Source of the DNA: Bacillota bacterium | GTDB taxonomy: Bacteria > Armatimonadota > HRBIN16 | Reading direction: 5' to 3' | Assembly (NCBI GenBank): GCA_023511455.1 | Contig: JAIMBJ010000005.1 | Span: 62,001 to 126,000, forward strand | DNA length: 64,000 nucleotides | Shown: one piece after another, positions 1-64,000 of the stretch | How the letters are laid out: each line of letters begins with the position of its first letter | How positions within the stretch are numbered: position 1 is the first letter of the stretch | Notes under the pieces: generated by a model | Seen by the model: only the letters and a program-made list of their open reading frames with translations | Database searches by the model: none | What the model was told of the DNA's origin: nothing | Made by a program: the position numbers and the translations under genes

Positions 1-1456
1 ATGCGGTGAGGGACTGCTGAACGCCATCCGCGACCCGCAGTTCGCCGGTTACCTCGTGGAGATAATCAACGATATCGGCGAAGGGCAGAACACCAGCACG
101 TTTGTCCACCGTACCTGCAGACTGTTCCGTCGCCTGCCCATCACCCGCTTCGAGGGTCGCATTCACGAGCAGGTGACCCCTTCTCTGCAGCGCAACGGCT
201 ACGAAATCGCCTTCCTGAAAGGCGTGCGCATCCGACATCTCGGCTATCGGCACGACATCGCATCTGCCCGCGGCAAAGACGAGCGCACCATCCGCATGTT
301 GCGCGAAGAGGTGGCGAAAAACCCCAACGACCTGTTCCAGCGGTTCAATCTGGGCAACGCCTACTATGTGGCAGGGCGTTATGCCGACGCCGCCCGTGAG
401 CTCGATCCCATTGTGGACGCCATCGAGCCCTACGCCGACCATGCCGTGATGGGCTATGTGCTGCTGGCAAACGCCCTGTTCGCCACAGGCAAGCATGAGC
501 AGGTGCTGGAGGCCCACCAGCGTGCGCTTCGACGAGGCATCGACCACCCCGGCTTGCACTTTGCTGACGGTTACGCTTATCTGTCGTTGCGCCGATATGC
601 AGAGGCGGCAGAAGCGTTCCAGCGCGCCATCGCCGCACGCGACAGCGATAGCTTTGTGGGCGGAGACACCAGCGTCAGCGGCTTCAAGGCATACTACGGA
701 CTGGCACAGGCATATCTGGGACTGGAGCGTCTGGAAGACAGTGAGGCGGAATGTCGTCGTGCGCTGGCGGAAAATCCGAACTTCGCCGAGGCACGCTATC
801 TGCTGGCGCAGTTGCTGTTCACGCGTGGCGAAAAGCAAACCGCCCTGCAGGAACTGGAGCGAGCCTATCGCGACGCCCCTAAGAACCCCGAAATCGCGCG
901 GGAGCTGGCAACACGTTATGAGGAGGCGGAGCGATGGGCGGATGCCTATGCCATCTGGCGCAGGCTGGCGAGTGCCTTCCAGAACAACCCCGAATGGCGC
1001 TGGCACAGTGCCACCTGCGCCGAGAGATTGAACCTCTGGCAGGAAGCGCAAGCGGACTACACCGAGCTGACCGTCACGCAGCCGCAGTTCGCTCCAGCAT
1101 GGGTGAACCTGGGCAGGGTGTATCTGGCGCAAGGGGATTATGAGGGCGCACTATCCTGCTTCACCCGCGCCATCGAGCTGAATCCGGAGGACGCCAACGC
1201 CTTCTTCAACGCCGGGGACGCGCTCTACCAGTTGGGCGCGTATGAGGCGGCGGTGGAAACCTACACGGCAGGCTTACAGCGCGACCCGCACAACGTTCAG
1301 GGCTTTTTCGTGCTGGGCAACGCCTATTTCCAGATGGGCGCGTACGAGGCGGCAATGATGGCTTTTCAGCAGGTGCTTGCCTTGCAGCCCGACCACCACG
1401 CCGCCCGCCACAATCTCGAACTGGTGAAAGAGCAACTGCGCGAGCGCGTGGCTTAG
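1..1456 (+). CDS. Glycosyltransferase family 2 protein with C-terminal TPR repeats (5'-truncated by window edge)
   Basis: The reading frame is open from the first bases of the window, so the true start lies upstream. The first ~90 residues (RLFRRLPITRFEGRIHEQ, then IRHLGYRHD) resemble the end of the GT-A fold in SunS-like family 2 glycosyltransferases that are followed by TPR repeats. The rest, from about ERTIRMLREEVAKNP onward, is roughly ten tetratricopeptide repeats with the A/G/Y/A/P pattern (for example AWVNLGRVYLAQGDYEGAL). The N-terminal half of the catalytic domain with the DxD motif is not visible, so the glycosyltransferase call rests on family resemblance. It is followed 21 bp later by the queG start. 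Confidence 0.75.
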   Translation, partial: CGEGLLNAIRDPQFAGYLVEIINDIGEGQNTSTFVHRTCRLFRRLPITRFEGRIHEQVTPSLQRNGYEIAFLKGVRIRHLGYRHDIASARGKDERTIRMLREEVAKNPNDLFQRFNLGNAYYVAGRYADAARELDPIVDAIEPYADHAVMGYVLLANALFATGKHEQVLEAHQRALRRGIDHPGLHFADGYAYLSLRRYAEAAEAFQRAIAARDSDSFVGGDTSVSGFKAYYGLAQAYLGLERLEDSEAECRRALAENPNFAEARYLLAQLLFTRGEKQTALQELERAYRDAPKNPEIARELATRYEEAERWADAYAIWRRLASAFQNNPEWRWHSATCAERLNLWQEAQADYTELTVTQPQFAPAWVNLGRVYLAQGDYEGALSCFTRAIELNPEDANAFFNAGDALYQLGAYEAAVETYTAGLQRDPHNVQGFFVLGNAYFQMGAYEAAMMAFQQVLALQPDHHAARHNLELVKEQLRERVA

Positions 1457-1480
1457 GGCACAGAGGCATCCTGAACAGTG

Positions 1481-1486
1481 TATAAT
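1481..1486 (+). promoter_or_regulatory. TATAAT -10 box nine bases before the queG ATG
   Basis: A perfect TATAAT followed by AC lies 9 nt upstream of ATG 1496. A transcript starting at the usual distance would have a leader of only a few nucleotides, and no Shine-Dalgarno sequence is present. No good -35 box is visible at 16-18 bp. Confidence 0.55.
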
Positions 1487-1495
1487 ACCCTCAGG

Positions 1496-2578
1496 ATGTC
1501 TGAACGGGCTGCCATCACTCAAGCGGTTCGTGAGCGTGCGCATTCGCTGGGCTTTGACCTCGTGGGGTTTGCGCCGCTGGACGCCCCTGCCCGTGCCGAC
1601 TTTTTCCGCTGGTGGCTGGAGCAGGGCTACGCCGGCGAGATGCACTACCTGCACCGCACGGCCGATGCCCGCTGTGACCCCCAGCAGGTGCTTCCCGGCG
1701 CGAAAAGCGCGGTGGTGGTGGGGCTGAACTACGCCCCTGCCGTGCCGATAGTGACGAATGACCCCTCACGCGGTGTCTTCGCCCGCTATGCGCTCGGCGA
1801 GGACTACCATGAGGTCATGACCCAACGACTCCGGCAACTGCTGGAGTATATCCGCCAGCTGCGCCCCGACTGTCAGGCGAAGATATATGTGGACGCCGGT
1901 CCGGTGCTGGAGCGCGACCTGGCATGGCGGGCAGGGCTGGGCTGGTTCGGCAAAAACACCATGCTTATCCACACGCGGCGCGGCTCGTACTTTCTCATCG
2001 GCGAGATTCTGCTGAATATCGAGCTGGAGTATGACCAGCCAGCTTTTGGCGGGTGCGGCACCTGCACGCGCTGTATCGACGCCTGCCCGACGGGAGCCAT
2101 CGTCGCGCCGTATGTGCTGGACGCGCGTCGCTGCATCAGCTACCTGACCATCGAACTGCGCGGCTCCATTCCTGAAGAGCACCGCTCACAGATGGGCAAC
2201 CGCGTCTTCGGCTGCGACATCTGTCAGGAGGTATGTCCTTTTAATCATCCGCGTCCTCACGCTCCTGAACGCGCCTCCCCGACCTACGAACCTGCGTTCG
2301 CGGCCAGGGAGATTACTGTTGCACCGAAGCTGGTAGACCTACTGCGAATGCGTGAAGAAGAGTTTCGCACCGCCTTTCGTCGCAGCCCGGTGAAACGTGC
2401 GAAGTGGCGCGGCTTTCGGCGCAACGTGGCGGTCGCGCTCGGCAACAGCGGGCAGGAAGAGGCTTTGCAGGTGCTTCAGCAAGAGTTGATACACGAAACC
2501 GACCCGATGGTGCGCGAGCATCTGGAGTGGGCGATAGAGCGGTGTGCTACTCGTCCCCGGTCTTCCCGAAGTTCCTGA
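1496..2578 (+). CDS. queG: Epoxyqueuosine reductase QueG
   Basis: This 360-residue protein matches the family that performs the last step of queuosine tRNA modification, reducing epoxyqueuosine to queuosine with cobalamin and two 4Fe-4S clusters. Two ferredoxin-like cysteine motifs are seen: CGTCTRCIDACP near residue 185 and CDICQEVCP near 240. The C-terminal ~80 residues look like the HEAT-like repeat of the family (RRNVAVALGNSG). I chose ATG 1496 because the upstream GTG at 1478 overlaps the TATAAT box. The last 32 bp overlap the end of the convergent dockerin protein gene. Confidence 0.93.
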   Translation: MSERAAITQAVRERAHSLGFDLVGFAPLDAPARADFFRWWLEQGYAGEMHYLHRTADARCDPQQVLPGAKSAVVVGLNYAPAVPIVTNDPSRGVFARYALGEDYHEVMTQRLRQLLEYIRQLRPDCQAKIYVDAGPVLERDLAWRAGLGWFGKNTMLIHTRRGSYFLIGEILLNIELEYDQPAFGGCGTCTRCIDACPTGAIVAPYVLDARRCISYLTIELRGSIPEEHRSQMGNRVFGCDICQEVCPFNHPRPHAPERASPTYEPAFAAREITVAPKLVDLLRMREEEFRTAFRRSPVKRAKWRGFRRNVAVALGNSGQEEALQVLQQELIHETDPMVREHLEWAIERCATRPRSSRSS

Positions 2579-5258
2579 CCAGGATGCTGAAGTCAAACAG
2601 GTTAACCTCCTCGTCGCCATCAAGGTCGGCATTGGGATTCCAGTTTGCATCGCCGGGTACGCTGCCGAAAGCTGCCACCAGCTGCCCGAAGTCGAAGAGG
2701 GTGACCTCGTTGTCTCCGTCGATGTCACCGTTGAGGAGGGTGAAACGCAGCGGCAGGGCAAGTGGAAAGCGTACGTTGCGCAGTGTCTGGCTCAGCCAGT
2801 GCACGCCTTTCAAACGGACGTCGTACACGCCGGCAGGAATAGTTACAGGAATGCGAAATCTTCCCTGCTCGTCCAGCGTTACAGTGAAGCTGTTCGCACC
2901 GACCTGCATCTGCAATACGATACCCTGCGGGGATGCCTGCCAGCCATCCAACGAGACTTCTCCGTCATAAAGCAGACTCAGCAGCTGCCAGTTTACTTTC
3001 GCGGTGGCTGTGCCATCCTCCTCAAAGTATTCCACCACGATACGGTGCGTACCTTCCTGTATCGTGCGTTCGAAAGTGTATTGGGTCTCCGATTGGGTAA
3101 ACCATCTGTCCAGCACGTTTGTGCCGTCTATCCAGATCCTCATACCGTCGCTGGTGGTAGCGGTGAAGCGATAGATGCCCGGAGCGAAGTACCAGTCTCC
3201 CGTCCAGCGCGCGCTGAAGTTGTCACCGGTCAGGGCAGGGTCTGGCGAGCCTTCTCCATAAGCGTAGTCGATGCGCGTTTCCAGCCGGCTGGTCAGATAG
3301 CCCTGCAGGTCTTTCGTGGTGTAATAATCCGCTCTCCATGCGTTCAGCGGCGAATCGGCGGGAGGGGGTTCATCCGCCCAGCTTACCTGCACTCGCGCGG
3401 TACCCGTGTGGTGGCGATAGCGCACTTGCACCCGGTGGTACTCACCCTGCGGAGAGGAACGTCCCGGTACCACGAACGGCGCGTCGCGCGAGGTGTAGAT
3501 AATCGGCTCCCACGTCTGCAGTTCCGTGTTGTCCCATGCATCGAACACCAGCCGGTCGTCGATAATGAGCTGGATTCCGCCATCGGCGGTAATGGTGAAC
3601 TTTTTCCAGCCCTCGGTGAAGCGGATATCACCCAGCCAGTACACGCTGAAGTTATCGGCGTCGACACCGGGGGCAGGTGAGCCGCTCCATGTGAAGTTGA
3701 TGGCGTTATCTGTCCTGTAACGCACGAAGCTCTGGAAATGAATGCCGTTGAAATAGTTGCCCCGCCAGCGGTCACGCGGCACGGTGGTGGGATTATCGCG
3801 CAGGTCTATCTGGCGCACGTAATAGCCATGGGTAAAGAGCTGTCCCTGGGGTGCCATCCAGCGTTGCAGGTTGAAGTCGGTAATCTCCTGGAACAGGAAA
3901 TAGAGTTGACCGCGATAACGCAGCTTGATTATTAGCACCCCTCGATTGACTCTGGGATATCCGAACGGGTTGCTTCCCGGATGGATCATGCCGTTCTCAT
4001 CAGTGACAAAACTCATGTCGGGGATGTTGTCGTAGGACTTGCCGTAGATGCCCGGGTAGGGTCCCGCCTGATAGATGTCCACCTGTGCCCCAGCGATGGG
4101 TATGCCGTTCTGGTCCACAAACTGGATGTGATTGGAGTCGGGCAGGTCGTTGAGGAAAACGCCGATGTCGGGCGGGGCGTTCATGTTGCCGCGTCCGCGT
4201 TTGTGATGTTTCCAGTTCCATACCGCTGCGCTGTATGCATCATAGAAGGGTGAGCCTGCTCCCATGATGTCACGCCACTTGTTATAATACACGCCCTCCC
4301 AGGCGATTTTAGGCATTAGCGGTGTGCCTGCGACCAGGTTGCCGTAATCATCGGTTATCTGGATGGGGAGAGGGTAACCCGGGTAAGCGGACTGGTGAAC
4401 ATCGAAACCGTAGAGGTCGATATGATACCTTGCGTGGTTCATTTCGTGGATACTGCCAAAGTCGATGAAGAACGGTCCGTTCCAGCGGAACCCATAGAAG
4501 CCGTTCGGCTGGATGTCTTCGGGGTGGTAAGGGTAACCCCACTGCATGTCCACCGTGCGGTCTCGGGCGTCAGGGTTGTTCGTGGGCAGTCCCCCCGCAA
4601 GAGGCAGCGCGCCGTCGGGCACGACGACCACTTTGTCCAGCGCCACCCTGTCGAGTGCTCCGTTCGGCGAGGAGGGAAACCTCGCTTTGGCAAGCCACTC
4701 GTTCCAGCGGCGAATCATGCGCTGTGCCCAGTCCTCGAAGCCGTTCGCCCCGTCGTTCAGCAGGTACTGGTTGTTGTGGAAGTAGTTGTACAGGCTCTGT
4801 TCCACCCATAATCCCACCAGCAAGGCGTTCGTGCGGACTGCCACGCGGTTGTTCAGCTTTGAGATTTCATCAAGGGTGCCGGCGGGGTCGGCGCGAAACT
4901 CCAGGGTGTGATCGGTGCTCTCCCAGAACCACTCGTAGGGTACGGTGACCTCTTGCCCCGGCTGGATAGTGACCAGCCCGGACGCTGCCAGTGCGCCATC
5001 AAACCACCATTCGTAAGGCACAGAGACAGCTGCGGTGCCCCAGTTCTTCACATGCGCCAGATAGACCATACGCTGACCGGGCGAAGGCAGTCCAGTGGTG
5101 TAGCTCAGGTCGCCGGGGTCGAACGCGAGGCGAGGTGTCCGCTCGATATAGAGAACATCCACATCGGGCAGGAAGTTCGTAACGGGTACCTGTGCGAGCG
5201 CAGGATAGAGCAGAGCAAGCCATACGGCACAGGTGACAATGACTCTTCGGAGACGCAA
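2547..5258 (-). CDS. Secreted PA14-domain protein with C-terminal dockerin-like repeats
   Basis: This is about 903 residues with a signal peptide (RRVIVTCAVWLALLYPALAQ). Next come a CARDB-like segment (ERTPRLAFDPGDL) and a central region with an HEMNH-like stretch (GSIHEMNHARYH) that could be metal-binding. Two PA14-type domains follow (WTGDWYFAPGIYRFTATTSD is the clearest), then a short carboxypeptidase-regulatory-like segment. The C-terminus is a paired EF-hand-like dockerin module (NGDIDGDNEVTLFDFGQL and DLDGDEEVNLFDFSIL). PA14 domains usually bind glycans, so a role in surface or polysaccharide attachment is inferred. The TTG start at 5258 is chosen for the signal peptide and the preceding AAAGGGGTGG; it sits 34 bp after a near-perfect promoter. 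Confidence 0.8.
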   Translation of the reverse strand: MRLRRVIVTCAVWLALLYPALAQVPVTNFLPDVDVLYIERTPRLAFDPGDLSYTTGLPSPGQRMVYLAHVKNWGTAAVSVPYEWWFDGALAASGLVTIQPGQEVTVPYEWFWESTDHTLEFRADPAGTLDEISKLNNRVAVRTNALLVGLWVEQSLYNYFHNNQYLLNDGANGFEDWAQRMIRRWNEWLAKARFPSSPNGALDRVALDKVVVVPDGALPLAGGLPTNNPDARDRTVDMQWGYPYHPEDIQPNGFYGFRWNGPFFIDFGSIHEMNHARYHIDLYGFDVHQSAYPGYPLPIQITDDYGNLVAGTPLMPKIAWEGVYYNKWRDIMGAGSPFYDAYSAAVWNWKHHKRGRGNMNAPPDIGVFLNDLPDSNHIQFVDQNGIPIAGAQVDIYQAGPYPGIYGKSYDNIPDMSFVTDENGMIHPGSNPFGYPRVNRGVLIIKLRYRGQLYFLFQEITDFNLQRWMAPQGQLFTHGYYVRQIDLRDNPTTVPRDRWRGNYFNGIHFQSFVRYRTDNAINFTWSGSPAPGVDADNFSVYWLGDIRFTEGWKKFTITADGGIQLIIDDRLVFDAWDNTELQTWEPIIYTSRDAPFVVPGRSSPQGEYHRVQVRYRHHTGTARVQVSWADEPPPADSPLNAWRADYYTTKDLQGYLTSRLETRIDYAYGEGSPDPALTGDNFSARWTGDWYFAPGIYRFTATTSDGMRIWIDGTNVLDRWFTQSETQYTFERTIQEGTHRIVVEYFEEDGTATAKVNWQLLSLLYDGEVSLDGWQASPQGIVLQMQVGANSFTVTLDEQGRFRIPVTIPAGVYDVRLKGVHWLSQTLRNVRFPLALPLRFTLLNGDIDGDNEVTLFDFGQLVAAFGSVPGDANWNPNADLDGDEEVNLFDFSILVRNFGKTGDE

Positions 5259-5292
5259 ACGACCACCCCTTTTCTGCTGCCTCACTGCAGGT

Positions 5293-5321
5293 ATTATACT
5301 CCTGTCGGCGGGGCAAGTCAA
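5293..5321 (-). promoter_or_regulatory. Sigma-70 promoter for the PA14/dockerin gene
   Basis: On the minus strand TTGACT (5321-5316) and TATAAT (5298-5293) are separated by exactly 17 bp. This is one of the best promoters in the window and supports a housekeeping sigma factor with the standard consensus. Confidence 0.85.
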
Positions 5322-5344
5322 ACGAACAGCATGTCGCAAGGAAA

Positions 5345-5367
5345 GCCCCCTCTCGCAGAGAGGGGGC
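5345..5367 (-). terminator. Rho-independent terminator after the smaller dockerin gene
   Basis: A perfect 10-bp stem, GCCCCCTCTC paired with GAGAGGGGGC around a 3-base loop, is followed on the minus strand by TTTCCTT. It lies just past the stop of the 5381-6607 gene and before the promoter of the next gene, insulating the two. Confidence 0.75.
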
Positions 5368-5380
5368 AGGAGGGTCGAAT

Positions 5381-6607
5381 CTACTCGTCCCCAATGGCGC
5401 CGAAGTTCTGGACGAGAATGCCGAAGTCGAACAGGGTCACCTCTCCATCCCCGTCGAGGTCTGCCTCGGGGTTCCAGTTCGGGTTTCCGGGCATGTTGCC
5501 GAAGGCGGCGACCAACGCACCGAAGTCAAAAAGTGTGACTTCGTTATCGCCGTCGATATCGCCGTTCTGCAGTTCGACCTCTACCCATGCGGGCCAGTCG
5601 CCCGGCACCTGCACCGCAGGCAACGTGCGTCTTAGCCAGTGACTGGCTTTGAACGAGAGGTCATACTCACCCGGCTCCACGTCTTCTATCTCGAAGTAGC
5701 CGGTCTCGTCCAGCGCAACCACCTCTTCGCGAATGCCCGACTCCGAGCGTATCTGTACGCGCACGGGAACCTGCGAAGAGTTGCCCTGAAAGTCCAGCAG
5801 GGAGACAGTGCCGATGATGGAGGCAGGGCGCGCCACAAACTGCACGTAGTCCACGGAGACAGCGCTAGACTGGGGCGCGAGACCGCCCTGTGGTAGCCCG
5901 GTCACCTCGTATCTGAGCACAATAGCGGTGCCCGGGTTGGGTGGCGGTATCACCAGTCCAAAGGCCTCTCCCGGACCCACCACGAACCACTCGCCGTCGG
6001 GCAGCGGCTGCAGAATCTGTTCCAGCATCCGGTTCTCTGCATTCAACTCCTCCAGCGGCAGGGGGCCGGGGAGCCTTGCAATGCGCACGTCGCGAATCTG
6101 TACCGGGACAGGGTTCCCCTCCTCCGGCATGATTTCGTTGCGCCAGGAAAGTAGCATTCCCTCCAGCCCAAACACATACCTCCATCCGCTGGTGATGTTG
6201 AGCACCACGCTACCGGGGATGCGCCTGCCGGTAGCGTCCGTCCAGTACATGTCCTTGACATGGCTGCTGTGGTCGGCGGTGCTCCAGCCCACATGGACGG
6301 TCTGACCAGTGTCGATGATGTTGTTATCGCCATCTTTAAAGTTGTCCCATCGCATGGCGGTGTTGGCTCCGATGGGACCGGTGGCGAAGGACTGGAAGCG
6401 TCCGGATGGGTATCCGTCGTAGTGGTTGGTGACGGTTTCCGAGCCGGAGAGGACGACCGTCAGGTCATGTGCCGGAGGACCCAAATTGCGCAAATCCTTG
6501 TTCACGTCGTAGCCAAGGGCAATCTGTGCGAAAATCAACAACAGCAGAGAAGTGATGAGGCTACGCATCATGAATAGACACTTCATGGTGTGCTTCGGGC
6601 GATTCAT
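5381..6607 (-). CDS. Secreted protein with C-terminal dockerin-like repeats
   Basis: This 408-residue protein has a signal peptide (MRSLITSLLLLIFAQIALG) and an N-terminal region of no recognised family (residues ~35-260). A beta-sandwich-like carboxypeptidase-regulatory segment follows (GYFEIEDVEPGEYDLSFKAS). The end is a dockerin-like pair (NGDIDGDNEVTLFDFGAL, then DLDGDGEVTLFDFGIL). That last ~75-residue module is almost the same as in the neighbouring 903-residue protein, while the N-terminal parts differ. The start at 6607 has an excellent SD (AAGGAGGTG). No cohesin is seen in this window, so the binding partner is unknown. Confidence 0.8.
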   Translation of the reverse strand: MNRPKHTMKCLFMMRSLITSLLLLIFAQIALGYDVNKDLRNLGPPAHDLTVVLSGSETVTNHYDGYPSGRFQSFATGPIGANTAMRWDNFKDGDNNIIDTGQTVHVGWSTADHSSHVKDMYWTDATGRRIPGSVVLNITSGWRYVFGLEGMLLSWRNEIMPEEGNPVPVQIRDVRIARLPGPLPLEELNAENRMLEQILQPLPDGEWFVVGPGEAFGLVIPPPNPGTAIVLRYEVTGLPQGGLAPQSSAVSVDYVQFVARPASIIGTVSLLDFQGNSSQVPVRVQIRSESGIREEVVALDETGYFEIEDVEPGEYDLSFKASHWLRRTLPAVQVPGDWPAWVEVELQNGDIDGDNEVTLFDFGALVAAFGNMPGNPNWNPEADLDGDGEVTLFDFGILVQNFGAIGDE

Positions 6608-6823
6608 TAGAATGCACCTCCTTTTCTAGCTTAATAAAGATGCAAGAATCGTGCCATTCACTGAGAAAAGAGCAGTAAATGCGAAAAATTTTTGAAAATT
6701 ATTCTCATGCATTTTTGTATTAGTAACTACATGACAGGTACATCATGCTCACTGCCATATGGAAGCCTTATGCGAATCACAGGAGCTTGCCTGTGGGTGG
6801 CGAAGGAAACAGTAACCGTGGTC

Positions 6824-7513
6824 ATGGAACGCATTCCGAAAGGATTGTGGACGGTTGGCGCGCTGGTGGCACTCACCTGCGGTATCCTGTTGTGGCAGGG
6901 GTTGTCTTTGTTGAGCCCGCCTGCTCTGATTCCACCCGCTGGCATGCCCGCGGGAACCTCGCATACTTCTGATGCGAACTCTTCGGGTGAGGACGAAGGT
7001 ACGCCCTCCGCCACCCAGATGGACACACCGCAGGCGCAAAGCAACGAGATAGTGGTGCATGTGGCAGGGGCGGTCAAAAATCCTGGCATCGTGCGCATCC
7101 CGCGCGGCAGCCGTGTGGACGATGCAGTCAGGGCAGCAGGTGGCTTCAGCAATCAAGCGGACCCCGACCTGATAAACTTGGCGCAGCCGCTGGAGGACGG
7201 GGTGCAGGTATACGTGCCCCGCAAAGGCGAATCGGTAACGGTGGAAGGTCGGGTGGGGAGTGTCTCGCCCAGCGGGGTGACGGTTAGAGGGTCAGCAGGG
7301 CGTCAGGAGCCTCCTGCAGGCAAAATCAACCTGAACACCGCGAGCGCCGAGCAGCTGGAGAGCTTGCCCGGAGTCGGTCCCGCCACTGCCCGCGCCATCA
7401 TCGAGTACCGTAAGCAAAACGGCGGCTTTCAATCCGTGGATGAGCTGATCGAGGTGCGCGGCATCGGTCCCAAAAAGCTGGAGCAGATACGCCCCTACGT
7501 GGTGGTGCGGTAA
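6824..7513 (+). CDS. comEA: ComEA-like DNA-binding protein (SLBB plus helix-hairpin-helix)
   Basis: The product is ~229 residues. A single N-terminal membrane helix (GLWTVGALVALTCGILLW) anchors it, a low-complexity linker follows, then an SLBB domain (VHVAGAVKNPGIVRIPRGS). The C-terminus is a ComEA-type double helix-hairpin-helix (INLNTASAEQLESLPGVG and LIEVRGIGPKKLEQIRP). In the family this receptor captures incoming double-stranded DNA at the cell surface during natural transformation. The start is uncertain: ATG 6824 is preferred, but GTG 6818 and ATG 6770 are in frame. No other com gene is adjacent. The 6608-6823 gap is A+T rich and holds nothing else I recognise. Confidence 0.85.
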   Translation: MERIPKGLWTVGALVALTCGILLWQGLSLLSPPALIPPAGMPAGTSHTSDANSSGEDEGTPSATQMDTPQAQSNEIVVHVAGAVKNPGIVRIPRGSRVDDAVRAAGGFSNQADPDLINLAQPLEDGVQVYVPRKGESVTVEGRVGSVSPSGVTVRGSAGRQEPPAGKINLNTASAEQLESLPGVGPATARAIIEYRKQNGGFQSVDELIEVRGIGPKKLEQIRPYVVVR

Positions 7514-7536
7514 TTCTGGCAGGAGGAGATATAACG

Positions 7537-8634
7537 ATGTGGCGACATGTTCCTGTGAAGAACCCCAAACCCAATGCGCAGGAGTTCGTGGACATCCTGA
7601 TGGGGCGGATTCCACAGCGGCGCACGCCGCTGGTGGAATACATCGTGGACGACGTGGTGATGCGCCCGATTGTTACCGAACTGATGGGCAGGGAGTGGGT
7701 TACCCCGCAGGGCGACCGCGAATCGCTGAAGGCTTTTCTGGATATGGTGATCGAGTTCTGGTACCGCATGGGCTATGACTTCGTGCGGCTGGAAATCGGT
7801 TTGCCGTTTCAGGAGCGTCACCTCGTCACCGCCGATACCGCCTCCAGCAAGCAGCGTGCATGGGCAGACGAGCATCAGGGCGCCATCAGCAACCGGGAGG
7901 ACTTTGAAAAATATCCATGGCCTCGCATCGAAGACGTGGATTTCTTCGTGCTGGAGTACATCAACGAACATCTGCCCGAAGGCATGGGCTTTATCTCCTC
8001 TCACGCGGCGGGTATCTTCGAGCATCTCTCGTGGGTGATGTCGCTGGAGGGATTATGTCTTGCGCTGTATGACGACCCTGCGCTGGTGCAGGCGGTGAGC
8101 GACCGTATCGGCACTCTCATCACCCAGTTCTACGAGCACCTGCTGCAGCTGGACAGGCTCATCGTGGTCTTCCCCGGCGACGATATGGGCTTTCGGTCGG
8201 GCACGTTGATTGCCCCCGATGCGCTGCGCAAATACTGCCTGCCGTGGCACAAGAGATGGGCGCAGATGGCGCACGAGCGCGGCTTGCCCTATTTCCTGCA
8301 CTCCTGCGGCAACCTGCAGGCGATTATGGAAGACCTCATCGAGGATGTGCGCATCGACGGCAAGCACTCCTTTGAGGACGCCATTATCCCCGTGCAGGAG
8401 TTTCAGAAGCAGTATGGTGACCGCATCGCGGTGCTGGGCGGGCTCGACCTGAACATCCTCTCCGCAGGCACGCCGGAGCAGGTGCGTCAGCGCACCCGCT
8501 ATCTGATAGAAACCTGCGGGGCGCGAGGCAGGTATGCGGTAGGTTCAGGCAACTCCATCCCCAGCTATGTGCCGGTGGAAAACTACCTGTCCATGGTGGA
8601 CGAGGCGCTGGACTGCATGGCAGCACAGGGATAA
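7537..8634 (+). CDS. Uroporphyrinogen decarboxylase-like (URO-D superfamily) protein
   Basis: The 365 residues follow the URO-D/MtaA/CmuA TIM-barrel pattern: an N-terminal TPLVEYIVDD region, YFLHSCGNLQAIMEDLIE near 250 and VLGGLDLNILSAGTPEQV near 300. The HxCGN element is typical of corrinoid methyltransferase-type members rather than true HemE. The heme-biosynthetic substrate pocket is not evident, so a methyltransferase or other role is more likely than heme synthesis. An SD (AGGAGGAG) precedes ATG 7537. The radical SAM gene starts 5 bp downstream, so the two probably form one operon. Confidence 0.75.
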   Translation: MWRHVPVKNPKPNAQEFVDILMGRIPQRRTPLVEYIVDDVVMRPIVTELMGREWVTPQGDRESLKAFLDMVIEFWYRMGYDFVRLEIGLPFQERHLVTADTASSKQRAWADEHQGAISNREDFEKYPWPRIEDVDFFVLEYINEHLPEGMGFISSHAAGIFEHLSWVMSLEGLCLALYDDPALVQAVSDRIGTLITQFYEHLLQLDRLIVVFPGDDMGFRSGTLIAPDALRKYCLPWHKRWAQMAHERGLPYFLHSCGNLQAIMEDLIEDVRIDGKHSFEDAIIPVQEFQKQYGDRIAVLGGLDLNILSAGTPEQVRQRTRYLIETCGARGRYAVGSGNSIPSYVPVENYLSMVDEALDCMAAQG

Positions 8635-8638
8635 TGAG

Positions 8639-9540
8639 ATGTTGACCGGCATCCATTTTCTGCTGACCTACAAATGCCCGTATGAGTGCGAGCACTGCTT
8701 TGTCTACAGCAGTCCCCGCGCGAAGGGTACGTTCACGCTGGCGCAGGTGGAAGCGGTGCTGCAGGAGGCACGTAAGGTCGGTACGGTGCAAACGGTGTTC
8801 TTCGAAGGCGGTGAGCCATTTCTGTACTATCCGCTGCTACTGGAGGCAGTGCGTATCGCACGCCAAATGGGCTTCCACACGGGTATCGTCACCAATGGCT
8901 ATTTTGCCACCAGCGTGGAAGACGCGATGCTCTGGCTGAAGCCGTTGCAGGAGGCGGGTATCGGCTTCATCAGCTTCAGCGACGACCAGTTCCACAGCGG
9001 TTCGGAGGAAGACACGGCGGCGAAGCGTGCGATGTCGGCGGCTCAGCAGCTCGGCATTTCCTGCGGGATGATTTCCATCGATCCGCCGACGGTAAGCTAT
9101 CCCGAAGAAGAGCAGGGAAAAAAGGGCGAACCCATTGTGGGGGTGGGGTACGCTTTCGAGGAAGGGCGGTGGAAAAACTGTCGCAGGGACTACCAACGCG
9201 CCCATGGCATATCTTCACCGAATGTCCCTACGAAAACCTGCGCGACCCCGGACGGGTACATGTGGACGCCTACGGTAACGTGCATCTCTGTCAGGGGTTA
9301 TGCATGGGCAACCTGTGGCAAACTCCCCTCTCCGAGCTGGTGGCGCGCTATCGGGCGGAGGAGCATCCGATATGTGCGCCGCTGGTGGAGGGAGGTCCCG
9401 CCGAGCTCGCCCGGAGGTTTGGCTACCCCGTGCAGTCGGGCTACATCGAGGCGTGTCATCTTTGCTACCTCGTCCGCCGCGCGCTGAGAGAGCGTTTCCC
9501 CGAATACCTTGCGCCACCGCAGGTGTACGGGGCAGGGTGA
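8639..9540 (+). pseudogene. Radical SAM protein, interrupted by an apparent frameshift
   Basis: The N-terminal part has the radical SAM cluster motif CPYECEHC near residue 13, followed by FFEGGEPFLYYPLLLEAV, so it should bind 4Fe-4S and S-adenosylmethionine. From ATG 8639 this frame is convincing to about 9150, then turns into low-complexity residues. The expected sequence (RFRGRAVEKL, then CPYENLRDPGRVHVDAYG and the cysteine motifs CQGLC and CHLC) continues in the -1 frame to the stop at 9540. The break falls in the G-rich run GTGGGGGTGGGG around 9137-9148, consistent with one missing base. It may be an assembly error, a recent mutation, or less likely programmed frameshifting. Confidence 0.75.
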
Positions 9541-9621
9541 GCCTGCCTCTTGCCTGTGAAAGGTGCAGGTTTCGCCTCGTGCGAGCCGGCTTCACGCAGC
9601 CGCTGGACAGCGCGCCGGTTC

Positions 9622-10488
9622 CTATAGCCCTGCACTGGTGTCATGGGCGCGTTCCTTCTCGACCAGTTGCCTGTAGGCAGTTTGCAGTTGCTGGACAAGC
9701 GGGTGGGGTTTCAAGGGGCGGTCTTCCAGCTGGGTGACGGGCACGATCTCGCGCACCGAGCTGGTCAGGAACACCGCTTCTGCCGACAGGAGTTCGCCCA
9801 CGGACAGAGGAGCCTCGATGCAGGGGATACCCTCCTGAGCGCAGAGTTGGATCACCGTCTCGCGAGTGATTCCTGCCAGGATGCCTTCGTGCAACGGAGG
9901 TGTTACCAGATGACGTCCATCCCATGCAAAGACGGTGCTGGTGGCTCCCTCGGTGATGTTTCCCTGTGCGTTGAACCAGATGACCTCTTCCCTCCCCAGC
10001 GCCTGTGCCTCATACTGCGCCTCCAGATGTGCGGCGTAGCTGCTCCATTTGGGGCGTTCGCCCGTGCCTGCCCGCGGGTCAGGGCGCAATAAAACCCCTG
10101 CACCCTCGCGCCATCGGGCTATCTGCTGCGGCGATAGCACGGTCGCCGTCAAGAAGCAGGCGGGTTGTGACCACTCGCTGCCTGCGGTCACGGTCAGGCG
10201 CAGACGGGCGTCTGCACTCTGCAGGTCATTGGCTCGAATCAGACTGGCTACCGCTTGCTCGATGAACGGTGTACGCAGATCCACCTGTTGGCGTGCCGAC
10301 GCGAACAAACGCAGAGCCGCCAGCCACCGTCGCATCCGTTGCAGGTGCTGTTCCAGCCGGAACGGGAAGCCACGGTAGCAGCGCAGGGTCTCAAACAGTG
10401 CCGCGCCGTGCAATACTGCCCCGTCCAGCACGCTCAAACGGGCTTGCTCGGCAGGCACGAGTTCACCGTTGTACCATATCCACTGCAT
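9622..10488 (-). CDS. pabC: Aminodeoxychorismate lyase (class IV PLP aminotransferase fold)
   Basis: This 288-residue protein has the class IV aminotransferase fold: LDGAVLHGAALFETLRCY near residue 20 and NITEGATSTVFAWDG near 190. The conserved lysine that binds pyridoxal phosphate should lie near the GTGERPKWSSYAAHLEAQ segment. In the family the enzyme splits 4-amino-4-deoxychorismate into p-aminobenzoate and pyruvate for folate synthesis. Its ATG at 10488 lies inside the end of pabB (25-26 bp overlap), implying translational coupling. A branched-chain or D-amino-acid aminotransferase would look similar, but the pabB partner argues for PabC. Confidence 0.85.
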   Translation of the reverse strand: MQWIWYNGELVPAEQARLSVLDGAVLHGAALFETLRCYRGFPFRLEQHLQRMRRWLAALRLFASARQQVDLRTPFIEQAVASLIRANDLQSADARLRLTVTAGSEWSQPACFLTATVLSPQQIARWREGAGVLLRPDPRAGTGERPKWSSYAAHLEAQYEAQALGREEVIWFNAQGNITEGATSTVFAWDGRHLVTPPLHEGILAGITRETVIQLCAQEGIPCIEAPLSVGELLSAEAVFLTSSVREIVPVTQLEDRPLKPHPLVQQLQTAYRQLVEKERAHDTSAGL

Positions 10489-11938
10489 GGGTCTGTCTGC
10501 CTGTCTCCATCGCCTGAAACCACCCGCACAGCTTGGCGCGTATCTCCTCGTACTCGCGTTCCGGTTCCGATTCGGCAACAATACCGCCCCCGCCGTAAAG
10601 GGTAATCTGGTCGTTTCGGATGACGGCGGTGCGAATGGCGATATTGAGGTCCAGACCTCCGTGAAACGCGATGTAGCCAATGGCGCCGGTGTAAACCTCA
10701 CGGGCAACCGGTTCCAGCTCCTCGATGATTTGCATCGCGCGCACCTTCGGTGCGCCCGTGATACTGCCACCGGGAAAGGTGGCGCGCAAGAGGGTCTCTA
10801 CATCTACGTTGTCGCGCAGCTGCGCCCGCACGGTACTGGTGAGGTGATACACCTGCGCATAGCCTTCCAGCGCCATCATCTCCGCCACCTGCACCGAGCC
10901 GATTTCTGCCACCCTGCCCAGGTCGTTGCGCTCCAGGTCTACAATCATGATGTGCTCCGCGTGGTCTTTGGGGCTGTGCATCAGTGCTTCGGCGAGCCGA
11001 CAGTCCTCGTCGGGGTCTGCCGAGCGCGGGCGCGTTCCCTTGATAGGGCGTGTGTGTACGGTGCGCGTCACCGGGTTCATGTGGAGGAAACGTTCCGGCG
11101 ATGCGCTGATAACGCAAAACCGTCCGGTATCGATGAACGCACTGAACGGCGCAGGCGAGACCTCGCGTATGCGCAGAAAGAGCGACGCGGGGTTTCCGCG
11201 AAAGTGCGCTTGATATGCCTGTGCGAGGTTGACCTGATAGATATCTCCCTGCGCGATGTAGTGCTGGGCTTGCTGCACCGCGTGCAGATAATCTTTCCGC
11301 GCCCACATGGGGAACGGCTCTCCACAGGAAACGGCGGGTTCGGACACTATCCTCTGACCGATGAGAGCCTTTTCCCAGCGTGTCGCTGCTTGCTGAAGGC
11401 GTTGCTGTGCCCATCGATGGGCGGTTGCACCACTGAACGGCAGGCCGGTAGAGGTGAGCACCACCCTCCACGCATCGATGTCTATCGTGGCAATTGTATC
11501 GTAAAAGCCAAACCAATATAATGGCAGCCGGTTGGGGGCGGGAAGGCGGTTCGGACAGGGCTCAATGAACGCCTTCAGCCCGTAGCCGAGATAGCCCAGC
11601 ACCCCAGCAGGTAGCGGCGTGGGCGCATCATACAAGGGGAGATGGAAACGCCGCAAGAAACCCTGAAGTACGCGCAGCGGGTCGTCTTCCATGCGCAGGA
11701 TACCGCCAGCATCTCGCCACAGCACATGGTCGGGATATGCTTCCAGCACGCCGAATGGCTCTTGCGCGATGAAGCAATAGCGTGCCAGCCGGAAGCTTCC
11801 TCGCGGCGACGGCTCGGCACCGCTGTCCAGCACGACCGTGTGTGGCTGGCAGAGGTTGCATCGCGCGTAAATCTGCGAGAGCGACAGGGACGCCGGCAAT
11901 GGAATAACGGTTTTGTATAGCGGCAGCGGTTCACTCAT
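10463..11938 (-). CDS. pabB: Aminodeoxychorismate synthase component I
   Basis: The 491-residue product carries the chorismate-binding catalytic half of the anthranilate/PABA synthase family. Motifs near the C-terminus are RPIKGTRPRS, MIVDLERNDLGRV, TFPGGSITGAPKV and GYIAFHGGLDLNIAIRT. It aminates chorismate using ammonia from a glutaminase partner, which is not in this window. The PIKGT motif favours PabB over TrpE. I chose ATG 11938 because a TATAAT lies only 9 bp upstream; longer in-frame starts would run through that promoter. Confidence 0.9.
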   Translation of the reverse strand: MSEPLPLYKTVIPLPASLSLSQIYARCNLCQPHTVVLDSGAEPSPRGSFRLARYCFIAQEPFGVLEAYPDHVLWRDAGGILRMEDDPLRVLQGFLRRFHLPLYDAPTPLPAGVLGYLGYGLKAFIEPCPNRLPAPNRLPLYWFGFYDTIATIDIDAWRVVLTSTGLPFSGATAHRWAQQRLQQAATRWEKALIGQRIVSEPAVSCGEPFPMWARKDYLHAVQQAQHYIAQGDIYQVNLAQAYQAHFRGNPASLFLRIREVSPAPFSAFIDTGRFCVISASPERFLHMNPVTRTVHTRPIKGTRPRSADPDEDCRLAEALMHSPKDHAEHIMIVDLERNDLGRVAEIGSVQVAEMMALEGYAQVYHLTSTVRAQLRDNVDVETLLRATFPGGSITGAPKVRAMQIIEELEPVAREVYTGAIGYIAFHGGLDLNIAIRTAVIRNDQITLYGGGGIVAESEPEREYEEIRAKLCGWFQAMETGRQTHAVDMVQR

Positions 11939-11947
11939 TCTGGCGGT

Positions 11948-11953
11948 ATTATA
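11948..11953 (-). promoter_or_regulatory. TATAAT -10 box nine bases before the pabB ATG
   Basis: On the minus strand TATAATAC ends 9 nt before ATG 11938, the same geometry as queG and rqcH. No SD sequence is present, which suggests a leaderless or nearly leaderless mRNA. Confidence 0.55.
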
Positions 11954-12033
11954 CCTGTTGGAGACGCCTGCTGAAACCGTTGTCTGGCACAAATCGTCTG
12001 AGTCTTGGGAATACAAAGCTCGGCGCTTTCGTA

Positions 12034-12042
12034 TGCTATAAT
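12034..12042 (+). promoter_or_regulatory. Extended -10 promoter for the M48 protease gene
   Basis: TGC directly precedes TATAAT (12037-12042), fitting the extended -10 form TGnTATAAT. No convincing -35 is present, which is common for extended -10 promoters. The ATG lies 30 bp downstream. Confidence 0.6.
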
Positions 12043-12072
12043 GGAAGGGAAAATATTGCGAGGTTTCACACC

Positions 12073-13248
12073 ATGAAATGGTTTCTGCGTGCCCGTGTGA
12101 TATGGTTGCTCGTGGTCAGCCTCATGCTCGGGGGGCTGGCAACAGAGGTCTTCGCGCAGCCCAAGTCGGAAGAGGACCCCGAAGTGCGCATGGGCAGGGA
12201 AGCGGCTCAGGAGATTGAACGCACCCTGCGCATCATTGATGACCCCGCTCTGGTGGAGCGGGTGAACCGTATTGGGCAGGAGATTGCCGCGGTAGCCAAC
12301 GTCTCCAACATCCCCATCACGTGGGGCATCAATAAAAGGTCACAGTTTCAGTATACGTTCAAGGTGGTGGATGATAAGGACGTCAACGCCTTCTCGCTGC
12401 CGGGCGGGTTCATCTATGTGAACAAGGGTTTGCTGGACTATGTGCAGTCCGACCACGAGCTGGCGGCGGTGCTGGCACACGAAATCGCACACGCGGCACA
12501 TCATCATCTGCTGCGTCTGGGGCAGGAGAACGAGAAGATTAACCGCCGGGTAACCCTGCCCGCTCTGCTGGTGATGGTTCTGTCCGGCGCGCCGGCGCGG
12601 GATTTAAGCAATGTCATGATGGGAGTTCAGCTGTATCAGATAGCCAAACTGAACGGCTTCACTCAGGAAGCGGAAATAGACGCCGACCGCGCTGCCATCC
12701 TGTATCTGATGCAGACGAAGTACAATCCTGTGGGCATGCTGACCTTCATGGAGCGACTGGCGCGCGATGAAGCGCGGCGACCGGAGAGGCAACTGGGTAT
12801 CTTCCGCACGCACCCTCCCTCGCGCGAGCGCGCCCAGGCGATGCTGAACCTGTTCCGCGAGCTGAACATCCCCGTCAACCGCAGGGCGGTGGCGCGTATT
12901 TTGCCTGTGGAACTGCGAGAGAAAACAGTGCAGGACCGCAGTCTGGTGGAGGTCTACCTGGACAGCGTTCCCGTGTTTGCCCCTGCTGACCGCGACGGAC
13001 AAACCTCCGCCGAGCGCGCCCGGCAGATTAGCGAGCGACTGGACAGCCTGTTGAACGACGGCATCCAGATGTTTGACATCCGCCTGTCCAGTGATAGGCG
13101 TACGGTGGTAGCGCGCAGCCACCCGATACTCACCATCGAGCCTGAGGACGCCGCCCTGTACGGCAAGAGTATGCACGAGCTGGCGGAGCAGGTCTCCAAC
13201 GCCATCAAGCGCGCCCTCTGGAACGAGCTGATTCAGCGGGCATACTGA
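12073..13248 (+). CDS. Secreted M48-family zinc metalloprotease
   Basis: This 391-residue protein begins with a signal peptide (RARVIWLLVVSLMLGGLATEVFAQ). The zinc-binding motif HEIAH lies near residue 137, inside DHELAAVLAHEIAHAAHHH, and a third ligand Glu in EAEIDADRAAILYL near 200. This pattern is that of BepA/Oma1/LoiP-type periplasmic peptidases that degrade misfolded envelope proteins. The ~130 residues after the peptidase domain are unassigned; no TPR is obvious. GAGG 10 bp before ATG 12073 is the likely SD. It stands alone, with its own promoter and a terminator after it. Confidence 0.88.
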   Translation: MKWFLRARVIWLLVVSLMLGGLATEVFAQPKSEEDPEVRMGREAAQEIERTLRIIDDPALVERVNRIGQEIAAVANVSNIPITWGINKRSQFQYTFKVVDDKDVNAFSLPGGFIYVNKGLLDYVQSDHELAAVLAHEIAHAAHHHLLRLGQENEKINRRVTLPALLVMVLSGAPARDLSNVMMGVQLYQIAKLNGFTQEAEIDADRAAILYLMQTKYNPVGMLTFMERLARDEARRPERQLGIFRTHPPSRERAQAMLNLFRELNIPVNRRAVARILPVELREKTVQDRSLVEVYLDSVPVFAPADRDGQTSAERARQISERLDSLLNDGIQMFDIRLSSDRRTVVARSHPILTIEPEDAALYGKSMHELAEQVSNAIKRALWNELIQRAY

Positions 13249-13282
13249 AGCGAACCTGCTGGTGAGGCGAAGCCCCACCCGA

Positions 13283-13308
13283 CCTCCCCGCGGGCGGGGA
13301 GGAGTTTT
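13283..13308 (+). terminator. Rho-independent terminator after the M48 protease gene
   Basis: An 8-bp perfect stem, CCTCCCCG with CGGGGAGG, has a 4-base loop and is followed by AGTTTT. It lies 35 bp past the stop codon at 13248. Confidence 0.7.
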
Positions 13309-13436
13309 CCGCTCGGCGCGAGCCTTGCCCTTCATGGTGTGTCGCACAGGACGGAGCCTGCCCGCCGTCGTATTCTCGAAAATGGTGGGCGTTACACAGG
13401 GGCATCCGCGACGTGGCACGAGGAGGGAAACATCCG

Positions 13437-15977
13437 TTGAAAATGCTCAGCGTCCTGATGGTTATCGGCTTTGCACTTGCCGCTGCGGCGCAGAAACAGC
13501 CGCTGCAGACATGGACCGCGACGGAAGGCACCTTCGCCTGGGATGAACAGGTGAAGCGCGGGGGCAAGGCAAGCATCCGCCTGCACAACGCAACAGCCGA
13601 TTTGCGCAGCGGCGTGATGCACGTGATCGAGCTGAACCAGAGCAAGCCTGTCCCCCTGCGGATTTCGGCATGGAGCAAAGCGCAGGATGTCTCCGGTAGT
13701 GCAGATGCAGGCTATTCGCTGTATATCGACCTGCGGTATACCGACGGCACTCCCCAATGGGGTTTGATTGCACCTTTCAGCACCGGCACACACGACTGGG
13801 AGCGGCGTGAGGTGCTGGTCATCCCCCGCAAGCCCATCGACAAGGTGTATGTACACCTGCTACTGCGCAATCACGCGGGTACCGTGTGGTTCGACGACAT
13901 TCAGATGGAGCTCCTGGAGGGACTGCAGGTGCTGGATATGCAAACCACTCGCCAGCCCACCTTGCGTGCGAGCAAAGGCGCAGTGCGCTGGGGCAGGGCG
14001 GAAGACCTGCAGGTACAGTTCGACGACGCCGGACTGGTGACGCAACTGTTGTGGCGGGGCAAGCCCTTGCCGAAGGGCAAACTGCCGGGCGGCTGGTTCC
14101 TGCGCGAAATGCAAAACCCCGACGTTCTCGTGCCGTTCGGCGGCAGGTGGACCAGCCGCAACCCCCTTGTCTGGACGGGCAGGGCGAAAGACGTGCGGCT
14201 GGAGGTGCGTTACGAACAGCAGGGAGGTCTTCTGCAGGCAATCGCCACGCTGAGCACCCGGGAAGGCAGTCCCGACCGCGCGGTGAGCCTCATCTGGGCA
14301 GCGCCGCTACAGATGCAGGGCGCAATCTGGCATGACGACATCCGACAGCAGACAGCGGCAACCGGTATGGAGATGGCGAATCTGATACACGTCAACGCCG
14401 GCGCCAACGGCATGATGAGCGTGTATCCGCTGGCGTGTCTGTCGGGCAAGGATTGGTGCGTCGCGTGGGGCTGGCGGATGGACGCCCCGCGTCTCGTGAG
14501 ACTGTTTGCCAGTCCGCAGTGGGGCTGGGCGTGCGCCGCCTTCGATGCCGTTCTCAGCGGCAAGACGCGCAAGTTCCCCCATCGCGCTCAGTTCCACCTG
14601 CTGCTATGGTCTGCCGACCCGCAGTGGGGTTTTCGATCCGCCCTGCAGCGCTACATCACCGCCTTCCCCGACTGGTTCCGCAACCGCGTGCCCAAACAGG
14701 GTATCTGGATTGCTTTCACCGCACCGCACACCGTGCAGAACGTGCAGGATTTCGGCATCGTCTTCCACGAGGGCGATAACAGCGTGGCGGAGGATGACCA
14801 GCTGGGTATTCTCTCTTTCCGTTACACCGAGCCGATGAGCTACTGGATGCCCATGCCCAGAACGTTCCCACGCACCGACACCGGCGCAGACGACTGCCTG
14901 CAGCAGTACGCTGAGGGCAAACTGGGTGACAACTGGCAAAAAGCGCAGGCGCGGGCGACGCTGAAATGCGGTATCATCTCCGACCAGAGCGGCAAAATCT
15001 ATCGTCAGATTAGCGTGACACCCTGGAACGACGGCGCGATGTTCCTGCTCAACCCCGACCCGGATATCCCCTCCACGCCCGATGACCCTTCCAAAGCCTA
15101 CCTGAACTTCCCGCCTTCTCACGCGCAACAAGCCTACACAAAAGCGGGCACGGAAGGGCTGGACGGCGAGTATCTCGACTCTCTGGAGATGGGAGCCGAC
15201 ATGCTGAACTATCGCGAGGAGCACTTTGCAACGGCGGACGTGCCGCTGGTGTTTCGCAAAGGCGACTTGCGCCCCGCCATTCTCCAGATATTCAGCACGT
15301 GGGAGTATACCCGTTACCTGGCAGGGGAGATGCGCCGGCGCGGTAAATGGCTGTTCGCCAACGCGGTGGGATGGCGGTTCCCCTTTTTGATGGCGCAGCT
15401 GGATGTGTCGGGCACGGAAACCAACTGGTGGCAAAACGGTGCATGGACGCCCGTTTCACCTGCACAGATGGACATCTGGCGCAGCATGAGCTACCACAAA
15501 CCCTATGTCCTGTTGATGAACACCGATTACGAGACGTTCGGGGGGCAGGTGGAGCGCTACTTCCAGCGATGCCTGTTCTGGGGTATCTATCCCAGTATGT
15601 TCAGCCATAACGCCGCGGATAACCCTTACTGGCAGAACCCGGCATGGTATAACCGCGACCGTGCGTTGTTCCAGAAGTACATCCCGCTGATTCGGCGCGT
15701 GGCGGAGGCTGGCTGGGAGCCAATCACACACGCCACCGCCGAAGGTGGCTGGGTGGAACGCTACGGCAAGAAGACATTTACCGTGTTCAACCCGGAGAAC
15801 GCCGAACGCGAGGTGAGGTTGCGAATCGATCTGCGCGCGCTGAAGACCCCAGCCAGTGAGGTGAAGCAGCCGGTGGAGTTGGTGCACGCGCTCGGGCTCG
15901 ACTGGAAGGTCGGTGATGATGTGCTGCGAATCACCTTCCGGCTGGCTCCTGAGCAGGCGGCGGTGATTACGTGGTAA
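13437..15977 (+). CDS. Large secreted protein of unknown function, possibly a glycoside-hydrolase-like enzyme
   Basis: This ~846-residue product has a short signal peptide (MLSVLMVIGFALAAAAQ). Residues ~20-165 look like a carbohydrate-binding-type beta-sandwich ending in VWFDDIQMELLEG. The central and C-terminal parts are rich in Trp and aromatic residues (GLDGEYLDSLEMGADMLNYR, SGTETNWWQNGAWTPV), as in TIM-barrel glycoside hydrolases. I cannot assign a GH family or catalytic residues. TTG 13437 is preferred because a strong SD (GAGGAGGG) sits 9 bp upstream; ATG 13443 is the alternative. The stop codon directly abuts the convergent exonuclease gene. Confidence 0.7.
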   Translation: MKMLSVLMVIGFALAAAAQKQPLQTWTATEGTFAWDEQVKRGGKASIRLHNATADLRSGVMHVIELNQSKPVPLRISAWSKAQDVSGSADAGYSLYIDLRYTDGTPQWGLIAPFSTGTHDWERREVLVIPRKPIDKVYVHLLLRNHAGTVWFDDIQMELLEGLQVLDMQTTRQPTLRASKGAVRWGRAEDLQVQFDDAGLVTQLLWRGKPLPKGKLPGGWFLREMQNPDVLVPFGGRWTSRNPLVWTGRAKDVRLEVRYEQQGGLLQAIATLSTREGSPDRAVSLIWAAPLQMQGAIWHDDIRQQTAATGMEMANLIHVNAGANGMMSVYPLACLSGKDWCVAWGWRMDAPRLVRLFASPQWGWACAAFDAVLSGKTRKFPHRAQFHLLLWSADPQWGFRSALQRYITAFPDWFRNRVPKQGIWIAFTAPHTVQNVQDFGIVFHEGDNSVAEDDQLGILSFRYTEPMSYWMPMPRTFPRTDTGADDCLQQYAEGKLGDNWQKAQARATLKCGIISDQSGKIYRQISVTPWNDGAMFLLNPDPDIPSTPDDPSKAYLNFPPSHAQQAYTKAGTEGLDGEYLDSLEMGADMLNYREEHFATADVPLVFRKGDLRPAILQIFSTWEYTRYLAGEMRRRGKWLFANAVGWRFPFLMAQLDVSGTETNWWQNGAWTPVSPAQMDIWRSMSYHKPYVLLMNTDYETFGGQVERYFQRCLFWGIYPSMFSHNAADNPYWQNPAWYNRDRALFQKYIPLIRRVAEAGWEPITHATAEGGWVERYGKKTFTVFNPENAEREVRLRIDLRALKTPASEVKQPVELVHALGLDWKVGDDVLRITFRLAPEQAAVITW

Positions 15978-16628
15978 CTACCACACGCTATCCCAGGGCG
16001 AGCCGCGGCGGACGTCGATGAGTCTTTGCAATAACAGCCGTGTGCAGCGCACGTCTTCCAGCGCGTAAATGCCCAGCATGGTTAACGCTTCGGAGTTATA
16101 GAGGTGCCTCCACTGGTTCCACAGCCACACCGCGTCCTCGCCGCGCATCATCTGCACGCTTGGGTGTCGGGGTACGCGCAGGTGGCTGAAAAGTGTTTTC
16201 AACTTGAGGTTTGGCGTTCGCAGCAAGCCGATATCGCGTAAGGGCATGGCGACCTGAAGGTATATATCCAGATGTTGCCACGTACGCCATAGCCGACGCA
16301 CCTGCGGCAGGTGGTGGGCGATAAAGGGCAGGTCAAACTGCGTACCGTTATAGGTCGCGATGAGAGAGAAGAACTCCGCGTGCTGCGGAAACTGCTCTAA
16401 CGGGCAGACGGTGATGCTGTCGTAGCCGTATTCCTGCGCTTTTCGCTCGATGTGGCGCAGGGTCTCTGCCGCATCGTGCAGGTCATTCACATAAAGTCTC
16501 GCCTTCTTGCCGGTGTGGTCTTCCTGATAGAGTGCAATCAGGGTCAGCTCACTGCATGCGGGATTAATGCCGGTAGTTTCGATATCGAGAAACACCGCGT
16601 CCAGATAATCCTCAATCTGGTGTGTCAC
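15978..16628 (-). CDS. DEDD-type 3'-5' exonuclease (RNase H-like, YprB/RNase_H_2 type)
   Basis: This 216-residue protein carries the metal-binding motifs of the DEDD superfamily: Exo I in AVFLDIETTG near residue 12, Exo II in ATYNGTQFDLPFI near 105 and Exo III in YALEDVRCTRLL near 195. Members trim nucleic acid 3' ends; the exact substrate of stand-alone YprB-like proteins is not settled. GTG 16628 is chosen because AAAGGAGA lies just upstream; the longer in-frame extension shows no conserved residues. No helicase or other nuclease is adjacent. Confidence 0.78.
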   Translation of the reverse strand: MTHQIEDYLDAVFLDIETTGINPACSELTLIALYQEDHTGKKARLYVNDLHDAAETLRHIERKAQEYGYDSITVCPLEQFPQHAEFFSLIATYNGTQFDLPFIAHHLPQVRRLWRTWQHLDIYLQVAMPLRDIGLLRTPNLKLKTLFSHLRVPRHPSVQMMRGEDAVWLWNQWRHLYNSEALTMLGIYALEDVRCTRLLLQRLIDVRRGSPWDSVW

Positions 16629-16761
16629 GGACGTCTCCTTTACGGACAGAGTGGGCACAGATATACTATCACAAAATCGCAGTTCAGAGGAAGAGATGGA
16701 ACCACGCAAATGCCTCTCGGAGAATTTTCCTATGAAAACATCCAAACAGCCCAAAAACCCC

Positions 16762-16789
16762 TTGTTTTGCACAACATTTGTGGTATACT
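16762..16789 (+). promoter_or_regulatory. Candidate promoter and long leader for the RRM protein gene
   Basis: TTGTTT (16762-16767) and TATACT (16784-16789) are spaced 16 bp apart. The resulting 5' leader is about 135 nt and contains a hairpin (CGTTG/CAACG, 16806-16819) and a GC palindrome CTGCCGGCAG (16869-16878). Nothing else is seen in the 16629-16931 gap. Confidence 0.5.
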
Positions 16790-16931
16790 ACTACTGTTCG
16801 GTGTTCGTTGCACGCAACGGTTCGGTTCCGGGGTCCGTATACCTCATGGGAGGAGACCGCGTTCGAGCCTGCCGGCAGCACCGTAACGAAAATCCGGGAG
16901 GCGAGACGCTTCCCAAACATGAGGTAAAAAA

Positions 16932-17237
16932 ATGCCAGAAACCACTTCTTTGTTCGTAGGAAACCTTTCCTACGCCACCACCGCAGAGCAACTGCGTGAG
17001 CTGTTCTCTCCGTGGGGTCCCGTTGAGGATGCTCGTGTCGTCGAGGGACGCGGCTTCGGCTTTGTGGACATTCCCCGCGAGAACATGCAGGCGGCAATCG
17101 ATGCCACCAACGGTCAGGTGTTTATGGGCAGAACCATCACCGTGAACCAGGCACGTCCCCGCACCGAGCGGCGCGAGGGCGGATTCCGCAGCGACCGCGG
17201 TGGCTACGGCTCCGGGCGGCGCGACCGACGCTGGTAA
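16932..17237 (+). CDS. Small RRM-type RNA-binding protein
   Basis: The 101 residues are one RNA recognition motif followed by an Arg/Gly-rich tail. RNP2 is LFVGNL near residue 7 and RNP1 is GRGFGFVDI near 40. The tail (RRDRRW at the end) resembles cyanobacterial Rbp proteins, which bind single-stranded RNA and are often cold-induced. An SD (GAGG) lies 7 bp before ATG 16932. The gene is monocistronic, between the promoter at 16762 and the hairpin at 17261. A role in cold response or mRNA handling is inference. Confidence 0.88.
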   Translation: MPETTSLFVGNLSYATTAEQLRELFSPWGPVEDARVVEGRGFGFVDIPRENMQAAIDATNGQVFMGRTITVNQARPRTERREGGFRSDRGGYGSGRRDRRW

Positions 17238-17260
17238 GCCCGAACCAGAGCATCACGTGC

Positions 17261-17286
17261 AACGGCACGCCGGTCGGCGTGCCGTT
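17261..17286. terminator. Bidirectional hairpin terminator between rbp and mutS2
   Basis: A perfect 12-base inverted repeat, AACGGCACGCCG and CGGCGTGCCGTT with a 2-base centre, lies between two convergent genes. A weak T-rich stretch follows on the plus strand. Confidence 0.7.
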
Positions 17287-17291
17287 CGCTG

Positions 17292-19616
17292 TTATTTCAG
17301 GGTGACTATCGTCACGCCGTCTCCGCCCTCTGTGGCATCCGCCCCCCGATACGAAGCCACCAGCGGATGCGTGCTCAGGTAATCCCTTACCGCCTTGCGC
17401 AGAGTGCCGGTGCCTTTGCCGTGAATCACGCGCACCTGCTGCAGCCCAGCGGCATACGCCTCGCTGAGATACTGGTCGAGGTTGGCGATCGCTTCTTCCA
17501 CCCGTTGCATCCGCAACATGATTTCCGGCGAGATGTTCACTGCTCGCGACAGGTTGACCGGCACCGAAACCAGCGGCGTCTTGGAAACCGGCTTCTCATC
17601 GGTGCGGCGCAGCGCCTCACGCGGGACGGTGATGCGAATCGCTCCTGCCTGCACCACCGCCTCTTCCTGCGTCAGTTGCAGCACTGTGCCCGTGACGTTC
17701 AGCGTGGTGACCCTGACTGTGTCGCCCTCGCGTATCTCAGAGGGCGCGGCGGCGGGTGGAGTCAGCAGCCGTTTCATCTGTTCGGCAGCCTGTCGCACCT
17801 GCTGGCGGGCTTCCTGGGCAGCGCGATTTTCGCGGGGCTGTTCGCGCAAGCGACGATATGCTTCTTCCGCCTGCTGCAGGATTTGGTGCAGGCGGTGCTG
17901 AACCTCCTGCGTCACCTCCTCGCGCAACCGCTGCCGCTCCGTTTCCAACTGTTCCAGTCGCTGTTGCAGCTGTTGACGCAGGGCTGCGGCTTCCCGACGC
18001 TCCTGTTCGGCTGCCTGTCGCGCCTCCTCCACGTGACGCTGTTCTTCCTCCAGCCGGCGCATGATGCTGGCAGCCTCCGTCTCACGCCCGGCAAGGCGCG
18101 CCTGCGCGGTCTCGATGACCGAGGGAGGCAGACCCAGCCTCTGTGCAATGACGATGGCGTGACTGGAACCCGGTGTACCGATACGCAGATGGTACGTGGG
18201 GCGCAGGGTTTGCAGGTCAAACTCCACCGAGGCGTTCTGCACGCCCTGTCTGGCGTAAGCGTAGCTTTTCAGCTCGCCATAGTGGGTGGTCGCCATCACC
18301 CGCGCATGGCGTACCAGCAGATAGTCCAAAATCGCCTGCGCCAGTGCGGCTCCTTCGGCAGGGTCGGTTCCCGCGCCCAGTTCGTCCAGCAGTACCAGCG
18401 TGTGTTCGTCACAGTGGGGTAGCATCGCGGCGATGTTGGTCATGTGTCCGGAAAAAGTGGATAGCGATTGCTCTATGCTCTGCTCATCACCGATGTCGGC
18501 AAAGATGTTCTGGAATATCGCCATTTCGGTGCCGGTGTCGGCAGGCACGTGCAGACCCGACTGCATCATCAGCGTCAGCAGGCCCACCGTCTTCAGGGTC
18601 ACGGTTTTGCCGCCCGTGTTGGGTCCTGTGATAAGCAAGATTCGGAAGCGGTTGCCCAGTTCCACATCGATGGGCACGACCGGCGGTTTCAGCAGGGGAT
18701 GCCGCGCCTTGCGCAGGCGGATTTTTCCCTGTGTGTTCAGTGCAGGCTCGATGGCGTCCCATTCCACGCTGAGACGGGCGCGGGCATTGATGAAATCCAG
18801 CTCGCCCAGCGCGTCGCAGGTGAGTAGGATGGGGTCGCTGTACTTGCCCACAAGCGCGCTGAGCTGCGCCAGAATACGCTCCACCTCGTTCTGCTCGGCG
18901 ATCTGTGCTTCGCGAATCTGGTTGCCGAGGTCCACCACCTCCTGCGGTTCCATGAACAGCGTGGCGCCCGATGCGCTCACGTCATGCACGATGCCCCCAA
19001 ACTGCGCGCGGTACTCCGCCTTGACCGGCAGGCAGTAGCGGTCGCCGCGCATGGTGATGACGGGTTCCTGCAGCATATTGCGGATACGTGAGGAGTTCAG
19101 CGTGGCCTGCAGGCGTTCGGTGATGCGGGAGTGCAGGTGGCGCAGTCTCTGCCGGATGCGGGCAAGTTCGGGACTGGCGCTATCGGCGACGGTGGCATCG
19201 TCCTTCAGGCAGCGGCGTACCTCGTTCACCACCTCGGGCAGTGGCTCCAGCTGTCGCGCCAGCACGCACAGCGCGGGGCACTTCTCCTCTCTTGTCAGGA
19301 GGAAGCTGCGGAGGCGTCGGGCGGTCTCTACCGTGTCGGCAATGGAAAGCAGCGATTCGGGTGGGAGTATCCCTCCTGCACGCGCCAGCGATGCCGCCGA
19401 ACGCACGTCCTGCACGCCACGAAGGGGCATCTCCTCGGCGAGGTCTATCAACCTGCGCGCTTCCGAAGTCTGCTGCAGTCCGAGGCGGATAGCCTCTTCC
19501 TCGATGCGCGGTGTCATCTGGCGTGCCCGTTCCGCGCCCATGGGGGTAGCGCAGTGCGCCATCACCTTCTGCCGGATGGCGTCGTATTCCAGAACCCGGA
19601 GGGTGTGTGCGTTCAT
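17292..19616 (-). CDS. mutS2: MutS2 family ATPase/endonuclease
   Basis: This 774-residue protein matches MutS2 in length and order of domains. There is no mismatch-recognition N-terminus; clamp and core helices run to ~300. The ABC-type ATPase has Walker A ITGPNTGGKTVTLKT near 330 and LDELGAGTDPAEGAAL near 405. A long coiled coil occupies ~510-620, and a Smr nuclease-like domain ends the protein (VIHGKGTGTLRKAVRDYL near 740). Family members act in recombination suppression and in rescue or splitting of collided ribosomes. It starts 4 bp after the Uma2 gene stop, so the two are probably co-transcribed. Confidence 0.95.
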   Translation of the reverse strand: MNAHTLRVLEYDAIRQKVMAHCATPMGAERARQMTPRIEEEAIRLGLQQTSEARRLIDLAEEMPLRGVQDVRSAASLARAGGILPPESLLSIADTVETARRLRSFLLTREEKCPALCVLARQLEPLPEVVNEVRRCLKDDATVADSASPELARIRQRLRHLHSRITERLQATLNSSRIRNMLQEPVITMRGDRYCLPVKAEYRAQFGGIVHDVSASGATLFMEPQEVVDLGNQIREAQIAEQNEVERILAQLSALVGKYSDPILLTCDALGELDFINARARLSVEWDAIEPALNTQGKIRLRKARHPLLKPPVVPIDVELGNRFRILLITGPNTGGKTVTLKTVGLLTLMMQSGLHVPADTGTEMAIFQNIFADIGDEQSIEQSLSTFSGHMTNIAAMLPHCDEHTLVLLDELGAGTDPAEGAALAQAILDYLLVRHARVMATTHYGELKSYAYARQGVQNASVEFDLQTLRPTYHLRIGTPGSSHAIVIAQRLGLPPSVIETAQARLAGRETEAASIMRRLEEEQRHVEEARQAAEQERREAAALRQQLQQRLEQLETERQRLREEVTQEVQHRLHQILQQAEEAYRRLREQPRENRAAQEARQQVRQAAEQMKRLLTPPAAAPSEIREGDTVRVTTLNVTGTVLQLTQEEAVVQAGAIRITVPREALRRTDEKPVSKTPLVSVPVNLSRAVNISPEIMLRMQRVEEAIANLDQYLSEAYAAGLQQVRVIHGKGTGTLRKAVRDYLSTHPLVASYRGADATEGGDGVTIVTLK

Positions 19617-19620
19617 GGGC

Positions 19621-20331
19621 TCACGTCAGCTGCTCGGGGTCAATGCCCATCTCGCGCAGTCGCTGTGCCAGTCGTTCTGCACGCCGTTCCGCCTCTTGCG
19701 CCCGTAACCGCTCCTGTTCCGCTCGCTGCCGTTCCTGCTGTGCTTCGCGCTGTGCCTGTTCGTAGCGACGGCGCAGCTCCACATAGGGCACAAACCGCTC
19801 CCCATCGGGACGATAGACGACCAGCGCGCCGTCTTCCACGCTAAACCGAACGCCCAGCAACGGGCTGACCCAGCCCTCCATCTGCGGCACTCGCACCAGC
19901 TTGCCGTCCTGTCGTGTCCAGCCGTCCAGTGCGCCCGTATCGGGGTCGTACATGTAGTACTCCTGCACCCCGTATCGCTCGTAAAACAGCGACTTCTCCA
20001 CCATGGCGGCGTGACGGTTGCTGGGGGAAAGTATCTCGAACACCACCTGCGGCGGGATGTTGTCCTCCTCCCACTGCAGATAACGTCCGCGATGCCCCTT
20101 CGGACGTCCGAAGACCACAAACACATCGGGAGCCACGCAGATTTCGGGATGCCCTTCCACCGGATACCAGAGCAAATCGGCAGCGACGAACACATCCTCG
20201 CGGTCGGCGAAGAGGGCAGACAGGTTATCGTACAGGTAGACGATATATTCCAGCTGCTTGGTATTGTCTGCCATCGGCTGACCGTCCGACTCAGGATAGA
20301 TGATTGTTCTGGGTAGCTGCTGTACTGCCAT
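19621..20331 (-). CDS. Uma2 family (DUF820) putative endonuclease with coiled-coil tail
   Basis: Residues ~20-175 show the PD-(D/E)XK-like Uma2 core, with VAPDVFVVFG near residue 68, PPQVVFEILSPSNR near 95 and FYERYGVQEYYMYDPDTG near 115. The last ~60 residues are a Gln/Arg/Glu-rich coiled coil. The family is very abundant in cyanobacteria and related phyla and its function is not established. Translation likely starts at ATG 20331, 18 bp downstream of an extended -10 promoter; it precedes mutS2 in the same orientation. Confidence 0.85.
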   Translation of the reverse strand: MAVQQLPRTIIYPESDGQPMADNTKQLEYIVYLYDNLSALFADREDVFVAADLLWYPVEGHPEICVAPDVFVVFGRPKGHRGRYLQWEEDNIPPQVVFEILSPSNRHAAMVEKSLFYERYGVQEYYMYDPDTGALDGWTRQDGKLVRVPQMEGWVSPLLGVRFSVEDGALVVYRPDGERFVPYVELRRRYEQAQREAQQERQRAEQERLRAQEAERRAERLAQRLREMGIDPEQLT

Positions 20332-20349
20332 TGTGCATCACCATCCCCT

Positions 20350-20358
20350 ATTATAGCA
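20350..20358 (-). promoter_or_regulatory. Extended -10 promoter for uma2-mutS2
   Basis: On the minus strand the sequence reads TGCTATAAT, a TGn-extended -10 box. No -35 match is visible 17 bp further up. Confidence 0.6.
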
Positions 20359-20437
20359 GATTAGAGAGGAGCAGGCATTCTGCGTACCAACGGTGTATCA
20401 TAACAGGCGAAGCGAAATCGGACGACGAGGCAAGCCT

Positions 20438-21604
20438 GTGGTGGACGAGGAGAGAGAACCGCTGAGTTTTGAGGAGATATGCATTCACTGGGGTGAGGAC
20501 CCGGAGCGGTATCTGGGTGCGGTGGTGCCGCCTATCTTTCAGAACAGCCTGTTCACCGCTCCCAGTGTGGAGGCGCGGTCGAGGAAGGCGGGACGTCACA
20601 TCTACACCCGCGAGTCTAACCCAACCACTGACATCCTGAAGGCTAAAGTTGCCGCACTGGAGGGGGCAGAGGACGCGCGATGCTTTGCGTCCGGGATGGC
20701 AGCCATCAGCGCGGCGCTGATGTCCCAGCTGCGCAGCGGCGACCATGTGGTGTGCGTGAAACATGTCTATTATCCTGCCCGTGCCCTGCTTCAGGATTAC
20801 CTGAGTCGGTTCGGGGTAGAGGTAACCTTCGTGCGCGGCGACCGGATGGAGGATTTTGAGAAGGCACTGCGACCCAATACCCGCGTGTTTTACCTGGAAA
20901 GCCCTACCAGCATCAACCTGTGGCTGCAACCGCTACAAGAGGTCTGTTCCCTCGCCCGAGCACACGGCATTACCACGATTATCGACAACACGTGGGCAAC
21001 ACCCCTCTTCCAGCGACCGATGCAGCTGGGAGTGGACATTGTGGTGCATTCGGCAAGCAAGTATCTGGGCGGGCACAGCGATGTGATTGCTGGGGTGGTT
21101 TGCACCTCACGCCAGCATATCGAGGCGATTCACCGCGAGATGACGCTGATTGGCGGTATTCTGGACCCCTTCGCCGCGTGGCTTATCCTGCGCGGGTTGC
21201 GCACGCTGCCTGCGCGACTGTACCAGCACCAGCAGAACGCTTTGCAGGTGGCGCAATGGCTGGAGGAGCATCCTGCCGTGCACCGGGTGCTTTACCCGGG
21301 GCTGCCCTCTCACCCGCAACACGAGCTGGCACGACGCCAGATGAGCGGCTTCAGCGGGCTGTTTTCGTTCACGCTCAAGTGCAACTCGCGCGAGGCGGCG
21401 GTGGGCGTGGTGGATGCTCTGCGGATGTTCCATATCGGCGTGAGCTGGGGTGGATACGAAAGCCTTGCCCTGCCGATGCTCATCGAGGACTACGATGGGG
21501 AACAACGATGGGGCTTGCGGGTGCACGTCGGGCTGGAACCACCGGAGAGGTTGATCGCAGACCTGGAGCAGGCATTACGCCATGCGGAGGATAAGGGGCG
21601 TTAG
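20438..21604 (+). CDS. Cystathionine gamma-synthase/lyase family PLP enzyme
   Basis: The ~388-residue protein belongs to the Cys/Met metabolism PLP-dependent family. The PLP lysine lies in [12 protein letters not shown] near residue 205, with [12 protein letters not shown] (phosphate binding) near 90, NPTTD near 65 and DNTWATP near 180. Members perform gamma- or beta-elimination or replacement on homoserine esters, cystathionine or methionine; the substrate cannot be told from sequence here. GTG 20438 is preferred because GAGG sits 7 bp upstream. It overlaps the convergent dnaJ end by 4 bp. Confidence 0.85.
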
Positions 21605-22740
21605 CCTTTCTCGCCCTTCAGTCCGCTGATGAACTTCTCGAAGAAGCTTTTCTCTTCTTCGGGGACGTCGGTAAAGCGCTCGCCGCAGGCGGCAGCGAAC
21701 TGGCGCAGAAGCCCGCGCTGTACCTCGTTCAGGTGGGTGGGGACGTGGATATTCACGTGTACCAGCAGGTCACCTCGTCCCTGTCGGCGGTTTGGCAGCC
21801 CCTTGCCTGACAGGCGGAACACACTGCCCGGCTGGGTGCCCGGTGGGACTTCCAGATCGATATCTTCATCCAGCCCGCGCACTTTCACCGTTGCGCCGAG
21901 TGCCGCCTGCGCAAAGGAGATGGTCAGCCTGGTGTGCAGGTTGGAGCCTTCCCGCTCGAAGCGGTCGTGCGGGCGCACGTGGAACACCACGTAGAGGTCG
22001 CCGTTATCTCCGCCACGTCTACCGGAGTCCCCCTCGCCGAGGAACTGCACGGCTGTGCCGTCCTCCACACCGAGGGGCACCCGGATGGTGCGTTCCACCA
22101 CATTGCGTACCCGCCCCTCGCCACGACACTGGGTGCACGGACGCGAAATCACCTTCCCTTCGCCATGGCAGTTTGGGCAGGTTACCACGGTGGAGATGGT
22201 TCCGAGCAGGGTATGCTGCGTATGACGTACGCGCCCGCTGCCCCGGCACGTCGCGCAGGTAGTGGGCGTTTCGCCAGGCTCCGCGCCGCTGCCCTCGCAG
22301 CGTGTACAGGTCTGGAAGCGGGCATACTGGATGGTCTTGGGTGCGCCAGAAGCCACCTCTTCCAGGGTAACTTCCACATCCACGCGCAAATCGTTGCCGC
22401 GTTGCGCGCGCGGCGTCTCGGTGCGTGACCCACCCGTGCCGAAGAACAGGTCGAACAGGTCGCCGATGTTGCCGAAATCACCGAACCCAAAGTCGGGTTC
22501 AGCAGTACCACCTCTTACGCCGGCGCGCCCGAACAGGTCGTAGGCACGACGTTTTTCCGGGTCGCTCAACACCTCGTAGGCTTCGTTAATCGCTTTGAAC
22601 TTCTCCTCGGCTTGCTTGTCGCCGGGGTTTACGTCGGGGTGGTACTGACGGGCGAGCCGTCGGTAGGCACGCTTAATCTCCTCCAGCGTCGCGTCCCTAC
22701 TGACTCCCAGCGTTTCGTAATAATCAACCTCGCCCGGCAT
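21601..22740 (-). CDS. dnaJ: Molecular chaperone DnaJ
   Basis: This is a full-length (379 residues) type I J-protein. The J domain has the HPD motif (YHPDVNPG near residue 33), then a Gly/Phe-rich segment ([18 protein letters not shown]). Four zinc-finger repeats follow ([32 protein letters not shown] between ~140 and 205), then the C-terminal substrate-binding domains. It delivers unfolded clients to DnaK and stimulates its ATPase. No grpE or dnaK is adjacent. It lies 14 bp downstream of rpoZ on the same strand, so the two may be co-transcribed. Confidence 0.97.
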
Positions 22741-22754
22741 GGAAACACCTCGCG

Positions 22755-23291
22755 CTACCGCTGCTCTGCGTCCTCACCTTCGCTGTGTAGACCCTCGTCG
22801 AAAAGGCTCTGCTGGTCGCTCTCTTGCGGCGAACTATCCTCCTCGTCCAGACCCAGCACCTCGTCTAACTCGTCAGAGATAGACAGCTCCTCCTCTTCCA
22901 GTACCAGGTCCTCTTCCTCCGCTTCCTCTGCTTCTTCCTCAACCTCATCCGCCACTGCGGTATCTCCATGACCATTATCGGAACCTCCAATCTCTGCCTC
23001 GACTGCCATAGCTACCTTTGCCATCGCCTCTTCGAACTCTTCAGCGGTCAGCAAGGCTTCGTGGGCTTCCGGTTCCATCAACTCGGGCAAGGGTTCGGGG
23101 TTAAAGCTCGGTATTAACCGTCCCGCCGCGATCTCCTCCAGCGCGATGGTCAGTGGATTGCCAGAGGAGCTCTTCACCAGCGAGCGACGGGCGATGCCCT
23201 GCTCTTGCAGATGCCTGGCGCGTTTTGCCGCCAGTATCACCAGGGCATACTTATTAAACCGGTTCAACCTGTCGGGGTTGGGTAGAATCAT
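22755..23291 (-). CDS. rpoZ: RNA polymerase omega subunit with long acidic C-terminal extension
   Basis: Residues 1-60 match the omega core ([22 protein letters not shown], then [14 protein letters not shown]), which aids assembly of beta-prime into RNA polymerase. The remaining ~115 residues are Glu/Asp-rich and probably disordered, for example [20 protein letters not shown] near 117-135. Omega is usually about 70-110 residues, so the 178-residue length is notable. ATG 23291 begins exactly at the conserved core; an upstream in-frame start at 23351 lies before the promoter and is rejected. Confidence 0.85.
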
Positions 23292-23328
23292 GAGTTGCGC
23301 AACCTCTTCTCTGTGTTCACACGCATGA

Positions 23329-23358
23329 ATTATACCGCCTTTGTAGCCCAATCGTCAA
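23329..23358 (-). promoter_or_regulatory. Sigma-70 promoter for rpoZ-dnaJ
   Basis: TTGACG (23358-23353) and TATAAT (23334-23329) on the minus strand are separated by 18 bp. It is divergent from the GHL10 gene promoter about 40 bp away. Confidence 0.8.
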
Positions 23359-23398
23359 CGCACAGAGGGGTGTTCGAAAATACACAGAATGTAGCCGG

Positions 23399-23427
23399 TT
23401 GTTCGGACAAGCCGTTCATGTTATACT
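23399..23427 (+). promoter_or_regulatory. Promoter for the GHL10 gene
   Basis: TTGTTC (23399-23404) and TATACT (23422-23427) have a 17-bp spacer. The ATG lies 34 bp beyond, preceded by GAAGGAGGAG. Confidence 0.65.
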
Positions 23428-23461
23428 CTTTCCTGAACAGCGAAGGAGGAGACGGGGTAGC

Positions 23462-24889
23462 ATGCGACGCGAGCAGTCTGTGCCGCAGATACAGCGCGAA
23501 TATCGTGGCATGTGGGTGGCAACCGTTGCCAACATCGACTGGCCCTCCCGACCCGGATTGCCGTCCGATGTGCAAAAGACCGAGCTGCTGGCAATTCTCG
23601 ACAGGGCGGCGGAACTGAAGTTTAACGTGATTGTCTTGCAGGTGCGCCCGGCGTGTTCGGTGCTGTACGATTCCAGAATCGAGCCATGGTCTGAAGTGCT
23701 CAGCGGCGCGATGGGCAAGCCTCCTGAACCTTACTATGACCCTCTTGCCTTTGCCGTTGAGGAAGCACACAAGCGCTGCCTGGAGCTCCATGCCTGGTTC
23801 AATCCCTATCGAGCGCGACATCCTTCCGAGAAGTCGGAGATACATCCCCAGCACATCAGCAGGCGGCGTCCCGAACTGGTCAAACAGTACGGAAGGTACC
23901 TCTGGCTGGACCCGGGCGAGCCCGACGTGGTAGAGCATTCTCTCTCGGTGATGCTGGAGGTGGTGAAGCGGTATGACGTGGACGGTGTGCATATCGACGA
24001 CTATTTCTACCCTTACAAGGAGCGCGATGAAAAGGGCAACATCCTCGATTTCCCCGACGAGCCCAGCTGGCAGCGCTATCGCCGTTCCGGCGGCAGGCTG
24101 AGCCGCGACGACTGGCGCAGGCAGAACGTGGACCGCTTCGTGGAAAGGGTCTATCGTGAGATTAAGAGCACCAAACGCTGGGTGAAGTTCGGCATCAGTC
24201 CTTTTGGGTTGTGGCGTCCGGGCTACCCGCCAGGCACGCGCGGCTTCGATGCCTATGCGGAACTCTACGCCGACTCGCGCAAGTGGCTTCAGCAGGGATG
24301 GTGCGACTACTATGTCCCTCAACTCTACTTCAAGATAGACAATCCGAACCTCAGTTATCCCGCGCTACTGCAATGGTGGGTGGAACAGAACACGCGGGGC
24401 AGGCACATGCTTGCGGGTAACTTCACCAGCAAAGTGGCGGATGGCAGCAACACCGCATGGGACGCGGCGGAAATCGCCGAGCAGGTGCGCCTGACCCGCA
24501 AGCAGAAGGGCGCGCTGGGCAACATCCATTTCAGCGCACGGGCGTTCATGCAGGACAGGGGCGGTATCTGCGAACTGATACGGGACCTGCACGCACAACC
24601 CGCTCTCGTTCCCCCCGCGGGGTGGTTGAGCCGCTCTGCCCCGTCCTCGCCCGCCGTGCGTACGGTGTACCTCGCGGACGGAGGGGTGCGCCTGACGTGG
24701 GAGGCTCGGGGTAAACACCCGATTGGGTGCTGGATGGTGGCATACCGCTCCAACGGGGAGTGGTACATGCAGGTGTTACCCGCCACCGCGAACAGCTACA
24801 CGTTACCCCCCTCGGCGAAACTCGCTTTCGTGAGTCTTGTCGACCGCTACGGCAACCAGAGTGAGTGGGCAGGCGCGGGCGCAACGTAA
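23462..24889 (+). CDS. GHL10/DUF187-type glycoside-hydrolase-like protein
   Basis: The 475-residue protein opens with the GHL10 signature YRGMWVATVANIDWPS near residue 13 and continues as a TIM barrel: NVIVLQVRPACSVLYDS near 60, LHAWFNPYRA near 113, DVDGVHIDDYFYPY near 175 and KFGISPFGLWRPG near 240. The acidic residues of HIDDYFYP are plausible catalytic candidates by family analogy. The last ~85 residues resemble a fibronectin type III-like module. Members are linked to peptidoglycan or polysaccharide cleavage. There is no signal peptide with the chosen start, although the strong SD (GGAGGAG) supports ATG 23462. Confidence 0.85.
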   Translation: MRREQSVPQIQREYRGMWVATVANIDWPSRPGLPSDVQKTELLAILDRAAELKFNVIVLQVRPACSVLYDSRIEPWSEVLSGAMGKPPEPYYDPLAFAVEEAHKRCLELHAWFNPYRARHPSEKSEIHPQHISRRRPELVKQYGRYLWLDPGEPDVVEHSLSVMLEVVKRYDVDGVHIDDYFYPYKERDEKGNILDFPDEPSWQRYRRSGGRLSRDDWRRQNVDRFVERVYREIKSTKRWVKFGISPFGLWRPGYPPGTRGFDAYAELYADSRKWLQQGWCDYYVPQLYFKIDNPNLSYPALLQWWVEQNTRGRHMLAGNFTSKVADGSNTAWDAAEIAEQVRLTRKQKGALGNIHFSARAFMQDRGGICELIRDLHAQPALVPPAGWLSRSAPSSPAVRTVYLADGGVRLTWEARGKHPIGCWMVAYRSNGEWYMQVLPATANSYTLPPSAKLAFVSLVDRYGNQSEWAGAGAT

Positions 24890-25000
24890 CTTACGAGAAC
24901 GGAAAAGCACGGCGGGAGCCTCGCCCGCCAGGTAGCAGCGAGTGCCCGGTGCTGTTGACACCTGTGCCTGCTGTCCGAGTACAGGGTGAGGTGATTCTGC

Positions 25001-26323
25001 ATGTGGACATATTCCCCCGAGCGCGTCCTGCAGGCAGCATGTCGATGGTGGAACTGGACACCTCATCCCGCTCAGCGCGAATGGATGATGGATACTCACC
25101 CGGTGAAGGTAGCGGCATGTGGCAGGCGGTGGGGCAAAACAGAGTCGCTGGCGGTGGAGACCGCTGCCCTCGCCCTGCTGCACCCCGGCATCCGACAGGT
25201 GATCGTTGCCCCCACGCTGGACCAGGCGAGCATCCTCTTCGACCGCACGCTGGAGCTGCTTCAGGACTGGGCAGAACAGACGGGCGCGAGACTGCAGGTG
25301 CGCGTGACCCCTTATCCCCGCGTGCGCGTCAACGAGGGCGAAATCACCGCTCGCAGCGCGTATCGTCAGGCGCGTTCCCTGCGGGGGAGAAGCGCGCACC
25401 GCATCGTGGTGGACGAAGCCGCCTACCTCACCGAAGAGGTCATCCCGCAGGTGTTGATGCCCATGCTGGCGGACACGGAAGGGCAGCTGGTGCTGCTGTC
25501 CACCCCTTTCGGCAGAAACCACTTCTGGCACTGGTATCAACGCGGACAGTCGGGCGAGGTGTGCCGCAGCTTCCGCTTCCCCACCACCAGTAACCCGCGT
25601 ATCTCCGCCAGCTTCCTGCAGATGCAAAAGCAATTGCTGACCGAGCGGCAGTTCGCCATTGAGTACGAGGCGCAGTTTGTGGACGATGCAGGGGCGGTGT
25701 TCCCCCAGGCGGTTATCGAAGCGTGTATCCAGCCCAGCCTCGCAGAAGCCAGACCCAACTCGTCCCCAACCCTCGCAGGGCTGGATTGGGGACGCTACCG
25801 CGACTACACCGCGCTGGTGCTATTGCGCGAGTCCGGCAACCGGCTGCAGGCGGTGCACGTGGAACGTATGCCCAGCACCGGATGGCAGATTCAGATAGAG
25901 CGGATACTCCACCGGTTCAGCGAGTGGTGGGTGCGCACCGTGTATTGTGACGCCTCCGGCGTCGGCGACCCGTTAGCAGAGATGCTGCAGCAAAGCCTCA
26001 GCCATCATCACCTGCACATCCATGTGGAGCCTGTGGTTTTCACCGCCTCTACCAAGCGGACAATGATCGAATCTCTCGCATTGGCGATGGAACAGCGTCG
26101 CGTGGCAATCCCTCCGCACCCCGACCTGTTGCGTGAACTGCACGCCTTCACCGCCAGCCATACCGGAAGTGGGCATATCCGCCTGCAGGCGCAGGGCAGC
26201 GAACACGATGACCTGGTGATTGCACTGGCGCTGGCAGTTCAGGCGGCGGCAAGAGCGTTGTTGGGTACGTCTTCCGTGCGCCCGCTCACCAGCGGCAGGA
26301 GACGAGAGGTGTGCGAGGTATAA
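25001..26323 (+). CDS. Phage terminase large-subunit-like ATPase/nuclease, isolated
   Basis: The 440-residue product has a terminase-like packaging ATPase and RNase H-like nuclease. Walker A is AACGRRWGKTES near residue 40 and the Walker B/catalytic region is HRIVVDEAAYL near 138. The nuclease begins with GLDWGRYRDYTALVLL near 263, has YCDASGVGDPLAEML near 310 and ends with SEHDDLVIALALAVQ near 405, which supplies the final acidic residues. All key motifs appear intact. No portal, capsid, small terminase or integrase lies nearby, and both neighbours are housekeeping genes. It may be a relic or a domesticated enzyme. GTGAGGTG precedes ATG 25001. Confidence 0.85.
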   Translation: MWTYSPERVLQAACRWWNWTPHPAQREWMMDTHPVKVAACGRRWGKTESLAVETAALALLHPGIRQVIVAPTLDQASILFDRTLELLQDWAEQTGARLQVRVTPYPRVRVNEGEITARSAYRQARSLRGRSAHRIVVDEAAYLTEEVIPQVLMPMLADTEGQLVLLSTPFGRNHFWHWYQRGQSGEVCRSFRFPTTSNPRISASFLQMQKQLLTERQFAIEYEAQFVDDAGAVFPQAVIEACIQPSLAEARPNSSPTLAGLDWGRYRDYTALVLLRESGNRLQAVHVERMPSTGWQIQIERILHRFSEWWVRTVYCDASGVGDPLAEMLQQSLSHHHLHIHVEPVVFTASTKRTMIESLALAMEQRRVAIPPHPDLLRELHAFTASHTGSGHIRLQAQGSEHDDLVIALALAVQAAARALLGTSSVRPLTSGRRREVCEV

Positions 26324-26324
26324 T
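26319..26324 (+). promoter_or_regulatory. TATAAT -10 box ten bases before the rqcH ATG
   Basis: TATAATAC lies 10 nt before ATG 26335 and overlaps the last codons of the terminase gene. There is no SD in the short space between, repeating the queG and pabB arrangement. Confidence 0.55.
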
Positions 26325-26334
26325 ACAGGTATCT

Positions 26335-28068
26335 ATGCCCAGTATCCCTTACGATAGCCTCACGCTTGCGGCGGTAGTACACGCGCTGCAGCCTTTGCAC
26401 GGCGGGCGTATCCAGCACATCGCGCAGCCTGCCGACCATGACATCTTGCTCACCGTTTACGTGCGCGGCGTGGGCGAGGTGTACTGGCTTATCAGTTGCT
26501 CGCCGCAGTGGGCACGCACGCATTTACTCTCCCACCGTCTGCCCAACCCGCCCCAGCCACCCCCTTTCTGCATGGCGCTGCGCAAGTATCTGCAGGGCGG
26601 CACTATCCTGACCATCGCCCAACGACGGTTTGACCGCGTGCTGGACGTGGAAGTGAAAGGACATGAGCGACACACCTATCTGCTCAGCGCGGAGCTGATG
26701 GGCAGGCACAGTAACATTATCCTGATCGCTCCTGACGAGCGCATCCTGCACGCCGCCAAGCTGGTCTCCTCACGCATCAGCCGCGTGCGTGAAGTGTTGC
26801 CGGGCAGGACTTACACGCCTCCCCCCGCCGAAGAGCGTCCAGACCCGCGTGCCGTGTCCGAATCCCTGTTCCTGCAGTGGTATCAGGAGGAACAGCCTTC
26901 TGATTTTACCGCGTGGTTGCGGAGCCGTTTCGAGGGCATCGGCACCTTTTTAGCGGGCGAGATCGCCGCGCGAGCGCAACGGCTGGGTAACGGAGACAGT
27001 CCTGCTGTCCTCTGGAGCGCGTTTCGCTCGGTGTTCGACGCGGCAAAAGCGGGAGACTGGGAGCCTGTGCTGGTGCGCGACGAAGCGCACCGCCCCATCG
27101 GCGCGTATCCGATTCCACTGGCTTCCCTGCCGGAGGAACAGCAACATCCGCGCCGCAACATCCATGTGGCGCTGGAGAACTACTACGCGGTGGCTATACC
27201 CCGCGCCGAGCTGGAACAGCAAAAGCGAAGCCTGCAGGGCATCTTGCAGAGGGTACTCAGTGCGCGGCGCAACGCTCTGCAGCAGCTGCAGCAGGGAGTA
27301 GAAGAGCGGACACAGGCGGATATCTACCGTCGCTGGGGTGAAATCCTTCTGGCGTTCCTGTCGCAGGTGCCAAAGGGTGTGCAGGAAGTTACCCTGCCGG
27401 ACCTTTACAGCGCGGATGGAGCCACTCTCACCATCCCCTTAGACCCCACGCTGACGCCGCAGGAGAACGCGCAGCGATACTTTGCGCGTGCGCGTCACGT
27501 GGAGCAGAACGCCGAAAGGCTGGAGGCGATGCGCTATCGTTTGATGACAGAAGAGATGCAGGCGCAGGAGGCTCTGCAGAGACTGGAATCGATAAGCGAC
27601 CTCTCCGAGCTGGAAGCCTTCCGGCAGGAGGTAGCGGCGCGCGGCTGGCTGAACCCCACCGCGGGTGTTTCCGGCGAAGCCGCAACGAGAACGCAGGAAG
27701 ATTTCGAGGGCAGACGTATCCGCCTGCACGTTGCGCCAGGCGGCTGGCAGGTGCTGGTGGGCGAAAACGCCGAGGCGAATGACTACCTCGTAACGCGGGT
27801 CGCACAGCCAAACGACTGGTGGCTGCACGTGCGGGCGGGGACGGGCGCGCACGTGGTCATACGCACCAATAATAACCCACAGGCGGTTCCGCGACAGGTG
27901 CTGGAGTACGCCGCCCGGCTCGCCGCTGCCAACAGCCCGCAACGCCACTCTTCGATAGTGCCCGTGGACTACACCCTGCGCAAGTATGTGCGCCGCCCGC
28001 GCGGTGCGCAACCGGGATTCGTCACCTACACCCACGAGAAGACGTTGCACGTGTCGCCCAGAGACTGA
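26335..28068 (+). CDS. rqcH: NFACT family protein RqcH (ribosome quality control)
   Basis: This 577-residue protein matches bacterial NFACT proteins. The N-terminal NFACT-N domain contains CMALRKYLQGGTI near residue 80 and ELMGRHSNIILI near 120. Helix-hairpin and coiled-coil segments follow (~270-430), then the NFACT-R domain with NDWWLHVRAGTGAHVVIRT near 500. RqcH recruits tRNA-Ala to stalled 50S subunits and adds C-terminal alanine tails that mark aborted peptides for degradation. Older annotations call it fibronectin-binding protein. It is 73 bp upstream of purH, which has its own promoter. Confidence 0.92.
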   Translation: MPSIPYDSLTLAAVVHALQPLHGGRIQHIAQPADHDILLTVYVRGVGEVYWLISCSPQWARTHLLSHRLPNPPQPPPFCMALRKYLQGGTILTIAQRRFDRVLDVEVKGHERHTYLLSAELMGRHSNIILIAPDERILHAAKLVSSRISRVREVLPGRTYTPPPAEERPDPRAVSESLFLQWYQEEQPSDFTAWLRSRFEGIGTFLAGEIAARAQRLGNGDSPAVLWSAFRSVFDAAKAGDWEPVLVRDEAHRPIGAYPIPLASLPEEQQHPRRNIHVALENYYAVAIPRAELEQQKRSLQGILQRVLSARRNALQQLQQGVEERTQADIYRRWGEILLAFLSQVPKGVQEVTLPDLYSADGATLTIPLDPTLTPQENAQRYFARARHVEQNAERLEAMRYRLMTEEMQAQEALQRLESISDLSELEAFRQEVAARGWLNPTAGVSGEAATRTQEDFEGRRIRLHVAPGGWQVLVGENAEANDYLVTRVAQPNDWWLHVRAGTGAHVVIRTNNNPQAVPRQVLEYAARLAAANSPQRHSSIVPVDYTLRKYVRRPRGAQPGFVTYTHEKTLHVSPRD

Positions 28069-28076
28069 CCCGTCGC

Positions 28077-28106
28077 TTGACCCCATCCCCTCTCTGCGGT
28101 TACAAT
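28077..28106 (+). promoter_or_regulatory. Sigma-70 promoter for purH
   Basis: TTGACC (28077-28082) and TACAAT (28101-28106) are 18 bp apart. The -35 box begins 9 bp after the rqcH stop codon. Confidence 0.75.
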
Positions 28107-28141
28107 AAAGAGCAAAACTTTCGCGGGAGGAGCCTGCAAGC

Positions 28142-29722
28142 ATGAATCCGATACGACGCGCGCTGCTGAGCGTTTCCGATAAAACAGGCATTGTGTCCTT
28201 TGCCAGAGCATTGAACGAAATGGGTGTGCAGATTATCTCCACCGGTGGAACCGCGCGCACCCTGCAGGAAGCGGGTATCCCCGTTACTCCGGTGGAACAG
28301 GTGACCGGCTTTCCCGAGATGATGGAGGGACGGGTGAAAACACTGCATCCCGCCATCCACGCGGGTATTCTTGCCGACCGGCGCAAAACCGAACAGCTGC
28401 AGGCATTGCAGTCAGCTGGCATCGAACCGATTGACCTGGTATGTGTCAACCTGTATCCCTTTGAAAGCACCATCGCCCGCGCGGACGTCACACTGGAAGA
28501 GGCGATAGAGAACATCGATATCGGCGGTCCCACGATGGTGCGCGCCGCCGCCAAGAACCACGACAGCGTGGCAATCGTGGTGGACCCTGCCGATTATGAA
28601 GCCATCATCCAGGAGATGCGGGCAAGCGGCGGGGTAATCGGTCTGGAAACGCGCCGTCGGCTGGCAGCGAAGGCGTTTGCACACACCGCCTTCTACGATG
28701 CACAAATCGCGGCATACCTGCGGGCACAGTTCACGCCGGAGACGCTCTTCCCGCCAGAGTTCACCGTTGCTCTGCGCAAAGCACAGGAACTGCGCTATGG
28801 AGAGAACCCCCACCAGCAGGCAGCGTTTTACCGCACAACCGGCTTCACCGAACCCAGCATCGCCACCGCACGGCAGCTGCACGGCAAGGAGCTGTCTTAT
28901 AACAACCTGCTGGACTGCGACGCCGCGCTGGAGCTGGTCAAAGAGTTCGCGGAGGACCGCCCCGCCTGCGTGATCATCAAGCATACCAACCCCTGCGGGG
29001 TGGCGGTGGCGGATAGCCTTCCTGAAGCGGTAGAGCGAGCCCGACTGGCAGACCCTGTTTCCGCCTTCGGGGGCATTATGGCGCTGAACCGACCTGTGGA
29101 CTTCGCGGCCGCTGAGAAAATTACCGCGCCCAATACTTTCTTCGAGTGCCTCATTGCTCCCGCGTTCGCCGAGGACGCTCTACCCATCCTCACCGAGAAG
29201 AAAAAATGGGGAGCGAACTTGCGCCTGCTGGAAGTGGGAACATTGACGCCGCCCCAGGAGGGGTGGATACTGCGCGGGCTGACGGGAAGTGTGCTGGTAC
29301 AGACCCGTGATGTGCAACTGCTGCCGGAACAATCGGAGGCGGTTCGTGTGGTCACCAGGCGTGCTCCAACCCCCGAAGAGCTGGAGCAGCTGCTGTTCGC
29401 ATGGAAGGTGGTGAAGCATGTGAAGTCCAACGCCATCGTGCTGGCGAAGGACTGGGTGATCGTGGGCGTCGGAGCCGGGCAGATGAACCGCGTGCAGTCG
29501 GTGCGGCTGGCGGCGGAGTCCGCTGGCGAGCGGGCGAAAGGCGCTGTGCTGGCATCGGATGCCTTCTTCCCATTCCCCGACAACGTCGAGGTAGCGGCTA
29601 TCGCCGGAGTTACCGCCATCATCCAGCCTGGCGGCTCCGTGAAGGACCAGGAAGTCATCGCCGCAGCAGACAGGCTGGGTCTGGCGATGGTCTTTACCGG
29701 TATGCGCCACTTCCGGCACTGA
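28142..29722 (+). CDS. purH: Bifunctional AICAR transformylase/IMP cyclohydrolase
   Basis: The 526 residues match PurH in full. The N-terminal IMP cyclohydrolase (MGS-like) domain starts [21 protein letters not shown] and has [15 protein letters not shown] near 63. The C-terminal AICAR formyltransferase has [14 protein letters not shown] near 218 and [13 protein letters not shown] near 278, with the catalytic Lys-His pair in KHTNPCG. It ends with [17 protein letters not shown]. It catalyses the last two steps of IMP synthesis, using 10-formyltetrahydrofolate. GGGAGGAG precedes ATG 28142. Confidence 0.97.
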
Positions 29723-29723
29723 G

Positions 29724-30545
29724 ATGGAACCGCTGAGGCTCTTTACCGTTTTTGCGGCTTCGGTGCTGGCGGGCACACTGGGCGCGTTGCTGGGATTGGG
29801 CGGCGGCATTATTCTCGTGCCTGCGCTGGTGCTGGTGCTGGGAGTGCCCGAAAAAACGGCGGTTGCTACAAGCCTGTTAGGCGTCATCGCCACGTCGGTC
29901 GTTGCCAGCACCTCGCATCTGCGCTATCGGTACACCAATATCCCGCTGGCGATGTGGCTGGTCAGTGCTGCCGTGTTGGGCGCACTGCTGGGTAGCATGC
30001 TCTTCCAGAGGATCGAGGCTCGGTGGATTGCGCTGGGATTTGTCGTCCTGCAGACTTACGTGGCGTGGATACTTTGGCGGCGGCAGGAACCTTCTGCTGG
30101 CTCTGAGCCGGTGATACAGGACACCAACGGCGCAAGTGCGTGTTACGTAGACCATGCCACCGGTGTGACCGTTTGTTACACGCCATCTCGTCTGTATGCT
30201 GGATGGGGGGCGGGTCTTGTCGCCGGCGTGATATCGGCACTGCTGGGTGTAGGAGGCGGGATTATCAAAGTACCTGTGATGAATCTGTGGATGAACGTGC
30301 CACTGAAGGCGGCTGCCGCAACCAGCTCGTTCATGTTGGGGATGACAGGCAGTGTGAGCGCGGCGATATACCTGCTGCGCGGTTATGTCGACCCCACGCT
30401 GGCAGCCCCTTCGGTGCTGGGTGTGATGGCTGGAGCGCACCTGGGAGCGTTTTTATCCAGACGAATGCGCTCGCGCGTGCTGCGCCACGTGCTGATTGCG
30501 CTGCTGGTGGTGAGCGCAATCCGAATGGCATGGAGGGTGTTCTGA
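29724..30545 (+). CDS. TauE/SafE (DUF81) family membrane permease
   Basis: The 273 residues form about eight hydrophobic helices in two halves, each beginning with the family's glycine-rich signature (GALLGLGGGIILVPAL near 20 and SALLGVGGGIIKVPVM near 170). A polar loop separates the halves at ~125-155. Members export or import sulfite, sulfoacetate or other organic anions. Its ATG lies 1 bp after the purH stop, so it is probably co-transcribed and translationally coupled. The downstream gene is a homocysteine synthase, which makes a sulfur-compound substrate plausible but unproven. Confidence 0.87.
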   Translation: MEPLRLFTVFAASVLAGTLGALLGLGGGIILVPALVLVLGVPEKTAVATSLLGVIATSVVASTSHLRYRYTNIPLAMWLVSAAVLGALLGSMLFQRIEARWIALGFVVLQTYVAWILWRRQEPSAGSEPVIQDTNGASACYVDHATGVTVCYTPSRLYAGWGAGLVAGVISALLGVGGGIIKVPVMNLWMNVPLKAAAATSSFMLGMTGSVSAAIYLLRGYVDPTLAAPSVLGVMAGAHLGAFLSRRMRSRVLRHVLIALLVVSAIRMAWRVF

Positions 30546-30579
30546 ATGGAACAGTTCCAATCCGCGTTCAACTATCCGC

Positions 30580-30609
30580 TTGCACCAATCTTGACCAAGA
30601 TGATATAAT
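30580..30609 (+). promoter_or_regulatory. Promoter for metY
   Basis: TTGCAC (30580-30585) and TATAAT (30604-30609) have an 18-bp spacer. A small perfect dyad, GGAAC-A-GTTCC, lies about 25 bp upstream and could be an operator. Confidence 0.7.
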
Positions 30610-30611
30610 AA

Positions 30612-31952
<1,341 letters not shown>

Positions 31953-31999
31953 ACCTTTGCCGTGTGGTCGCGTCTACAGAATCGGAGAAACTTCCACGA

Positions 32000-32029
32000 G
32001 AGTTGCGCGGCTGGCGGGCTGTGCAACTC
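32000..32029 (+). other. Hairpin in the metY to small-protein intergenic region
   Basis: GAGTTGCGC pairs with GTGCAACTC (9 bp, one G-U) around a 12-base GC-rich loop. No T-tract follows, so it is more likely a leader structure of the next gene, or a processing site, than a terminator. Confidence 0.4.
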
Positions 32030-32058
32030 CGCATGGGGTAGCAAAGGAGGAACACAGG

Positions 32059-32505
32059 ATGCGAACCGCAGGGCAGAATCGTCTGGTATGGGCACTGGGT
32101 GTTGTGGTGTTGATTGCCTCCGTGCTGATGTTGTGGCAGAAGACGCAGGCGCAGCTGGAGATGCCCCCGGCGCCGGGCGGCGTGGTAGCCATGCAACCGC
32201 CGGGGCAACCGGTACCGCCTCCACCCGGTCCAGGACAGCCGTTCCCGGGCCAACCGTTCCCCGGTATCGGGGAGCGACTCGCGCTGGGGCAAGTTGCGAT
32301 AGCGGCGAACAGCGACTACGTGTACGTGGTGCGGGGCAATATGCTATATCAATTCTCCGCGAGGACGCTGGAGCTGGTCAAATCCACGGAACTGCCTCGT
32401 CCGCAGATACGCCCGCGCGCCGCAGGAGCGGAAACGCAACCCCAACCGCAGCTGCGCCAGCGGCGTCGACTGCAGGATCAGGGGCAACCGCCCGCGCAAC
32501 CTTAG
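32059..32505 (+). CDS. Small secreted or membrane-anchored proline-rich protein of unknown function
   Basis: The 148 residues begin with one hydrophobic helix (VWALGVVVLIASVLMLW), a signal anchor or signal peptide. A Pro/Gly-rich segment follows (PPPPGPGQPFPGQPFPG), then a short conserved-looking patch (IAANSDYVYVVRGNMLYQFSARTLELV) that resembles one blade of a beta-propeller (PQQ or WD-like). The tail is Gln/Arg-rich. I do not recognise the family. AAAGGAGG precedes ATG 32059. Its stop lies 3 bp from the convergent deoB end. Confidence 0.65.
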   Translation: MRTAGQNRLVWALGVVVLIASVLMLWQKTQAQLEMPPAPGGVVAMQPPGQPVPPPPGPGQPFPGQPFPGIGERLALGQVAIAANSDYVYVVRGNMLYQFSARTLELVKSTELPRPQIRPRAAGAETQPQPQLRQRRRLQDQGQPPAQP

Positions 32506-32508
32506 CGG

Positions 32509-33765
32509 TTACCATCGTCTCATCCCCTGACCTCTCCCCTCTCCCGAATCTTCGGGAGAGGGGGTTGGGGGTGAGGTCAATGACGCACGCATTCGCAGCA
32601 TCGGGTAGAAGCTTCCTTCCCCCCACTTCGCTTCCAGACCGAACGCATCCGCCATGGTGGCAGCGATGTCGGCGAAGCAATCGCGTGTGCCGAGGTCTAC
32701 TCCCTGCTCCATGTCTGGACTGTAACACAACAGCGGCACATACTCGCGCGAATGGTCGGTACTGGGAGTGGTGGGGTCGTTGCCGTGGTCGGCGGTAAGG
32801 ATGAGCAGGTCACCCGTACGCAGTCGCTGCAGTACTTCGGTCAACCCTGCGTCGAACTCCTGCAGTGCCCTTGCGAAACCCTGCGGGTCATTGCGATGTC
32901 CGTAGAGCATGTCGAAGTCCTCGAAGTTGGTGAAGATGAAATCAGCGGGTTGTTCCATTGCCTGCAGGGTGGCTCGAAAGTGCTCCGGATTACTGCCTGT
33001 ACGCACGGAGTAAGCGAAACCGCGCTCCGCGAAGACCTGCCCAATCACTCCGATACCATTGACCTTCCGTCCTGTCTCGGCAAGCTGGTCTATCAGGTTG
33101 TAAGGCGGAGGCAGAGGGAAATCGCGGCGGTTTTCCGTGCGTCGGAAGGAAGAAGCGTCCTTGCCAACGAACGGTCGGGCAATCACCCTCTGCACGTGAT
33201 GGGGAGGTTTCAGTATCTCTCGGGCGATGAGACACATCTCGTATAGCCGCTGTGGCGGAATGACCTCTTCGTGTGCAGCTATCTGGAACACGCTGTCCGC
33301 CGAGGTGTACACAATCGGATAGCCCGTGCGCAGATGCTCTTCGCCCAGCTGTTTGATGATTTCGGTGCCGGAAGCGGGATAGTTGCCCAGTATCTTCGTG
33401 CCGATTGCCCGTTCGAATGCCGAGATAACCTCGGGCGGGAAGCCATGCGGGTAGGTGGGAAAGGGATCTTCGGTGATAACCCCCATCATTTCCCAGTGCC
33501 CTGTCACCGTATCCTTGCCCGCCGATCTCTCCTGCATCTTCCCATAAGCAGCAAGTGGGGGCTGTGCTGGAGGCACGCCCTGTATCGGGAGGATATTCCC
33601 CAGCCCCAACCGTTGCAGGTTGGGCAGGTGCAAGCCTCCCACCGCCTCCGCCAGATGTGCCAGCGTGTTGGGTTCGTTGACGCCGAAATCGCCAAACTGC
33701 GCGGCGTCGGGAGCAGCGCCGACGCCACAACCGTCCATTACCAACAGGATAACCCGTCGTATCAT
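32509..33765 (-). CDS. deoB: Phosphopentomutase
   Basis: The 418-residue enzyme belongs to the alkaline-phosphatase superfamily and interconverts (deoxy)ribose 1- and 5-phosphates. Metal and phosphothreonine motifs are visible: [14 protein letters not shown] near residue 7, [13 protein letters not shown] near 84 and [19 protein letters not shown] near 335. The final ~24 residues (from about [13 protein letters not shown]) are encoded by a repeat-like hairpin and appear to be an acquired tail. GAGGGAGG precedes ATG 33765. Its promoter spacer contains a perfect dyad. Confidence 0.94.
32529..32578. terminator. Large imperfect palindrome, likely bidirectional terminator/REP-like repeat
   Basis: A perfect 13-bp stem (32536-32548 with 32551-32563, arm CCCCTCTCCCGAA) lies inside outer arms GACCTC and GAGGTC. 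It separates two convergent genes and is partly translated as the deoB C-terminus. Similar CCCTCTCCC-type repeats are common in many bacterial genomes. Confidence 0.65.
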
Positions 33766-33786
33766 GCGTCCTCCCTCTTGTGCTTG

Positions 33787-33816
33787 ACTATACCTGGAAC
33801 GTGCTGTTCCGTGCAA
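33787..33816 (-). promoter_or_regulatory. deoB promoter with dyad in the spacer
   Basis: On the minus strand TTGCAC (33816-33811) and TATAGT (33792-33787) are 18 bp apart. GGAAC-N5-GTTCC, a perfect dyad, occupies the spacer and is placed like a repressor operator. Confidence 0.65.
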
Positions 33817-33968
33817 GAGCGGAATAGCAGGTAAACGGACGGAAGAGAAGGAACTAAAATAATGATAACATACCGTCTGGCAAAGGAGCCAGGCATCCGA
33901 CGAAGGGGCGGTAAGCATCCTGACGTTTTGGTGCTGGAGAATCTAACCACTGAGAGGAGGTATCTACT

Positions 33969-36491
33969 ATGAAAGCGATCGTGATGGCTGGCGGAGAAGG
34001 CACCAGGCTGCGCCCGTTGACCTCCCGCCGTCCCAAACCTCTGGTACCCGTGATGAACCGTCCAATTATGGAACATATCATCCTGCTGCTCAAACAGCAT
34101 GGTATTACCGATATCGTGGTCACCCTGTACTACCTCGCCGATGAGATTTCAGGATATTTCGGCAAAGGAGAAGACTGGGGAGTTCGTATCGAGTATGTGA
34201 CCGAAGAGAGCCCCTTGGGGACAGCAGGGGCGGTACGGCAGGCGGCAGATATGTTACGTGATGAGCCTTTTCTTATCGTATCTGGAGATGCCCTCACCGA
34301 TATCGATCTGGGTAAGTTCATCCGCTACCACCGCTCGAAAGGGGCAACAGCCACTCTGGCATTAGCACATGTGCCCAACCCCCGCGAGTTCGGCGTGGTG
34401 ATTACCGACGAGGACGGACGCATTCAGCGCTTCCTGGAAAAGCCCGACTGGAGCAACGTGTTCTCCGACACGGTGAACACGGGCATGTATGTGATTGAAC
34501 CCGAGGTGCTGAACCTGATGGAACCGAAGCGGGTTTACGACTGGAGCCAGGACATTTTCCCGCAGCTGCTGCGCGACGGCAAGCCCCTGTACGGATACAT
34601 CCTGGAGCCGGACGAGTACTGGTGTGATGTGGGCACTATCGAGCAGTATCGCGAGGCACATGAGCAGGTGCTGGAGCGCAAGGTGCATTTACAGTTGCCG
34701 GCGATAGAGTACGCGCCGGGTATCTGGGTGGAGGCAGGAGCGCAGATCAGTCCAGAGGCGGAGGTGCATCAGCCCGTCTACATCGGCAGGCATGCCACCA
34801 TCAAACGTGGAGCGCGTGTGGGACCGTACAGCGTCATCGGTGATAACACTATCATCGAAGAGGGAGCAGTGGTCGAACGCAGCGTGTTGTGGGACTCGGT
34901 ATACGTGGGCACAAACGCACACGTTGCTTCGGCGGTCGTCGGCAGCCACAGCACGGTCAAAAGGGAGGTCAACCTTTTGGAAGGCGCAGTCGTTGGTGAC
35001 CGCGTGACCATCGGTGAAGGGAGCACCGTGCGCCCTAACCTGAAAATATGGCCGGACAAGTTCATCGAACCCGGCTCCATCGTCACCATGAGCCTGATAT
35101 GGGGAAAGAAGTGGCAGGGGTCGTTATTCCGCAATCTGGGAGTAGCGGGCATTGTCAATGTGGAGGTGACCCCAGAGTTTGCCACCAAGCTGGCGGCAGC
35201 ATATGGTGTGTTGCTGCGCAAAGGGGCAGCGGTGTTGCTCTCACGTGACTCGCACAAATCTTCGCGAGCCATTAAGCACGCCGTGATGAGCGGTTTGCTG
35301 TCGGTGGGAGTGAACGTGTTCGACCTGCGCTCGATGCCCGTGCCGATTGCCCGTCATCATATCCGCGCCAGCGGTGCGGCGGGCGGCATGAACGTGCGCA
35401 TCGCACCGTATAACCCGCGCCTCACGCTCATCGAGTTCTTCGATAAGAACGGTATCTATATCTCCAAAAGCATGGAGCGCAAGATAGAGAGCGTCTTTTT
35501 CCGCGAGGACATCGTGCGCACGGATATCGAGGAGGTGGGCGAAATCGAGTTTGCCTCGCGCGCCATCGAGCAATACCAGTCGGACTTCTTCCAGCACGTG
35601 GACTCGCGTTGTCTGGGCGAGCCACGCTATCGGGTGGTGCTGGATTTCGCCTTCCATCGCATGGCGTCCATTTTCCCCACGATTCTGGGTAAGATGAACT
35701 GCGAGGTCATCGCTCTTAACGCTTATGCAGACCCCGACCGCGCACCGCATACTGAAGAACAGGTGCAAGACCATCTGCGCAATCTCCAGCAGATTGTACA
35801 GAGCCTGCGAGCGGATGTCGGGGTTCTGTTCGAGAGCGATGGCGAGCGCATGCGTATCGTCGACGCGCACGGCAGTATCCTGTCTGACCAGCGCCTGCTT
35901 ATCCTGTATGCTCTCGCGGCTTCCATCGGGTATCGGCGCGCACGCATCGCGGTACCGGTCACCGCCTCCAGCGTGATCGAGCCTCTGGTGACCCAGCATG
36001 GCGGAACGGTGGTGCGCACCAAAACCGACGTACGCTCTCTGATGGGCATCGCCGTCTCGGAGAGCGAGCCAGTGTTCATGGCTGGCGACGGTGAGGGCGG
36101 TTTCATCCTGCCGCAGTTCCAGCCGTCCTTCGACGCCTTGTACGCCTTCGTCAAGCTGCTGGAGCTGCTCTCTCGGGCAAAAACCACCCTGCATGAGCTG
36201 GCAGAGCGGATACCCGATTTCTTCCTCGTGAAGCGCACTGTGCAGTGCCCGTGGGAGCTGAAGGGCACGGTGATGCGGGTGATGACCAAAGAGTGCCGCG
36301 ACAGCGGGAAGGTAGAGCTTATCGATGGCATCAAGGTCTACCAGAATGGGCGATGGGCACTCATCCTGCCCGATGCTGCCGAGCCGTCGTTCCATCTGTA
36401 TGCGGAAGCGGAAAGCCCTGAGGCGGCAGAGATTCTGCTGACGCAATACCTGCAGCGCATCGAGCAGATGAAGGAAAGGGGAACCGCCTAA
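33969..36491 (+). CDS. Nucleotidyltransferase / left-handed beta-helix / phosphomannomutase-like fusion protein
   Basis: The 840 residues contain three parts. Residues 1-~235 are a sugar-1-phosphate nucleotidyltransferase (MAGGEGTRLRPLT, RPKPLVPV, SGDALTDID). Residues ~250-370 are hexapeptide beta-helix repeats (IGRHATIKRGARVGPYSVIG). Residues ~380-835 resemble phosphomannomutase. The usual family name is mannose-1-phosphate guanylyltransferase. The phosphomannomutase part lacks the TASHNP loop (RASGAAGGM instead) and the DGDxDR metal loop (FESDGERMR instead), so mutase activity is doubtful. A strong SD (GAGAGGAGG) precedes ATG 33969. Confidence 0.88.
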   Translation: MKAIVMAGGEGTRLRPLTSRRPKPLVPVMNRPIMEHIILLLKQHGITDIVVTLYYLADEISGYFGKGEDWGVRIEYVTEESPLGTAGAVRQAADMLRDEPFLIVSGDALTDIDLGKFIRYHRSKGATATLALAHVPNPREFGVVITDEDGRIQRFLEKPDWSNVFSDTVNTGMYVIEPEVLNLMEPKRVYDWSQDIFPQLLRDGKPLYGYILEPDEYWCDVGTIEQYREAHEQVLERKVHLQLPAIEYAPGIWVEAGAQISPEAEVHQPVYIGRHATIKRGARVGPYSVIGDNTIIEEGAVVERSVLWDSVYVGTNAHVASAVVGSHSTVKREVNLLEGAVVGDRVTIGEGSTVRPNLKIWPDKFIEPGSIVTMSLIWGKKWQGSLFRNLGVAGIVNVEVTPEFATKLAAAYGVLLRKGAAVLLSRDSHKSSRAIKHAVMSGLLSVGVNVFDLRSMPVPIARHHIRASGAAGGMNVRIAPYNPRLTLIEFFDKNGIYISKSMERKIESVFFREDIVRTDIEEVGEIEFASRAIEQYQSDFFQHVDSRCLGEPRYRVVLDFAFHRMASIFPTILGKMNCEVIALNAYADPDRAPHTEEQVQDHLRNLQQIVQSLRADVGVLFESDGERMRIVDAHGSILSDQRLLILYALAASIGYRRARIAVPVTASSVIEPLVTQHGGTVVRTKTDVRSLMGIAVSESEPVFMAGDGEGGFILPQFQPSFDALYAFVKLLELLSRAKTTLHELAERIPDFFLVKRTVQCPWELKGTVMRVMTKECRDSGKVELIDGIKVYQNGRWALILPDAAEPSFHLYAEAESPEAAEILLTQYLQRIEQMKERGTA

Positions 36492-36560
36492 GCGGCAGGT
36501 GAACGGCTCGCTCTGAACGAAGATATACCAGCGAAACACATTCCGTTGGAGGGAAGATGG

Positions 36561-37898
36561 ATGGAACAAAGAAGGGGCAATGGTGTTCTGTACCTGCGCT
36601 TGTCTATCATGATGTTCTTGCAGTTTGCCGTGTGGGGGGCATGGGCGGTCGTTATCGGCGGGCACATGCAACATCTGGGCTTCACGGGCAAGCAGATTAG
36701 CTATGTGTTCGGCACGACCGCCTTTGGTTCTCTCATCTCGCCGCTCATCGCGGGATGGATTGCTGACCGCTTGATGCCTGCGCAAATCTTCACGGCGGTG
36801 TCTCACTTTGTCGGCGCGATTCTGCTGTTTATCGCGTGGCGACAGACGGAGTTCTGGCCGCTGTGGACGTCCATTTTGCTTTACGCTGTGCTGTATATGC
36901 CTACCATTGCGCTGACCAACGCCATCGCTTTTCACCACATGAAGGACGCACAGAAGTTCGGCAACGTCCGCGTGTGGGGTACTATCGGCTGGATTGCGGT
37001 GCAGTGGTTCATGGCGGCATACCTGCGCTTCTGGGAGGTGCGCACCCCTGGCGTTAGCCACACGGGCGACAGTCTGGTGGTGGCGGGCATTGTGTCCATC
37101 CTGATGGGGCTGTATTGCCTGACCCTGCCCAATACCCCGCCTGCCAAGGAGGCCAAGAACCCTTACGCCTTTTTGGAGGCTTTGCAGCTGCGCGTCAACC
37201 GCAACTTCGCGGTGCTGTTGACCATCTCGTTCATTGTAGCCATCGAGCTCCCGTTCTACTATAACCTGACCTTCCTGTTCCTGACGGAGCCGCGGCACCC
37301 GACCCTGCGTCTTGGGGGTGTTGGTTTGCCAGAGAGTACCGCACAGTTTGCCATGACACTGGGGCAGGTGGGCGAAGTCTTACTGATGGTCTTGCTGTAC
37401 CCCTCCATCCGCTATCTGGGCATGCGTACCACCATCTTTCTGGGCATTCTCGCCTGGCCAGTGCGCTATGCAATATTCGCCATTGGGGAACCGACATGGC
37501 TGGTTATCGCCGCGCAGACCCTGCACGGCATCTGCTACTCCTTCTTCTTCGCGGGTGGCATGATTGCGGTCGAGCGTCTCAGCCCGAAAGACATCCGTGC
37601 CAGTGCGCAGGGGCTGCTGGTGTTTGCCACGAACGGCTTGGGGATGCTCATTGGGCACTTCCTGTCGGGACGTGTCCACGATTACTTCCTGACCACGCAA
37701 TCGGTAATGGTCAATGACAAACTGACACCACTGCATAACTGGACCTTGATTTTCATCGTGCCCATCGCCATCACTGTGGTTGCGGGATTGGTGTTCCTAG
37801 TGCTGTTCAACGAGAGGCAGTTCCGCGAGGACTCGGAACACATCGAGCGAGGCGAAGTGGAGAAGGTTTACCCGAATATCGCGGGTGCGCCTGCTTAG
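36561..37898 (+). CDS. MFS transporter of the nucleoside:H+ symporter type
   Basis: This 445-residue protein has about twelve hydrophobic helices. The opening LRLSIMMFLQFAVWGAWAVVIGGHM and the FGTTAFGSLISPLIAGWIADR loop match the NupG/XapB-like nucleoside:H+ symporter family. A second landmark is FFFAGGMIAVERLSPKDIRASAQGL near residue 330. Substrate is inferred only from family resemblance. ATG 36561 is chosen because GGAGGGAAG lies directly upstream. It follows the sugar-nucleotide enzyme by 70 bp on the same strand. Confidence 0.85.
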   Translation: MEQRRGNGVLYLRLSIMMFLQFAVWGAWAVVIGGHMQHLGFTGKQISYVFGTTAFGSLISPLIAGWIADRLMPAQIFTAVSHFVGAILLFIAWRQTEFWPLWTSILLYAVLYMPTIALTNAIAFHHMKDAQKFGNVRVWGTIGWIAVQWFMAAYLRFWEVRTPGVSHTGDSLVVAGIVSILMGLYCLTLPNTPPAKEAKNPYAFLEALQLRVNRNFAVLLTISFIVAIELPFYYNLTFLFLTEPRHPTLRLGGVGLPESTAQFAMTLGQVGEVLLMVLLYPSIRYLGMRTTIFLGILAWPVRYAIFAIGEPTWLVIAAQTLHGICYSFFFAGGMIAVERLSPKDIRASAQGLLVFATNGLGMLIGHFLSGRVHDYFLTTQSVMVNDKLTPLHNWTLIFIVPIAITVVAGLVFLVLFNERQFREDSEHIERGEVEKVYPNIAGAPA

Positions 37899-37990
37899 GC
37901 GTACCACTGTTGTTTTCGCGGCGCGGCTCGGCTATGGTCGCGCCCTGTTGCCACCAACCGCGGCCAGCACTGCCCCTTCCGAGCCAAAAT

Positions 37991-38066
37991 TGGTGGAGCA
38001 GGGGGGATTCGAACCCCCGACCTCTACATTGCGATTGTAGCGCTCTCCCAGCTGAGCTACTGCCCC
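37991..38066 (-). tRNA. tRNA-Ala(CGC)
   Basis: On the minus strand a complete cloverleaf runs from GGGGCAG to CTGCTCC plus A, with an encoded CCA. The anticodon stem CTACA/TGTAG encloses the loop ATCGCAA, giving anticodon CGC (Ala). The T arm GGGGG-TTCGAAT-CCCCC is perfect. Confidence 0.96.
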
Positions 38067-38078
38067 ACGCCGTGGCAT

Positions 38079-38107
38079 AGTATACACTATTTTGGAAATG
38101 TTTGCAA
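38079..38107 (-). promoter_or_regulatory. Promoter for tRNA-Ala
   Basis: TTGCAA (38107-38102) and TATACT (38084-38079) on the minus strand are separated by 17 bp, and the tRNA starts 12 bp downstream. Confidence 0.8.
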
Positions 38108-38112
38108 GCTGG

Positions 38113-39774
38113 TCAATGAACCGTTTCCAGCATCTCCCGCGCATGGCGCAATGCGCTCTCTCCCGTGTCGCCCAGCATTCGCGCAATCTCGCGCACGCGG
38201 GCTTCGCCCTCCACAGGGGTGACGGCGGTCACGGTGCGTCCTTCCGCTTCGCGCTTCTCGATGAGCAGATGCGCCCGGGCACGACTGGCAATCTGAGGCA
38301 GGTGGGTGATGCACAGTACCTGCCTTTGTTGGCTGAGGGACTGCAGTTTCTGCCCCACAACGCCCGCGGTACGCCCGCCGATGCCGATGTCAATCTCGTC
38401 AAACACCAGTGTGGGAACGTCTTCGACTCCCGCCAGCACGCTCTTAATCGCCAGCATCACGCGCGACAACTCGCCACCCGATGCGATTTTGGAGAGAGGT
38501 CGGGGTGGCTCGCCTGGGTTAGGGGCAAACAGAAACTCTACCGCGTCCACGCCGTCGCTCTCCAGAGGCTTGGGCGTCAGTTTCACCTCAAATCGGGCGC
38601 GGGGCATCGCCAGTTCACCCAGTTCCTGCGCCACCGCCTGCTCGAAACGACGCGCCCCTTCGCGGCGCAGTCGGCTCAGCTCTTGTGCCAGATTCTGTGC
38701 CCTTTGCTCGGCTTGCCGAAGCGCGCGCATCAGCTCTTCCGCCCTTTCCTCCCCTCCCTGCAATCGCTCCATCTTCCCGGTCACCTCGCGCAGGTAATCC
38801 AGCACCGCCTCCACTGTGTCGCCGTATTTGCGTTTCAGCGTGCGGATAAGGTGCAGGCGGTCCTGCACCTCGTTCAGGCGTTCGGGATTGAACTCCACCC
38901 GGTCGCGATAAGCCCGCAGGTCGGCGGTGGCATCCTGCACGGCGTAGAGTGCGTTTTGCAGGTTTTCCACCATCGGCTGCAGGTCGGTGTCAATAGGCAC
39001 TATCTCCTCCAGGGTGCGCACCGCCTGAGCCAGCAGGTCTACCGCTGCCGGTTCGCCCGCGGTAAGCAGTTCGTAGGCTGTCTCTGCCGATGCGAACAGC
39101 TTCTCGGCGTGCGCGAGGCGGCGCTCCTCGGCAAGCAGTTCTTCCTCTTCGCCGGGCGTCAGATGTGCCTGCTCGATCTCCTGCTTCTGGAATGTATAGA
39201 GGTCCAGCAGGTGTGCCCGCTCACGAGCATCCGCCTGCAGGGTGCTCAGTTCGCGTTGCAGGGCACGCATCTCACGCACGCACTCGCCCAGTTCCGCCTT
39301 CAGGCTCAGCACCTCCTGGCCGCACCACTCGTCCAGAAAGCGCATCTGCTCGCTCGTGTGGAACAGGGACTGATGCTGGTGCTGACCGTGCAGGTCCACC
39401 AGCAGGTCGCCTACCGCTTTCAGGGTAGCCACGGGCAGCGGACGTCCGTTAATTCTCGCCTGGGAACGTCCGCCTGAGAACAGTTCGCGCGTCAGGTAGA
39501 GCAGACCCTCTTCGGGGACGACGCCGAGATCCTGTATTCGGGCGATAAGACGAGGAGAGGCGGATACGTCGAACACGGCGGTGACCTGGGCGCGTTCTGC
39601 CCCGGCACGAAGCATCTCTGCCTCCGCTCGCTCGCCCAGTGCGAGGCTGAGCGCGTCGATCAGGATGGACTTGCCTGCGCCCGTCTCGCCGGTGAGCACG
39701 TTCAAGCCCGGCTCGAAACGCAGGCTCAGCCGGTCGATAATGGCTATCTGTTCCACAGCGAGCTCGACCAGCAT
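38113..39774 (-). CDS. recN: DNA repair protein RecN
   Basis: This 553-residue SMC-like protein has an N-terminal Walker A (VLTGETGAGKSILIDALSLALG near residue 28) and a long coiled coil (~150-360). The C-terminal ABC half has LSKIASGGELSRVMLAIK near 430 and TLVFDEIDIGIGGRTAGVVG near 460. It helps hold or juxtapose DNA ends during double-strand break repair. It starts 2 bp past the nadK stop, so the recN, nadK and TPR genes form a tight operon, a recN-nadK linkage seen in many bacteria. No LexA-like box is evident nearby. Confidence 0.95.
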   Translation of the reverse strand: MLVELAVEQIAIIDRLSLRFEPGLNVLTGETGAGKSILIDALSLALGERAEAEMLRAGAERAQVTAVFDVSASPRLIARIQDLGVVPEEGLLYLTRELFSGGRSQARINGRPLPVATLKAVGDLLVDLHGQHQHQSLFHTSEQMRFLDEWCGQEVLSLKAELGECVREMRALQRELSTLQADARERAHLLDLYTFQKQEIEQAHLTPGEEEELLAEERRLAHAEKLFASAETAYELLTAGEPAAVDLLAQAVRTLEEIVPIDTDLQPMVENLQNALYAVQDATADLRAYRDRVEFNPERLNEVQDRLHLIRTLKRKYGDTVEAVLDYLREVTGKMERLQGGEERAEELMRALRQAEQRAQNLAQELSRLRREGARRFEQAVAQELGELAMPRARFEVKLTPKPLESDGVDAVEFLFAPNPGEPPRPLSKIASGGELSRVMLAIKSVLAGVEDVPTLVFDEIDIGIGGRTAGVVGQKLQSLSQQRQVLCITHLPQIASRARAHLLIEKREAEGRTVTAVTPVEGEARVREIARMLGDTGESALRHAREMLETVH

Positions 39775-39776
39775 GG

Positions 39777-40655
39777 CTACACGTTGACCCTCTCTCCCCA
39801 CAACAGGCGGTCGCGCAGTTTCGTGTAGAACTCGTCGGGGTCAAACACGATCAGGTGGGTGCGTTCCTGGGCGCGGAAAACACGAACCGCATCTCCAGAA
39901 CGCAGGCTCACCGCTTCTCCGCCGTCTGCCTGCAGGTGGAACTCTCCGTCGTCGGCGGTTACCACCACCTTCACCTGTTTCTCGGCGGGCAGTATCAGCG
40001 GTCGCGCGCTGAGGGTGTGGGCGCAGATGGGCGTCAACAGCAACACCTCGCAGGCGGGGTCCACAATCGCACCCCCTGCCGAAAGTGAGTAGGCGGTGGA
40101 ACCCGTCGGTGTGGACACCACCAGTCCATCGGCGGAATAGGTGGCGAGGAAGGTATCGTTGACATAGGTTTGCAGGGTAATCATGCGGGCTACCGCCCCT
40201 TTGGTCACCACCACCTCGTTGAGCGCGAGGGCGTCACATATCGGCTTGCCTTCACGGTAGACAATCGCCCGCACCATCAGGCGCTTCTCGATTGTGAAGT
40301 CGCCCGCCTGTACCCTTGCGATGGCGGCGCGCAGGTCCTGAGGCTTGACCTGCGCGATGAAGCCAAAACGCCCCAAATGCACCCCGAGGATGGGGATCGC
40401 CCGTGAGGCGGCAAGGTGGCTCGCTCGCAGGATGGTTCCGTCGCCACCCAGCGCGATGAGGAGGTCGCTCTGGCAAAGGGCGGATTCCTCACACTGGTAC
40501 TCAGGCATTCCCAGCGCGCTGGCGATTTCCGGTTCCAGAAGCACCTGCAGACCGTGTTGACGCAGCCACTCCACCGCCTCACGGGTAAACCGCAGGGCGT
40601 CGGGCTTATCGGTGTGTACTATCAGGCCCACGCGCTGTAACATCATCATGCTCAT
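39777..40655 (-). CDS. nadK: NAD kinase
   Basis: The 292-residue enzyme phosphorylates NAD to NADP. The family motif GGDGT is at residues 70-74, LALNEVVVTKGAVARM near 158 contains the conserved NE pair, and YSADGLVVSTPTGSTAYSLSAGG near 184 forms the NAD site. The start ATG overlaps the stop of the upstream TPR gene as ATGA, indicating translational coupling. Several Met codons follow (MSMMM), so the exact start may be up to 12 bp later. Confidence 0.95.
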   Translation of the reverse strand: MSMMMLQRVGLIVHTDKPDALRFTREAVEWLRQHGLQVLLEPEIASALGMPEYQCEESALCQSDLLIALGGDGTILRASHLAASRAIPILGVHLGRFGFIAQVKPQDLRAAIARVQAGDFTIEKRLMVRAIVYREGKPICDALALNEVVVTKGAVARMITLQTYVNDTFLATYSADGLVVSTPTGSTAYSLSAGGAIVDPACEVLLLTPICAHTLSARPLILPAEKQVKVVVTADDGEFHLQADGGEAVSLRSGDAVRVFRAQERTHLIVFDPDEFYTKLRDRLLWGERVNV

Positions 40656-42097
40656 GGAGTGGTGGTTCTGGTGAACCGTTGCAGGTTGTTGCGGGCGTCG
40701 GTATAGTTGGGATTAATGCTCAATGCCCGTCGGTAGCATTCAATAGCTTCGTTTTTCTTGCCCATCTTCTCGTACACCACGCCCAGGTTGTTATGGGCGT
40801 AGGCGTAGTTGGGGTTTATCGCTATCGCTTGTTTCAGGTAGTTCTCCGCCTCCTGAAGCCTGCCCTGTCGGTCGCAGACCAGCCCCAGCCCATTGAGTGC
40901 TTCGATGTTACGGGCATCCTGTTTGAGAGCCAGTTTGTAGTGCGCCTCGGCTTCCGAGTCGCGGTTCATTCGGTACAGCAGGTTCGCGAGCGCGACACGC
41001 CCTCTCAGGTGTTGCGGCGACAGCACGAGCAGTTTCTCCCAAGCCTGCACCGCTTCTTCGTTCTTGTTCTGCAATACCAGCACCGCGCCCAGTTGCCACC
41101 AGCCTTCGGCATCTTTGGGGTAGGCTTCCACCAGCGCACGGTAGGTGTTTTCTGCCTCCGTCAGGCGTTTGTCCTTTTGATAGAGCGACGCGAGCGCGAG
41201 CAGGGTATCGCGGTGATTCGGCTGCAGTTCCAGCGCACGGCGCAGAGCCTTTTCCGCTTCGGCGGAGTTGTTGGCACGGGCATACAGCACGCCCAGATTA
41301 TAGTGAGCCACAAACGAATTGGGCTGCATGGAGGCAGCACGCTGGAAAAGCGGTATCGCTTTGGCGTCCTGTTTCTGAGAGGCATAGGTCTGCGCCAGAC
41401 CGAGCACCGCCCCTGCGGAACGAGCATCTATTGCCAGCGCCTTCACAAAAGCCGCTTCCGCATCGCGCAGGTTACCTGCGGCGTGCAGAGCCAGCCCGAG
41501 ATTAGTCCACACCTGTGGGTTTTTCGGTTCCAGGGCAGCCGCCTTGCGATACGTCTCTATCGCCTCTTTCAGGCGGTTCGCCCCCATCAGTGCCACGCCG
41601 AGGTTGTTCCAGATATAGGGGTCCTGAGGAGCTAATCGGGCGGCGGTCTGGAATGCGACTATGGCGTCGTTCAGCTTGCCCTGCTTCATCAGGATATTTG
41701 CCATGTTGTAGTGGGCGTCGGCGAAATCGGGCTTCAGCTTTAGCACGGTGCGGTACTCCGCCAGCGCTTTGTCGGGTTGTCCCGTATGCAGATAGGCGTT
41801 GCCCAGATTGTTATGCGCCTGTGCATCGTCGGGCGCCAGCTGAACCAGCTGCTCCAGCACGGGTACAGCATCTGCCGCTCTACCCACGCGCAGATACAGG
41901 AACCCTAGCCACTGCAATGTGCCCTTGTGGTTGGGAGATTTCTGTCGCGCACCCTCCAGCGTCTCTATCGCCTGCTGGACATTGCCTGCCTGATACTGCT
42001 TTACCGCTCGGGCAACCAGATTGTCCACCTCGTCTGCGAAAGCAACAAGCGCAGCGAGGGAAAGCAGAATCCACCAAACGGAACGACGAAGCATCAT
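40652..42097 (-). CDS. Secreted tetratricopeptide-repeat protein
   Basis: The 481 residues start with a signal peptide (MLRRSVWWILLSLAALVAFA) and then consist almost wholly of about thirteen TPR units, for example AHNNLGNAYLHTGQPDKALAEY near 95 and AYAHNNLGVVYEKMGKKNEAIECY near 435. No catalytic domain is present, so it is likely a scaffold outside the cytoplasmic membrane. GGGAGGGAAGAGG precedes ATG 42097. It is the first gene of the TPR-nadK-recN operon. Confidence 0.85.
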   Translation of the reverse strand: MMLRRSVWWILLSLAALVAFADEVDNLVARAVKQYQAGNVQQAIETLEGARQKSPNHKGTLQWLGFLYLRVGRAADAVPVLEQLVQLAPDDAQAHNNLGNAYLHTGQPDKALAEYRTVLKLKPDFADAHYNMANILMKQGKLNDAIVAFQTAARLAPQDPYIWNNLGVALMGANRLKEAIETYRKAAALEPKNPQVWTNLGLALHAAGNLRDAEAAFVKALAIDARSAGAVLGLAQTYASQKQDAKAIPLFQRAASMQPNSFVAHYNLGVLYARANNSAEAEKALRRALELQPNHRDTLLALASLYQKDKRLTEAENTYRALVEAYPKDAEGWWQLGAVLVLQNKNEEAVQAWEKLLVLSPQHLRGRVALANLLYRMNRDSEAEAHYKLALKQDARNIEALNGLGLVCDRQGRLQEAENYLKQAIAINPNYAYAHNNLGVVYEKMGKKNEAIECYRRALSINPNYTDARNNLQRFTRTTTP

Positions 42098-42129
42098 CCT
42101 CTTCCCTCCCCGGCTAGCGGTACGCTCTG

Positions 42130-42138
42130 ATTATATCA
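42130..42138 (-). promoter_or_regulatory. Extended -10 promoter for the TPR-nadK-recN operon
   Basis: On the minus strand TGATATAAT fits the extended -10 form; a weak TTGCCT lies 18 bp upstream. It is divergent from the ubiD promoter. Confidence 0.6.
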
Positions 42139-42203
42139 GATAGCGCGGAGGAGAGGCAATTCTGCCCCCAATGCCGTCCTGCTGGGCGCACGGGTGTCGG
42201 GTT

Positions 42204-42233
42204 TTGCACCAGCATACTCTTTTCTGGTACATT
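42204..42233 (+). promoter_or_regulatory. Candidate promoter for ubiD-PAP2
   Basis: TTGCAC (42204-42209) and TACATT (42228-42233) have an 18-bp spacer, 27 bp before the ATG. Confidence 0.5.
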
Positions 42234-42260
42234 GATTCCAACAGGAGGGAAAGGCAGCTT

Positions 42261-43712
42261 ATGGCATACCGTGATTTTCAGCATTTCCTGAGCGTTCTCG
42301 AGCAGCAAGGGGAGCTCAAGCGCATCGCCTATCCGCTGGACCCCGTGCTGGAGGTTACCGAAGTGGCAGACCGCGTGATGAAGTCGGGCGGTCCCGCATT
42401 ACTCATCGAAAAACCCAAGGGCTACGACATTCCCATCGCCATCAACACCTTCGGCTCGCGCAAGCGAATGAGTCTGGCGCTGGGAGTAAACGATTTCGAG
42501 GAGATTGCCTGCGAGATCGAGAACCTGTTGAAACCCGAAATCCCCGAGCGGTTCATCGAGAAAATCGGCATGTTGCCCAAGCTGCTGCGGCTGGCGGACA
42601 TGCCTCCCAAAAAGCGCAGCGGCGACGGTTTGTGCCAGCAGGTGGTTATTACAGGCAATGAGGTGGACATCGAGAAACTGCCCCACCTGAAGTGCTGGCC
42701 CGAGGACGGAGGACGTTATATCACCCTGCCGCTGGTGTTCACGCACGACCCCAACACGGGCAAGCGCAACGTCGGCATGTACCGCATTCAGGTGCTGAAC
42801 CGAAACACCACTGCCATGCACTGGCAGCTGCACAAAGTGGGCGCGGAACATCATCGCGCCGCCGAGGAAAAGCAGCAACCGATTCAGGTGGCGGTGGTGC
42901 TGGGCGGAGACCCCGCACTGACTTACTCCGCTACTGCGCCACTACCGCCCGGAATCGACGAGATGATGTTCGCTGGCTTCCTGCGCCGTCAGCCCGTGGA
43001 GCTGGTCAAATGCAAGACCGTCGACGTGTGGGTTCCTGCCGACGCCGAGATTGTGCTGGAAGGATACGTCAACCCGGGCGAGCGGGTGATGGAGGGACCG
43101 TTCGGCGACCACACGGGCTACTACAGCCTCGCCGACCTGTATCCTGTTTTCCACGTGACCGCTGTCACGCACCGCAAAAACCCTGTCTACCCCGCCACCA
43201 TCGTGGGGCGACCGCCGATGGAGGACGCCTGGCTGGGCAAAGCTACCGAACGCATCTTCCTGCCGATCATCAAATTGATGGTGCCCGAGATTGTGGATAT
43301 GAACCTGCCGGTAGAAGCGTGCTTCCACAATCTGGCGATTGTCTCCATCAAGAAGCGGTATCCGGGGCACGCCTTCAAGGTGATGAACGCGCTGTGGGGG
43401 CTGGGGCAACTTATGTTCACCAAGATAATCATTGTGCTGGATGACGACGTGAACGTGCATGACATGTACGAGGTCATCTGGCGGTTCACCAACAATATCG
43501 ACCCTGAGCGCGACATGCTGGTGACGCGCGGACCGATTGACGTGCTCGACCACGCCTCGCGGATGCTGGGCTTCGGTTCCAAAATCGGCTTCGATGCCAC
43601 GCGAAAGTGGCCCTCCGAAGGCTTCACCCGCGAGTGGCCCGCGGTCATCCGGATGTCGCCGGAGGTCAAAGCGCGTATCGACCAAATCTGGCAGCAGCTG
43701 GGGCTGGACTGA
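42261..43712 (+). CDS. UbiD family decarboxylase
   Basis: This 483-residue protein matches the prenylated-FMN-dependent UbiD family. Motifs are GGPALLIEKPKGYDIPIAINTFGSR-like residues 43-70, MYRIQVLNRNTTAMHWQLHK near 175, and the catalytic region with GEGYVNPGER-like residues and GPFGDHTGYYSLADLYPVFHV near 285. It probably decarboxylates a 4-hydroxy-3-polyprenylbenzoate or a menaquinone (futalosine pathway) intermediate; the substrate cannot be fixed without neighbours such as ubiX or mqn genes, none of which is here. AGGAGGGAAAGG precedes ATG 42261. Confidence 0.92.
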   Translation: MAYRDFQHFLSVLEQQGELKRIAYPLDPVLEVTEVADRVMKSGGPALLIEKPKGYDIPIAINTFGSRKRMSLALGVNDFEEIACEIENLLKPEIPERFIEKIGMLPKLLRLADMPPKKRSGDGLCQQVVITGNEVDIEKLPHLKCWPEDGGRYITLPLVFTHDPNTGKRNVGMYRIQVLNRNTTAMHWQLHKVGAEHHRAAEEKQQPIQVAVVLGGDPALTYSATAPLPPGIDEMMFAGFLRRQPVELVKCKTVDVWVPADAEIVLEGYVNPGERVMEGPFGDHTGYYSLADLYPVFHVTAVTHRKNPVYPATIVGRPPMEDAWLGKATERIFLPIIKLMVPEIVDMNLPVEACFHNLAIVSIKKRYPGHAFKVMNALWGLGQLMFTKIIIVLDDDVNVHDMYEVIWRFTNNIDPERDMLVTRGPIDVLDHASRMLGFGSKIGFDATRKWPSEGFTREWPAVIRMSPEVKARIDQIWQQLGLD

Positions 43713-44272
43713 TGGCGGAAGCAGACCGCGCCCTCTTCTTCTGGATTAACCACGGGTGGCACCACCCTTGGCTGAACGACTTCTTCTGGGCGATGACGTG
43801 GCTGGGGGTGGGATGGGTGCAGGTTCTGCTTGCGCTGATAGTGCTGGCGCTGGCGCGGCGGTACGGCGACCAACTGTGGGCAGTCCTTTATCGCCGTGCT
43901 TTTGCCAGCCTTCTGTGGGCGTGGCTGATGTCGGGCGTTGCGACGCAAATAGTGAAGCGAACGTGGGACCGCCCGCGTCCGTCCAATCTGGCAGGCGCGC
44001 TGGTGGCGGCGGATGAGCGTATCTTCAGCAAGTCCTTCCCATCCGGACACTCCTGCACCACCGCGGCGATGGCGATGGTGTTGACGATAGCGTTCTGGAA
44101 ACGCTATCCGGGCGTGGTGGTGGGAGCGTGGGTGGTGACGCTGCTGGTGATGCTGTCGCGGGTGTATCGCGGCGTGCATTACCCGTCGGATGTGGTGGCG
44201 GGCGCACTAATTGGGGCGGTGTGCGGGTACCTGGTGGTGGCGTGGGTGCAACATCGCAAACTTGCTCGTTAG
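43712..44272 (+). CDS. PAP2-family membrane phosphatase
   Basis: The 186-residue protein has about five membrane helices and the three acid phosphatase motifs: KRTWDRPRP near residue 78, SFPSGHSC near 108 and SRVYRGVHYPSDV near 150. Family members dephosphorylate lipid phosphates such as undecaprenyl pyrophosphate. Its ATG overlaps the ubiD stop (TGATG), so the two are coupled; a polyprenyl-phosphate theme would link both genes, but that is inference. Confidence 0.9.
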   Translation: MAEADRALFFWINHGWHHPWLNDFFWAMTWLGVGWVQVLLALIVLALARRYGDQLWAVLYRRAFASLLWAWLMSGVATQIVKRTWDRPRPSNLAGALVAADERIFSKSFPSGHSCTTAAMAMVLTIAFWKRYPGVVVGAWVVTLLVMLSRVYRGVHYPSDVVAGALIGAVCGYLVVAWVQHRKLAR

Positions 44273-44381
44273 TGGTTTTACGGGCTGCGGCAGTTGCAGA
44301 CATGGGTTGCTTGGGCAGGGGAGCGGTAAGATTGCGTGGTGAAATATAAAAGGCATAAAGCAAGATCTCTGGAGGTCTCCT

Positions 44382-47300
44382 ATGCGAGTGGTGGGACCGA
44401 TTGTGCTGGCGTTGCAAGTCAGTTGCCTCGTCGCTGCAGATGTCATCACTGTGGACAATCCCTTCTTGCGCATCCGGGTAGAGGGCGGGTGGCTGCGTAG
44501 CCTGCAGGTAGACCCCTTGGGCAAGGGCAACTACGTTCCGTCGCGTTTTCTGGGGCTGGTGGCGGGTGACGATTCCGTGCTGAGCCTACCGCCGACAGGC
44601 GAAGGTCGCATCGAGGGTCATCGTCTGATATGGCGAGGAGCGACATTGCTGGTTCCCCGGCAATCCTTTGCTTCAGCAGTGCGTCAGCAAGCTTTGCGCC
44701 TCGAGCCCGGACATACCCTGGCGCAGGAGTTTGAACTCGGTGAACCAGGGTTGACCGTCGTGGAGGTCAACTGCCCGACATGGCTCACCACTGGTAGCGG
44801 CATGACCCTCAGTCTGTGGCGATGGGAGAACGGTGCCTGGCAGCAGATTGCCCACCAGAAGTTCACCAATGTGCAGGACAACCGATGGGTTCGTCTGGTG
44901 GTTGTCCCTCAGCCCGCTGGTCGCTACCGCGTGCAGATGAGCGACCCGGTGGGCACCATCGGCTGGTGGGCCACCCTGGAACGACGACTGCCCGGGTCGG
45001 TGCCCCTGCGCGATGGACAGCCGGTGGCAGAGAGGGAACGTTGCATGCGCCTGTGGCTGTTCGCTGTTCGCCAGGCGGACGTCCTCTATTCGCTAGAGGG
45101 CAATCGGCTGCAAATCACCGTGCAAGGAAGCGAAGTCAAGGAGTGGGTTCTACTGACGCCGTGGGACTACGACGGGACAGATGTTACCGACCCCGAACGC
45201 ATCCCCTTCCGTCGCTTCTTCTCCGACTCCGGGAGATACCTGCCAGTGGAGCAACTGAAACGGCGCGATGAGCTGGATTGGGGCATGCACGCGCGAGACT
45301 GGCTGGAGATGACCGGCAACGGCACGGCAGACTATCGGTGGCGAAACCTCAACGGCGAGCTGCGCTGGGCGATGACCGCCGACCGACTGCGACTGAGCCT
45401 GCGCACCAGGGCAACCGTCACTCTCGAACTCCTGCCCCACGATGAACGACGGCTGCCCGCTTTCTATCCGCGTTTCTTCAGTTCCAACTCGCGTTTGGAT
45501 GACCTGATGAACCGCTTCTATTACGAACGCGCCTTCAGCTGGCCGTTATCGCCCGCCTTTGCCGACTGGATGGAATGGCTGGCGCGGACGCGCTACTGGG
45601 TGGCGTTACCCGGATTTCACGCCCGCGAACGGGCGCATCTGCTGCACTATAAACTGGATGAAGACGGCTACGTCTACACCTGGGGCGACCGCAAGGAGTG
45701 GCCCTTCCCCGACAACGAGAAGTACGACGCCCGCCACTTCACCACCAACGCCAACTTCATCCTGGGCTGCTGGCGCTACTACTGCTGGACGGGCGACAAA
45801 GAGTTTCTGAGACACAACATCGCCCGCATCCGCCGCGCGATGGAATGGCAGCTCACCGAGTGCCGAGGCGCGGAAGGGCTGTTCGTCATCACCAGCCCCG
45901 AACACGACGGCACCACGAAAGGTTTACATTCGAATTACTGGGATAACATCCCCTTCGGACACCTCTCCGCCTATGAGAATATCTACTTCTATGCCAGTTT
46001 ACAGGCGATGGCGGAGATCGAGTCGGTGATGTCGCAAGAAAAGACGCCCAATGCTCCCACTCCACGCACACCCAGCTACTATCGCCAGCTGGCACAACAG
46101 GTGAAACGCCGCTACGAAGAGACGTTCTGGAACGAGTCGGCGGGACGGTTCATCGGCTGTGTGGATATCCACGGCAACCGCCACGATTACGGCTTTACCT
46201 ACGTCAACATCGAAGCGCTGGCATACGGTCTGGGCGATACCGAAAAGGCGAGGCGTATTTACCACTGGATGGAAAAAGAACCAACCTCCACAGGGAAAGC
46301 GGACACCTACTTCTTCGAGTTCGCGCCGCGCGTCAACACGCTGGACTGTTCCGGATGGTGGTATCTGGAAGGCAAGGGGGAGATACCCTCCCAGCCGTTC
46401 GACACGCACTGCGAGAACGGCGGCGCGATTCTGTATACCTCTTTCTTTGACCTGATGGCGCGGCACCGCTGGCTGGGCGCGGACAACGCCTGGCAGCGAC
46501 TGTGGGGCATCCTGTGCCGTTACGACCAGCCCGACCGCCTCTGCGGCGGCAATCCCATGTATTTCGGCGGCAAGCCGTATATCAACGGCTGGGCTGTCGG
46601 CACCGACATCCCCTTCCCCGAAAGCGGACTGGTTCCCACCTACTTCCTGTATGGCTTTTTGGGGGTGGAGGCGCGTGTGGACGGTTTACATATATCACCC
46701 AAACTGCCCAGCGATTTGACCTTCGCGGGCGTGCGGAACCTGTTCTATCGGGGGTTGCTGTTAGACCTGCGCGTGCAAAAAGAGGGCGAAGGCTATCGGA
46801 TAACTCTCGCCTGTTCCCAGCCGGGTCATCGCTTCCGCATCCAGCAGCGCGTGCGGGAGGGTGAGACGTGGGTATTTCGCCAGCCGCCTGCGCCAGCACG
46901 CTTCCCCGACATCGCCAAAGTGATAGGTGCAGACTGGCGCGCCGAGTGGATATGGCTGCCGGGGCAATGGGAAACGCCGAACATCACGGTATATGCCCGG
47001 CGCACTTTTGACCTCCCCGCGAGGCCCATCGAAGCGACGCTGTGGGTGAGTGCAGACAACCGGTACCGCCTGTGGGTGAACGGCGTCTTCGTGGGCGAAG
47101 ACGATGACTTCGCAGTCGCCGAGCGCTACGATGTCACCCGGTTGCTCAAGCCGGGAAGGAACCTGCTTGCCCTGCAGGTGGACAACGTGGACGGTCCTGG
47201 CGGGCTGTTGCTGGAGATGCGCGTCCGCCTGCCCAACGGGCAGACAAGGTGGGTGATTTCCGACCCCGGCTGGAAGGTGACCGACCGCGAATCGAAGGGG

Positions 47301-47393
47301 TGGTACACGCTCTCTTTTGATGACAGCCGCTGGCTTCCTGGCGAATCGCGTGGACAAGCCCCGGTTTTTCCGTGGGGCATGATTGAGCGGTAG
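44382..47393 (+). CDS. Secreted (alpha/alpha)6-barrel glycoside-hydrolase-like protein with C-terminal galactose-binding-like domain
   Basis: The 1003 residues begin with a signal peptide (VVGPIVLALQVSCLVA). An N-terminal beta-rich region (~20-370) is followed by an alpha/alpha-toroid resembling glycogen-debranching or alpha-L-rhamnosidase catalytic modules (ERAFSWPLSPAFADWMEWLA near 380, DARHFTTNANFILGCWRYY near 450). A last domain (~850-1000) looks like the galactose-binding fold found in rhamnosidases (ADNRYRLWVNGVFVGEDDDF). A likely substrate is a plant or microbial polysaccharide; no GH family is assigned. CTGGAGGTC precedes ATG 44382. Confidence 0.78.
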   Translation: MRVVGPIVLALQVSCLVAADVITVDNPFLRIRVEGGWLRSLQVDPLGKGNYVPSRFLGLVAGDDSVLSLPPTGEGRIEGHRLIWRGATLLVPRQSFASAVRQQALRLEPGHTLAQEFELGEPGLTVVEVNCPTWLTTGSGMTLSLWRWENGAWQQIAHQKFTNVQDNRWVRLVVVPQPAGRYRVQMSDPVGTIGWWATLERRLPGSVPLRDGQPVAERERCMRLWLFAVRQADVLYSLEGNRLQITVQGSEVKEWVLLTPWDYDGTDVTDPERIPFRRFFSDSGRYLPVEQLKRRDELDWGMHARDWLEMTGNGTADYRWRNLNGELRWAMTADRLRLSLRTRATVTLELLPHDERRLPAFYPRFFSSNSRLDDLMNRFYYERAFSWPLSPAFADWMEWLARTRYWVALPGFHARERAHLLHYKLDEDGYVYTWGDRKEWPFPDNEKYDARHFTTNANFILGCWRYYCWTGDKEFLRHNIARIRRAMEWQLTECRGAEGLFVITSPEHDGTTKGLHSNYWDNIPFGHLSAYENIYFYASLQAMAEIESVMSQEKTPNAPTPRTPSYYRQLAQQVKRRYEETFWNESAGRFIGCVDIHGNRHDYGFTYVNIEALAYGLGDTEKARRIYHWMEKEPTSTGKADTYFFEFAPRVNTLDCSGWWYLEGKGEIPSQPFDTHCENGGAILYTSFFDLMARHRWLGADNAWQRLWGILCRYDQPDRLCGGNPMYFGGKPYINGWAVGTDIPFPESGLVPTYFLYGFLGVEARVDGLHISPKLPSDLTFAGVRNLFYRGLLLDLRVQKEGEGYRITLACSQPGHRFRIQQRVREGETWVFRQPPAPARFPDIAKVIGADWRAEWIWLPGQWETPNITVYARRTFDLPARPIEATLWVSADNRYRLWVNGVFVGEDDDFAVAERYDVTRLLKPGRNLLALQVDNVDGPGGLLLEMRVRLPNGQTRWVISDPGWKVTDRESKGWYTLSFDDSRWLPGESRGQAPVFPWGMIER

Positions 47394-47481
47394 CAGGTGG
47401 TTCTCCTCCGCGCTCCGCTGGTATCAGGCAGAAGGATATGGTAAGATAAAGTGCGTCATCTCTACAGGTAGATACTTGCGG

Positions 47482-48912
47482 ATGCCGGAGCCTACGTCCA
47501 TCTCATCAAAATCAGACCGGGCGGATGCGGACTCCGCTCGGGCGATGCTACCCTCTGCCCTGCGCACGCAGAGAGAGCCGTCGTGGCGAGACATCGCACG
47601 CGACGTGTGGCACATCAGTCTCCCTGCCGTCACCACCAACCTGCTGCAAACCACCAACGCTTTCCTGGACCGCATGTTCGTAGGGCGATTGGGACGGGAT
47701 GCGCTGGCAGCGGTGGGCGTGGCGGGGCAGGGCATGTTTTTGCTGATGGCTGTGTCGTTCATCGTGGGGACAGGCACTGCCGCGCTGGTTGCCCGGTTCG
47801 TTGGGGGGCAGGTGCTGGAAGATGCGCGTAAAGCGCTGCGACAATCGCTCACCGTGGCGGCACTCATGGGCGCGGTGTGCATGGTCGTTGGCTACCTGCT
47901 GGCGAAGCCTGCTTTCCACCTGATGGGGATGGAACCTTCCGCCGAGCGTGCCACGATTAACTTCTTCTCCATTGCCTTGCTGGGCGTGGTGCCCCTGTTT
48001 GTGGGGCAGGCGCTGGGGGCAGTCTTTCGTGGCATGGGCGACATGCGCACGCCGCTGAAGGTGATGGTTCTCGTGAACATCGTGCATATCTTGCTGGACT
48101 TCGCGCTGATTTTCGGCATCGGTCCGTTTCCTCGCATGGGTCTGGCAGGCGCAGCAACTGCCTTGACCATCTCGCAGTGGTTTGGGTTTGTCATGTTCTG
48201 GCTGGCGCTGCGCAGGCATCCGGTGATGGGCAAAGCCGTGCGGTTCCAGCGACTGGATATGATGTGGGCAAAGCGCATCGTGAACATCGGTGCTCCCGCA
48301 TCGCTGCAGGCGCTGTTGCGCATCACCAGTATGCTGGGATACACACGCATCCTCTCCGCGACGCCACAGGGAACCGCCGCCTTGGCTGCACTACCGATTG
48401 GCTTAACCGCCGAATCCATCGCCTTCATGCCTGGTCTGGGCTACAGCATGGCGGCGACGGCACTGGTTGGGCAGAGCCTGGGCGCAAAACGGGCGGACAT
48501 CGCTACCCGCTACGCATGGATGGCAACCGCGCAAGCCTGCGTGATTATGACCATCATGGGCATAGTGTTTTATATATTTGCCTATCCTTTTGCACGCTGG
48601 TTTACCAGCGACCCGCTGGTGGTGGAAGTAGCCGCAGCTTACCTGCGCATCAACGCCTATGCGGAACCCTTTCTCGCGCTGGCGATTGTGCTTTCGGGAG
48701 CGTTTCAGGGAGCTGGCGACACACGCACGCCAACATGGATTACTTTTATCACCATGTGGCTGTTCCGGCTACCGCTTGCCTACCTGCTGGCATTGACTTT
48801 GGGCTACGGCACGCACGGCGCGTGGTGGGCGATGGCGGCTTCGATGATGGTCTCTGGTTTGCTCACCGCTGTGTTCTTCCAGCGTGGCGGCTGGAAACGG
48901 GTCAAAGTGTGA
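47482..48912 (+). CDS. MATE family efflux transporter
   Basis: The ~476-residue protein has twelve predicted membrane helices in two halves. Family landmarks are the first helix region DVWHISLPAVTTNLLQTTNAFLD, DRMFVGRLGRDALAAVGVA near residue 70, and RGMGDMRTPLKVMV and QGAGDTRTPTWITF in equivalent loops of the two halves. Members export drugs or organic cations in exchange for Na+ or H+. The ~35 residues before the first helix are polar and poorly conserved; ATG 47482 is chosen, but GTG starts further upstream are open and no strong SD resolves it. Confidence 0.88.
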   Translation: MPEPTSISSKSDRADADSARAMLPSALRTQREPSWRDIARDVWHISLPAVTTNLLQTTNAFLDRMFVGRLGRDALAAVGVAGQGMFLLMAVSFIVGTGTAALVARFVGGQVLEDARKALRQSLTVAALMGAVCMVVGYLLAKPAFHLMGMEPSAERATINFFSIALLGVVPLFVGQALGAVFRGMGDMRTPLKVMVLVNIVHILLDFALIFGIGPFPRMGLAGAATALTISQWFGFVMFWLALRRHPVMGKAVRFQRLDMMWAKRIVNIGAPASLQALLRITSMLGYTRILSATPQGTAALAALPIGLTAESIAFMPGLGYSMAATALVGQSLGAKRADIATRYAWMATAQACVIMTIMGIVFYIFAYPFARWFTSDPLVVEVAAAYLRINAYAEPFLALAIVLSGAFQGAGDTRTPTWITFITMWLFRLPLAYLLALTLGYGTHGAWWAMAASMMVSGLLTAVFFQRGGWKRVKV

Positions 48913-48943
48913 CCCGGTGCTCACTGAGCACCCTCAAAATCGC

Positions 48944-48972
48944 TTGACAACTCCTGCGGGAGTGTGTAGAAT
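48944..48972 (+). promoter_or_regulatory. Native tRNA-Gly promoter, now reading into the integrated element
   Basis: TTGACA (48944-48949) and TAGAAT (48967-48972) are 17 bp apart, and the predicted start site (about 48979) coincides with the first base of the 59-bp repeat. Because the tRNA behind it is truncated, this promoter now transcribes toward the integrase gene. Confidence 0.85.
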
Positions 48973-48978
48973 ATTAAC

Positions 48979-49037
48979 GTAGAGCGAGCGGGAGTAGTTC
49001 AGTGGCAGAACGCCAGCTTCCCAAGCTGGATGTCGCG
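48979..49037 (+). repeat. Left 59-bp direct repeat (attL)
   Basis: It is identical over 59 bp to 54521-54579. It covers a 9-base leader and the first 50 nt of tRNA-Gly, including the whole anticodon stem-loop dyad (49013-49029), the likely site of recombinase strand exchange. Sequences diverge immediately on both sides. Confidence 0.93.
48988..49037 (+). pseudogene. Truncated 5' half of tRNA-Gly(CCC)
   Basis: The first 50 nt of the tRNA, up to and including the anticodon arm, are present, then sequence changes at 49038 and the T arm and acceptor 3' strand are missing. It is the host-side remnant left by integration; the intact copy is at 54530. Confidence 0.92.
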
Positions 49038-49098
49038 CTGAAAGCCTCACCCACCACACTACATCTTGTGCCTCTTCACCCTGCATCAGCCTGAAAAC

Positions 49099-49112
49099 CA
49101 CAACATGTTGTG
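49099..49112. promoter_or_regulatory. Left-end palindrome CACAAC-AT-GTTGTG
   Basis: This perfect 14-bp palindrome lies 62 bp inside attL. A matching CACAAC-CT-GTTGTG lies 31 bp inside attR. The paired positions suggest binding sites for the recombinase or its accessory factor. The rest of 49038-49146 shows no other clear signal. Confidence 0.6.
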
Positions 49113-49146
49113 TTGCCACCAAACACACACACGGGAGGCGCAACAC

Positions 49147-50064
49147 ATGCAGATACTCAGCTTGCACATCACGGACACAAACACCATTAACACCACATTC
49201 ACGTTGTGGATGGAAGCACTACAGGCACGCAGGCTTACATCACGAACACTGGAAACCTACAGCGATATGGTAAGTGGCTTTGTGGCTTTCTTGTGCCAGC
49301 AAGGTTGCCAGCAGTTAGAGGAAGTGCAACCCCACCACATTCGCCAGTGGCTGATACACAAGCAAGCACAAGCAGTAAGCACCCACACCCTGCACAACGC
49401 CTACAGGCTACCACGAACCTTCTGGAACTGGTGCATACGCGAAGGCTTAACGGAACACAACCCTTTCGCGAAGGTAGAACCACCAAAACGTGAACAGGTG
49501 CTGAAGCCTGCCCTGAACCCTGAGCAGGTGGAAGCCTTACTGCAGGCGTGTGAAGGCAGGCACTGGCTACGCCTGCGCGATAAGGCACTGGTTCTGCTGT
49601 TGCTGGATACAGGCTTGCGCATTCACGAATGCCACCAGTTGCGCGTGGGTGATGTTCTGCAGAACGCGCTGATTGTGCGTGGCAAAGGTGGTAAACAGCG
49701 CATGGTGGTGCTGAGCGCAGAAGTAAGGCTTGCCTTACTGCGATACCTGAAGGCGTGCCCTGCGAAGCCTTCTGCACAACAGCCACTGTGGCATGGCGCA
49801 GATGGCGCACTTACTCTGGATGGCTTGAAACTGGCGGTGCGCAAGGCAGGCAAGCGTGCTGGTATTCAGTTAGGCGCACACCAGTTGCGCAGAACCTTTG
49901 CCACGTGGAGCCTGCGCAATGGGATTGATTTGGAACACCTGCGCCTGCTGATGGGGCACAGCGACCTGAAAACCACACAGCAATACCTGGCACTGGTAGA
50001 AGATGATTTGAAACGCGCACACGAACAGCACAGCCCACTGAAAACCTTGCGTGAAAGGAGGTGA
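49147..50064 (+). CDS. int: Tyrosine recombinase/integrase of the element
   Basis: The 305-residue protein has the N-terminal SAM-like core-binding domain (residues ~10-105) and the C-terminal catalytic domain. Catalytic residues are visible: Arg158 in DTGLRIHE, a lysine in RGKGGKQR near 180, His245 and Arg248 in HQLRRTFA, His271 in LLMGHSDLKTT and the nucleophile Tyr280. It should integrate and excise the element at tRNA-Gly. ATG 49147 is chosen because GGGAGG lies 7 bp upstream. The downstream gene begins 5 bp after its stop. Confidence 0.94.
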   Translation: MQILSLHITDTNTINTTFTLWMEALQARRLTSRTLETYSDMVSGFVAFLCQQGCQQLEEVQPHHIRQWLIHKQAQAVSTHTLHNAYRLPRTFWNWCIREGLTEHNPFAKVEPPKREQVLKPALNPEQVEALLQACEGRHWLRLRDKALVLLLLDTGLRIHECHQLRVGDVLQNALIVRGKGGKQRMVVLSAEVRLALLRYLKACPAKPSAQQPLWHGADGALTLDGLKLAVRKAGKRAGIQLGAHQLRRTFATWSLRNGIDLEHLRLLMGHSDLKTTQQYLALVEDDLKRAHEQHSPLKTLRERR

Positions 50065-50069
50065 AACAG

Positions 50070-50378
50070 ATGGCTACCCACTACTTCGAAGCAGAAGGCA
50101 AGGTATACAAACTGAACACCACCACTGCCACCAAACTGCTGGATACCTTCAGGCGCAATGGCAACCCACAAACGCGCTGGAGCGAAATCTATCGCACACC
50201 AGCAGGCAGGTATGTGCAGGTGAATCGCACGCAGTGGGAAGGTGAAGAAGATTCAGCAAGCCTGCTTCACGAAGAAGAGGTGGTGATAGCACTGGCACTG
50301 GCTGAACCTTCACAGCGCACACCAGAAGGTGAAGCCCTGCTGGCGCAGAAAGAATCTGCCTTCGTGCAACAGGCATGA
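50070..50378 (+). CDS. Small protein of unknown function in the element
   Basis: The 102 residues (starting ATHYFEAEGKVYKLN) show a mixed alpha/beta pattern with no family I recognise, and an acidic Glu/Ala-rich C-terminal third. A perfect SD (AAAGGAGG) overlaps the end of int, so it is probably translated with it. Its position suggests an accessory factor for recombination or replication, but nothing in the sequence proves this. Confidence 0.65.
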   Translation: MATHYFEAEGKVYKLNTTTATKLLDTFRRNGNPQTRWSEIYRTPAGRYVQVNRTQWEGEEDSASLLHEEEVVIALALAEPSQRTPEGEALLAQKESAFVQQA

Positions 50379-50408
50379 ATCTGCGCAGAAAAACATCTAC
50401 ACAAACCC

Positions 50409-50437
50409 TTGCAGTTTGTGGCAAGGTGTGGTATAAT
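50409..50437 (+). promoter_or_regulatory. Strong promoter with overlapping dyad, upstream of the hairpin RNA and HTH gene
   Basis: TTGCAG (50409-50414) and TATAAT (50432-50437) are spaced 17 bp. The dyad CCTTGC-N8-GCAAGG (50407-50426) covers the -35 box and half the spacer, an operator-like position, and its half site matches the iteron core of the primase-gene clusters. Confidence 0.8.
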
Positions 50438-50443
50438 GTAGAT

Positions 50444-50533
50444 GCTGGCGCGATGCGCTAGAGGATTGAAACTAGCCTGCTAAGATACCCGGATTGCTGT
50501 TTTACAGCACAGGCGAATCTTAGCAGGCTTTTT
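50444..50533 (+). ncRNA. Predicted ~90-nt structured RNA with terminator/attenuator
   Basis: From the predicted start near 50444 the transcript contains a small hairpin (GGCGC/GCGCT), then GGATTGAAAC (50463-50472), as at the 3' end of many CRISPR repeats. A perfect 13-bp stem follows (50474-50486 with 50517-50529) whose 30-base loop holds a second hairpin (TGCTGT/ACAGCA), and then TTTTTGC. The RNA could be a free small RNA or an attenuated leader of the HTH gene, whose SD begins 10 bp later. No cas gene is present. Confidence 0.55.
50474..50533 (+). terminator. Intrinsic terminator of the hairpin RNA
   Basis: A perfect 13-bp stem (AGCCTGCTAAGAT with its complement) is followed by five T residues. 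It lies between the promoter at 50409 and the HTH start at 50551, so read-through must be controlled or low. Confidence 0.75.
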
Positions 50534-50550
50534 GCTTTAGGAGGTGCTAA

Positions 50551-50739
50551 ATGCAAGAAACGCAGTACAAACTGTTGAGTGTGAAGCAAACAGCGCAGGA
50601 ACTGGGCGTAAGCCGGGAAACCGTGCGCAGGTGGATCCACAAGGGTGTACTTCGCGCTGTGCGCATAGGGAGGAACCACAAGATACCTGAGGCACAATTG
50701 CAGAAACTGATAAGGAGGCAGGGTGAGCTAACGCCTTAG
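50551..50739 (+). CDS. Excisionase-family helix-turn-helix protein
   Basis: The 62-residue protein is essentially one MerR/HTH_17-type winged helix. It has LLSVKQTAQELGVSRETVRRW at residues 8-28, then the wing KGVLRAVRIGRNHKIPEAQL. Such proteins direct excision (Xis) or repress promoters of mobile elements. GGAGGTG precedes ATG 50551, directly after the terminator hairpin, which suggests attenuation control. Confidence 0.87.
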   Translation: MQETQYKLLSVKQTAQELGVSRETVRRWIHKGVLRAVRIGRNHKIPEAQLQKLIRRQGELTP

Positions 50740-50754
50740 CATTCCAAAACGAAA

Positions 50755-50805
50755 CTCGCCTGCGCCAGGTTTTGAGCAAGCCACACGCGCAGGCGAGACA
50801 CCTGG
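50755..50805 (+). other. Predicted H-type RNA pseudoknot in the primase leader
   Basis: CTCGCCTGCGC (50755-50765) pairs perfectly with GCGCAGGCGAG (50787-50797). The first loop bases CAGGT (50766-50770) can pair with ACCTG (50800-50804) just past the stem, giving the order needed for a pseudoknot. No T-tract follows. The primase ATG is about 50 bp downstream. Confidence 0.55.
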
Positions 50806-50856
50806 TAGCTGAGCGAGCCACTACAACCATAGGAGGTTGCACCAGGAGATTACACT

Positions 50857-52878
50857 ATGATTATACCACAAAAGTTGCAAAATGTGTTAGCCAGATTGGG
50901 CAATGTGCGCCAACAGCGCGATGGCAGCTGGTTGGCGCACTGCCCTGCGCACGATGATCACGAGCCAAGCCTTCACATTACCCTGCAAAATGAAAGGGTG
51001 CTTCTTCACTGCTTTGCAGGATGCTCCTTGCAAGCGATCTGCAACGCGCTGAACATTGAACCCAAACATCTGTTCCTGTGCGAAGAACCAGCAAGCCACC
51101 AGCACCCTGAAGGCGAAGGATTAACACTGCAAGCCTTCGCGAAGGCGAAACACCTTGAGGCTGAACTGTTGCGCCAGGCGCAGGTTACGCAAGGTATGTA
51201 TCAGGGTAAGCCTGCTGTGTTGCTCAAGTATCGCGATGCTGAAGGCGACCTGCAGGCGATTCGCTATCGTGTGACACTGGCAGGCGATCGCTTCAGGTGG
51301 CAGAAGGGTGCTGAGCCTCGCCAGTTAGCGTATGGCGAGTGGTGGCTTCCCCAATGGCGTGAAAAGGGCAGGCGCGAAATTGTGCTGGTAGAGGGAGAGA
51401 GTGATGCCTTAACACTGTGGCAGATGGGCGTGCCAGCACTGGGCATTGCGGGAGCAAACAGTTTGAGCGAATATCACGCTGAACTGTTGGCAGGCTTTAA
51501 GGTGGTGGTTTGGCAGGAACCTGATTCAGGGGGCGCAACCTTCGCGCAGAAGGCTTCGCAGCTGTTCCAGAACGTGAGGCTAATCGAGCCACCACAAGGC
51601 GTGAAAGATGCGAATGAACTGTGGCTCAAGTGTGTGGCCCAACACGGCGAGAACGCGAAGGCTATTTTCAAACAGCAGATTCGCGAACTGCTGGCGCAGG
51701 CGAAGCCTGTGGAGGCTAGTGAACCCCAGACCTTGCATGAAACCTTGCAATATATAAGGGGTTGCAAGCTTCAAGGTGTTAACCACCTGTATACTCTCCA
51801 CGAACTGAAGAACGCGCCTGCCCACGAATCTTCAACAGAGGCGAGCCTGCCCTTCTTCGGTGTTTCAGGAATCATCCGTAAGGGCAGGAGCCACCTGCTG
51901 GCAGGCAAGCCACGTGTTGGGAAAACTGAAGCCCTGTTTCGTGGTGGAGTGCTGGAGTGGCACAACGAGAGAATACTCTACCTGAGCGAGGAGGGTATCG
52001 AAGATTGGCGCGTGCGCCTCGCCAGCTTCGCGGATGATGAATTGCCTGAACAGTGCCACGTGCGTTTGTGCGCAGGAGAATCGCGTGAGAATCTTCTGGC
52101 TGAGATTCGCGAAGGGGGTTACAGCGTGGTGGTGTTGGATACCCTGCGTGGGGTATGGCGATTGAGTGATGAACTCCACCCTTCACGTGTGATCCAGGAT
52201 GTATCACCCCTGATTGATTTACAGCGCAAGTTGCGGTTTACACTGGTGGTGCTTCACCATGAGCGCAAGGCAGAAGGCGAGGCTTTCAGCGATAGGTTTG
52301 CTGGAACGAATGCCTTGAGTGGTATGTTTGATATGCTACTGAGCCTGAACCAGAAGAGCGAGGGCAATTTGGTGCTTTCCTACGAAGGTAGAACCTCGCA
52401 AGGTGGCAGCCTGATGCTGCAGTGGCAGGATGGCAACCTGCGCTACGTGGGCGAGGCAGAAACAATGGAGTGGCGAGTGCTACTTCAGCGCATCGAGGCA
52501 GTGCTGTATCGTGCGAGTAAGCCATTAAACACTCAAGAGGTTAGGCGTGAATTAGGCGAACCTCTTCCAGGTTATCGCACTGTGTTGAACGCCTTAAACT
52601 ATCTCTACCAGAACCAACAGATTGAACGCGAACCAAAAGAGACCAAAGCTGGGGCTACTTACAGATGGTACATCACACCCACAAGGCGTGAAAGCCACAA
52701 GGCAACCCCTGAATCTGTTGCTATCCCCCACCTTGCACCTTGCGAGCCTATATATATGCAAGGTTTTTTGCAAGGTTCGAGCGATGGCGAGCCTGAACTG
52801 CCCTGGTGGGCAACAGGCGAGGGCGTGCCAGAAGGTGAGCCTGCCTTTCTGGAGGTGAGCGAAGATGAACGCGCATGA
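50857..52878 (+). CDS. Primase (CHC2 zinc and TOPRIM) fused to a RecA-like ATPase
   Basis: The 673 residues contain a CHC2-like zinc site (C29, H32, C52, C56) and a TOPRIM core (IVLVEGESDALTLW at 175-188, then EPDSGG at 221-226). The RecA/RepA-like ATPase has Walker A LAGKPRVGKTEAL at 348-360 and Walker B SVVVLDTL at 423-430. The C-terminal ~120 residues look like a winged-helix region. It likely primes and unwinds the element's DNA. The gene also carries two iteron-like clusters, in the TOPRIM-ATPase linker (codons ~291-308) and near the C-terminus (~625-640). It overlaps the next gene by 14 bp. Confidence 0.88.
   Translation: MIIPQKLQNVLARLGNVRQQRDGSWLAHCPAHDDHEPSLHITLQNERVLLHCFAGCSLQAICNALNIEPKHLFLCEEPASHQHPEGEGLTLQAFAKAKHLEAELLRQAQVTQGMYQGKPAVLLKYRDAEGDLQAIRYRVTLAGDRFRWQKGAEPRQLAYGEWWLPQWREKGRREIVLVEGESDALTLWQMGVPALGIAGANSLSEYHAELLAGFKVVVWQEPDSGGATFAQKASQLFQNVRLIEPPQGVKDANELWLKCVAQHGENAKAIFKQQIRELLAQAKPVEASEPQTLHETLQYIRGCKLQGVNHLYTLHELKNAPAHESSTEASLPFFGVSGIIRKGRSHLLAGKPRVGKTEALFRGGVLEWHNERILYLSEEGIEDWRVRLASFADDELPEQCHVRLCAGESRENLLAEIREGGYSVVVLDTLRGVWRLSDELHPSRVIQDVSPLIDLQRKLRFTLVVLHHERKAEGEAFSDRFAGTNALSGMFDMLLSLNQKSEGNLVLSYEGRTSQGGSLMLQWQDGNLRYVGEAETMEWRVLLQRIEAVLYRASKPLNTQEVRRELGEPLPGYRTVLNALNYLYQNQQIEREPKETKAGATYRWYITPTRRESHKATPESVAIPHLAPCEPIYMQGFLQGSSDGEPELPWWATGEGVPEGEPAFLEVSEDERA
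51730..51777 (+). repeat. Iteron-like cluster A inside the primase gene
   Basis: Two ACCTTGCA copies (51730-51737, 51742-51749) are 12 bp apart. They are followed by TATATAA, then the inverted partial copies TTGCAAG and CAAGGTG. The cluster lies in a protein linker and recurs in inverted orientation 1 kb downstream. Confidence 0.65.
52730..52776 (-). repeat. Iteron-like cluster B, inverted relative to cluster A
   Basis: Read on the minus strand it gives ACCTTGCA, 4 bases, ACCTTGCA, then TATATATA, then CAAGGTGCAAGGT: the same order and 12-bp period as cluster A. Plus-strand coordinates of the three full cores are 52730-52737, 52757-52764 and 52769-52776. Confidence 0.65.
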
Positions 52879-53812
52879 GTTGCTGGATGCCCTTCACGTG
52901 GCAGGCATCGCTGTATGGGTAGAACAGGGCAGGTTGGGTATTTACCCACCTTCACGCCTCACGCCAGAACTGAAGCAGGCACTGCGCGAGCAGGGCAAAG
53001 AGCTGGCGCGAATCATCGAGCAGGAATATATCTGCTGGCACTGCGAAAGCCACCACGTGCGCTTCGATGTGCCACTACAGCGTTACGTGTGTGAAGCGTG
53101 CAGGCGCGTGCTACAGGAACCTCTTTCACCCTTCCCACCACTGCATGAACTGCTATGGCAGGCAGGTTCAGTGTATGGTTTCCCTGCGCTGAAGTTAGCA
53201 CCCCACATCACCCTGAAGGCAGGGCGTGAATCATGGCTTACCTTCTGCACCTCACCCTTCACGAAACACCACACACGCCTGCTGGTGCTGGCGTATCGCA
53301 AACTGGTAAACCCTGCACAGGCAGATGAGATAGAACCTGAACCCAACCACAAACCACATCACACGACGGAGGTGAACCACATGAAACTGGTATGGCAAGA
53401 TTCCGAACCACTGCCCACTGGCGAATACCTGGTAAGGGTTGCCAGCATCACTGAGAAGGAGGGCAAGTACAGCCTGCAGTTACAGTGGATGTTTCGCGTG
53501 CTGGAACCAGGATACGAAGGGCGCGAACTGATTGCCTACACGAACGCCACCAACAGCACCACAGCCAAACTGGCGCAGTGGGCACGGGCGTTAGGTTGTG
53601 AAGTGGTGCCCGGTGAAGAGTTTGATACGGATGAACTGGTGGGGCGCAAGGCTATCGCTGTGGTGGTGGTAAAGCCTTCTCAGCAGGGCAATCGCTACAA
53701 CCACGTGGAGAACCTGCTACCAGTGCGCCAGAAGAAGCCTGTGGCTGTGAGTGCGAAGGCAGAAAGCGAGGCAGAAGAACGCGATTACTTCTCTGAAGAA
53801 GAAGAGGATTGA
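52865..53812 (+). CDS. TubC_N-like, zinc-ribbon and DUF669-like protein with internal start
   Basis: Residues 1-50 match the TubC N-terminal docking fold (LLDALHVAGIAVWVEQGRLGI), which is frequent on phage and plasmid genes. A CWHC and CEAC zinc ribbon follows at ~57-80. Residues 173-315 resemble the phage DUF669 family of presumed single-strand-binding proteins (GEYLVRVASITEKEGKYSLQLQW), with an acidic SSB-like tail (DYFSEEEEED pattern). A perfect SD (GGAGGTGA) 5 bp before an in-frame ATG at 53381 should give a separate 143-residue C-terminal product. The tail supports a single-strand-binding role by analogy. Confidence 0.72.
   Translation: MNAHELLDALHVAGIAVWVEQGRLGIYPPSRLTPELKQALREQGKELARIIEQEYICWHCESHHVRFDVPLQRYVCEACRRVLQEPLSPFPPLHELLWQAGSVYGFPALKLAPHITLKAGRESWLTFCTSPFTKHHTRLLVLAYRKLVNPAQADEIEPEPNHKPHHTTEVNHMKLVWQDSEPLPTGEYLVRVASITEKEGKYSLQLQWMFRVLEPGYEGRELIAYTNATNSTTAKLAQWARALGCEVVPGEEFDTDELVGRKAIAVVVVKPSQQGNRYNHVENLLPVRQKKPVAVSAKAESEAEERDYFSEEEED
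53381..53812 (+). CDS. Probable independently translated DUF669-like single-strand-binding protein (internal start)
   Basis: ATG 53381 is in frame with the longer gene and is preceded by GGAGGTGA at optimal spacing, stronger than the SD of the full-length start. The product would be 143 residues starting MKLVWQDSEPLPTGEYLV, the natural start of DUF669-like proteins, and would end in an acidic tail. Either two proteins are made from one frame or two ancestral genes have fused. Confidence 0.6.
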   Translation: MKLVWQDSEPLPTGEYLVRVASITEKEGKYSLQLQWMFRVLEPGYEGRELIAYTNATNSTTAKLAQWARALGCEVVPGEEFDTDELVGRKAIAVVVVKPSQQGNRYNHVENLLPVRQKKPVAVSAKAESEAEERDYFSEEEED

Positions 53813-53938
53813 ACCTTCGCGTAGAAGGCGTTTCTAAGCCACCAGAAAGCCTGTACAGCCACGATTCAGGCGCAGGCGAGGGGTTCCCCTTCCCTTCACG
53901 TGAAAACGCGCTGTGCAGGCTTCCTGGAGCCTTTCAGG

Positions 53939-54241
53939 ATGCACCAGCACACCTTACACGCCAGAACGATTGTACGCTACCTGCAGAAACGTGGTGCATG
54001 GGTAGCGCGAATACGTGGCACATGGGGGCAACGTAGAGGCTTGCCTGATATACTGGCGTGCTGGCAGGGCAGGCTGATTGCTATTGAGGTGAAAACAGGC
54101 AGTGGCAGGTTAACGCCAGCACAGAAGCGTGAACACGAAGCCCTGCGCACTGCAGGTGCAGTGGTGCTGGTGGGCAACGCTGAACAGGTGCTTTCCGAGC
54201 TGGAACATCTTACCCACGAACCCCAGTTGCGCTTGCTGTAA
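53939..54241 (+). CDS. VRR-NUC domain nuclease
   Basis: The 100-residue protein is a stand-alone VRR-NUC (PD-(D/E)XK) domain: RGLPDILACWQGRLIAIEVKTG near residues 38-60 provides the catalytic Asp, Glu and Lys, followed by GRLTPAQKREHEAL. Stand-alone copies occur in phages and satellites beside replication genes and are thought to resolve or process branched DNA. ATG 53939 has GGAG 8-9 bp upstream; a GTG at 53900 is an alternative. It is the last gene of the element. Confidence 0.85.
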   Translation: MHQHTLHARTIVRYLQKRGAWVARIRGTWGQRRGLPDILACWQGRLIAIEVKTGSGRLTPAQKREHEALRTAGAVVLVGNAEQVLSELEHLTHEPQLRLL

Positions 54242-54262
54242 CCCGAAAAATGAAACGGAAAA

Positions 54263-54322
54263 GGGTACGTAAGCATACCCCAACCTCAACGGCGATACAT
54301 GTATCTGGAAGGTGTACGTACA
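54263..54322. repeat. Cluster of short palindromes near the right end of the element
   Basis: Three dyads lie close together: GGGTA-N8-TACCC (54263-54280), the perfect GATACATGTATC (54294-54305) and TGTACGTACA (54313-54322). A single iteron core TGCAAGGT follows at 54359. The rest of 54242-54520 is noncoding. Confidence 0.5.
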
Positions 54323-54475
54323 GTGTACTATTTCATGCGCAGGCACGCTGATAGATTTTGCAAGGTTTTGGGAGATTTGGGGATATGGCGTGCTTGCTTT
54401 TTGTGGCAGAATGTGTTAAGATAAATAGTGGCTGTGTGAGATAGCCAGCTACCTGGAAATTGGCAGTGTGCGCAA

Positions 54476-54489
54476 CACAACCTGTTGTG
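54476..54489. promoter_or_regulatory. Right-end palindrome CACAAC-CT-GTTGTG
   Basis: It matches the left-end site in both 6-bp arms and lies 31 bp inside attR. TTGTGC (54485-54490) and TAGCAT (54508-54513) with a 17-bp spacer overlap its right arm and could form the promoter of the restored tRNA. Confidence 0.55.
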
Positions 54490-54520
54490 CCTGCAGGGCG
54501 TGAAGGGTAGCATATCTTGT

Positions 54521-54579
54521 GTAGAGCGAGCGGGAGTAGTTCAGTGGCAGAACGCCAGCTTCCCAAGCTGGATGTCGCG
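54521..54579 (+). repeat. Right 59-bp direct repeat (attR)
   Basis: It is identical to 48979-49037 and contains the leader and 5' half of the restored tRNA-Gly. Confidence 0.93.
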
Positions 54580-54604
54580 GGTTCGAGTCCCGTCTCCCGC
54601 TCCA
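54530..54604 (+). tRNA. tRNA-Gly(CCC), restored at the right end of the element
   Basis: A full cloverleaf with encoded CCA: acceptor GCGGGAG/CTCCCGC, anticodon stem CCAGC/GCTGG with loop TTCCCAA (anticodon CCC) and T arm CGGG-TTCGAGT-CCCG. Its 5' 50 nt come from the direct repeat carried by the element, its 3' part from the chromosome. Confidence 0.96.
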
Positions 54605-54718
54605 TTTTTGCGTTTATCGCCCATTGGATAGCCGTGCTGGCTATCCAATCGTTTTTGACCAACCCTGTTGCCTCGAGCAACGGAAAGGAGGAAGGCGGCT
54701 TCCGCCGTTGACTGCCGC

Positions 54719-56062
54719 ATGCCAGTAGTTGTTGTGGTCGGTGCCCAGTGGGGTGACGAAGCGAAAGGCAAAGCGGTGGACTGCCTGGCGCAGGATGCCG
54801 ATATGGTGGTGCGCTACGGAGGTGGCAGTAACGCCGGTCATACTGTTCGCTTCGATGGGCGTGAATTCAAATTGCATCTGGTGCCCTCCGGCATTTTCCG
54901 CCCGCAGGTCATGAACATCATCGCCAGCGGAGTGGTGGTGGACCCGCAGGTGCTTACGGAGGAAATCCGCTCCCTGCAGGCACAGGGAGTGCCGGTGGAT
55001 AACCTGCGTATCAGCGCAAGCGCGCATGTGGTGATGCCCTACCATCGGCTACTGGATGCGCTGGAGGAGAAGCAGCGCGGCTCGGCGCAAATCGGAACCA
55101 CCTGCAGAGGCATTGGCCCCGCCTACGCCGATAAGGCGGCGCGAAAAGGTATCCGCATGGCAGACCTGCGCCAGCCCGAGCGGTTTGCAGCGGTGTTGCG
55201 CCGTGCGCTGGAGGAGAAAAGCCGCCTGCTCGAAAGGGTCTACGAGGTTCAGTGTCCCTCTTTCGAAGACATCTGGCGTGAATATGAAGAATACCTGCCG
55301 GTGCTTCGCCCGCTGATTGCCGATACCGACCCGCTGGTGTACACGGCGGTTCAAAAGGGTCAGCGGGTGGTCTTTGAAGGAGCGCAGGGCACGCTGTTGG
55401 ACCTGGACCATGGTACATATCCGTATGTGACCTCTTCGCACCCTGTGGCGGGTGGAGCGTGTGTGGGCACCGGCATCGGTCCCACGCACATCGACGCAGT
55501 CATCGGGGTGGCGAAAGCATACACCACTCGTGTGGGTGCAGGTGCCTTCCCGACCGAACAGCCCAACGAAACCGGCAACTACCTGCGCGAACGGGGTAGA
55601 GAGTACGGCACAACGACGGGTAGACCACGCCGTTGTGGATGGCTGGACGCAGTGGTTTTGCGTTACGCGGCGCAAGTGAACAGCCTCACCGCCTTTGCCA
55701 TGACCTTGCTGGATGTGTTGAGTGGGATGGACACCGTCCAGATATGTCGCGCCTACCGCTTGCCGGATGGACAGGTCACAGAGCAGTTTCCCTCAGATAG
55801 CGCGGTACTGGAGCAATGTGAGCCGGTCTACGAGCAGCTGCCCGGCTGGAAAGAGGAGATTGCCGACGCGACAAGCTGGGACGACCTGCCCGAAAATGCG
55901 CACCGTTACGTTCAGAAAGTGGAGGAGCTTACCGGAGTGCCGGTAGCGATGGTATCGGTAGGTCCACAGCGCCACCAGACTTTCTGGCGACACGGTGTCT
56001 CTACGGAACTACCCGTGCGGACACTGCAACTGCTGGCGCAACGGCGGAGCAGGCTAGAGTAA
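54719..56062 (+). CDS. purA: Adenylosuccinate synthetase
   Basis: The 447-residue enzyme makes adenylosuccinate from IMP, aspartate and GTP. Motifs are VVGAQWGDEAKGKAVD near residue 6 (P-loop), GGSNAGHTV near 35, GTTCRGIGPAYADKAAR near 125 and VFEGAQGTLLDLDHGTYP near 220. The usual GDEGKGK appears here as GDEAKGK, a conservative change within the loop. The only SD-like site, AAAGGAGG, is 27 bp upstream, with a small hairpin between it and ATG 54719. It is not linked to purH, which is elsewhere in the window. Confidence 0.95.
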   Translation: MPVVVVVGAQWGDEAKGKAVDCLAQDADMVVRYGGGSNAGHTVRFDGREFKLHLVPSGIFRPQVMNIIASGVVVDPQVLTEEIRSLQAQGVPVDNLRISASAHVVMPYHRLLDALEEKQRGSAQIGTTCRGIGPAYADKAARKGIRMADLRQPERFAAVLRRALEEKSRLLERVYEVQCPSFEDIWREYEEYLPVLRPLIADTDPLVYTAVQKGQRVVFEGAQGTLLDLDHGTYPYVTSSHPVAGGACVGTGIGPTHIDAVIGVAKAYTTRVGAGAFPTEQPNETGNYLRERGREYGTTTGRPRRCGWLDAVVLRYAAQVNSLTAFAMTLLDVLSGMDTVQICRAYRLPDGQVTEQFPSDSAVLEQCEPVYEQLPGWKEEIADATSWDDLPENAHRYVQKVEELTGVPVAMVSVGPQRHQTFWRHGVSTELPVRTLQLLAQRRSRLE

Positions 56063-56066
56063 CGTG

Positions 56067-56636
56067 CTATCCGTTGTATCGCGCGGTAAACTCCTGCTGA
56101 AATGCCTGCACGGTGGGCGCATCGAATAGCACAAGACGCACCTCTCTAACACTGCTGCCGGGCTTTTGTGCGAAGTACGACTCTATCGTCTCCAGCATCA
56201 CCTTCGCGCAACGGTCTTTCGGGAATCCGTAGATGCCCGCACTGATGGCGGGAAAGGCAATCGTGGCAACGCCCAGCTCGTCTGCTCGCTGCAGGCTGCT
56301 GTGAACCGCACTCGCCAGCAGACGGTCGGCTTCTTCTGGCGTGTAGTTGTTCCAGATGGGACCGACAGCGTGAATCACGTATCTCGCAGGGAGCCTGCCT
56401 GCGCCTGTTACTGCAGCGCCGCCCGTCGGCACGTGCCCGATACGGTTGCTTTCCTGCTGAATCACCTCACCACCGGCACGCACAATCGCGCCCGCAACTC
56501 CTCCACCGTGTTGCAACCTCTCATTGGCAGCATTGACGATAGCGTCAACCTGTTCCTGGGTGATGTCGCCCTGCAACAGGGTAATCTGTTGACCGTTCGG
56601 CAGTGTGGTTCTTGCAATCCGCTGGCTCATTGGCAT
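56067..56636 (-). CDS. Macro-domain protein (ADP-ribose-binding/hydrolase type)
   Basis: The 189 residues are one macro domain: ITLLQGDITQEQVDAIVNAANERLQHGGGVAGAI near 18-50 forms the ADP-ribose pocket, and AFPAISAGIYGFPKD near 128 is the second loop. Members remove ADP-ribose from proteins or nucleic acids, or hydrolyse O-acetyl-ADP-ribose. No ADP-ribosyltransferase or toxin-antitoxin partner is adjacent. It is convergent with purA, with a 4-bp gap. Confidence 0.93.
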   Translation of the reverse strand: MPMSQRIARTTLPNGQQITLLQGDITQEQVDAIVNAANERLQHGGGVAGAIVRAGGEVIQQESNRIGHVPTGGAAVTGAGRLPARYVIHAVGPIWNNYTPEEADRLLASAVHSSLQRADELGVATIAFPAISAGIYGFPKDRCAKVMLETIESYFAQKPGSSVREVRLVLFDAPTVQAFQQEFTARYNG

Positions 56637-56860
56637 CCCCCACCTTTTAGTATAACGCCTTATCCTTTCAGGCGCAACCGCCGAAGTCCTTCAAATGGCT
56701 CGACGAGAGCCTCGGCGTCCAGCGTACCGTAAACGGCAGCAGCTGCTGGAAAGGCAAATAGGCTCTGCACGGCGAAGTATTGGGCAGAGAAAGGCACACA
56801 GTCTGTTTAAACCGGTCAGGACGATATACAAGCGATAAGGAGATTGCGTCACTCGCAGGC

Positions 56861-58831
56861 ATGATGGATATACCCAGAGCCAGTGCAGAACCGACCACAC
56901 ATCCACCCACCGATTCTGCGGACAGGGATACGCTTCGTAAGCCAGCGGCAGGCGTCTCGTCCCGTGCTATCCTGCTGGGTATTATGTTGATCCCGCTAAA
57001 CGTTTACTGGGTCATTGTGGCGGAGCTGCGCTGGTATGCCATCCTTACGCTTAATCCGCTGTTTGTAACGCCTGTCTTCTACCTGTTTGTGCTTGTCATT
57101 CTCAATGCGTTGCTGCGTCGCGTGGCTCCACGCTGGATGCTGAGCCCGGCAGAGCTGGTGGTCATCTACGTGATGCTGGTGATGTCCTGTACCATCGCCA
57201 CCCACGATTTCATCATTAACCTCATCTCTCTCATGGGGTGGGCGAGATGGTTTGCCACCCCGACCAACCGCTGGGAGGACACGCTGTTCCCCCACCTGCC
57301 GCGCTGGTTGCTGGTCTGGGACAAAGAGTTGCTGGAAGGCTTCTTTCAGGGCAACAGTACCCTGTACCGACTGGAAGTGCTGAAGATGTGGGCAGCTCCG
57401 CTGGCGTTCTGGAGCCTGTTTATCTTTATCGCTGGGTGGACGATGCTGTGCCTGAACACCATTTTTCGACGGGCGTGGATGGACCAGACGCGCCTTTCCT
57501 TCCCCATCGTGCGCCTGCCTCTGGCGCTGACCGAGCCGTTCACTCCCGGCGCAATGATGCATACCCGCGCACTCTGGCTCGGGTTTCTGGTAGCAGCGGG
57601 TCTGGACCTAATCAATGGCTTACACGAGTGGTTTCCGGCACTGCCTCACTTTCCGACACGCGCTGTGCCCATCCAGTTTACCGAACCTCCATGGACGGCG
57701 GTGGGGTGGTTTGTGCGCACGTTTTATCCCTTCGCTATAGGGCTCGCGTATCTCGTGCCGCTGGATGTGTCCTTCTCGTGCTGGTTTTTCTACCTGTTCA
57801 TTAAGGCGCAGATGGTGATTGGCTACCAGCTGGGCTACGGCAACATCCCCGATTTTCCCTACGTCAGCGAACAGGGCATCGGGGCATGGGCTACCTTTGG
57901 GGTGATATTGCTGTATGCCAGCCGGGGCTACCTGAAGGAGATAGTTTCTGCGGCGTGGCGCGGCGACCGTTCGCTGGATTCCCATGAGCCGCTGCCATAT
58001 CGGGTGGCACTGGTGGGTGCGCTGCTGGGGCTGGTGGCGTTTGCAGCCTTCTGGTGGCTGGCAGGCATGAGCCTGCTGTGGGTGCTGTTGATGGTGGCAG
58101 CCTACTTCCTGCTGGCGTTGTGCATCACGCGGGTGCGGGCGGAAGCGGGTGGTCAGCACACCGTGTGGGACCTGGAGCCGATGCGCCTGTTCCGGCTGTT
58201 CGATTCCACGCTGATGACCGCTCCGACGATGGCTGCTGCCGCGTTAAGCCACTGGTTCTGGCGGTTGAACCGCAGCCACATCATGCCCAGCCAGATGGAG
58301 GCTTTCAAACTGGCGCAGGAACACGGCATCCCCTTGCGCCAGCTAGTGTTACCGATGCTGCTCTCTATCGCGCTGGCGACGGTGGTTGGGCAGTGGGCGT
58401 GTTTGCATGTGCTGTATCGCGAGGGTGCGCTGGCGAAGTGTGCGGGCTTTGCGCGGTGGACAGGATGGGAGAGCTTCACCTGGCTGGAAGGGGCGGTCCA
58501 CTCGGGCTTCAAAGCCGAGGCAAGCCGCTGGGGAGTAGTGGGTGGCGCGAGCCTGTTCACACTGTTCCTGTATGCGATGCGCACGCGCTTCGTGGGGTTT
58601 CCGTTCCATCCGCTGGGCTACTGTATCGGTCCGGGGCTGGTGTGGCTGTGGCTGCCGTTTTTCATCGCGTGGCTGGTGAAGTTCTTTGTGCTGCGCTACG
58701 GTGGGTTGCGCATGTATCGGCGTACGCTGCCCTTCTTCCTGGGGCTGGTGCTTGGCGATTACACGATGGGCGCGCTGTGGTCGTTGATTGGTGTGGTATG
58801 GGGCGTGCCTACACTGCAAATTTTCCATTAA
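56861..58831 (+). CDS. Multi-spanning membrane protein of the DUF6785/DUF6784 type
   Basis: The ~656-residue product has roughly 13-15 hydrophobic helices after a polar N-terminus of ~35 residues. Features include AELVVIYVMLVMSCTIATHDFI near 95, a conserved-looking loop with SFPIVRLPLALTEPF near 210, and RAEAGGQHTVWDLEPMRLF near 430. It resembles a family of uncharacterised, OPT-like membrane proteins found in Armatimonadota, Planctomycetota and Acidobacteriota. Function is unknown; transport is inferred. ATG 56861 is an approximate start; an AAGGAG lies about 20 bp upstream. The 56637-56860 gap shows no other gene. Confidence 0.75.
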   Translation: MMDIPRASAEPTTHPPTDSADRDTLRKPAAGVSSRAILLGIMLIPLNVYWVIVAELRWYAILTLNPLFVTPVFYLFVLVILNALLRRVAPRWMLSPAELVVIYVMLVMSCTIATHDFIINLISLMGWARWFATPTNRWEDTLFPHLPRWLLVWDKELLEGFFQGNSTLYRLEVLKMWAAPLAFWSLFIFIAGWTMLCLNTIFRRAWMDQTRLSFPIVRLPLALTEPFTPGAMMHTRALWLGFLVAAGLDLINGLHEWFPALPHFPTRAVPIQFTEPPWTAVGWFVRTFYPFAIGLAYLVPLDVSFSCWFFYLFIKAQMVIGYQLGYGNIPDFPYVSEQGIGAWATFGVILLYASRGYLKEIVSAAWRGDRSLDSHEPLPYRVALVGALLGLVAFAAFWWLAGMSLLWVLLMVAAYFLLALCITRVRAEAGGQHTVWDLEPMRLFRLFDSTLMTAPTMAAAALSHWFWRLNRSHIMPSQMEAFKLAQEHGIPLRQLVLPMLLSIALATVVGQWACLHVLYREGALAKCAGFARWTGWESFTWLEGAVHSGFKAEASRWGVVGGASLFTLFLYAMRTRFVGFPFHPLGYCIGPGLVWLWLPFFIAWLVKFFVLRYGGLRMYRRTLPFFLGLVLGDYTMGALWSLIGVVWGVPTLQIFH

Positions 58832-58840
58832 AACGGATAG

Positions 58841-58922
58841 GGGGCAACCACAAGGGTTGCCCCTACCGGGGGGTGGACACAATGCGCCATTGTGGGGGGG
58901 CAACCACAAGGGTTGCCCCTAC
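58841..58922. repeat. Three tandem hairpins between convergent genes, two of them identical 26-mers
   Basis: Two identical 26-bp units (58841-58866 and 58897-58922) each form GGGGCAACC/GGTTGCCCC hairpins. Between them CACAATG-cgc-CATTGTG (58878-58894) forms a third. They separate two convergent genes and probably stop transcription both ways; the 26-bp unit looks like a dispersed REP-type repeat. Confidence 0.7.
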
Positions 58923-60664
58923 TTGGTAGGTTTTTCGTCTTCTGGCTGTTCGGGTGGCGGCTGCAGGGGCAGGCGGAAATAGAAGGTGGAACCTTTGCCT
59001 TCCTCGCTTTCCACCCAGATGGTGCCGCCGTGTCGCTCCACCAGATGCTTCACCAGGAACAACCCGATGCCCGTGCCACCTGCCTCGCGCGTATCGCGGT
59101 TGTCTACCCGGTGGAACCGCTCGAAAATCTTGGGCAGGTGATCCTTCGGGATACCGATGCCCTGGTCGCTGACGCTGATGAGCACCGTCTCGCCCTCCGG
59201 TACACCCTTCACCCGCACCTCTCCACCACGCGGTGAGTACTTGATAGCGTTGTTGATGAGGTTGGTGAGTATCTGGTCTATCTTGTCCTCGTCGGCAATG
59301 ATGGTGGGGAAGTCCTCCGGGAAGTCCAGAATAATCTGGTGCTTGGTGGTGTACGACTTCTGGATGGTCGCAACGCGGTCCGCCAGCCCGGGCAGGTCGA
59401 TGGGTTTGGGGTTGAGTTGCAATGCCCGCCCCGATTCGATACGCGACACGTTCAGCAGGTCGTCGATAAGCCGCTTCAGGCGGTCGGTTTCGGTGTCGAT
59501 AATCTGCAGGAACTCCCGCTGTGTCTCGCGGTCATAGAAGCCTTCCGTATCCTGCAGCAGGGTGGACACGAAGCCCTTGATGGAAGTCAGCGGTGTGCGC
59601 AGCTCGTGCGAGACCGTTGAAACGAAGGCGGTCTTCATGCGCTCTACGTTGCGGATTTCGGTGATGTCATTGAAGATAGCCACCGCGCCGATGAGGTCGT
59701 TCTCTTCGTCACCGCGCACGACAGCTGCCTGAACCTGGAAGATTCGCTCCGCCTCGCTTTCGTGGTCTTTCACAGAGATTTCGACAGCACCTTCGCTTTT
59801 CTCTGTGAGCGCGTTTTCAAACAGCTCGCGCACCTTGTCGATGTGGATGACTTCCTTATAGGGTTTGCCGATGACGTTCTCGCCGTTTTTGATGCCGAAG
59901 ATGCGCCGCGCGGAGGCGTTCATCTGCGTGATTCGCTCGTGCTTATTCACCATCACGAGCCCGGCATACAGGCTTTCGATGGTATGCACCAGCTCCTCTT
60001 TTTCTTCAACCACCTCGCGGTACATCTGCGCACTGACGATGACCGCGGCAGCGTTGCGGGCGAGACGCTCGAGCAAGCGCACGTCCTCGTCGATGAAGGT
60101 GCCTCCATAACGCTTATTGAACACGTGCACTACACCGATAGTGATGCGGTCAATCACGCGGTTCTCTTCGTCGCGCTTTTCCACAATCAGCGGTGCACTG
60201 ACGCCGTTGCGGATGCGCAGCAGTGCCACATGCTCCTGCAGGGTGCGGGGGTCGTTCACCGCATCATGGAAGATAACGGGCTGCGACGAGCGGAATACCT
60301 CCCCGCTGATGCCCTGTGTGGCTCGAACGCGGAAGCTGCGGATTTCATCGTCGGTGAGACCGAAGGCAGGACGTACCGCATAGAGCTCCCCGGTCTCGCG
60401 GTCAAACAGCATGAAGACGCATTTCTCCGCCTGGAGAATCATGGCGATACGGTGTACCAGGCGTTTGAGAGTCTCCTCGAACTCGGTGATAGCCGTAGGG
60501 GTTTCTACTGTCTCGGCAGTGCTGCGGTATTTTTGTTCCAGTTCCCGATAGCTATGCTGTAGCTCTTGCAGATCGCGCTCCAGCTTCGCGATATATCTGT
60601 CCTTCTCCTCCAGGCTTTTCTGGAGTGCCTCAATTTGTGAGCGCAGTTGAAACACGTTGTCCAT
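58919..60664 (-). CDS. Soluble GAF-PAS sensor histidine kinase
   Basis: The 581-residue kinase has an N-terminal coiled coil (1-55), a GAF domain (~60-215, with GISGEVFRSSQPVIFHDAVND), a PAS domain (~228-340) and the HisKA H-box with phospho-acceptor His353 in FVSTVSHELRTPLTS. The HATPase domain follows (N-box NLINNAIKYSPRGG, then GIGIPKDHLPKIFERF and GGTGIGLFLVKHL). It has no membrane helix, so it senses a cytoplasmic signal. No response regulator is adjacent. ATG 60664 follows AAAAGG; a strong promoter lies 55 bp upstream. Confidence 0.92.
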   Translation of the reverse strand: MDNVFQLRSQIEALQKSLEEKDRYIAKLERDLQELQHSYRELEQKYRSTAETVETPTAITEFEETLKRLVHRIAMILQAEKCVFMLFDRETGELYAVRPAFGLTDDEIRSFRVRATQGISGEVFRSSQPVIFHDAVNDPRTLQEHVALLRIRNGVSAPLIVEKRDEENRVIDRITIGVVHVFNKRYGGTFIDEDVRLLERLARNAAAVIVSAQMYREVVEEKEELVHTIESLYAGLVMVNKHERITQMNASARRIFGIKNGENVIGKPYKEVIHIDKVRELFENALTEKSEGAVEISVKDHESEAERIFQVQAAVVRGDEENDLIGAVAIFNDITEIRNVERMKTAFVSTVSHELRTPLTSIKGFVSTLLQDTEGFYDRETQREFLQIIDTETDRLKRLIDDLLNVSRIESGRALQLNPKPIDLPGLADRVATIQKSYTTKHQIILDFPEDFPTIIADEDKIDQILTNLINNAIKYSPRGGEVRVKGVPEGETVLISVSDQGIGIPKDHLPKIFERFHRVDNRDTREAGGTGIGLFLVKHLVERHGGTIWVESEEGKGSTFYFRLPLQPPPEQPEDEKPTK

Positions 60665-60718
60665 AAGCGACCTTTTCCTCTCCTGCTTCTCTGCGGATGG
60701 TTCCTCTGCACCGAAAGG

Positions 60719-60747
60719 ATTATAACATACAGCCTTTGGGACTGCAA
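60719..60747 (-). promoter_or_regulatory. Promoter for the sensor kinase gene
   Basis: TTGCAG (60747-60742) and TATAAT (60724-60719) on the minus strand are 17 bp apart, and TGT before the -10 also makes it an extended -10 promoter. Confidence 0.82.
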
Positions 60748-60833
60748 CCCGAAAACTTTCGGCATGTCCGGCGGGGCGTGCTGAACGGTGCTGCCGACCG
60801 ATTAGTTAGGCGGTATCCCCACTAGAATAGTTC

Positions 60834-60855
60834 CATAAAAGCGGTGTTTCCCGCT
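60834..60855 (-). terminator. Terminator after the HDOD gene
   Basis: On the minus strand AGCGG pairs with CCGCT around a 6-base loop, followed by TTTTATGG, directly after the HDOD stop codon. It would end the chemotaxis operon transcript. Confidence 0.6.
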
Positions 60856-61758
60856 CTACGGAGACTGGAGGATGTGCAAAAAGTCTCTCGCCGCATCCAT
60901 CTGCATTTCCACCTCACGCCGGCACCAGCTCCACGAGTTGTTGTCCATGCGGAAGACCTCACAGAGATGAACAGGCAGGTCTGGCATCTGTTCGGGGGGG
61001 GCTTCGGCAGCAATGCTACCCGACAACCTGTCGCCCAGATACACCGCGCCTACCTGATGGAAGAAGGGGGAATCCTCTATCGGGTCGTGATGGTGCAGCA
61101 TCACCTCTGCGAACACAGGGGGGAGGTTCCAGTGTTCCGCCATCCTCGCGCCGACCTCAGCGTGTGTGATGCCCAGCAGTTCTTGCTCTAACGGGTAGAC
61201 GGCCTCCAGGCACTCGCTTCGCTCTACGACTGCCCGATACTCGGCTGGAAAGTTCTGGCTCAGGAACAGAATGCCCAAATCGTGTAGCAGACCTGTGAGG
61301 AACATTTCCTCGCGCATAATCAGGTCTTTGCGTAGATGCTTGGCAAGCGCGGCAGCCGCCAGCGCTGTCTCCAGAGAGTGTTCCCAGAACCGTTGCCGGT
61401 TTACCGGCGAGCTGGCGCCGTGTCGCAAGACCAGGCGCACGGCAGCGACACCTATCGCCAGATTACGAATGGTCTCGAAACCCAGCAGAATGACGGCATG
61501 GGATAACGTGGTGATGCGTTTGGGGAAGCCGTATCTCGCCGAGTTCACCAGACGCAGCACTTTCGAGGAGAGCACCTCGTCCATGCTGATAACCTTTTGC
61601 AGGTCCTGCACCCCGCAGTTCGGGTCGTTAGTCATCTCCATCACCCTGGTGATGACCGCAGGCATGGGAGGCAGGCGCTCGAGGCTCTCGCGGATGGCTT
61701 CCTCCAGATGTTTTGTGTCGATGACACTGGATGCTGACATGTAAGACAGCTCTCCCAT
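60856..61758 (-). CDS. HDOD-domain signalling protein
   Basis: The 300 residues hold one HDOD domain (~20-215): LPPMPAVITRVMEMTND near 28, DEVLSSKVLRLVNSARYG near 60, and an intact-looking HD motif in FLTGLLHDLGILFLS near 153. HDOD proteins regulate motility, stress or cyclic-di-GMP output, mostly without known enzymatic activity. It starts 25 bp downstream of cheA on the same strand with a good SD (GGAGAAGGAGAAAAC), so it is probably in the chemotaxis operon. Confidence 0.9.
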   Translation of the reverse strand: MGELSYMSASSVIDTKHLEEAIRESLERLPPMPAVITRVMEMTNDPNCGVQDLQKVISMDEVLSSKVLRLVNSARYGFPKRITTLSHAVILLGFETIRNLAIGVAAVRLVLRHGASSPVNRQRFWEHSLETALAAAALAKHLRKDLIMREEMFLTGLLHDLGILFLSQNFPAEYRAVVERSECLEAVYPLEQELLGITHAEVGARMAEHWNLPPVFAEVMLHHHDPIEDSPFFHQVGAVYLGDRLSGSIAAEAPPEQMPDLPVHLCEVFRMDNNSWSWCRREVEMQMDAARDFLHILQSP

Positions 61759-61783
61759 CGTTTTCTCCTTCTCCTTTCCTCAT

Positions 61784-63901
61784 TCAGGCGGCACGTGCCG
61801 ACACGTTGTGGAAAAGGTCTGCCACCTCCAGAATCAGGGCAACGCGCCCGTCGCCCAGGATGGTCGCGCCGGAGACGCCGCCAATCTCCCCAAGGTACCG
61901 GCTGAGCGACTTAATCACTATCTCCTGCTCGCCAATCAGGTGGCTGACCACCAGCCCGACCTGCCGTTCACCCAGCCCAACAACCACCACAAACATGGGC
62001 TCTTCACCGCGGCAGGAGCGTGCGGAGAAATCCTCATCGTAGAAGTGTGCCTTCAGGCTGATGAGCGGCAGCGTGCGTCCGCGCAGCACGATGGTCGGGC
62101 GCATACCGACAAACTGCACCATTTCGGGCTCGATCTTGAGCGTTTCCAGCACGGAGCTGAGCGGGATGGCATAGACCTGTCCGTTCACGCGCACCAGCAG
62201 CGCACGGATAATCGCCAGAGTGAGGGGCAGGCGGACAGAGATGCGGGTGCCTTGGCCAGGAGTGCTATCTATATCCACAATGCCTCCGACACGCTGGATA
62301 TTGTTGCGCACGATGTCCATCCCCACGCCCCTGCCGGATACTTCTGTAACCTCTTTGGCGGTGCTGAAGCCGGGCGCGAAGATGAGGCTCAGTGCCTCGC
62401 GGTCGCTCAACCTTTCCGCTGCATCGCGAGTGAGAATACCTTTGCGTACCGCCACCTCCCGCAGCTGCGCAGGGTCCATCCCCTTGCCGTCATCTTCTAT
62501 CTCGATCAGGATGTAGTTCTCTTCGTGCCGTGCGCTCAGGCGAATGGTTCCCTGACGGGGTTTGCCCGCCGCCTCGCGCACTTCGGGCGGCTCGATGCCG
62601 TGGTCCACGCTGTTGCGCAGCATGTGTATCAGCGGGTCGCTGATGATTTCAATCACCGAGCGGTCGAGCTCGGTTTCCTGACCTTCCATGACCAGCCGTA
62701 CCTCTTTGCCGAACTTCTGGGCGAGGTCGCGTATCATGCGCGGGAAGCGGTTGAACACGTGCTCGATGGGCAACATGCGCGCTTTCATAATGTGTTCCTG
62801 CAGCTCATCGGTGATGCGCCCGATGTGTCCCGCCGCTTCCAGAAGACTGTCCACGAGGTCATCGTGCTGGGAACGCGCCTCGAATTCGCGCCCCAGCTGG
62901 GCAATGCGGGTACGGTCGATCACCAGCTCCCCGACAAGGTTTAACAGCGTGTCCAGACGCGCTACATCCACCCTTACCGTCTGGGACATAGCGGGTGTGC
63001 GGCTGGTGGTCTTCTCCGTTTCGCCTTCAGAGGAAATGGGAGGTTCGGGGCGCGGCCCTGTTGTCTGGGCGACGGGCGAATCCAGCACCTTTTGCGGCCC
63101 TTGCTCGGCGCGGGGGGCAGGTTGCGCCGGAACAGCGGCGGTAGCCTCCTGCCAGGGCGATACCTCCACGTCCCGTATCTCGCTGATGCCCATCAGCGCG
63201 CTTCGCAGATGCTCGATGGGCTTATCCGTGGCGACGAGGAGCTGGAACGAGTCGTCGAACTGTTCGTTATCCAGCGCGTCCTCGTCAGGGTACGACGCGA
63301 TTACGGCGCCACCGCTGGCGTCTATCGCCTGCAGCACCATCAGCGCGCGTACCGACTTCATCAGCGTATCTTCCGCCAGCCGCACGGTAAAGTGATAGAC
63401 CTGCAGCCCGTTGTCGATAGCCGTCAATGCGGCTTCTCGCTGGTGCTCCTGCAGAACCAGTTCGGCTGGGGCTTGTGGTTGCGCCGATGATGGTGTATTC
63501 GCTGCTGATATGTCGGTGGTGGTTTCCTGCAGGGCGTTGCGCAGACTCTGCACCAGTTCATCACAGTCGATGTTGGATGTGCCGCCCTCCGCAATCTGGT
63601 CGCGCATGGCTTTGAGGGTATCCAGTGCGTCGAAAAGGCGGTTCACCAGCGACGTACTGACATTGATTTCACCTTTGCGCAGGGCATCGAAAACATCCTC
63701 CATCGCGTGGGTGAGCTCTCCCATGGCGGTGAAGCCCATCGCGCGCGATGACCCCTTCAGGGTGTGGGCAGCCCGAAATATCTCGTTCAACACATCCTGA
63801 GAAGGCGATTGCTCCAGCAGCAGGATGTCCTGCTCCAGAATGTTAATCTGTTCGGCAGCCTCCTCCAGAAACAGCGCAATGTATTCGCCAGTATCCATCA
63901 T
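61784..63901 (-). CDS. cheA: Chemotaxis histidine kinase CheA
   Basis: The 705-residue kinase has an HPt domain with phospho-acceptor His46 in RAAHTLKGSSRAMGF and a P2-like response regulator docking segment (~155-260). After a Pro-rich linker come the dimerisation region (VARLDTLLNLVGELVIDRTRI near 320), the HATPase domain (LRNSVDHGIEPPEVR near 430, GRGVGMDIVRNNI near 515) and a C-terminal CheW-like regulatory domain (~575-700). It passes receptor signals to CheY and CheB, which are not in this window. ATG 63901 has GAGG 7 bp upstream. Confidence 0.95.
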   Translation of the reverse strand: MMDTGEYIALFLEEAAEQINILEQDILLLEQSPSQDVLNEIFRAAHTLKGSSRAMGFTAMGELTHAMEDVFDALRKGEINVSTSLVNRLFDALDTLKAMRDQIAEGGTSNIDCDELVQSLRNALQETTTDISAANTPSSAQPQAPAELVLQEHQREAALTAIDNGLQVYHFTVRLAEDTLMKSVRALMVLQAIDASGGAVIASYPDEDALDNEQFDDSFQLLVATDKPIEHLRSALMGISEIRDVEVSPWQEATAAVPAQPAPRAEQGPQKVLDSPVAQTTGPRPEPPISSEGETEKTTSRTPAMSQTVRVDVARLDTLLNLVGELVIDRTRIAQLGREFEARSQHDDLVDSLLEAAGHIGRITDELQEHIMKARMLPIEHVFNRFPRMIRDLAQKFGKEVRLVMEGQETELDRSVIEIISDPLIHMLRNSVDHGIEPPEVREAAGKPRQGTIRLSARHEENYILIEIEDDGKGMDPAQLREVAVRKGILTRDAAERLSDREALSLIFAPGFSTAKEVTEVSGRGVGMDIVRNNIQRVGGIVDIDSTPGQGTRISVRLPLTLAIIRALLVRVNGQVYAIPLSSVLETLKIEPEMVQFVGMRPTIVLRGRTLPLISLKAHFYDEDFSARSCRGEEPMFVVVVGLGERQVGLVVSHLIGEQEIVIKSLSRYLGEIGGVSGATILGDGRVALILEVADLFHNVSARAA

Positions 63902-63946
63902 ACGCAACCTCGCGGCAAAGAGATTCTATGCTGGTCAGCGGAGCCT

Positions 63947-64000
63947 CTATTGCTGTTCCACCACTTTTTCCACATCCAGCAGCAGCACCAGCTTGTCGTT
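63947..64000 (-). CDS. cheW: CheW-like protein, C-terminal end only
   Basis: The last 17 codons (NDKLVLLLDVEKVVEQQ, then TAG) match the usual end of CheW, the scaffold that couples receptors to CheA. The rest lies beyond the window. It is on the same strand 45 bp upstream of cheA. A CheV-type or receptor-fused CheW domain cannot be excluded from so little sequence. Confidence 0.65.
   Translation of the reverse strand, partial: NDKLVLLLDVEKVVEQQ

Follow-up and report, generated by a model that had tools for sequence, protein, structure and literature searches.

The stretch of DNA analysed here (the window) is 64,000 nucleotides long and contains an element of 5,542 bp at a tRNA-Gly(CCC) gene, between a MATE gene and purA. 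Perfect 59-bp direct repeats of the tRNA gene border the element (attL at 48979-49037 and attR at 54521-54579, both on the plus strand, with a spacing of 5,542 bp), and the G+C content is 0.52-0.56 within it and about 0.60-0.62 in the flanks. ARAGORN places an intact tRNA-Gly(CCC) at 54530-54604 on the plus strand; hence the left repeat copy, which comprises 9 nt of upstream sequence and nucleotides 1-50 of the tRNA, is a displaced 5' fragment. The restored tRNA includes attR, and its 5' part and upstream region come from the element. In the sister genome G007, the MATE gene is directly followed by a single tRNA-Gly and purA, with flanks that are 87-95% identical to those of the window (about 95% for the right flank), and a second sister genome (G003) shows the same empty arrangement. 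Because both sister genomes have an empty site, the insertion is shown: the element is inserted into a formerly empty tRNA-Gly(CCC) site. The 5.5-kb island between tRNA repeats, as proposed in the first-pass annotation, is therefore confirmed by its length, its identical repeats, its lower G+C content and, as the strongest control, the empty sister sites.

The native promoter of the tRNA-Gly gene (TTGACA-N17-TAGAAT, 48944-48972, plus strand), identified by a consensus scan, lies outside the element and was left behind upstream of the tRNA fragment, with int 175 bp further on. A TTGACA-N17-TA(G/C)AAT promoter is conserved just upstream of the tRNA-Gly(CCC) genes in G007, G003, G002 and G004, and the consensus scan revealed no comparable promoter in the element DNA that precedes the restored tRNA. 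In the Islander tally, 3,760 islands carry a 3' tRNA fragment and 159 a 5' fragment (PMC4383910), which places the 5'-fragment configuration of the window element in a minority of roughly 4%. A weaker tRNA and a host-driven int may be the consequence of this configuration.

The 13-mer ACTACATCTTGTG is located at 49058-49070 (plus strand), and a degenerate copy, GCATATCTTGTG, at 54510-54521. Exact copies of the 13-mer are present in eight other loci of the family described below (L021, L024/L023, L059, L060, L063, L065, L066 and L129), and in those relatives that were examined it lies close to an att end, as in the window; it is probably an integrase or Xis binding site. The palindrome CAACATGTTGTG at 49099-49112 has a partner, CAACCTGTTGTG, at 54476-54489, beside attR.

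Gene content and replication module

The element encodes six intact genes, all on the plus strand. The first, int (49147-50064), encodes a tyrosine recombinase of 305 aa (Pfam Phage_integrase, 2.3e-30), whose family is represented in all 23 elements that were clustered. It is followed by a gene for a 102-aa protein (50070-50378), a singleton in the family clustering that has no relatives among the clustered elements and no match in Pfam, PHROGs, NCBIfam or PADLOC. A terminator- or attenuator-like inverted repeat with 17-bp arms, followed by TTTTTG (50474-50529, plus strand), lies just 5' of the gene for a 62-aa AlpA/excisionase-like HTH_17 protein (50551-50739; HTH_17 1.1e-14, TIGR01764 excise 1.1e-14, phrog_66). 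The 673-aa primase-ATPase (50857-52878) combines a CHC2-like zinc region (weak at 0.0021, below the Pfam cut-off), a Toprim domain (Toprim_2, 6.3e-6), a RecA/RepA-like AAA_25 domain (5.7e-10) and a winged-helix-like C-terminal tail. The next gene (52865-53812) encodes a 315-aa protein with a TubC_N domain (4.2e-6), a zinc-like part and an SSB-like DUF669 domain (4.3e-6; phrog_378 SSB, 2e-4). Its zinc part has no formal Pfam match (best value 0.09), and a C-x2-C...C-x2-C pattern is kept there in three relatives. The last gene (53939-54241) encodes a 100-aa nuclease (phrog_93, 9.5e-19), which is 73% identical to its counterpart in the G003 element. Since Hjc (7.4e-8) outscores VRR_NUC (2.3e-4, just below the cut-off), "small HJ-resolvase/VRR-type nuclease" is the safer name. 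The gene order and domains that had been read from the sequence alone are confirmed, apart from the formally unmatched zinc part and the last gene, for which the broader name is preferable to VRR-NUC.

The absence of capsid, packaging, relaxase and partition genes, also noted at first reading, is borne out: searches of Pfam, PHROGs and NCBIfam gave none of the six window proteins a convincing match to capsid, terminase, relaxase or partition proteins. Overlaps of the 62-aa HTH protein with profiles of the terminase small subunit (TerS) are weak and confined to the HTH, and are better explained by the excisionase matches. The window copy has neither a TerS of its own nor a recognised cos or pac site.

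DUF669 was experimentally proven to be an SSB in phage HK620, where it adjoins the RecA-like Sak4 (PMC5928155). As the model of the full 315-aa protein is poor (pLDDT 63), the DUF669 part alone was used for structure comparison. Its predicted structure (pLDDT 81.5) is OB-like, and its best PDB match is PrgE, the ssDNA-binding protein of pCF10 (E 1.2e-5), with SsbA lower in the list. The arrangement resembles the Sak4-SSB phage modules, in which a RecA-like ATPase is found beside a DUF669 SSB (PMC5928155), in that an AAA_25 ATPase accompanies DUF669. It differs from them by the fusion of the ATPase to a primase and by the N terminus of the SSB-like protein, which is TubC_N/zinc here and RNase H in relatives. 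The RNase H domain is fused to the DUF669 domain in L060, L066, L067, L068 and L027/L028; it was recognised by RVT_3 (2.9e-18) in L060 and by sequence similarity in the others.

Parts of the primase-ATPase are swapped within the family. The G009 relative is 41% identical to the window protein. The G005 protein shares its primase half (54% identity in the N-terminal half) and has a different ATPase half, while the G003 protein shares the ATPase half (64%) and has a different N terminus. Other replicases of the family are of the PrimPol-AAA_25 or D5_N/NrS-1 type, and that of L067 carries D5_N/DUF5906.

A family of tRNA-associated elements

Whole genomes of the genus and phylum were searched with the primase, a TubC/DUF669 alignment, TerS and the flank. 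This identified 26 elements with a common core (int, primase/ATPase, DUF669 and usually the nuclease) within the genus and in further families of the phylum, one of them at the end of contig C44 in the genome of the window itself. For 20 of the 26, both ends are defined by direct repeats of a tRNA gene, and about a dozen kinds of tRNA gene are represented (Gly-CCC, Gly-GCC, Gly-TCC, Met, Arg-TCG, Arg-CCT, Arg-TCT, Leu-CAG, Leu-TAA, Gln, Thr-CGT, Lys-TTT and Ala-CGC). The elements measure 5.5-14.2 kb, most of them between 5.5 and 8.4 kb and three of them 11-14 kb, and the window copy is the smallest of those bounded by repeats. Among the 23 clustered elements, int is present in 23, the primase/ATPase and DUF669 in 22 each, and the nuclease and C4, a conserved protein of about 115 aa that is missing from the window copy, in 17 each. 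A search for the core genes as part of some larger prophage or conjugative element, an arrangement that would speak against the first-pass reading of a compact island, found none.

As cargo, L069 carries a type IIG restriction enzyme. The 14.2-kb member (L064:12598-18580) encodes additional proteins of 212, 161, 498 and 686 aa, which are almost without PHROG or Pfam matches and are possibly virion-related. A 17-kb island at tRNA-Gly(CCC) (L132, G005:C3:336000-355999) contains BrxL, SspC-like and SspD-like defence genes together with an integrase fragment.

G005 has an 8.36-kb element whose body is identical at two sites, tRNA-Thr(CGT) on one contig and tRNA-Lys(CTT) on further contigs (L059, L023 and L024). 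A comparison with the third contig's copy gave 17 mismatches over the first 3 kb, all of them confined to the initial 62 nt at the att end, which correspond to the carried tRNA half and its immediate edge. Because the bodies are identical and the differences are confined to the att end, this element has probably moved recently from one tRNA gene to another and swapped the tRNA half that it carries, an apparent retargeting; its copy number is two or three, since the copies sit at contig ends. Judging from the identical bodies of this one member in two tRNA genes, the family is recently mobile.

The replicase gene of the window copy contains CCTTGCA repeats in two inverted arrangements, one around TATATAAGGGG in the Toprim/AAA_25 linker (51731-51773), a putative iteron or origin array, and one around CCTATATATAT 3' of the ATPase domain (52731-52783). 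In the replicase gene of most relatives, one or both of the linkers that bracket the ATPase domain contain inverted repeats with arms made of tandem repeats, and the core of the array is often G-rich, as in L069 (ATTCTGGCAATCTGGCAA...TTGCCAGATTGCCAGAAT) and L075 (TGCAATAGTGCAAAAGTGCAA...). The best inverted-repeat score is at least 12 in 17 of 21 replicase genes; codon-shuffled controls (20 per gene) peak at no more than 13, except for L070 (control maximum 16, observed 15), and integrase genes score at most 9. The window arrays are weaker than those of the relatives and, as simple inverted repeats, stay within the codon-shuffled controls (top score 10, elsewhere in the gene, against a maximum of 10). 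They are visible solely as clustered copies of CCTTGCA, a motif picked after looking, of which 8 of the 11 copies in the 64-kb window fall within the element. Tandem arrays of 64-75-nt palindromes with changing centres (TTGCATCAGGTCxxx...GACCTGATGCAA) are also present at L024:15893-16131, L062:11935-12175 and L065:12906-12959.

Origins embedded in a replicase gene have precedents in lambda ori within O and in the ssi sites of RSF1010, and the reading that we favour is that the arrays may be such origins. That the palindrome arms track the ATPase domain was not established (Mantel r=0.14, p=0.05; r=0.24, p=0.004 for the primase half), and the arms differ even among C termini that are 56% similar. 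Tentatively, the family might be a satellite lineage with a swappable replicase cassette that brings its own origin. Each element would have a private palindromic array in the linkers bracketing the ATPase, with tandem 8-11-nt repeats as arms around a G-rich, often TTAAGGGG-like core. Several elements per genome would reside at different tRNAs, could retarget by exchanging the carried tRNA half, and would diverge in their arrays as in an iteron incompatibility system.

PICIs redirect the packaging of their helper by a TerS of their own, without TerL or capsid genes. TerS homologues were detected in 13 of the 26 elements (phrog_4044, 1.3e-21 in G005; phrog_4102, 4e-11 in G200; Sf6_terminase in Pfam), and every strong TerS match within the genus lies inside a family element. 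No TerL, portal, capsid or relaxase was found among the element proteins that were scanned. The closest relatives of the G005 TerS in IMG/VR are 56-60% identical, and on their contigs the next genes encode TerL (Terminase_6C) and then a Mu-type portal and gpF. A TerL search revealed no helper prophage in the genus; it yielded one conserved orphan TerL per genome and a second in G003. In the window, a solitary large-terminase-like gene (25001-26323, plus strand; phrog_2 3e-47, Terminase_6C, 6N) lies amid housekeeping genes with no prophage around it, and a Terminase_6C match is present in 9 of 10 genus genomes.

IMG/VR scans produced no satellite contigs and few, weak phage matches (one with the primase, none with the TubC/DUF669 alignment, two with C4 and one with the DUF669 core), and no virion origin for any member was seen with these queries. 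A scan of genome contigs gave only three matches, all distant, and searches of plasmid and phage proteins gave identities below 33% with partial coverage. Phages contain related primases and DUF669 proteins, but the gene order of the island, for which a search of viral and plasmid databases had been suggested, was not found in them, and the plasmid database gave no close relatives.

Satellite and plasmid readings

The first-pass annotation had left the choice between a phage satellite and an integrated plasmid. We consider the island to be probably a minimal, TerS-less member of a PICI/PICMI-like lineage of phage satellites, a reading that ranks above that of an integrative plasmid, its main rival. 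It gains support from the recurrence of the module between tRNA repeats, from the TerS homologues of 13 elements in which neither TerL nor capsid genes were found, and from the restriction-modification system of one relative. Excision, replication, helper dependence and packaging are inferred. The integrase and the AlpA/Xis-like HTH protein would insert and excise the island at tRNA-Gly(CCC), and the excised island would be replicated by the primase-helicase, SSB and nuclease that it encodes. It would be packaged and carried by a helper phage that probably does not reside in the genome. Relatives may steer packaging with their own terminase small subunit, and the TerS-less window copy would be packaged through recognition of a DNA site, the route suggested for PICMIs. 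Against the satellite reading count the lack of a TerS or recognised cos/pac site in the window copy, the failure to identify a helper in the genus or a virion origin in the IMG/VR scans, and a replication kit that would equally suit an autonomous plasmid.

An integrative plasmid, or integrative replicon, would excise, replicate by primase-helicase and SSB from palindromic iterons, and spread through natural transformation, through mobilisation in trans or in vesicles, with no need of a helper phage. The complete replication kit, the iteron-like palindromic arrays within the replicase gene, the match of the DUF669 model to the plasmid protein PrgE and the missing TerS of the window copy are all consistent with this reading, which we nevertheless regard as rather unlikely. 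Partition genes, a relaxase and an oriT-like gene are all absent, the primase matches only 7 of 72,556 plasmid records (all below 31% identity, none reaching 80% coverage), and a plasmid would hardly account for the TerS homologues that half of the elements carry.

It is improbable that the window copy is a decayed satellite or prophage remnant that has lost TerS and other cargo and become immobile. Its small size and the lack of both TerS and C4, which 17 relatives have, would fit decay, but its six open reading frames are intact, the two att repeats agree at all 59 nt and the sister site is empty; the insertion is therefore recent or well preserved. Least of all do we expect an IME-like, helper-dependent island mobilised by a conjugative element rather than a phage: IMEs and satellites alike use a tyrosine recombinase to integrate into tRNA genes, no tool result favours an IME specifically, Pfam, PHROGs and NCBIfam yielded no relaxase or mobilisation protein, and TerS in relatives points to packaging.

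Comparison with known satellites

Most of the satellite families described so far are from Proteobacteria, Firmicutes and marine bacteria that are well studied. A diverse, multi-copy family in many tRNA genes of another phylum would extend satellites to a little-studied lineage, and the series from TerS-bearing to TerS-less members offers a natural test of the least that a DNA parasite needs to ride phage particles. Interchangeable primases (DnaG-type, PrimPol and D5/NrS-1-type), RNase H-SSB fusions and replicase-gene palindromes make the exchange of replication modules directly testable. Our literature search retrieved no paper on elements of this kind.

The window copy resembles PICMI115, whose minimal plan is almost the same: this experimentally proven satellite has a length of about 6 kb, carries int, alpA, a primase and unknown genes but no capsid genes, and is packaged as concatemers (PMC10803314). 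The window island shares with the PICMIs of Vibrionaceae the format of a chromosomal island of about 5-6 kb with int, an HTH_17/AlpA-type regulator, a primase, few unknown genes and no capsid-remodelling or structural genes, and it has the integrase and AlpA-type HTH (PF12728) of the PICMI model (PMC10803314). In contrast, it carries Toprim_2 and AAA_25 instead of the primase domains DUF3987/DUF5906, together with a DUF669 SSB and a nuclease, and it resides at tRNA-Gly(CCC), with relatives at tRNA genes, instead of beside fis; many relatives also have TerS. Since the fis site and the primase families differ, the island is not a PICMI.

PICIs (SaPI and Gram-negative PICIs) are similar in int, small HTH regulators and a primase or replicase, in the TerS of many relatives, in the lack of TerL and capsid genes, and in the defence cargo of one relative. 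They differ in that no interference or stl/rpp genes were recognised here, the window copy is without TerS, the replicases are different and the host belongs to another phylum. The six window proteins do not match the P4-like core (psu, sid, delta, epsilon and D5-type alpha), the capsid, portal and protease genes of cfPICIs are absent from the island, and so are the relaxase and conjugation genes of an IME or ICE derivative. Tycheposons and VEIMEs of marine bacteria are, from their description, likewise tyrosine recombinase elements at tRNA genes, some of which are called satellites; tycheposons, with which the island is compared by description only, are presented as cargo-carrying elements of 4-200 kb in marine bacteria (PMC10872708). 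The general plan of phage satellites, an att-bounded chromosomal island with an integrase, a regulator and replication genes and no structural genes, is found in the window island, and the family is apparently an undescribed satellite-like group.

Follow-up and report, generated by a model that had tools for sequence, protein, structure and literature searches.

The locus: a small integrative element in a tRNA-Gly gene

The window, by which we mean the whole stretch of 64,000 nt analysed here, is part of a 3.85 Mb genome (G000; the host genome in what follows). Towards its right-hand side lies an integrative element (Table 1) bounded by perfect 59-bp direct repeats at 48979-49037 and 54521-54579, which are 5542 bp apart from start to start. 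An intact tRNA-Gly(CCC) gene at the right end (54530-54604) includes the right copy of the repeat, and a tRNA remnant is found at the left end (48988-49053). These att repeats within a tRNA-Gly gene, together with an integrase and replication genes, identify the sequence as a mobile element. No structural genes were seen among its ORFs, and it is a satellite-sized integrative element.

The subject of this study is a short transcription unit in the intergenic region between the orphan 105-aa ORF and the HTH_17 gene, the ribosome-binding site of which lies directly 3' of the terminator T-run. It is solitary, as no further repeat occurs within 100 bp, the spacing used to define solitary repeat units (SRUs). 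The 105-aa ORF belongs to no Pfam or PHROG family, and no convincing relative of it was found in related elements, viral contigs, phages or plasmids; from its position only, it is a candidate for a protein anti-CRISPR.

Table 1. Coordinates of the element, its genes and the parts of the transcription unit (positions in the window)
Feature	Position	Strand	Evidence or remark
Integrative element, ~5.54 kb, in tRNA-Gly	48979..54604	+	59-bp direct repeats, tRNA detection
Tyrosine integrase	49066..50064	+	Pfam PF00589, E 2.3e-30; PHROG integrase
Orphan 105-aa ORF	50061..50378	+	Directly 5' of the RNA, between integrase and RNA
Promoter TTGCAG, 17 nt, TGG-TATAAT	50409..50437	+	Extended -10, weak -35; sequence reading
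Repeat-mimic hairpin	50445..50461	+	7 bp around a triloop; closed by a C-G pair, like the stem of the host repeat; folding
AGGATTGAAAC handle	50462..50472	+	Same 11 nt as follow the stem in host CRISPR repeats; last 8 nt equal a Cas6-type handle
Intrinsic terminator	50474..50534	+	13-bp stem, inner hairpin, T5; 1 nt past the handle
HTH_17 / excisionase-like gene	50551..50739	+	PF12728, E 1.1e-14; PHROG excisionase and regulator, E 4.8e-11
Primase/helicase	50857..52878	+	Pfam, PHROG searches
DUF669 protein	52865..53812	+	Weak likeness to phage single-strand-binding proteins; Pfam, PHROG
VRR-NUC / Hjc-like nuclease	53900..54241	+	Pfam, PHROG searches

A promoter, a hairpin, a handle and a terminator in close succession

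Between 50432 and 50534 the -10 box of an extended -10 promoter, a 7-bp hairpin, the sequence AGGATTGAAAC, a single T and a 13-bp terminator follow one another. An earlier inspection of the DNA (the original prediction) had proposed a TTGCAG-17-TATAAT promoter, which we confirmed by reading the sequence: the -10 box (TATAAT, 50432-50437) is perfect and is extended by a preceding TGG, and the -35 box (TTGCAG, 50409-50414) is weak. The strict promoter scan had no entry here because only three of the six -35 positions match. A 36-bp block that includes the -10 region has an 83% identical counterpart in a second genome of the genus (G006), where it precedes a gene resembling a regulator; this favours a promoter type shared across the lineage. 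A promoter-like block resembling that of the window also lies 5' of an HTH gene in a related element (L217, G003:C1:823000-833100), where it is followed by a long leader that has a GC-rich hairpin and a T-run but no repeat mimic.

The stem of the first hairpin, which begins 7 bases past the -10 box, pairs CTGGCGC (50445-50451) with GCGCTAG (50455-50461) around a GAT loop; the GGCGC/GCGCT stem originally proposed is thus present and, with 7 bp, longer than described. The handle AGGATTGAAAC is predicted to be mostly unpaired, with values between 0.4 and 0.99 at single positions. The strong terminator that had been proposed was also found, as AGCCTGCTAAGAT and its partner ATCTTAGCAGGCT form a 13-bp stem followed by TTTTT; our terminator scan admits only loops shorter than the 30 nt found here and therefore did not list it. 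The RNA from 50441 to 50538 folds with -41.3 kcal/mol (z -5.2), which none of 200 shuffled sequences reached. Every pair of both helices has a probability of at least 0.88, and the predicted fold persists at 55 and 65 °C.

As to chance, GGATTGAAAC occurs once in the window (expected: 0.07), and stems of 7 bp or longer end exactly at a given base at 0.6% of 127,880 positions. Rfam models run over the whole window at gathering level detected nothing beyond tRNAs. The CRISPR-DR9 model aligned over its full length at 50438-50472, with non-standard pairs in the stem and a score of 18.2 bits, below the cut-off of 45.

The handle is that of the host type I-C repeats

Type I-C systems lack Cas6, and Cas5c cuts the repeat instead, leaving an 11-nt 5' handle on the crRNA where Cas6 leaves 8 nt (PMC3727216, PMC5965380). 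Arrays of ATTGAAAC-type repeats were present in all 10 genomes of the genus that were searched. The array repeat of the host is GTTGCACCCGTCC(TT or CC)CGGGACGGGTGAGGATTGAAAC, with the 3' end GGGTG-AGGATTGAAAC. Its last 12 nt, GAGGATTGAAAC, occur 39 times in the host genome: 38 copies belong to array repeats (2 at C36, 17 at C51 and 19 at C56), and the 39th, the only one outside arrays, is in the RNA described here. Taken alone, this match is modest evidence against a chance expectation of 0.24 copies per genome (0.004 per window). Multiplying by the rate of stems in the same register gives ~0.0015 per genome, an after-the-fact calculation that assumes independence and leaves the promoter and the mobile setting uncounted.

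The host genome encodes a complete type I-C locus (Cas3c, Cas5c, Cas8c, Cas7c, Cas4, Cas1 and Cas2), with the C36 array directly after cas2, and a type III-A locus at C28 (Cas6, Cas10/Csm1, Csm3, Csm4 and Csm5). The host thus has CRISPR-Cas systems of matching subtype, with repeats that end in the same 12 nt as the RNA. The original prediction had noted an absence of cas genes, and our genome-wide searches agree with it for Cas1 and Cas6, the matches to which were on other contigs only and not in the window.

AGGATTGAAAC is exactly the 11-nt handle left by the type I-C Cas5c, and it stands directly 3' of the hairpin in both the host repeat and the RNA. The last 8 nt had originally been read as the 5' handle of many type I and III crRNAs. 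They are indeed of the Cas6 type, but the 11-nt type I-C handle is probably the relevant one, because the array adjoins the type I-C cas locus. Host repeat and RNA have a common layout of 4 nt (GUUG in the repeat, GAUG in the RNA), a stem closed by a C-G pair and the 11 nt AGGAUUGAAAC; the base preceding GGATTGAAAC is A in both. The comparison with host repeats that had been suggested earlier therefore bears out the position of the hairpin and the last 12 nt but not the sequence of the hairpin, which is unrelated in the two and differs inside the stem. By sequence, what appears to be retained of the host repeat is the cut site and what is downstream of it.

Related elements

Relatives of the element's primase were found in 10 of 291 genomes of the phylum, the host genome included, and relatives of its integrase are common in the genus. 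We read 35 regions carrying relatives of the element's genes for the handle and found GGATTGAAAC in none of them. Neither the RNA nor the 105-aa ORF upstream of it had a convincing relative in viral contigs, phages or plasmids, and the integrase had distant viral relatives only. We also compared the element and its relatives with 287 spacers from arrays of ATTGAAAC-type repeats, a sample of the arrays present in the genus; none of these spacers targets the element, the best matches being 18-20 nt long. With no relative found to carry the RNA and no sampled spacer targeting the element, the function proposed below is argued from anatomy and host match.

Another member of the element's family is present in the host genome (L222, G000:C44:13500-23766), with an integrase 58% alike and relatives of the DUF669 and VRR genes, and without a repeat mimic. 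Six related elements have a conserved structured leader after the integrase gene, at L044:4350-4500(+), L219:2200-2375(+), L220:2070-2220(+), L221:8130-8285(-), L228:1155-1335(-) and L229:1310-1490(-). An outer stem encloses hairpins, and one loop forms a pseudoknot by pairing with the ribosome-binding site of the gene that follows. With the structure written from one of the six sequences, 99.3% of 138 cells are paired, 8 of 23 pairs are changed on both sides (4 of 7 in the pseudoknot), and the covariation score was matched by 0 of 500 shuffles. The regions matched no Rfam family at cut-off, and this leader would appear to be a new type of riboregulator in mobile elements.

A putative RNA anti-CRISPR

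Mobile elements encode solitary repeat-like RNAs termed Racrs, one of which, RacrIC1, inhibits a type I-C system (PMC10651486). We lean towards the view that the RNA described here is a CRISPR-repeat mimic that the 5.5-kb element uses as a Racr-like RNA anti-CRISPR against type I-C and possibly also type III-A. On our analysis, it probably serves to jam the CRISPR immunity of the host. That promoter and terminator frame the mimic within a few bases, inside a mobile element, counts for this interpretation. So do the viral units described below, which are built to the same plan with stems of varying sequence. The weak -35 box, the low CRISPR-DR9 score, the absence of the RNA from the related regions read and the lack of a targeting spacer among those sampled count against it.

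The Racr class had been named in the original prediction, and the host handle, the register, the mobile element and the matching subtype bear out that proposal in part. Structure, register, outer pair and handle are shared with the host repeat. The stem sequence is not, and the RNA falls short of the identity expected of an SRU: SRUFinder asks for 90% identity or more across no less than half of a known repeat, with a bit score of at least 41.1 (PMC10651486), and the best local match to the host repeat, the one repeat compared, is 12 of 37 nt, ungapped. We do not claim Racr membership because of this difference in sequence and because inhibition is a prediction. The diverged stem, and the occurrence of the RNA in this one element and in none of the 35 regions with relatives, could also indicate a degenerate repeat that was captured by chance or left over from an array and is without function. 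A perfect handle and a complete stem, closely framed by promoter and terminator, would be unexpected in a decayed repeat, and we consider such a remnant improbable.

If the RNA is an anti-CRISPR, transcription would begin at the hairpin or immediately 5' of it and stop at the terminator. The product would be an RNA of ~95 nt that consists of the hairpin, the 11-nt handle and the terminator hairpin. The host Cas5c would be expected to bind the hairpin and handle and to cut after G50461. The upstream cleavage product would hold one Cas5c. The downstream product would open with the 11-nt 5' handle, the site on which Cas5c and Cas7 nucleate the type I-C Cascade (PMC7684278). Its 'spacer', however, would be shut in the 13-bp terminator helix, and Cas5c and Cas7 would be pulled into dead-end complexes. 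Shortage of Cas5c, together with these complexes, could then bring about inhibition. The RNA could also be a substrate for the type III-A Cas6, which would cut at its own site and leave the 8-nt tag ATTGAAAC.

Two published Racrs invite comparison. RacrIC1, from a Bifidobacterium prophage, is likewise a solitary repeat-like RNA of a mobile element with hairpin and handle, directed at a type I-C system in which Cas5 processes crRNA. It lies behind the acrIC5 gene, with which it is co-transcribed, and was identified through its similarity to repeats (PMC10651486). The RNA of the window differs in having a promoter of its own, a stem that bears no relation to the host repeat, and a terminator beginning at the handle. 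RacrIF1 also mimics the host repeat, and cleavage by the host crRNA nuclease is expected for both RNAs. According to PMC10651486, RacrIF1 acts through its upstream product, which is coated with Cas7f and carries no handle, and a version reduced to the handle did not inhibit. In contrast, the RNA of the window would have 1-4 nt before the stem (with a start ~7 nt past the -10 box) and would keep the handle product. The balance between upstream and downstream products must therefore differ from that of RacrIF1 and, with almost no RNA 5' of the hairpin, the action should run through hairpin and handle.

It is possible, and we suggest it tentatively, that a leaderless, terminator-locked handle decoy of this kind is a distinct design of RNA anti-CRISPR, in which nothing lies 5' for a Cas7 filament, the cut frees a perfect 5' handle and the guide part is the terminator. 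Our search of the literature on Racrs, solitary repeats and satellites, which covered titles and the beginnings of abstracts and took in few subscription journals, revealed no terminator-locked or leaderless type. As the handle and the stem register alone are kept, such mimics would escape present searches by repeat similarity. If this is true, RNA anti-CRISPRs need retain only the handle and the hairpin register, published repeat-similarity searches have missed part of their number, even a mobile element of only 5.5 kb would carry one, and the inhibitory part could be the handle instead of the upstream product.

Other possible functions of the RNA

The original prediction had offered an attenuated leader of the HTH gene as an alternative. 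The short RNA would then stop at the terminator, read-through would set expression of the excisionase-like gene, and the likeness to a repeat would be coincidental. Promoter, leader and terminator do precede the gene: the terminator stands between the only visible promoter and the ribosome-binding site. The related element L217 has a similar promoter, a hairpin and a T-run before its HTH gene without any repeat mimic, and other relatives have a different structured leader after the integrase. However, single-strand folding, to which protein-dependent forms are invisible, revealed no competing antiterminator. Both helices have pair probabilities near 1, and formation of the one alternative stem, GCTAG/CTAGC (-3.5 kcal/mol), would take away ~3 of the 13 terminator pairs. 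Two relatives (L043 and L046) have, on reading, no such terminator before their HTH genes, and the exact host handle in the register of the hairpin is left unexplained. We regard a terminated leader, the main rival reading, as rather unlikely to be the whole explanation. Both functions may be true together, and if the anti-CRISPR RNA also leads the excisionase-like gene, its cutting by Cas proteins could signal active CRISPR to the element.

The antitoxin RNA CreA of CreTA (PMC8501985, PMC9458426) is likewise an ectopic repeat-like RNA, and it uses the host effector. With the handle behind a hairpin, the RNA of the window might similarly be a CreA-like or mini-CRISPR guide and steer the host Cascade to a promoter by means of the sequence that follows its handle, and a unit in another genome of the phylum (G051, described below) does look so. 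Unlike CreA, the RNA of the window shows no open spacer, and neither a second repeat nor a PAM-flanked target was found. Its would-be seed is buried in the terminator. TTC followed by TAGCCNGCTAA had no match in the whole genome with up to one mismatch, and the match to the RNA's own promoter was no better than that of shuffled sequences, 496 of 500 of which reached it. The best candidate for a second repeat downstream was equalled by 388 of 500 shuffles. With no PAM-flanked target, no second repeat and a closed seed, we regard a guide function as highly improbable and dropped it.

Further units with promoter, stem and handle

A search for promoter, hairpin register and handle, by which the putative anti-CRISPR RNA can be recognized without repeat similarity, yields further candidates in viral contigs. 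The promoter-plus-handle pattern occurred at no fewer than 113 distinct sites, and among the matches listed six have a stem of at least 5 bp exactly before the 11-nt handle, all of them solitary. With a second, narrower pattern for type I-C we obtained 19 sites, of which 13 have a stem (11 solitary and 2 in arrays); the GTCNC in this pattern fixes the outer C, so that the C-G pairs of its units are partly due to construction. Three units are common to both sets, which leaves at least 14 distinct solitary units. We examined 13 of the 14 (L085, L075, L109, L101, L132, L269, L260, L264, L271, L267, L274, L273 and L261), leaving out L069/L123, in which the stem is off register.

The stems of the 13 units, of 5-7 bp, vary in sequence and begin 6-22 nt past the -10 box, and 7 of the units have a -35 box with five or six matches. 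In several of them the -10 box is only 6-9 nt before the stem, and the RNA should therefore begin at the repeat. A terminator lies within 80 nt in three units and abuts the handle in none. The type I-C-like units from IMG/VR (e.g. L085, L101, L109, L132, L261 and L273) carry an 11-nt handle, N+GGATTGAAAC, after the varying stem, as does the RNA of the window, although its first base is T or C in these units and A in the RNA and its host. With a stem that varies and a register and handle that stay, the 13 units look like candidates for type I-C RNA anti-CRISPRs.

As a control, none of 25 viral sites with TATAAT and GAGGATTGAAAC has such a stem. In genome contigs (at least 185 distinct sites), three of the matches listed have a 5-bp stem and none has one of 6 bp or more. 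With its 7-bp stem, the RNA of the window therefore groups with the stem-bearing viral units.

In the 291 genomes of the phylum, TATAAT-N5..35-GGATTGAAAC occurred at six sites, one of them the RNA described here. As solitary units we rejected L252, which is a true array, and L249 and L250, which are homologous stretches that appear by eye to be coding; L248 has no stem and was rejected as a mimic. The sixth site is the G051 unit (L254, G051:C171:6317-6397, minus strand), where a TTGACA-17-TATAAT promoter is followed by a half repeat, a 40-nt spacer, a second half repeat and a small ORF that, by eye, is HNH nuclease-like. The spacer matches the unit's own promoter at 14 of 17 positions (mismatches at 6, 8 and 12) next to a TTC, and 0 of 500 shuffles reached 14 matches. 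The sequence suggests that this is possibly a self-repressing, CreTA-like unit guarding a nuclease gene.

Follow-up and report, generated by a model that had tools for sequence, protein, structure and literature searches.

Paired iteron-type sites inside the primase-helicase gene of a tRNA-integrated element are probable replication origin sites read by its own initiator

The window, i.e., the whole 64,000-nucleotide stretch of DNA that was analysed and to which the coordinates below refer, contains a 5.5-kb integrated element (48979–54579) which sits in a tRNA-Gly(ccc) gene and has a perfect 59-bp direct repeat at both ends. The left copy, attL (48979–49037, forward strand), comprises the 5' part of tRNA-Gly(ccc) plus 9 bp upstream of it and is identical at 59 of 59 positions to attR (54521–54579, forward strand), which overlaps an intact tRNA-Gly at 54530–54604. 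An empty site was found in a relative (genome G007), where the same chromosomal flanks join at a single tRNA-Gly, and together with the direct repeats and the integrase this identifies the region as an integrative element at a tRNA gene. A host promoter-like TTGACA..TAGAAT remains at attL after integration (48930–49037), and at attR (54470–54604) the intact tRNA-Gly is preceded by element sequence, so that the element may now supply the promoter of this tRNA.

Six genes, all on the forward strand, are carried by the element: a tyrosine recombinase (integrase; 49066–50064; PF00589, 2.3e-30; phrog_1, 5.7e-48), a 105-aa protein (50061–50378) with no match in Pfam, PHROGs, NCBIfam or PADLOC, an excisionase-type helix-turn-helix (HTH) protein (50551–50739; HTH_17, 1.1e-14; TIGR01764 'excise', 1.1e-14), the initiator Rep (50857–52878), a 315-aa protein whose C-terminal half resembles DUF669 and phage ssDNA-binding proteins (52865–53812; DUF669, 4.3e-6; phrog_378, 2e-4), and a 113-aa Hjc/VRR-NUC-like nuclease (53900–54241; Hjc, 7.4e-8; phrog_93, 9.5e-19). 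Pfam and PHROGs searches of the six turned up no family of phage structural or packaging proteins, weak matches to HTH domains aside. Rep is a protein of 673 aa in which a zinc/Toprim primase is followed by a RecA-type (SF4) helicase and a winged helix (Pfam CHC2-like, Toprim_2 and AAA_25). Its AlphaFold2 model, built from 19 sequences, has a mean pLDDT of 80, and its best fold matches in the PDB are the primase-helicases T7 gp4 and Twinkle, with DnaB and RadA also matched; the winged-helix domain (aa 534–605; 52456–52671, forward strand) was delimited from AlphaFold2 models and matches winged-helix DNA-binding regulators.

Two short repeat arrays, neither assigned to a strand, lie within rep, at least 102 bp before its end. 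Site A (51730–51777; codons 292–307, in the linker between Toprim and RecA) holds two copies of ACCTTGCA with a 12-bp step (51730 and 51742), ATATATAA at 51750, and inverted TTGCAAG at 51762 and CAAGGT at 51772. Site B (52730–52776; codons 625–640, in the tail following the winged helix) holds two copies of ACCTTGC with a 7-bp step (52730 and 52737), CCTATATATA, and two inverted copies of TGCAAGGT, again with a 12-bp step (52757 and 52769). The AT centres span ~6–10 bp, which is below the usual length of an unwinding element. A sixth, single copy of ACCTTGCA lies on the reverse strand at 54359–54366, ~155 bp before attR, and is possibly a chance occurrence. The earlier note on this DNA had placed five copies of the 8-mer in two clusters of rep, with a 12-bp period and in codons of linker and tail segments, and one at 54359; every coordinate proved correct, the period is seen at both sites, and the codons concerned fall in segments predicted to be disordered, as those with pLDDT below 50 include residues 288–313 (site A) and 614–650 (site B).

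It had also been claimed that chance would provide far fewer such 8-mers, with a genome-wide count proposed as a check. We found ACCTTGCA 79 times in the 3.85-Mb genome, six of these within the 5.5-kb element; the 73 copies in the other 3.845 Mb predict 0.11 in the element against the six seen (Poisson P ~2e-9), which bears out both the rarity of the 8-mer and its enrichment in the element. The spaced pair ACCTTGCA-N4-ACCTTGCA occurs twice genome-wide, at sites A and B only. A codon-aware null is milder: synonymous codon shuffling within rep raises the mean expectation for ACCTTGCA to 0.7, other 8-mers reach five copies, and the self-similarity (local repeat) score of the gene ranks no higher than the 95th percentile among control ORFs. 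The window by itself is therefore suggestive rather than decisive, and it is the relatives that decide.

Relatives were found with a profile of four Rep proteins and are spread across the phylum. By inspection, 12 elements from seven genomes and two families (that of the window, L035, L036, L038, L076, L077, L078, L079, L081, L082, L084 and L086) carry one array at the Toprim-RecA linker (A) and another in the tail that follows the winged helix (B); in each, a short centre, mostly TATATA or TTAA, separates iterons from inverted iterons. The iterons are element-specific, for example ACCTGGCA in L035, AACCTACCT in L036, GTGACGGA in L038 and TCTGGCAA in L081 (whose arrays read ATTCTGGCAATCTGGCAACTCCTTAAGCAATTGCCAGATTGCCAGATTGCCAGAA at A and ATTCTGGCAATCTGGCAATCTGGCAATCTCTTAATACCTTGCCAGATTGCCAGAA at B), and in the arrays inspected the elements of one genome carry different ones. 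The earlier note had expected repeats to be kept along with the protein; taken literally this fails for the 8-mer, which is absent or scattered in the relatives, but the same places hold other iterons, and this strengthens the case for an origin. The inverted order of the two clusters, likewise claimed, holds in the window, L035, L036 and L076 but not in L081 and L084, where A and B have the same orientation, and mutual inversion is therefore not a defining property.

The arrays are also found with differently composed initiators. L036 has no primase, and its site A lies in the short N-terminal part, at the matching place before RecA; in L040, whose gene is helicase-only, site A lies upstream of the gene and site B in the tail; in L041, L090 and L092 (same genus) a Prim-Pol (AEP) primase replaces Toprim ahead of the same module of helicase, winged helix and tail array, the tail array being strong; and several relatives have the tail site only. 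Nearly all iteron copies of a relative's fetched locus fall within the Rep gene. The iterons of these arrays are found on both strands and in all three reading frames and so are not accounted for by repeats in the peptide; together with the position of the window's sites in predicted disordered segments this argues that selection acts on the DNA. In viral contigs weak relatives were obtained through the primase, and none through the 315-aa protein or the L081 or L035 initiators, so that no close viral relatives were found.

For a test of matching between the two sites, linker and tail regions were set by HMM coordinates alone, independently of the repeats. The 8-mer sharing of each element's own A and B totals 619, whereas 100,000 permutations gave a mean of 185 and a maximum of 404 (p = 1e-5, for elements that are mutually related). 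We relied on this test and not on local alignment of A to B, in which the sites are chosen by their shared motif and which is therefore circular for p. A repeat-array score above 16 was reached by 26 of the 51 Rep genes and by one of the 169 other ORFs of the same loci, the elements being related and not independent events; eight Rep genes have an array at most 700 bp behind the stop codon instead, and 18 of the 51, including those of the window, L076 and L078, have none above the strict threshold.

L077 and L078, both resident in genome G241, are 82–100% identical over most of codons 147–290 and 83–100% identical at codons 357–390, and at site A identity is down to 48–63%, with each site A matching its own site B. 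The window and L038 share the primase (52–54%) and the 315-aa protein (53%), and their helicase-winged-helix parts and both sites are unrelated; with L036 the Rep match of the window is confined to codons 302–607, i.e., the helicase-winged-helix module. In both cases the homology break falls at site A. In addition, the winged helices are most alike in the two pairs of elements whose sites are also most alike. The presence of different repeats at the same two places in relatives suggests that the probable start sites and the initiator protein of each element change together. A general link of the iterons to the winged helix or to RecA over all 66 pairs was considered and set aside as not significant (iteron similarity against winged-helix identity, Spearman 0.19, p = 0.17; against primase identity in the same pairs, Spearman 0.52), and the claim is confined to the closest pairs. 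The reading of the winged helix (aa 534–605) as the probable iteron-binding domain consequently rests on its modelled fold, its position and precedent.

The helicase of P4 alpha belongs to SF3. That of Rep is of the RecA/SF4 type (T7 gp4-like) and does not class as SF3, so that Rep is not a member of the P4 alpha group. The likeness to P4 consists in the fusion of a Toprim primase, a helicase and a winged helix in one protein, as described for alpha (PMC4234260), in octamer iterons, which in the crr unit stand as two on one side of an AT-containing centre and two inverted ones on the other, and in the arrangement of short iterons in opposed sets at two separate cis regions. In the P4 record (NC_001609) the crr octamers lie at 4314 and 4323 on the forward strand and then at 4366 and 4384 on the reverse strand, directly behind alpha, and the annotated iterons are outside that gene, whereas here both sites are intragenic and flank the helicase module. 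As a positive control, our array scan recovered crr behind the alpha gene; among distant initiators it also detected arrays, placed at the 3' end of the gene or behind it, in phage THSA-485A and in plasmids of Streptomyces and Salinibacter.

In PICI origins an AT-rich region is invariably bordered by two sets of iterons (PMC6092414); the C-terminal domain of SaPI Rep recognises iterons directly downstream of rep, and that of Cch2 binds its origin repeats (PMC7581432). The element resembles these islands in being integrated, in having its own initiator helicase, in its two iteron sets flanking an AT-rich region, and in the C-terminal winged helix of Rep, which would correspond to the origin-recognising domain of SaPI Rep. 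Their origins, however, lie directly downstream of rep, whereas its sites are inside rep and doubled, and by origin position the element is not a PICI; PICI packaging, interference or regulatory genes were not recognised in it. Intragenic origins as such are already known from lambda, lambdoid origins being located inside the O gene, where changes in iteron number add residues to O (PMC7466680). An iteron array with an AT tract inside the initiator gene is present here too, but O has no primase or helicase domains and a single origin, whereas Rep is a primase-helicase with two sites, and in place of a P-type helicase loader, for which the element has no P-like gene, Rep has its own helicase. 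With T7 gp4 and Twinkle Rep shares the flexible link between a Toprim primase and a RecA-type helicase, to which it adds the C-terminal winged helix and the DNA sites in linker and tail codons. ORF904 of pRN1 is likewise a multidomain initiator with a C-terminal winged helix and an origin at the 3' end of its gene (PMC4234260), but there the origin, located downstream of the gene, consists of a stem-loop of 100 nt and has no iterons, and the primase is of the archaeo-eukaryotic type. Within the limited open-access literature searched, paired and matched origins on both sides of a helicase module across an element family were not found.

We consider it likely that the tRNA-integrated element uses sites A and B as iteron-type replication origin sites, which its own Rep reads. 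The lambda/P4-type origin proposed in the earlier note gains support from the A/B-matched arrays at the same places in relatives, the predicted winged helix and the P4 crr layout, and the best reading, by analogy, is that of PICI/P4-like iteron origins that would have moved inside the initiator gene and been doubled around the helicase-DNA-binding module. In such a scheme the short iterons would be bound by the C-terminal winged helix of Rep, and the two opposed sets would bring Rep assemblies into a head-to-head arrangement on either side of the short AT-rich centre, where the DNA would be melted; the RecA-type ring would unwind outwards while the fused primase primes, and the excised circle would then be copied by host polymerases. 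The second site may act as crr does with ori in P4, or may form a second origin. Since the sites are written into codons of flexible segments on both sides of the module, the helicase-winged-helix module and its binding sites would be inherited together.

Several other explanations would account for part of these observations. The sites could bind Rep or the HTH protein for regulation only (autorepression, copy-number handcuffing or incompatibility), the real origin being elsewhere in the element: plasmid iterons often also serve copy control, sites ~1 kb apart invite looping, the inspected arrays of co-resident elements have different iterons, as incompatibility would favour, and a half-iteron palindrome (50407–50426) lies just upstream of a TATAAT at 50432. 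We nevertheless regard a purely regulatory role as unlikely, as no further array turned up in the element, the iterons of relatives are nearly all inside the Rep gene, and the layout equals that of P4 crr and of PICI origins (PMC6092414). Exchange sites moving helicase-winged-helix cassettes between elements would agree with L038 and L036, whose homology to the window protein changes at site A, and with two inverted arms around an asymmetric centre, which are recombinase-site-like. Strand exchange needs equal cores, however, and the centres of A and B differ within the window (ATATATAAGGGGT and TATATATAGGCTC), the short tandem units vary in number from arm to arm, and the element has no extra recombinase, with attL and attR at the tRNA, all of which makes this explanation quite improbable.

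A role of the sites as hairpins of the rep mRNA, acting in attenuation, translation control or message stability, has very little to recommend it: hairpins require neither sequence sharing between A and B 1 kb apart nor tandem copies within an arm, site A of the window folds poorly (z -1.5), and the Rfam search of the element returned the tRNA as its sole match, even though site B, L036 site A and L035 site A do fold better than shuffles when treated as DNA single strands (z ~ -4.3). An origin of the repeats in codon usage or in repeated linker peptides, towards which the mean of 0.7 ACCTTGCA in synonymous shuffles of the gene and the five copies reached by other 8-mers point, is the least probable of all, given arrays of different sequence at the same places in relatives, the A/B matching within elements, the use of all frames and both strands, and the excess of array-bearing Rep genes over control ORFs.

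Going beyond probable origin sites read by Rep, we put forward tentatively that the stretch from A to B is a self-contained replication cassette comprising the helicase, the DNA-binding domain and both cognate origins, which would be joined to varied partners (a Toprim primase in the window and in L038, none in L036, and in L040 with site A upstream of the gene) and would diversify by coordinated change of winged helix and sites, allowing several elements to coexist per cell, with the two sites cooperating like P4 ori and crr. For uncharacterised integrative elements the arrays would provide a sequence rule for finding origins, i.e., to inspect the primase-helicase gene in its linker and tail codons, or the DNA just behind it. 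Co-resident elements with near-identical primases and different iterons are natural experiments in the co-evolution of initiators and sites, and another is provided by L077 and L078, which diverge locally at site A amid flanks that are nearly identical.

Upstream of the HTH gene (50432–50535) a TATAAT is followed by a small hairpin ending in AGAGGATTGAAAC and then by a strong terminator-like hairpin (z -4.2). The 12-mer GAGGATTGAAAC at the end of the small hairpin occurs 39 times in the genome, 38 of these being the 3' ends of host CRISPR repeats (37 bp, GTTGCACCCGTCC..GGACGGGTGAGGATTGAAAC); the stem of the hairpin differs in sequence from the host repeat, and no CRISPR-repeat-like unit was found in the relatives inspected. 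Solitary CRISPR repeat units are described as RNA anti-CRISPRs (PMC10651486), and by analogy the hairpin is possibly a solitary CRISPR-repeat mimic of this kind, or a mini-CRISPR guide. At 50407–50437 the sequence CCTTGCAGTTTGTGGCAAGG presents inverted iteron-like halves just upstream of the TATAAT (TTGCAG, 17 bp, TATAAT) and, judging by these halves, may be a Rep operator; iterons were not seen at this position in relatives, and no strict sigma-70 match was obtained when the region upstream of the HTH gene was scanned for promoters.

Of the relatives L037, L038 and L083 (genome G005), two are copies with 99.9% identity across 7.6 kb and the third is a fragment located at the end of a contig; this may reflect recent multiplication or assembly repeats. 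Behind the nuclease gene of L036 (7600–7680) lie short tandem repeats of the GTTAGCGCAGGCGTTAGCACTAAC type. Pairs of tRNA-Gly copies 7–17 kb apart were also seen in relatives (G005:C3:336939/354041, G003:C2:882303/889996 and G005:C1:1460632/1467558) and suggest that more elements are present at tRNA-Gly genes; the Prim-Pol initiator of L090 lies between the two copies of the G003:C2 pair.
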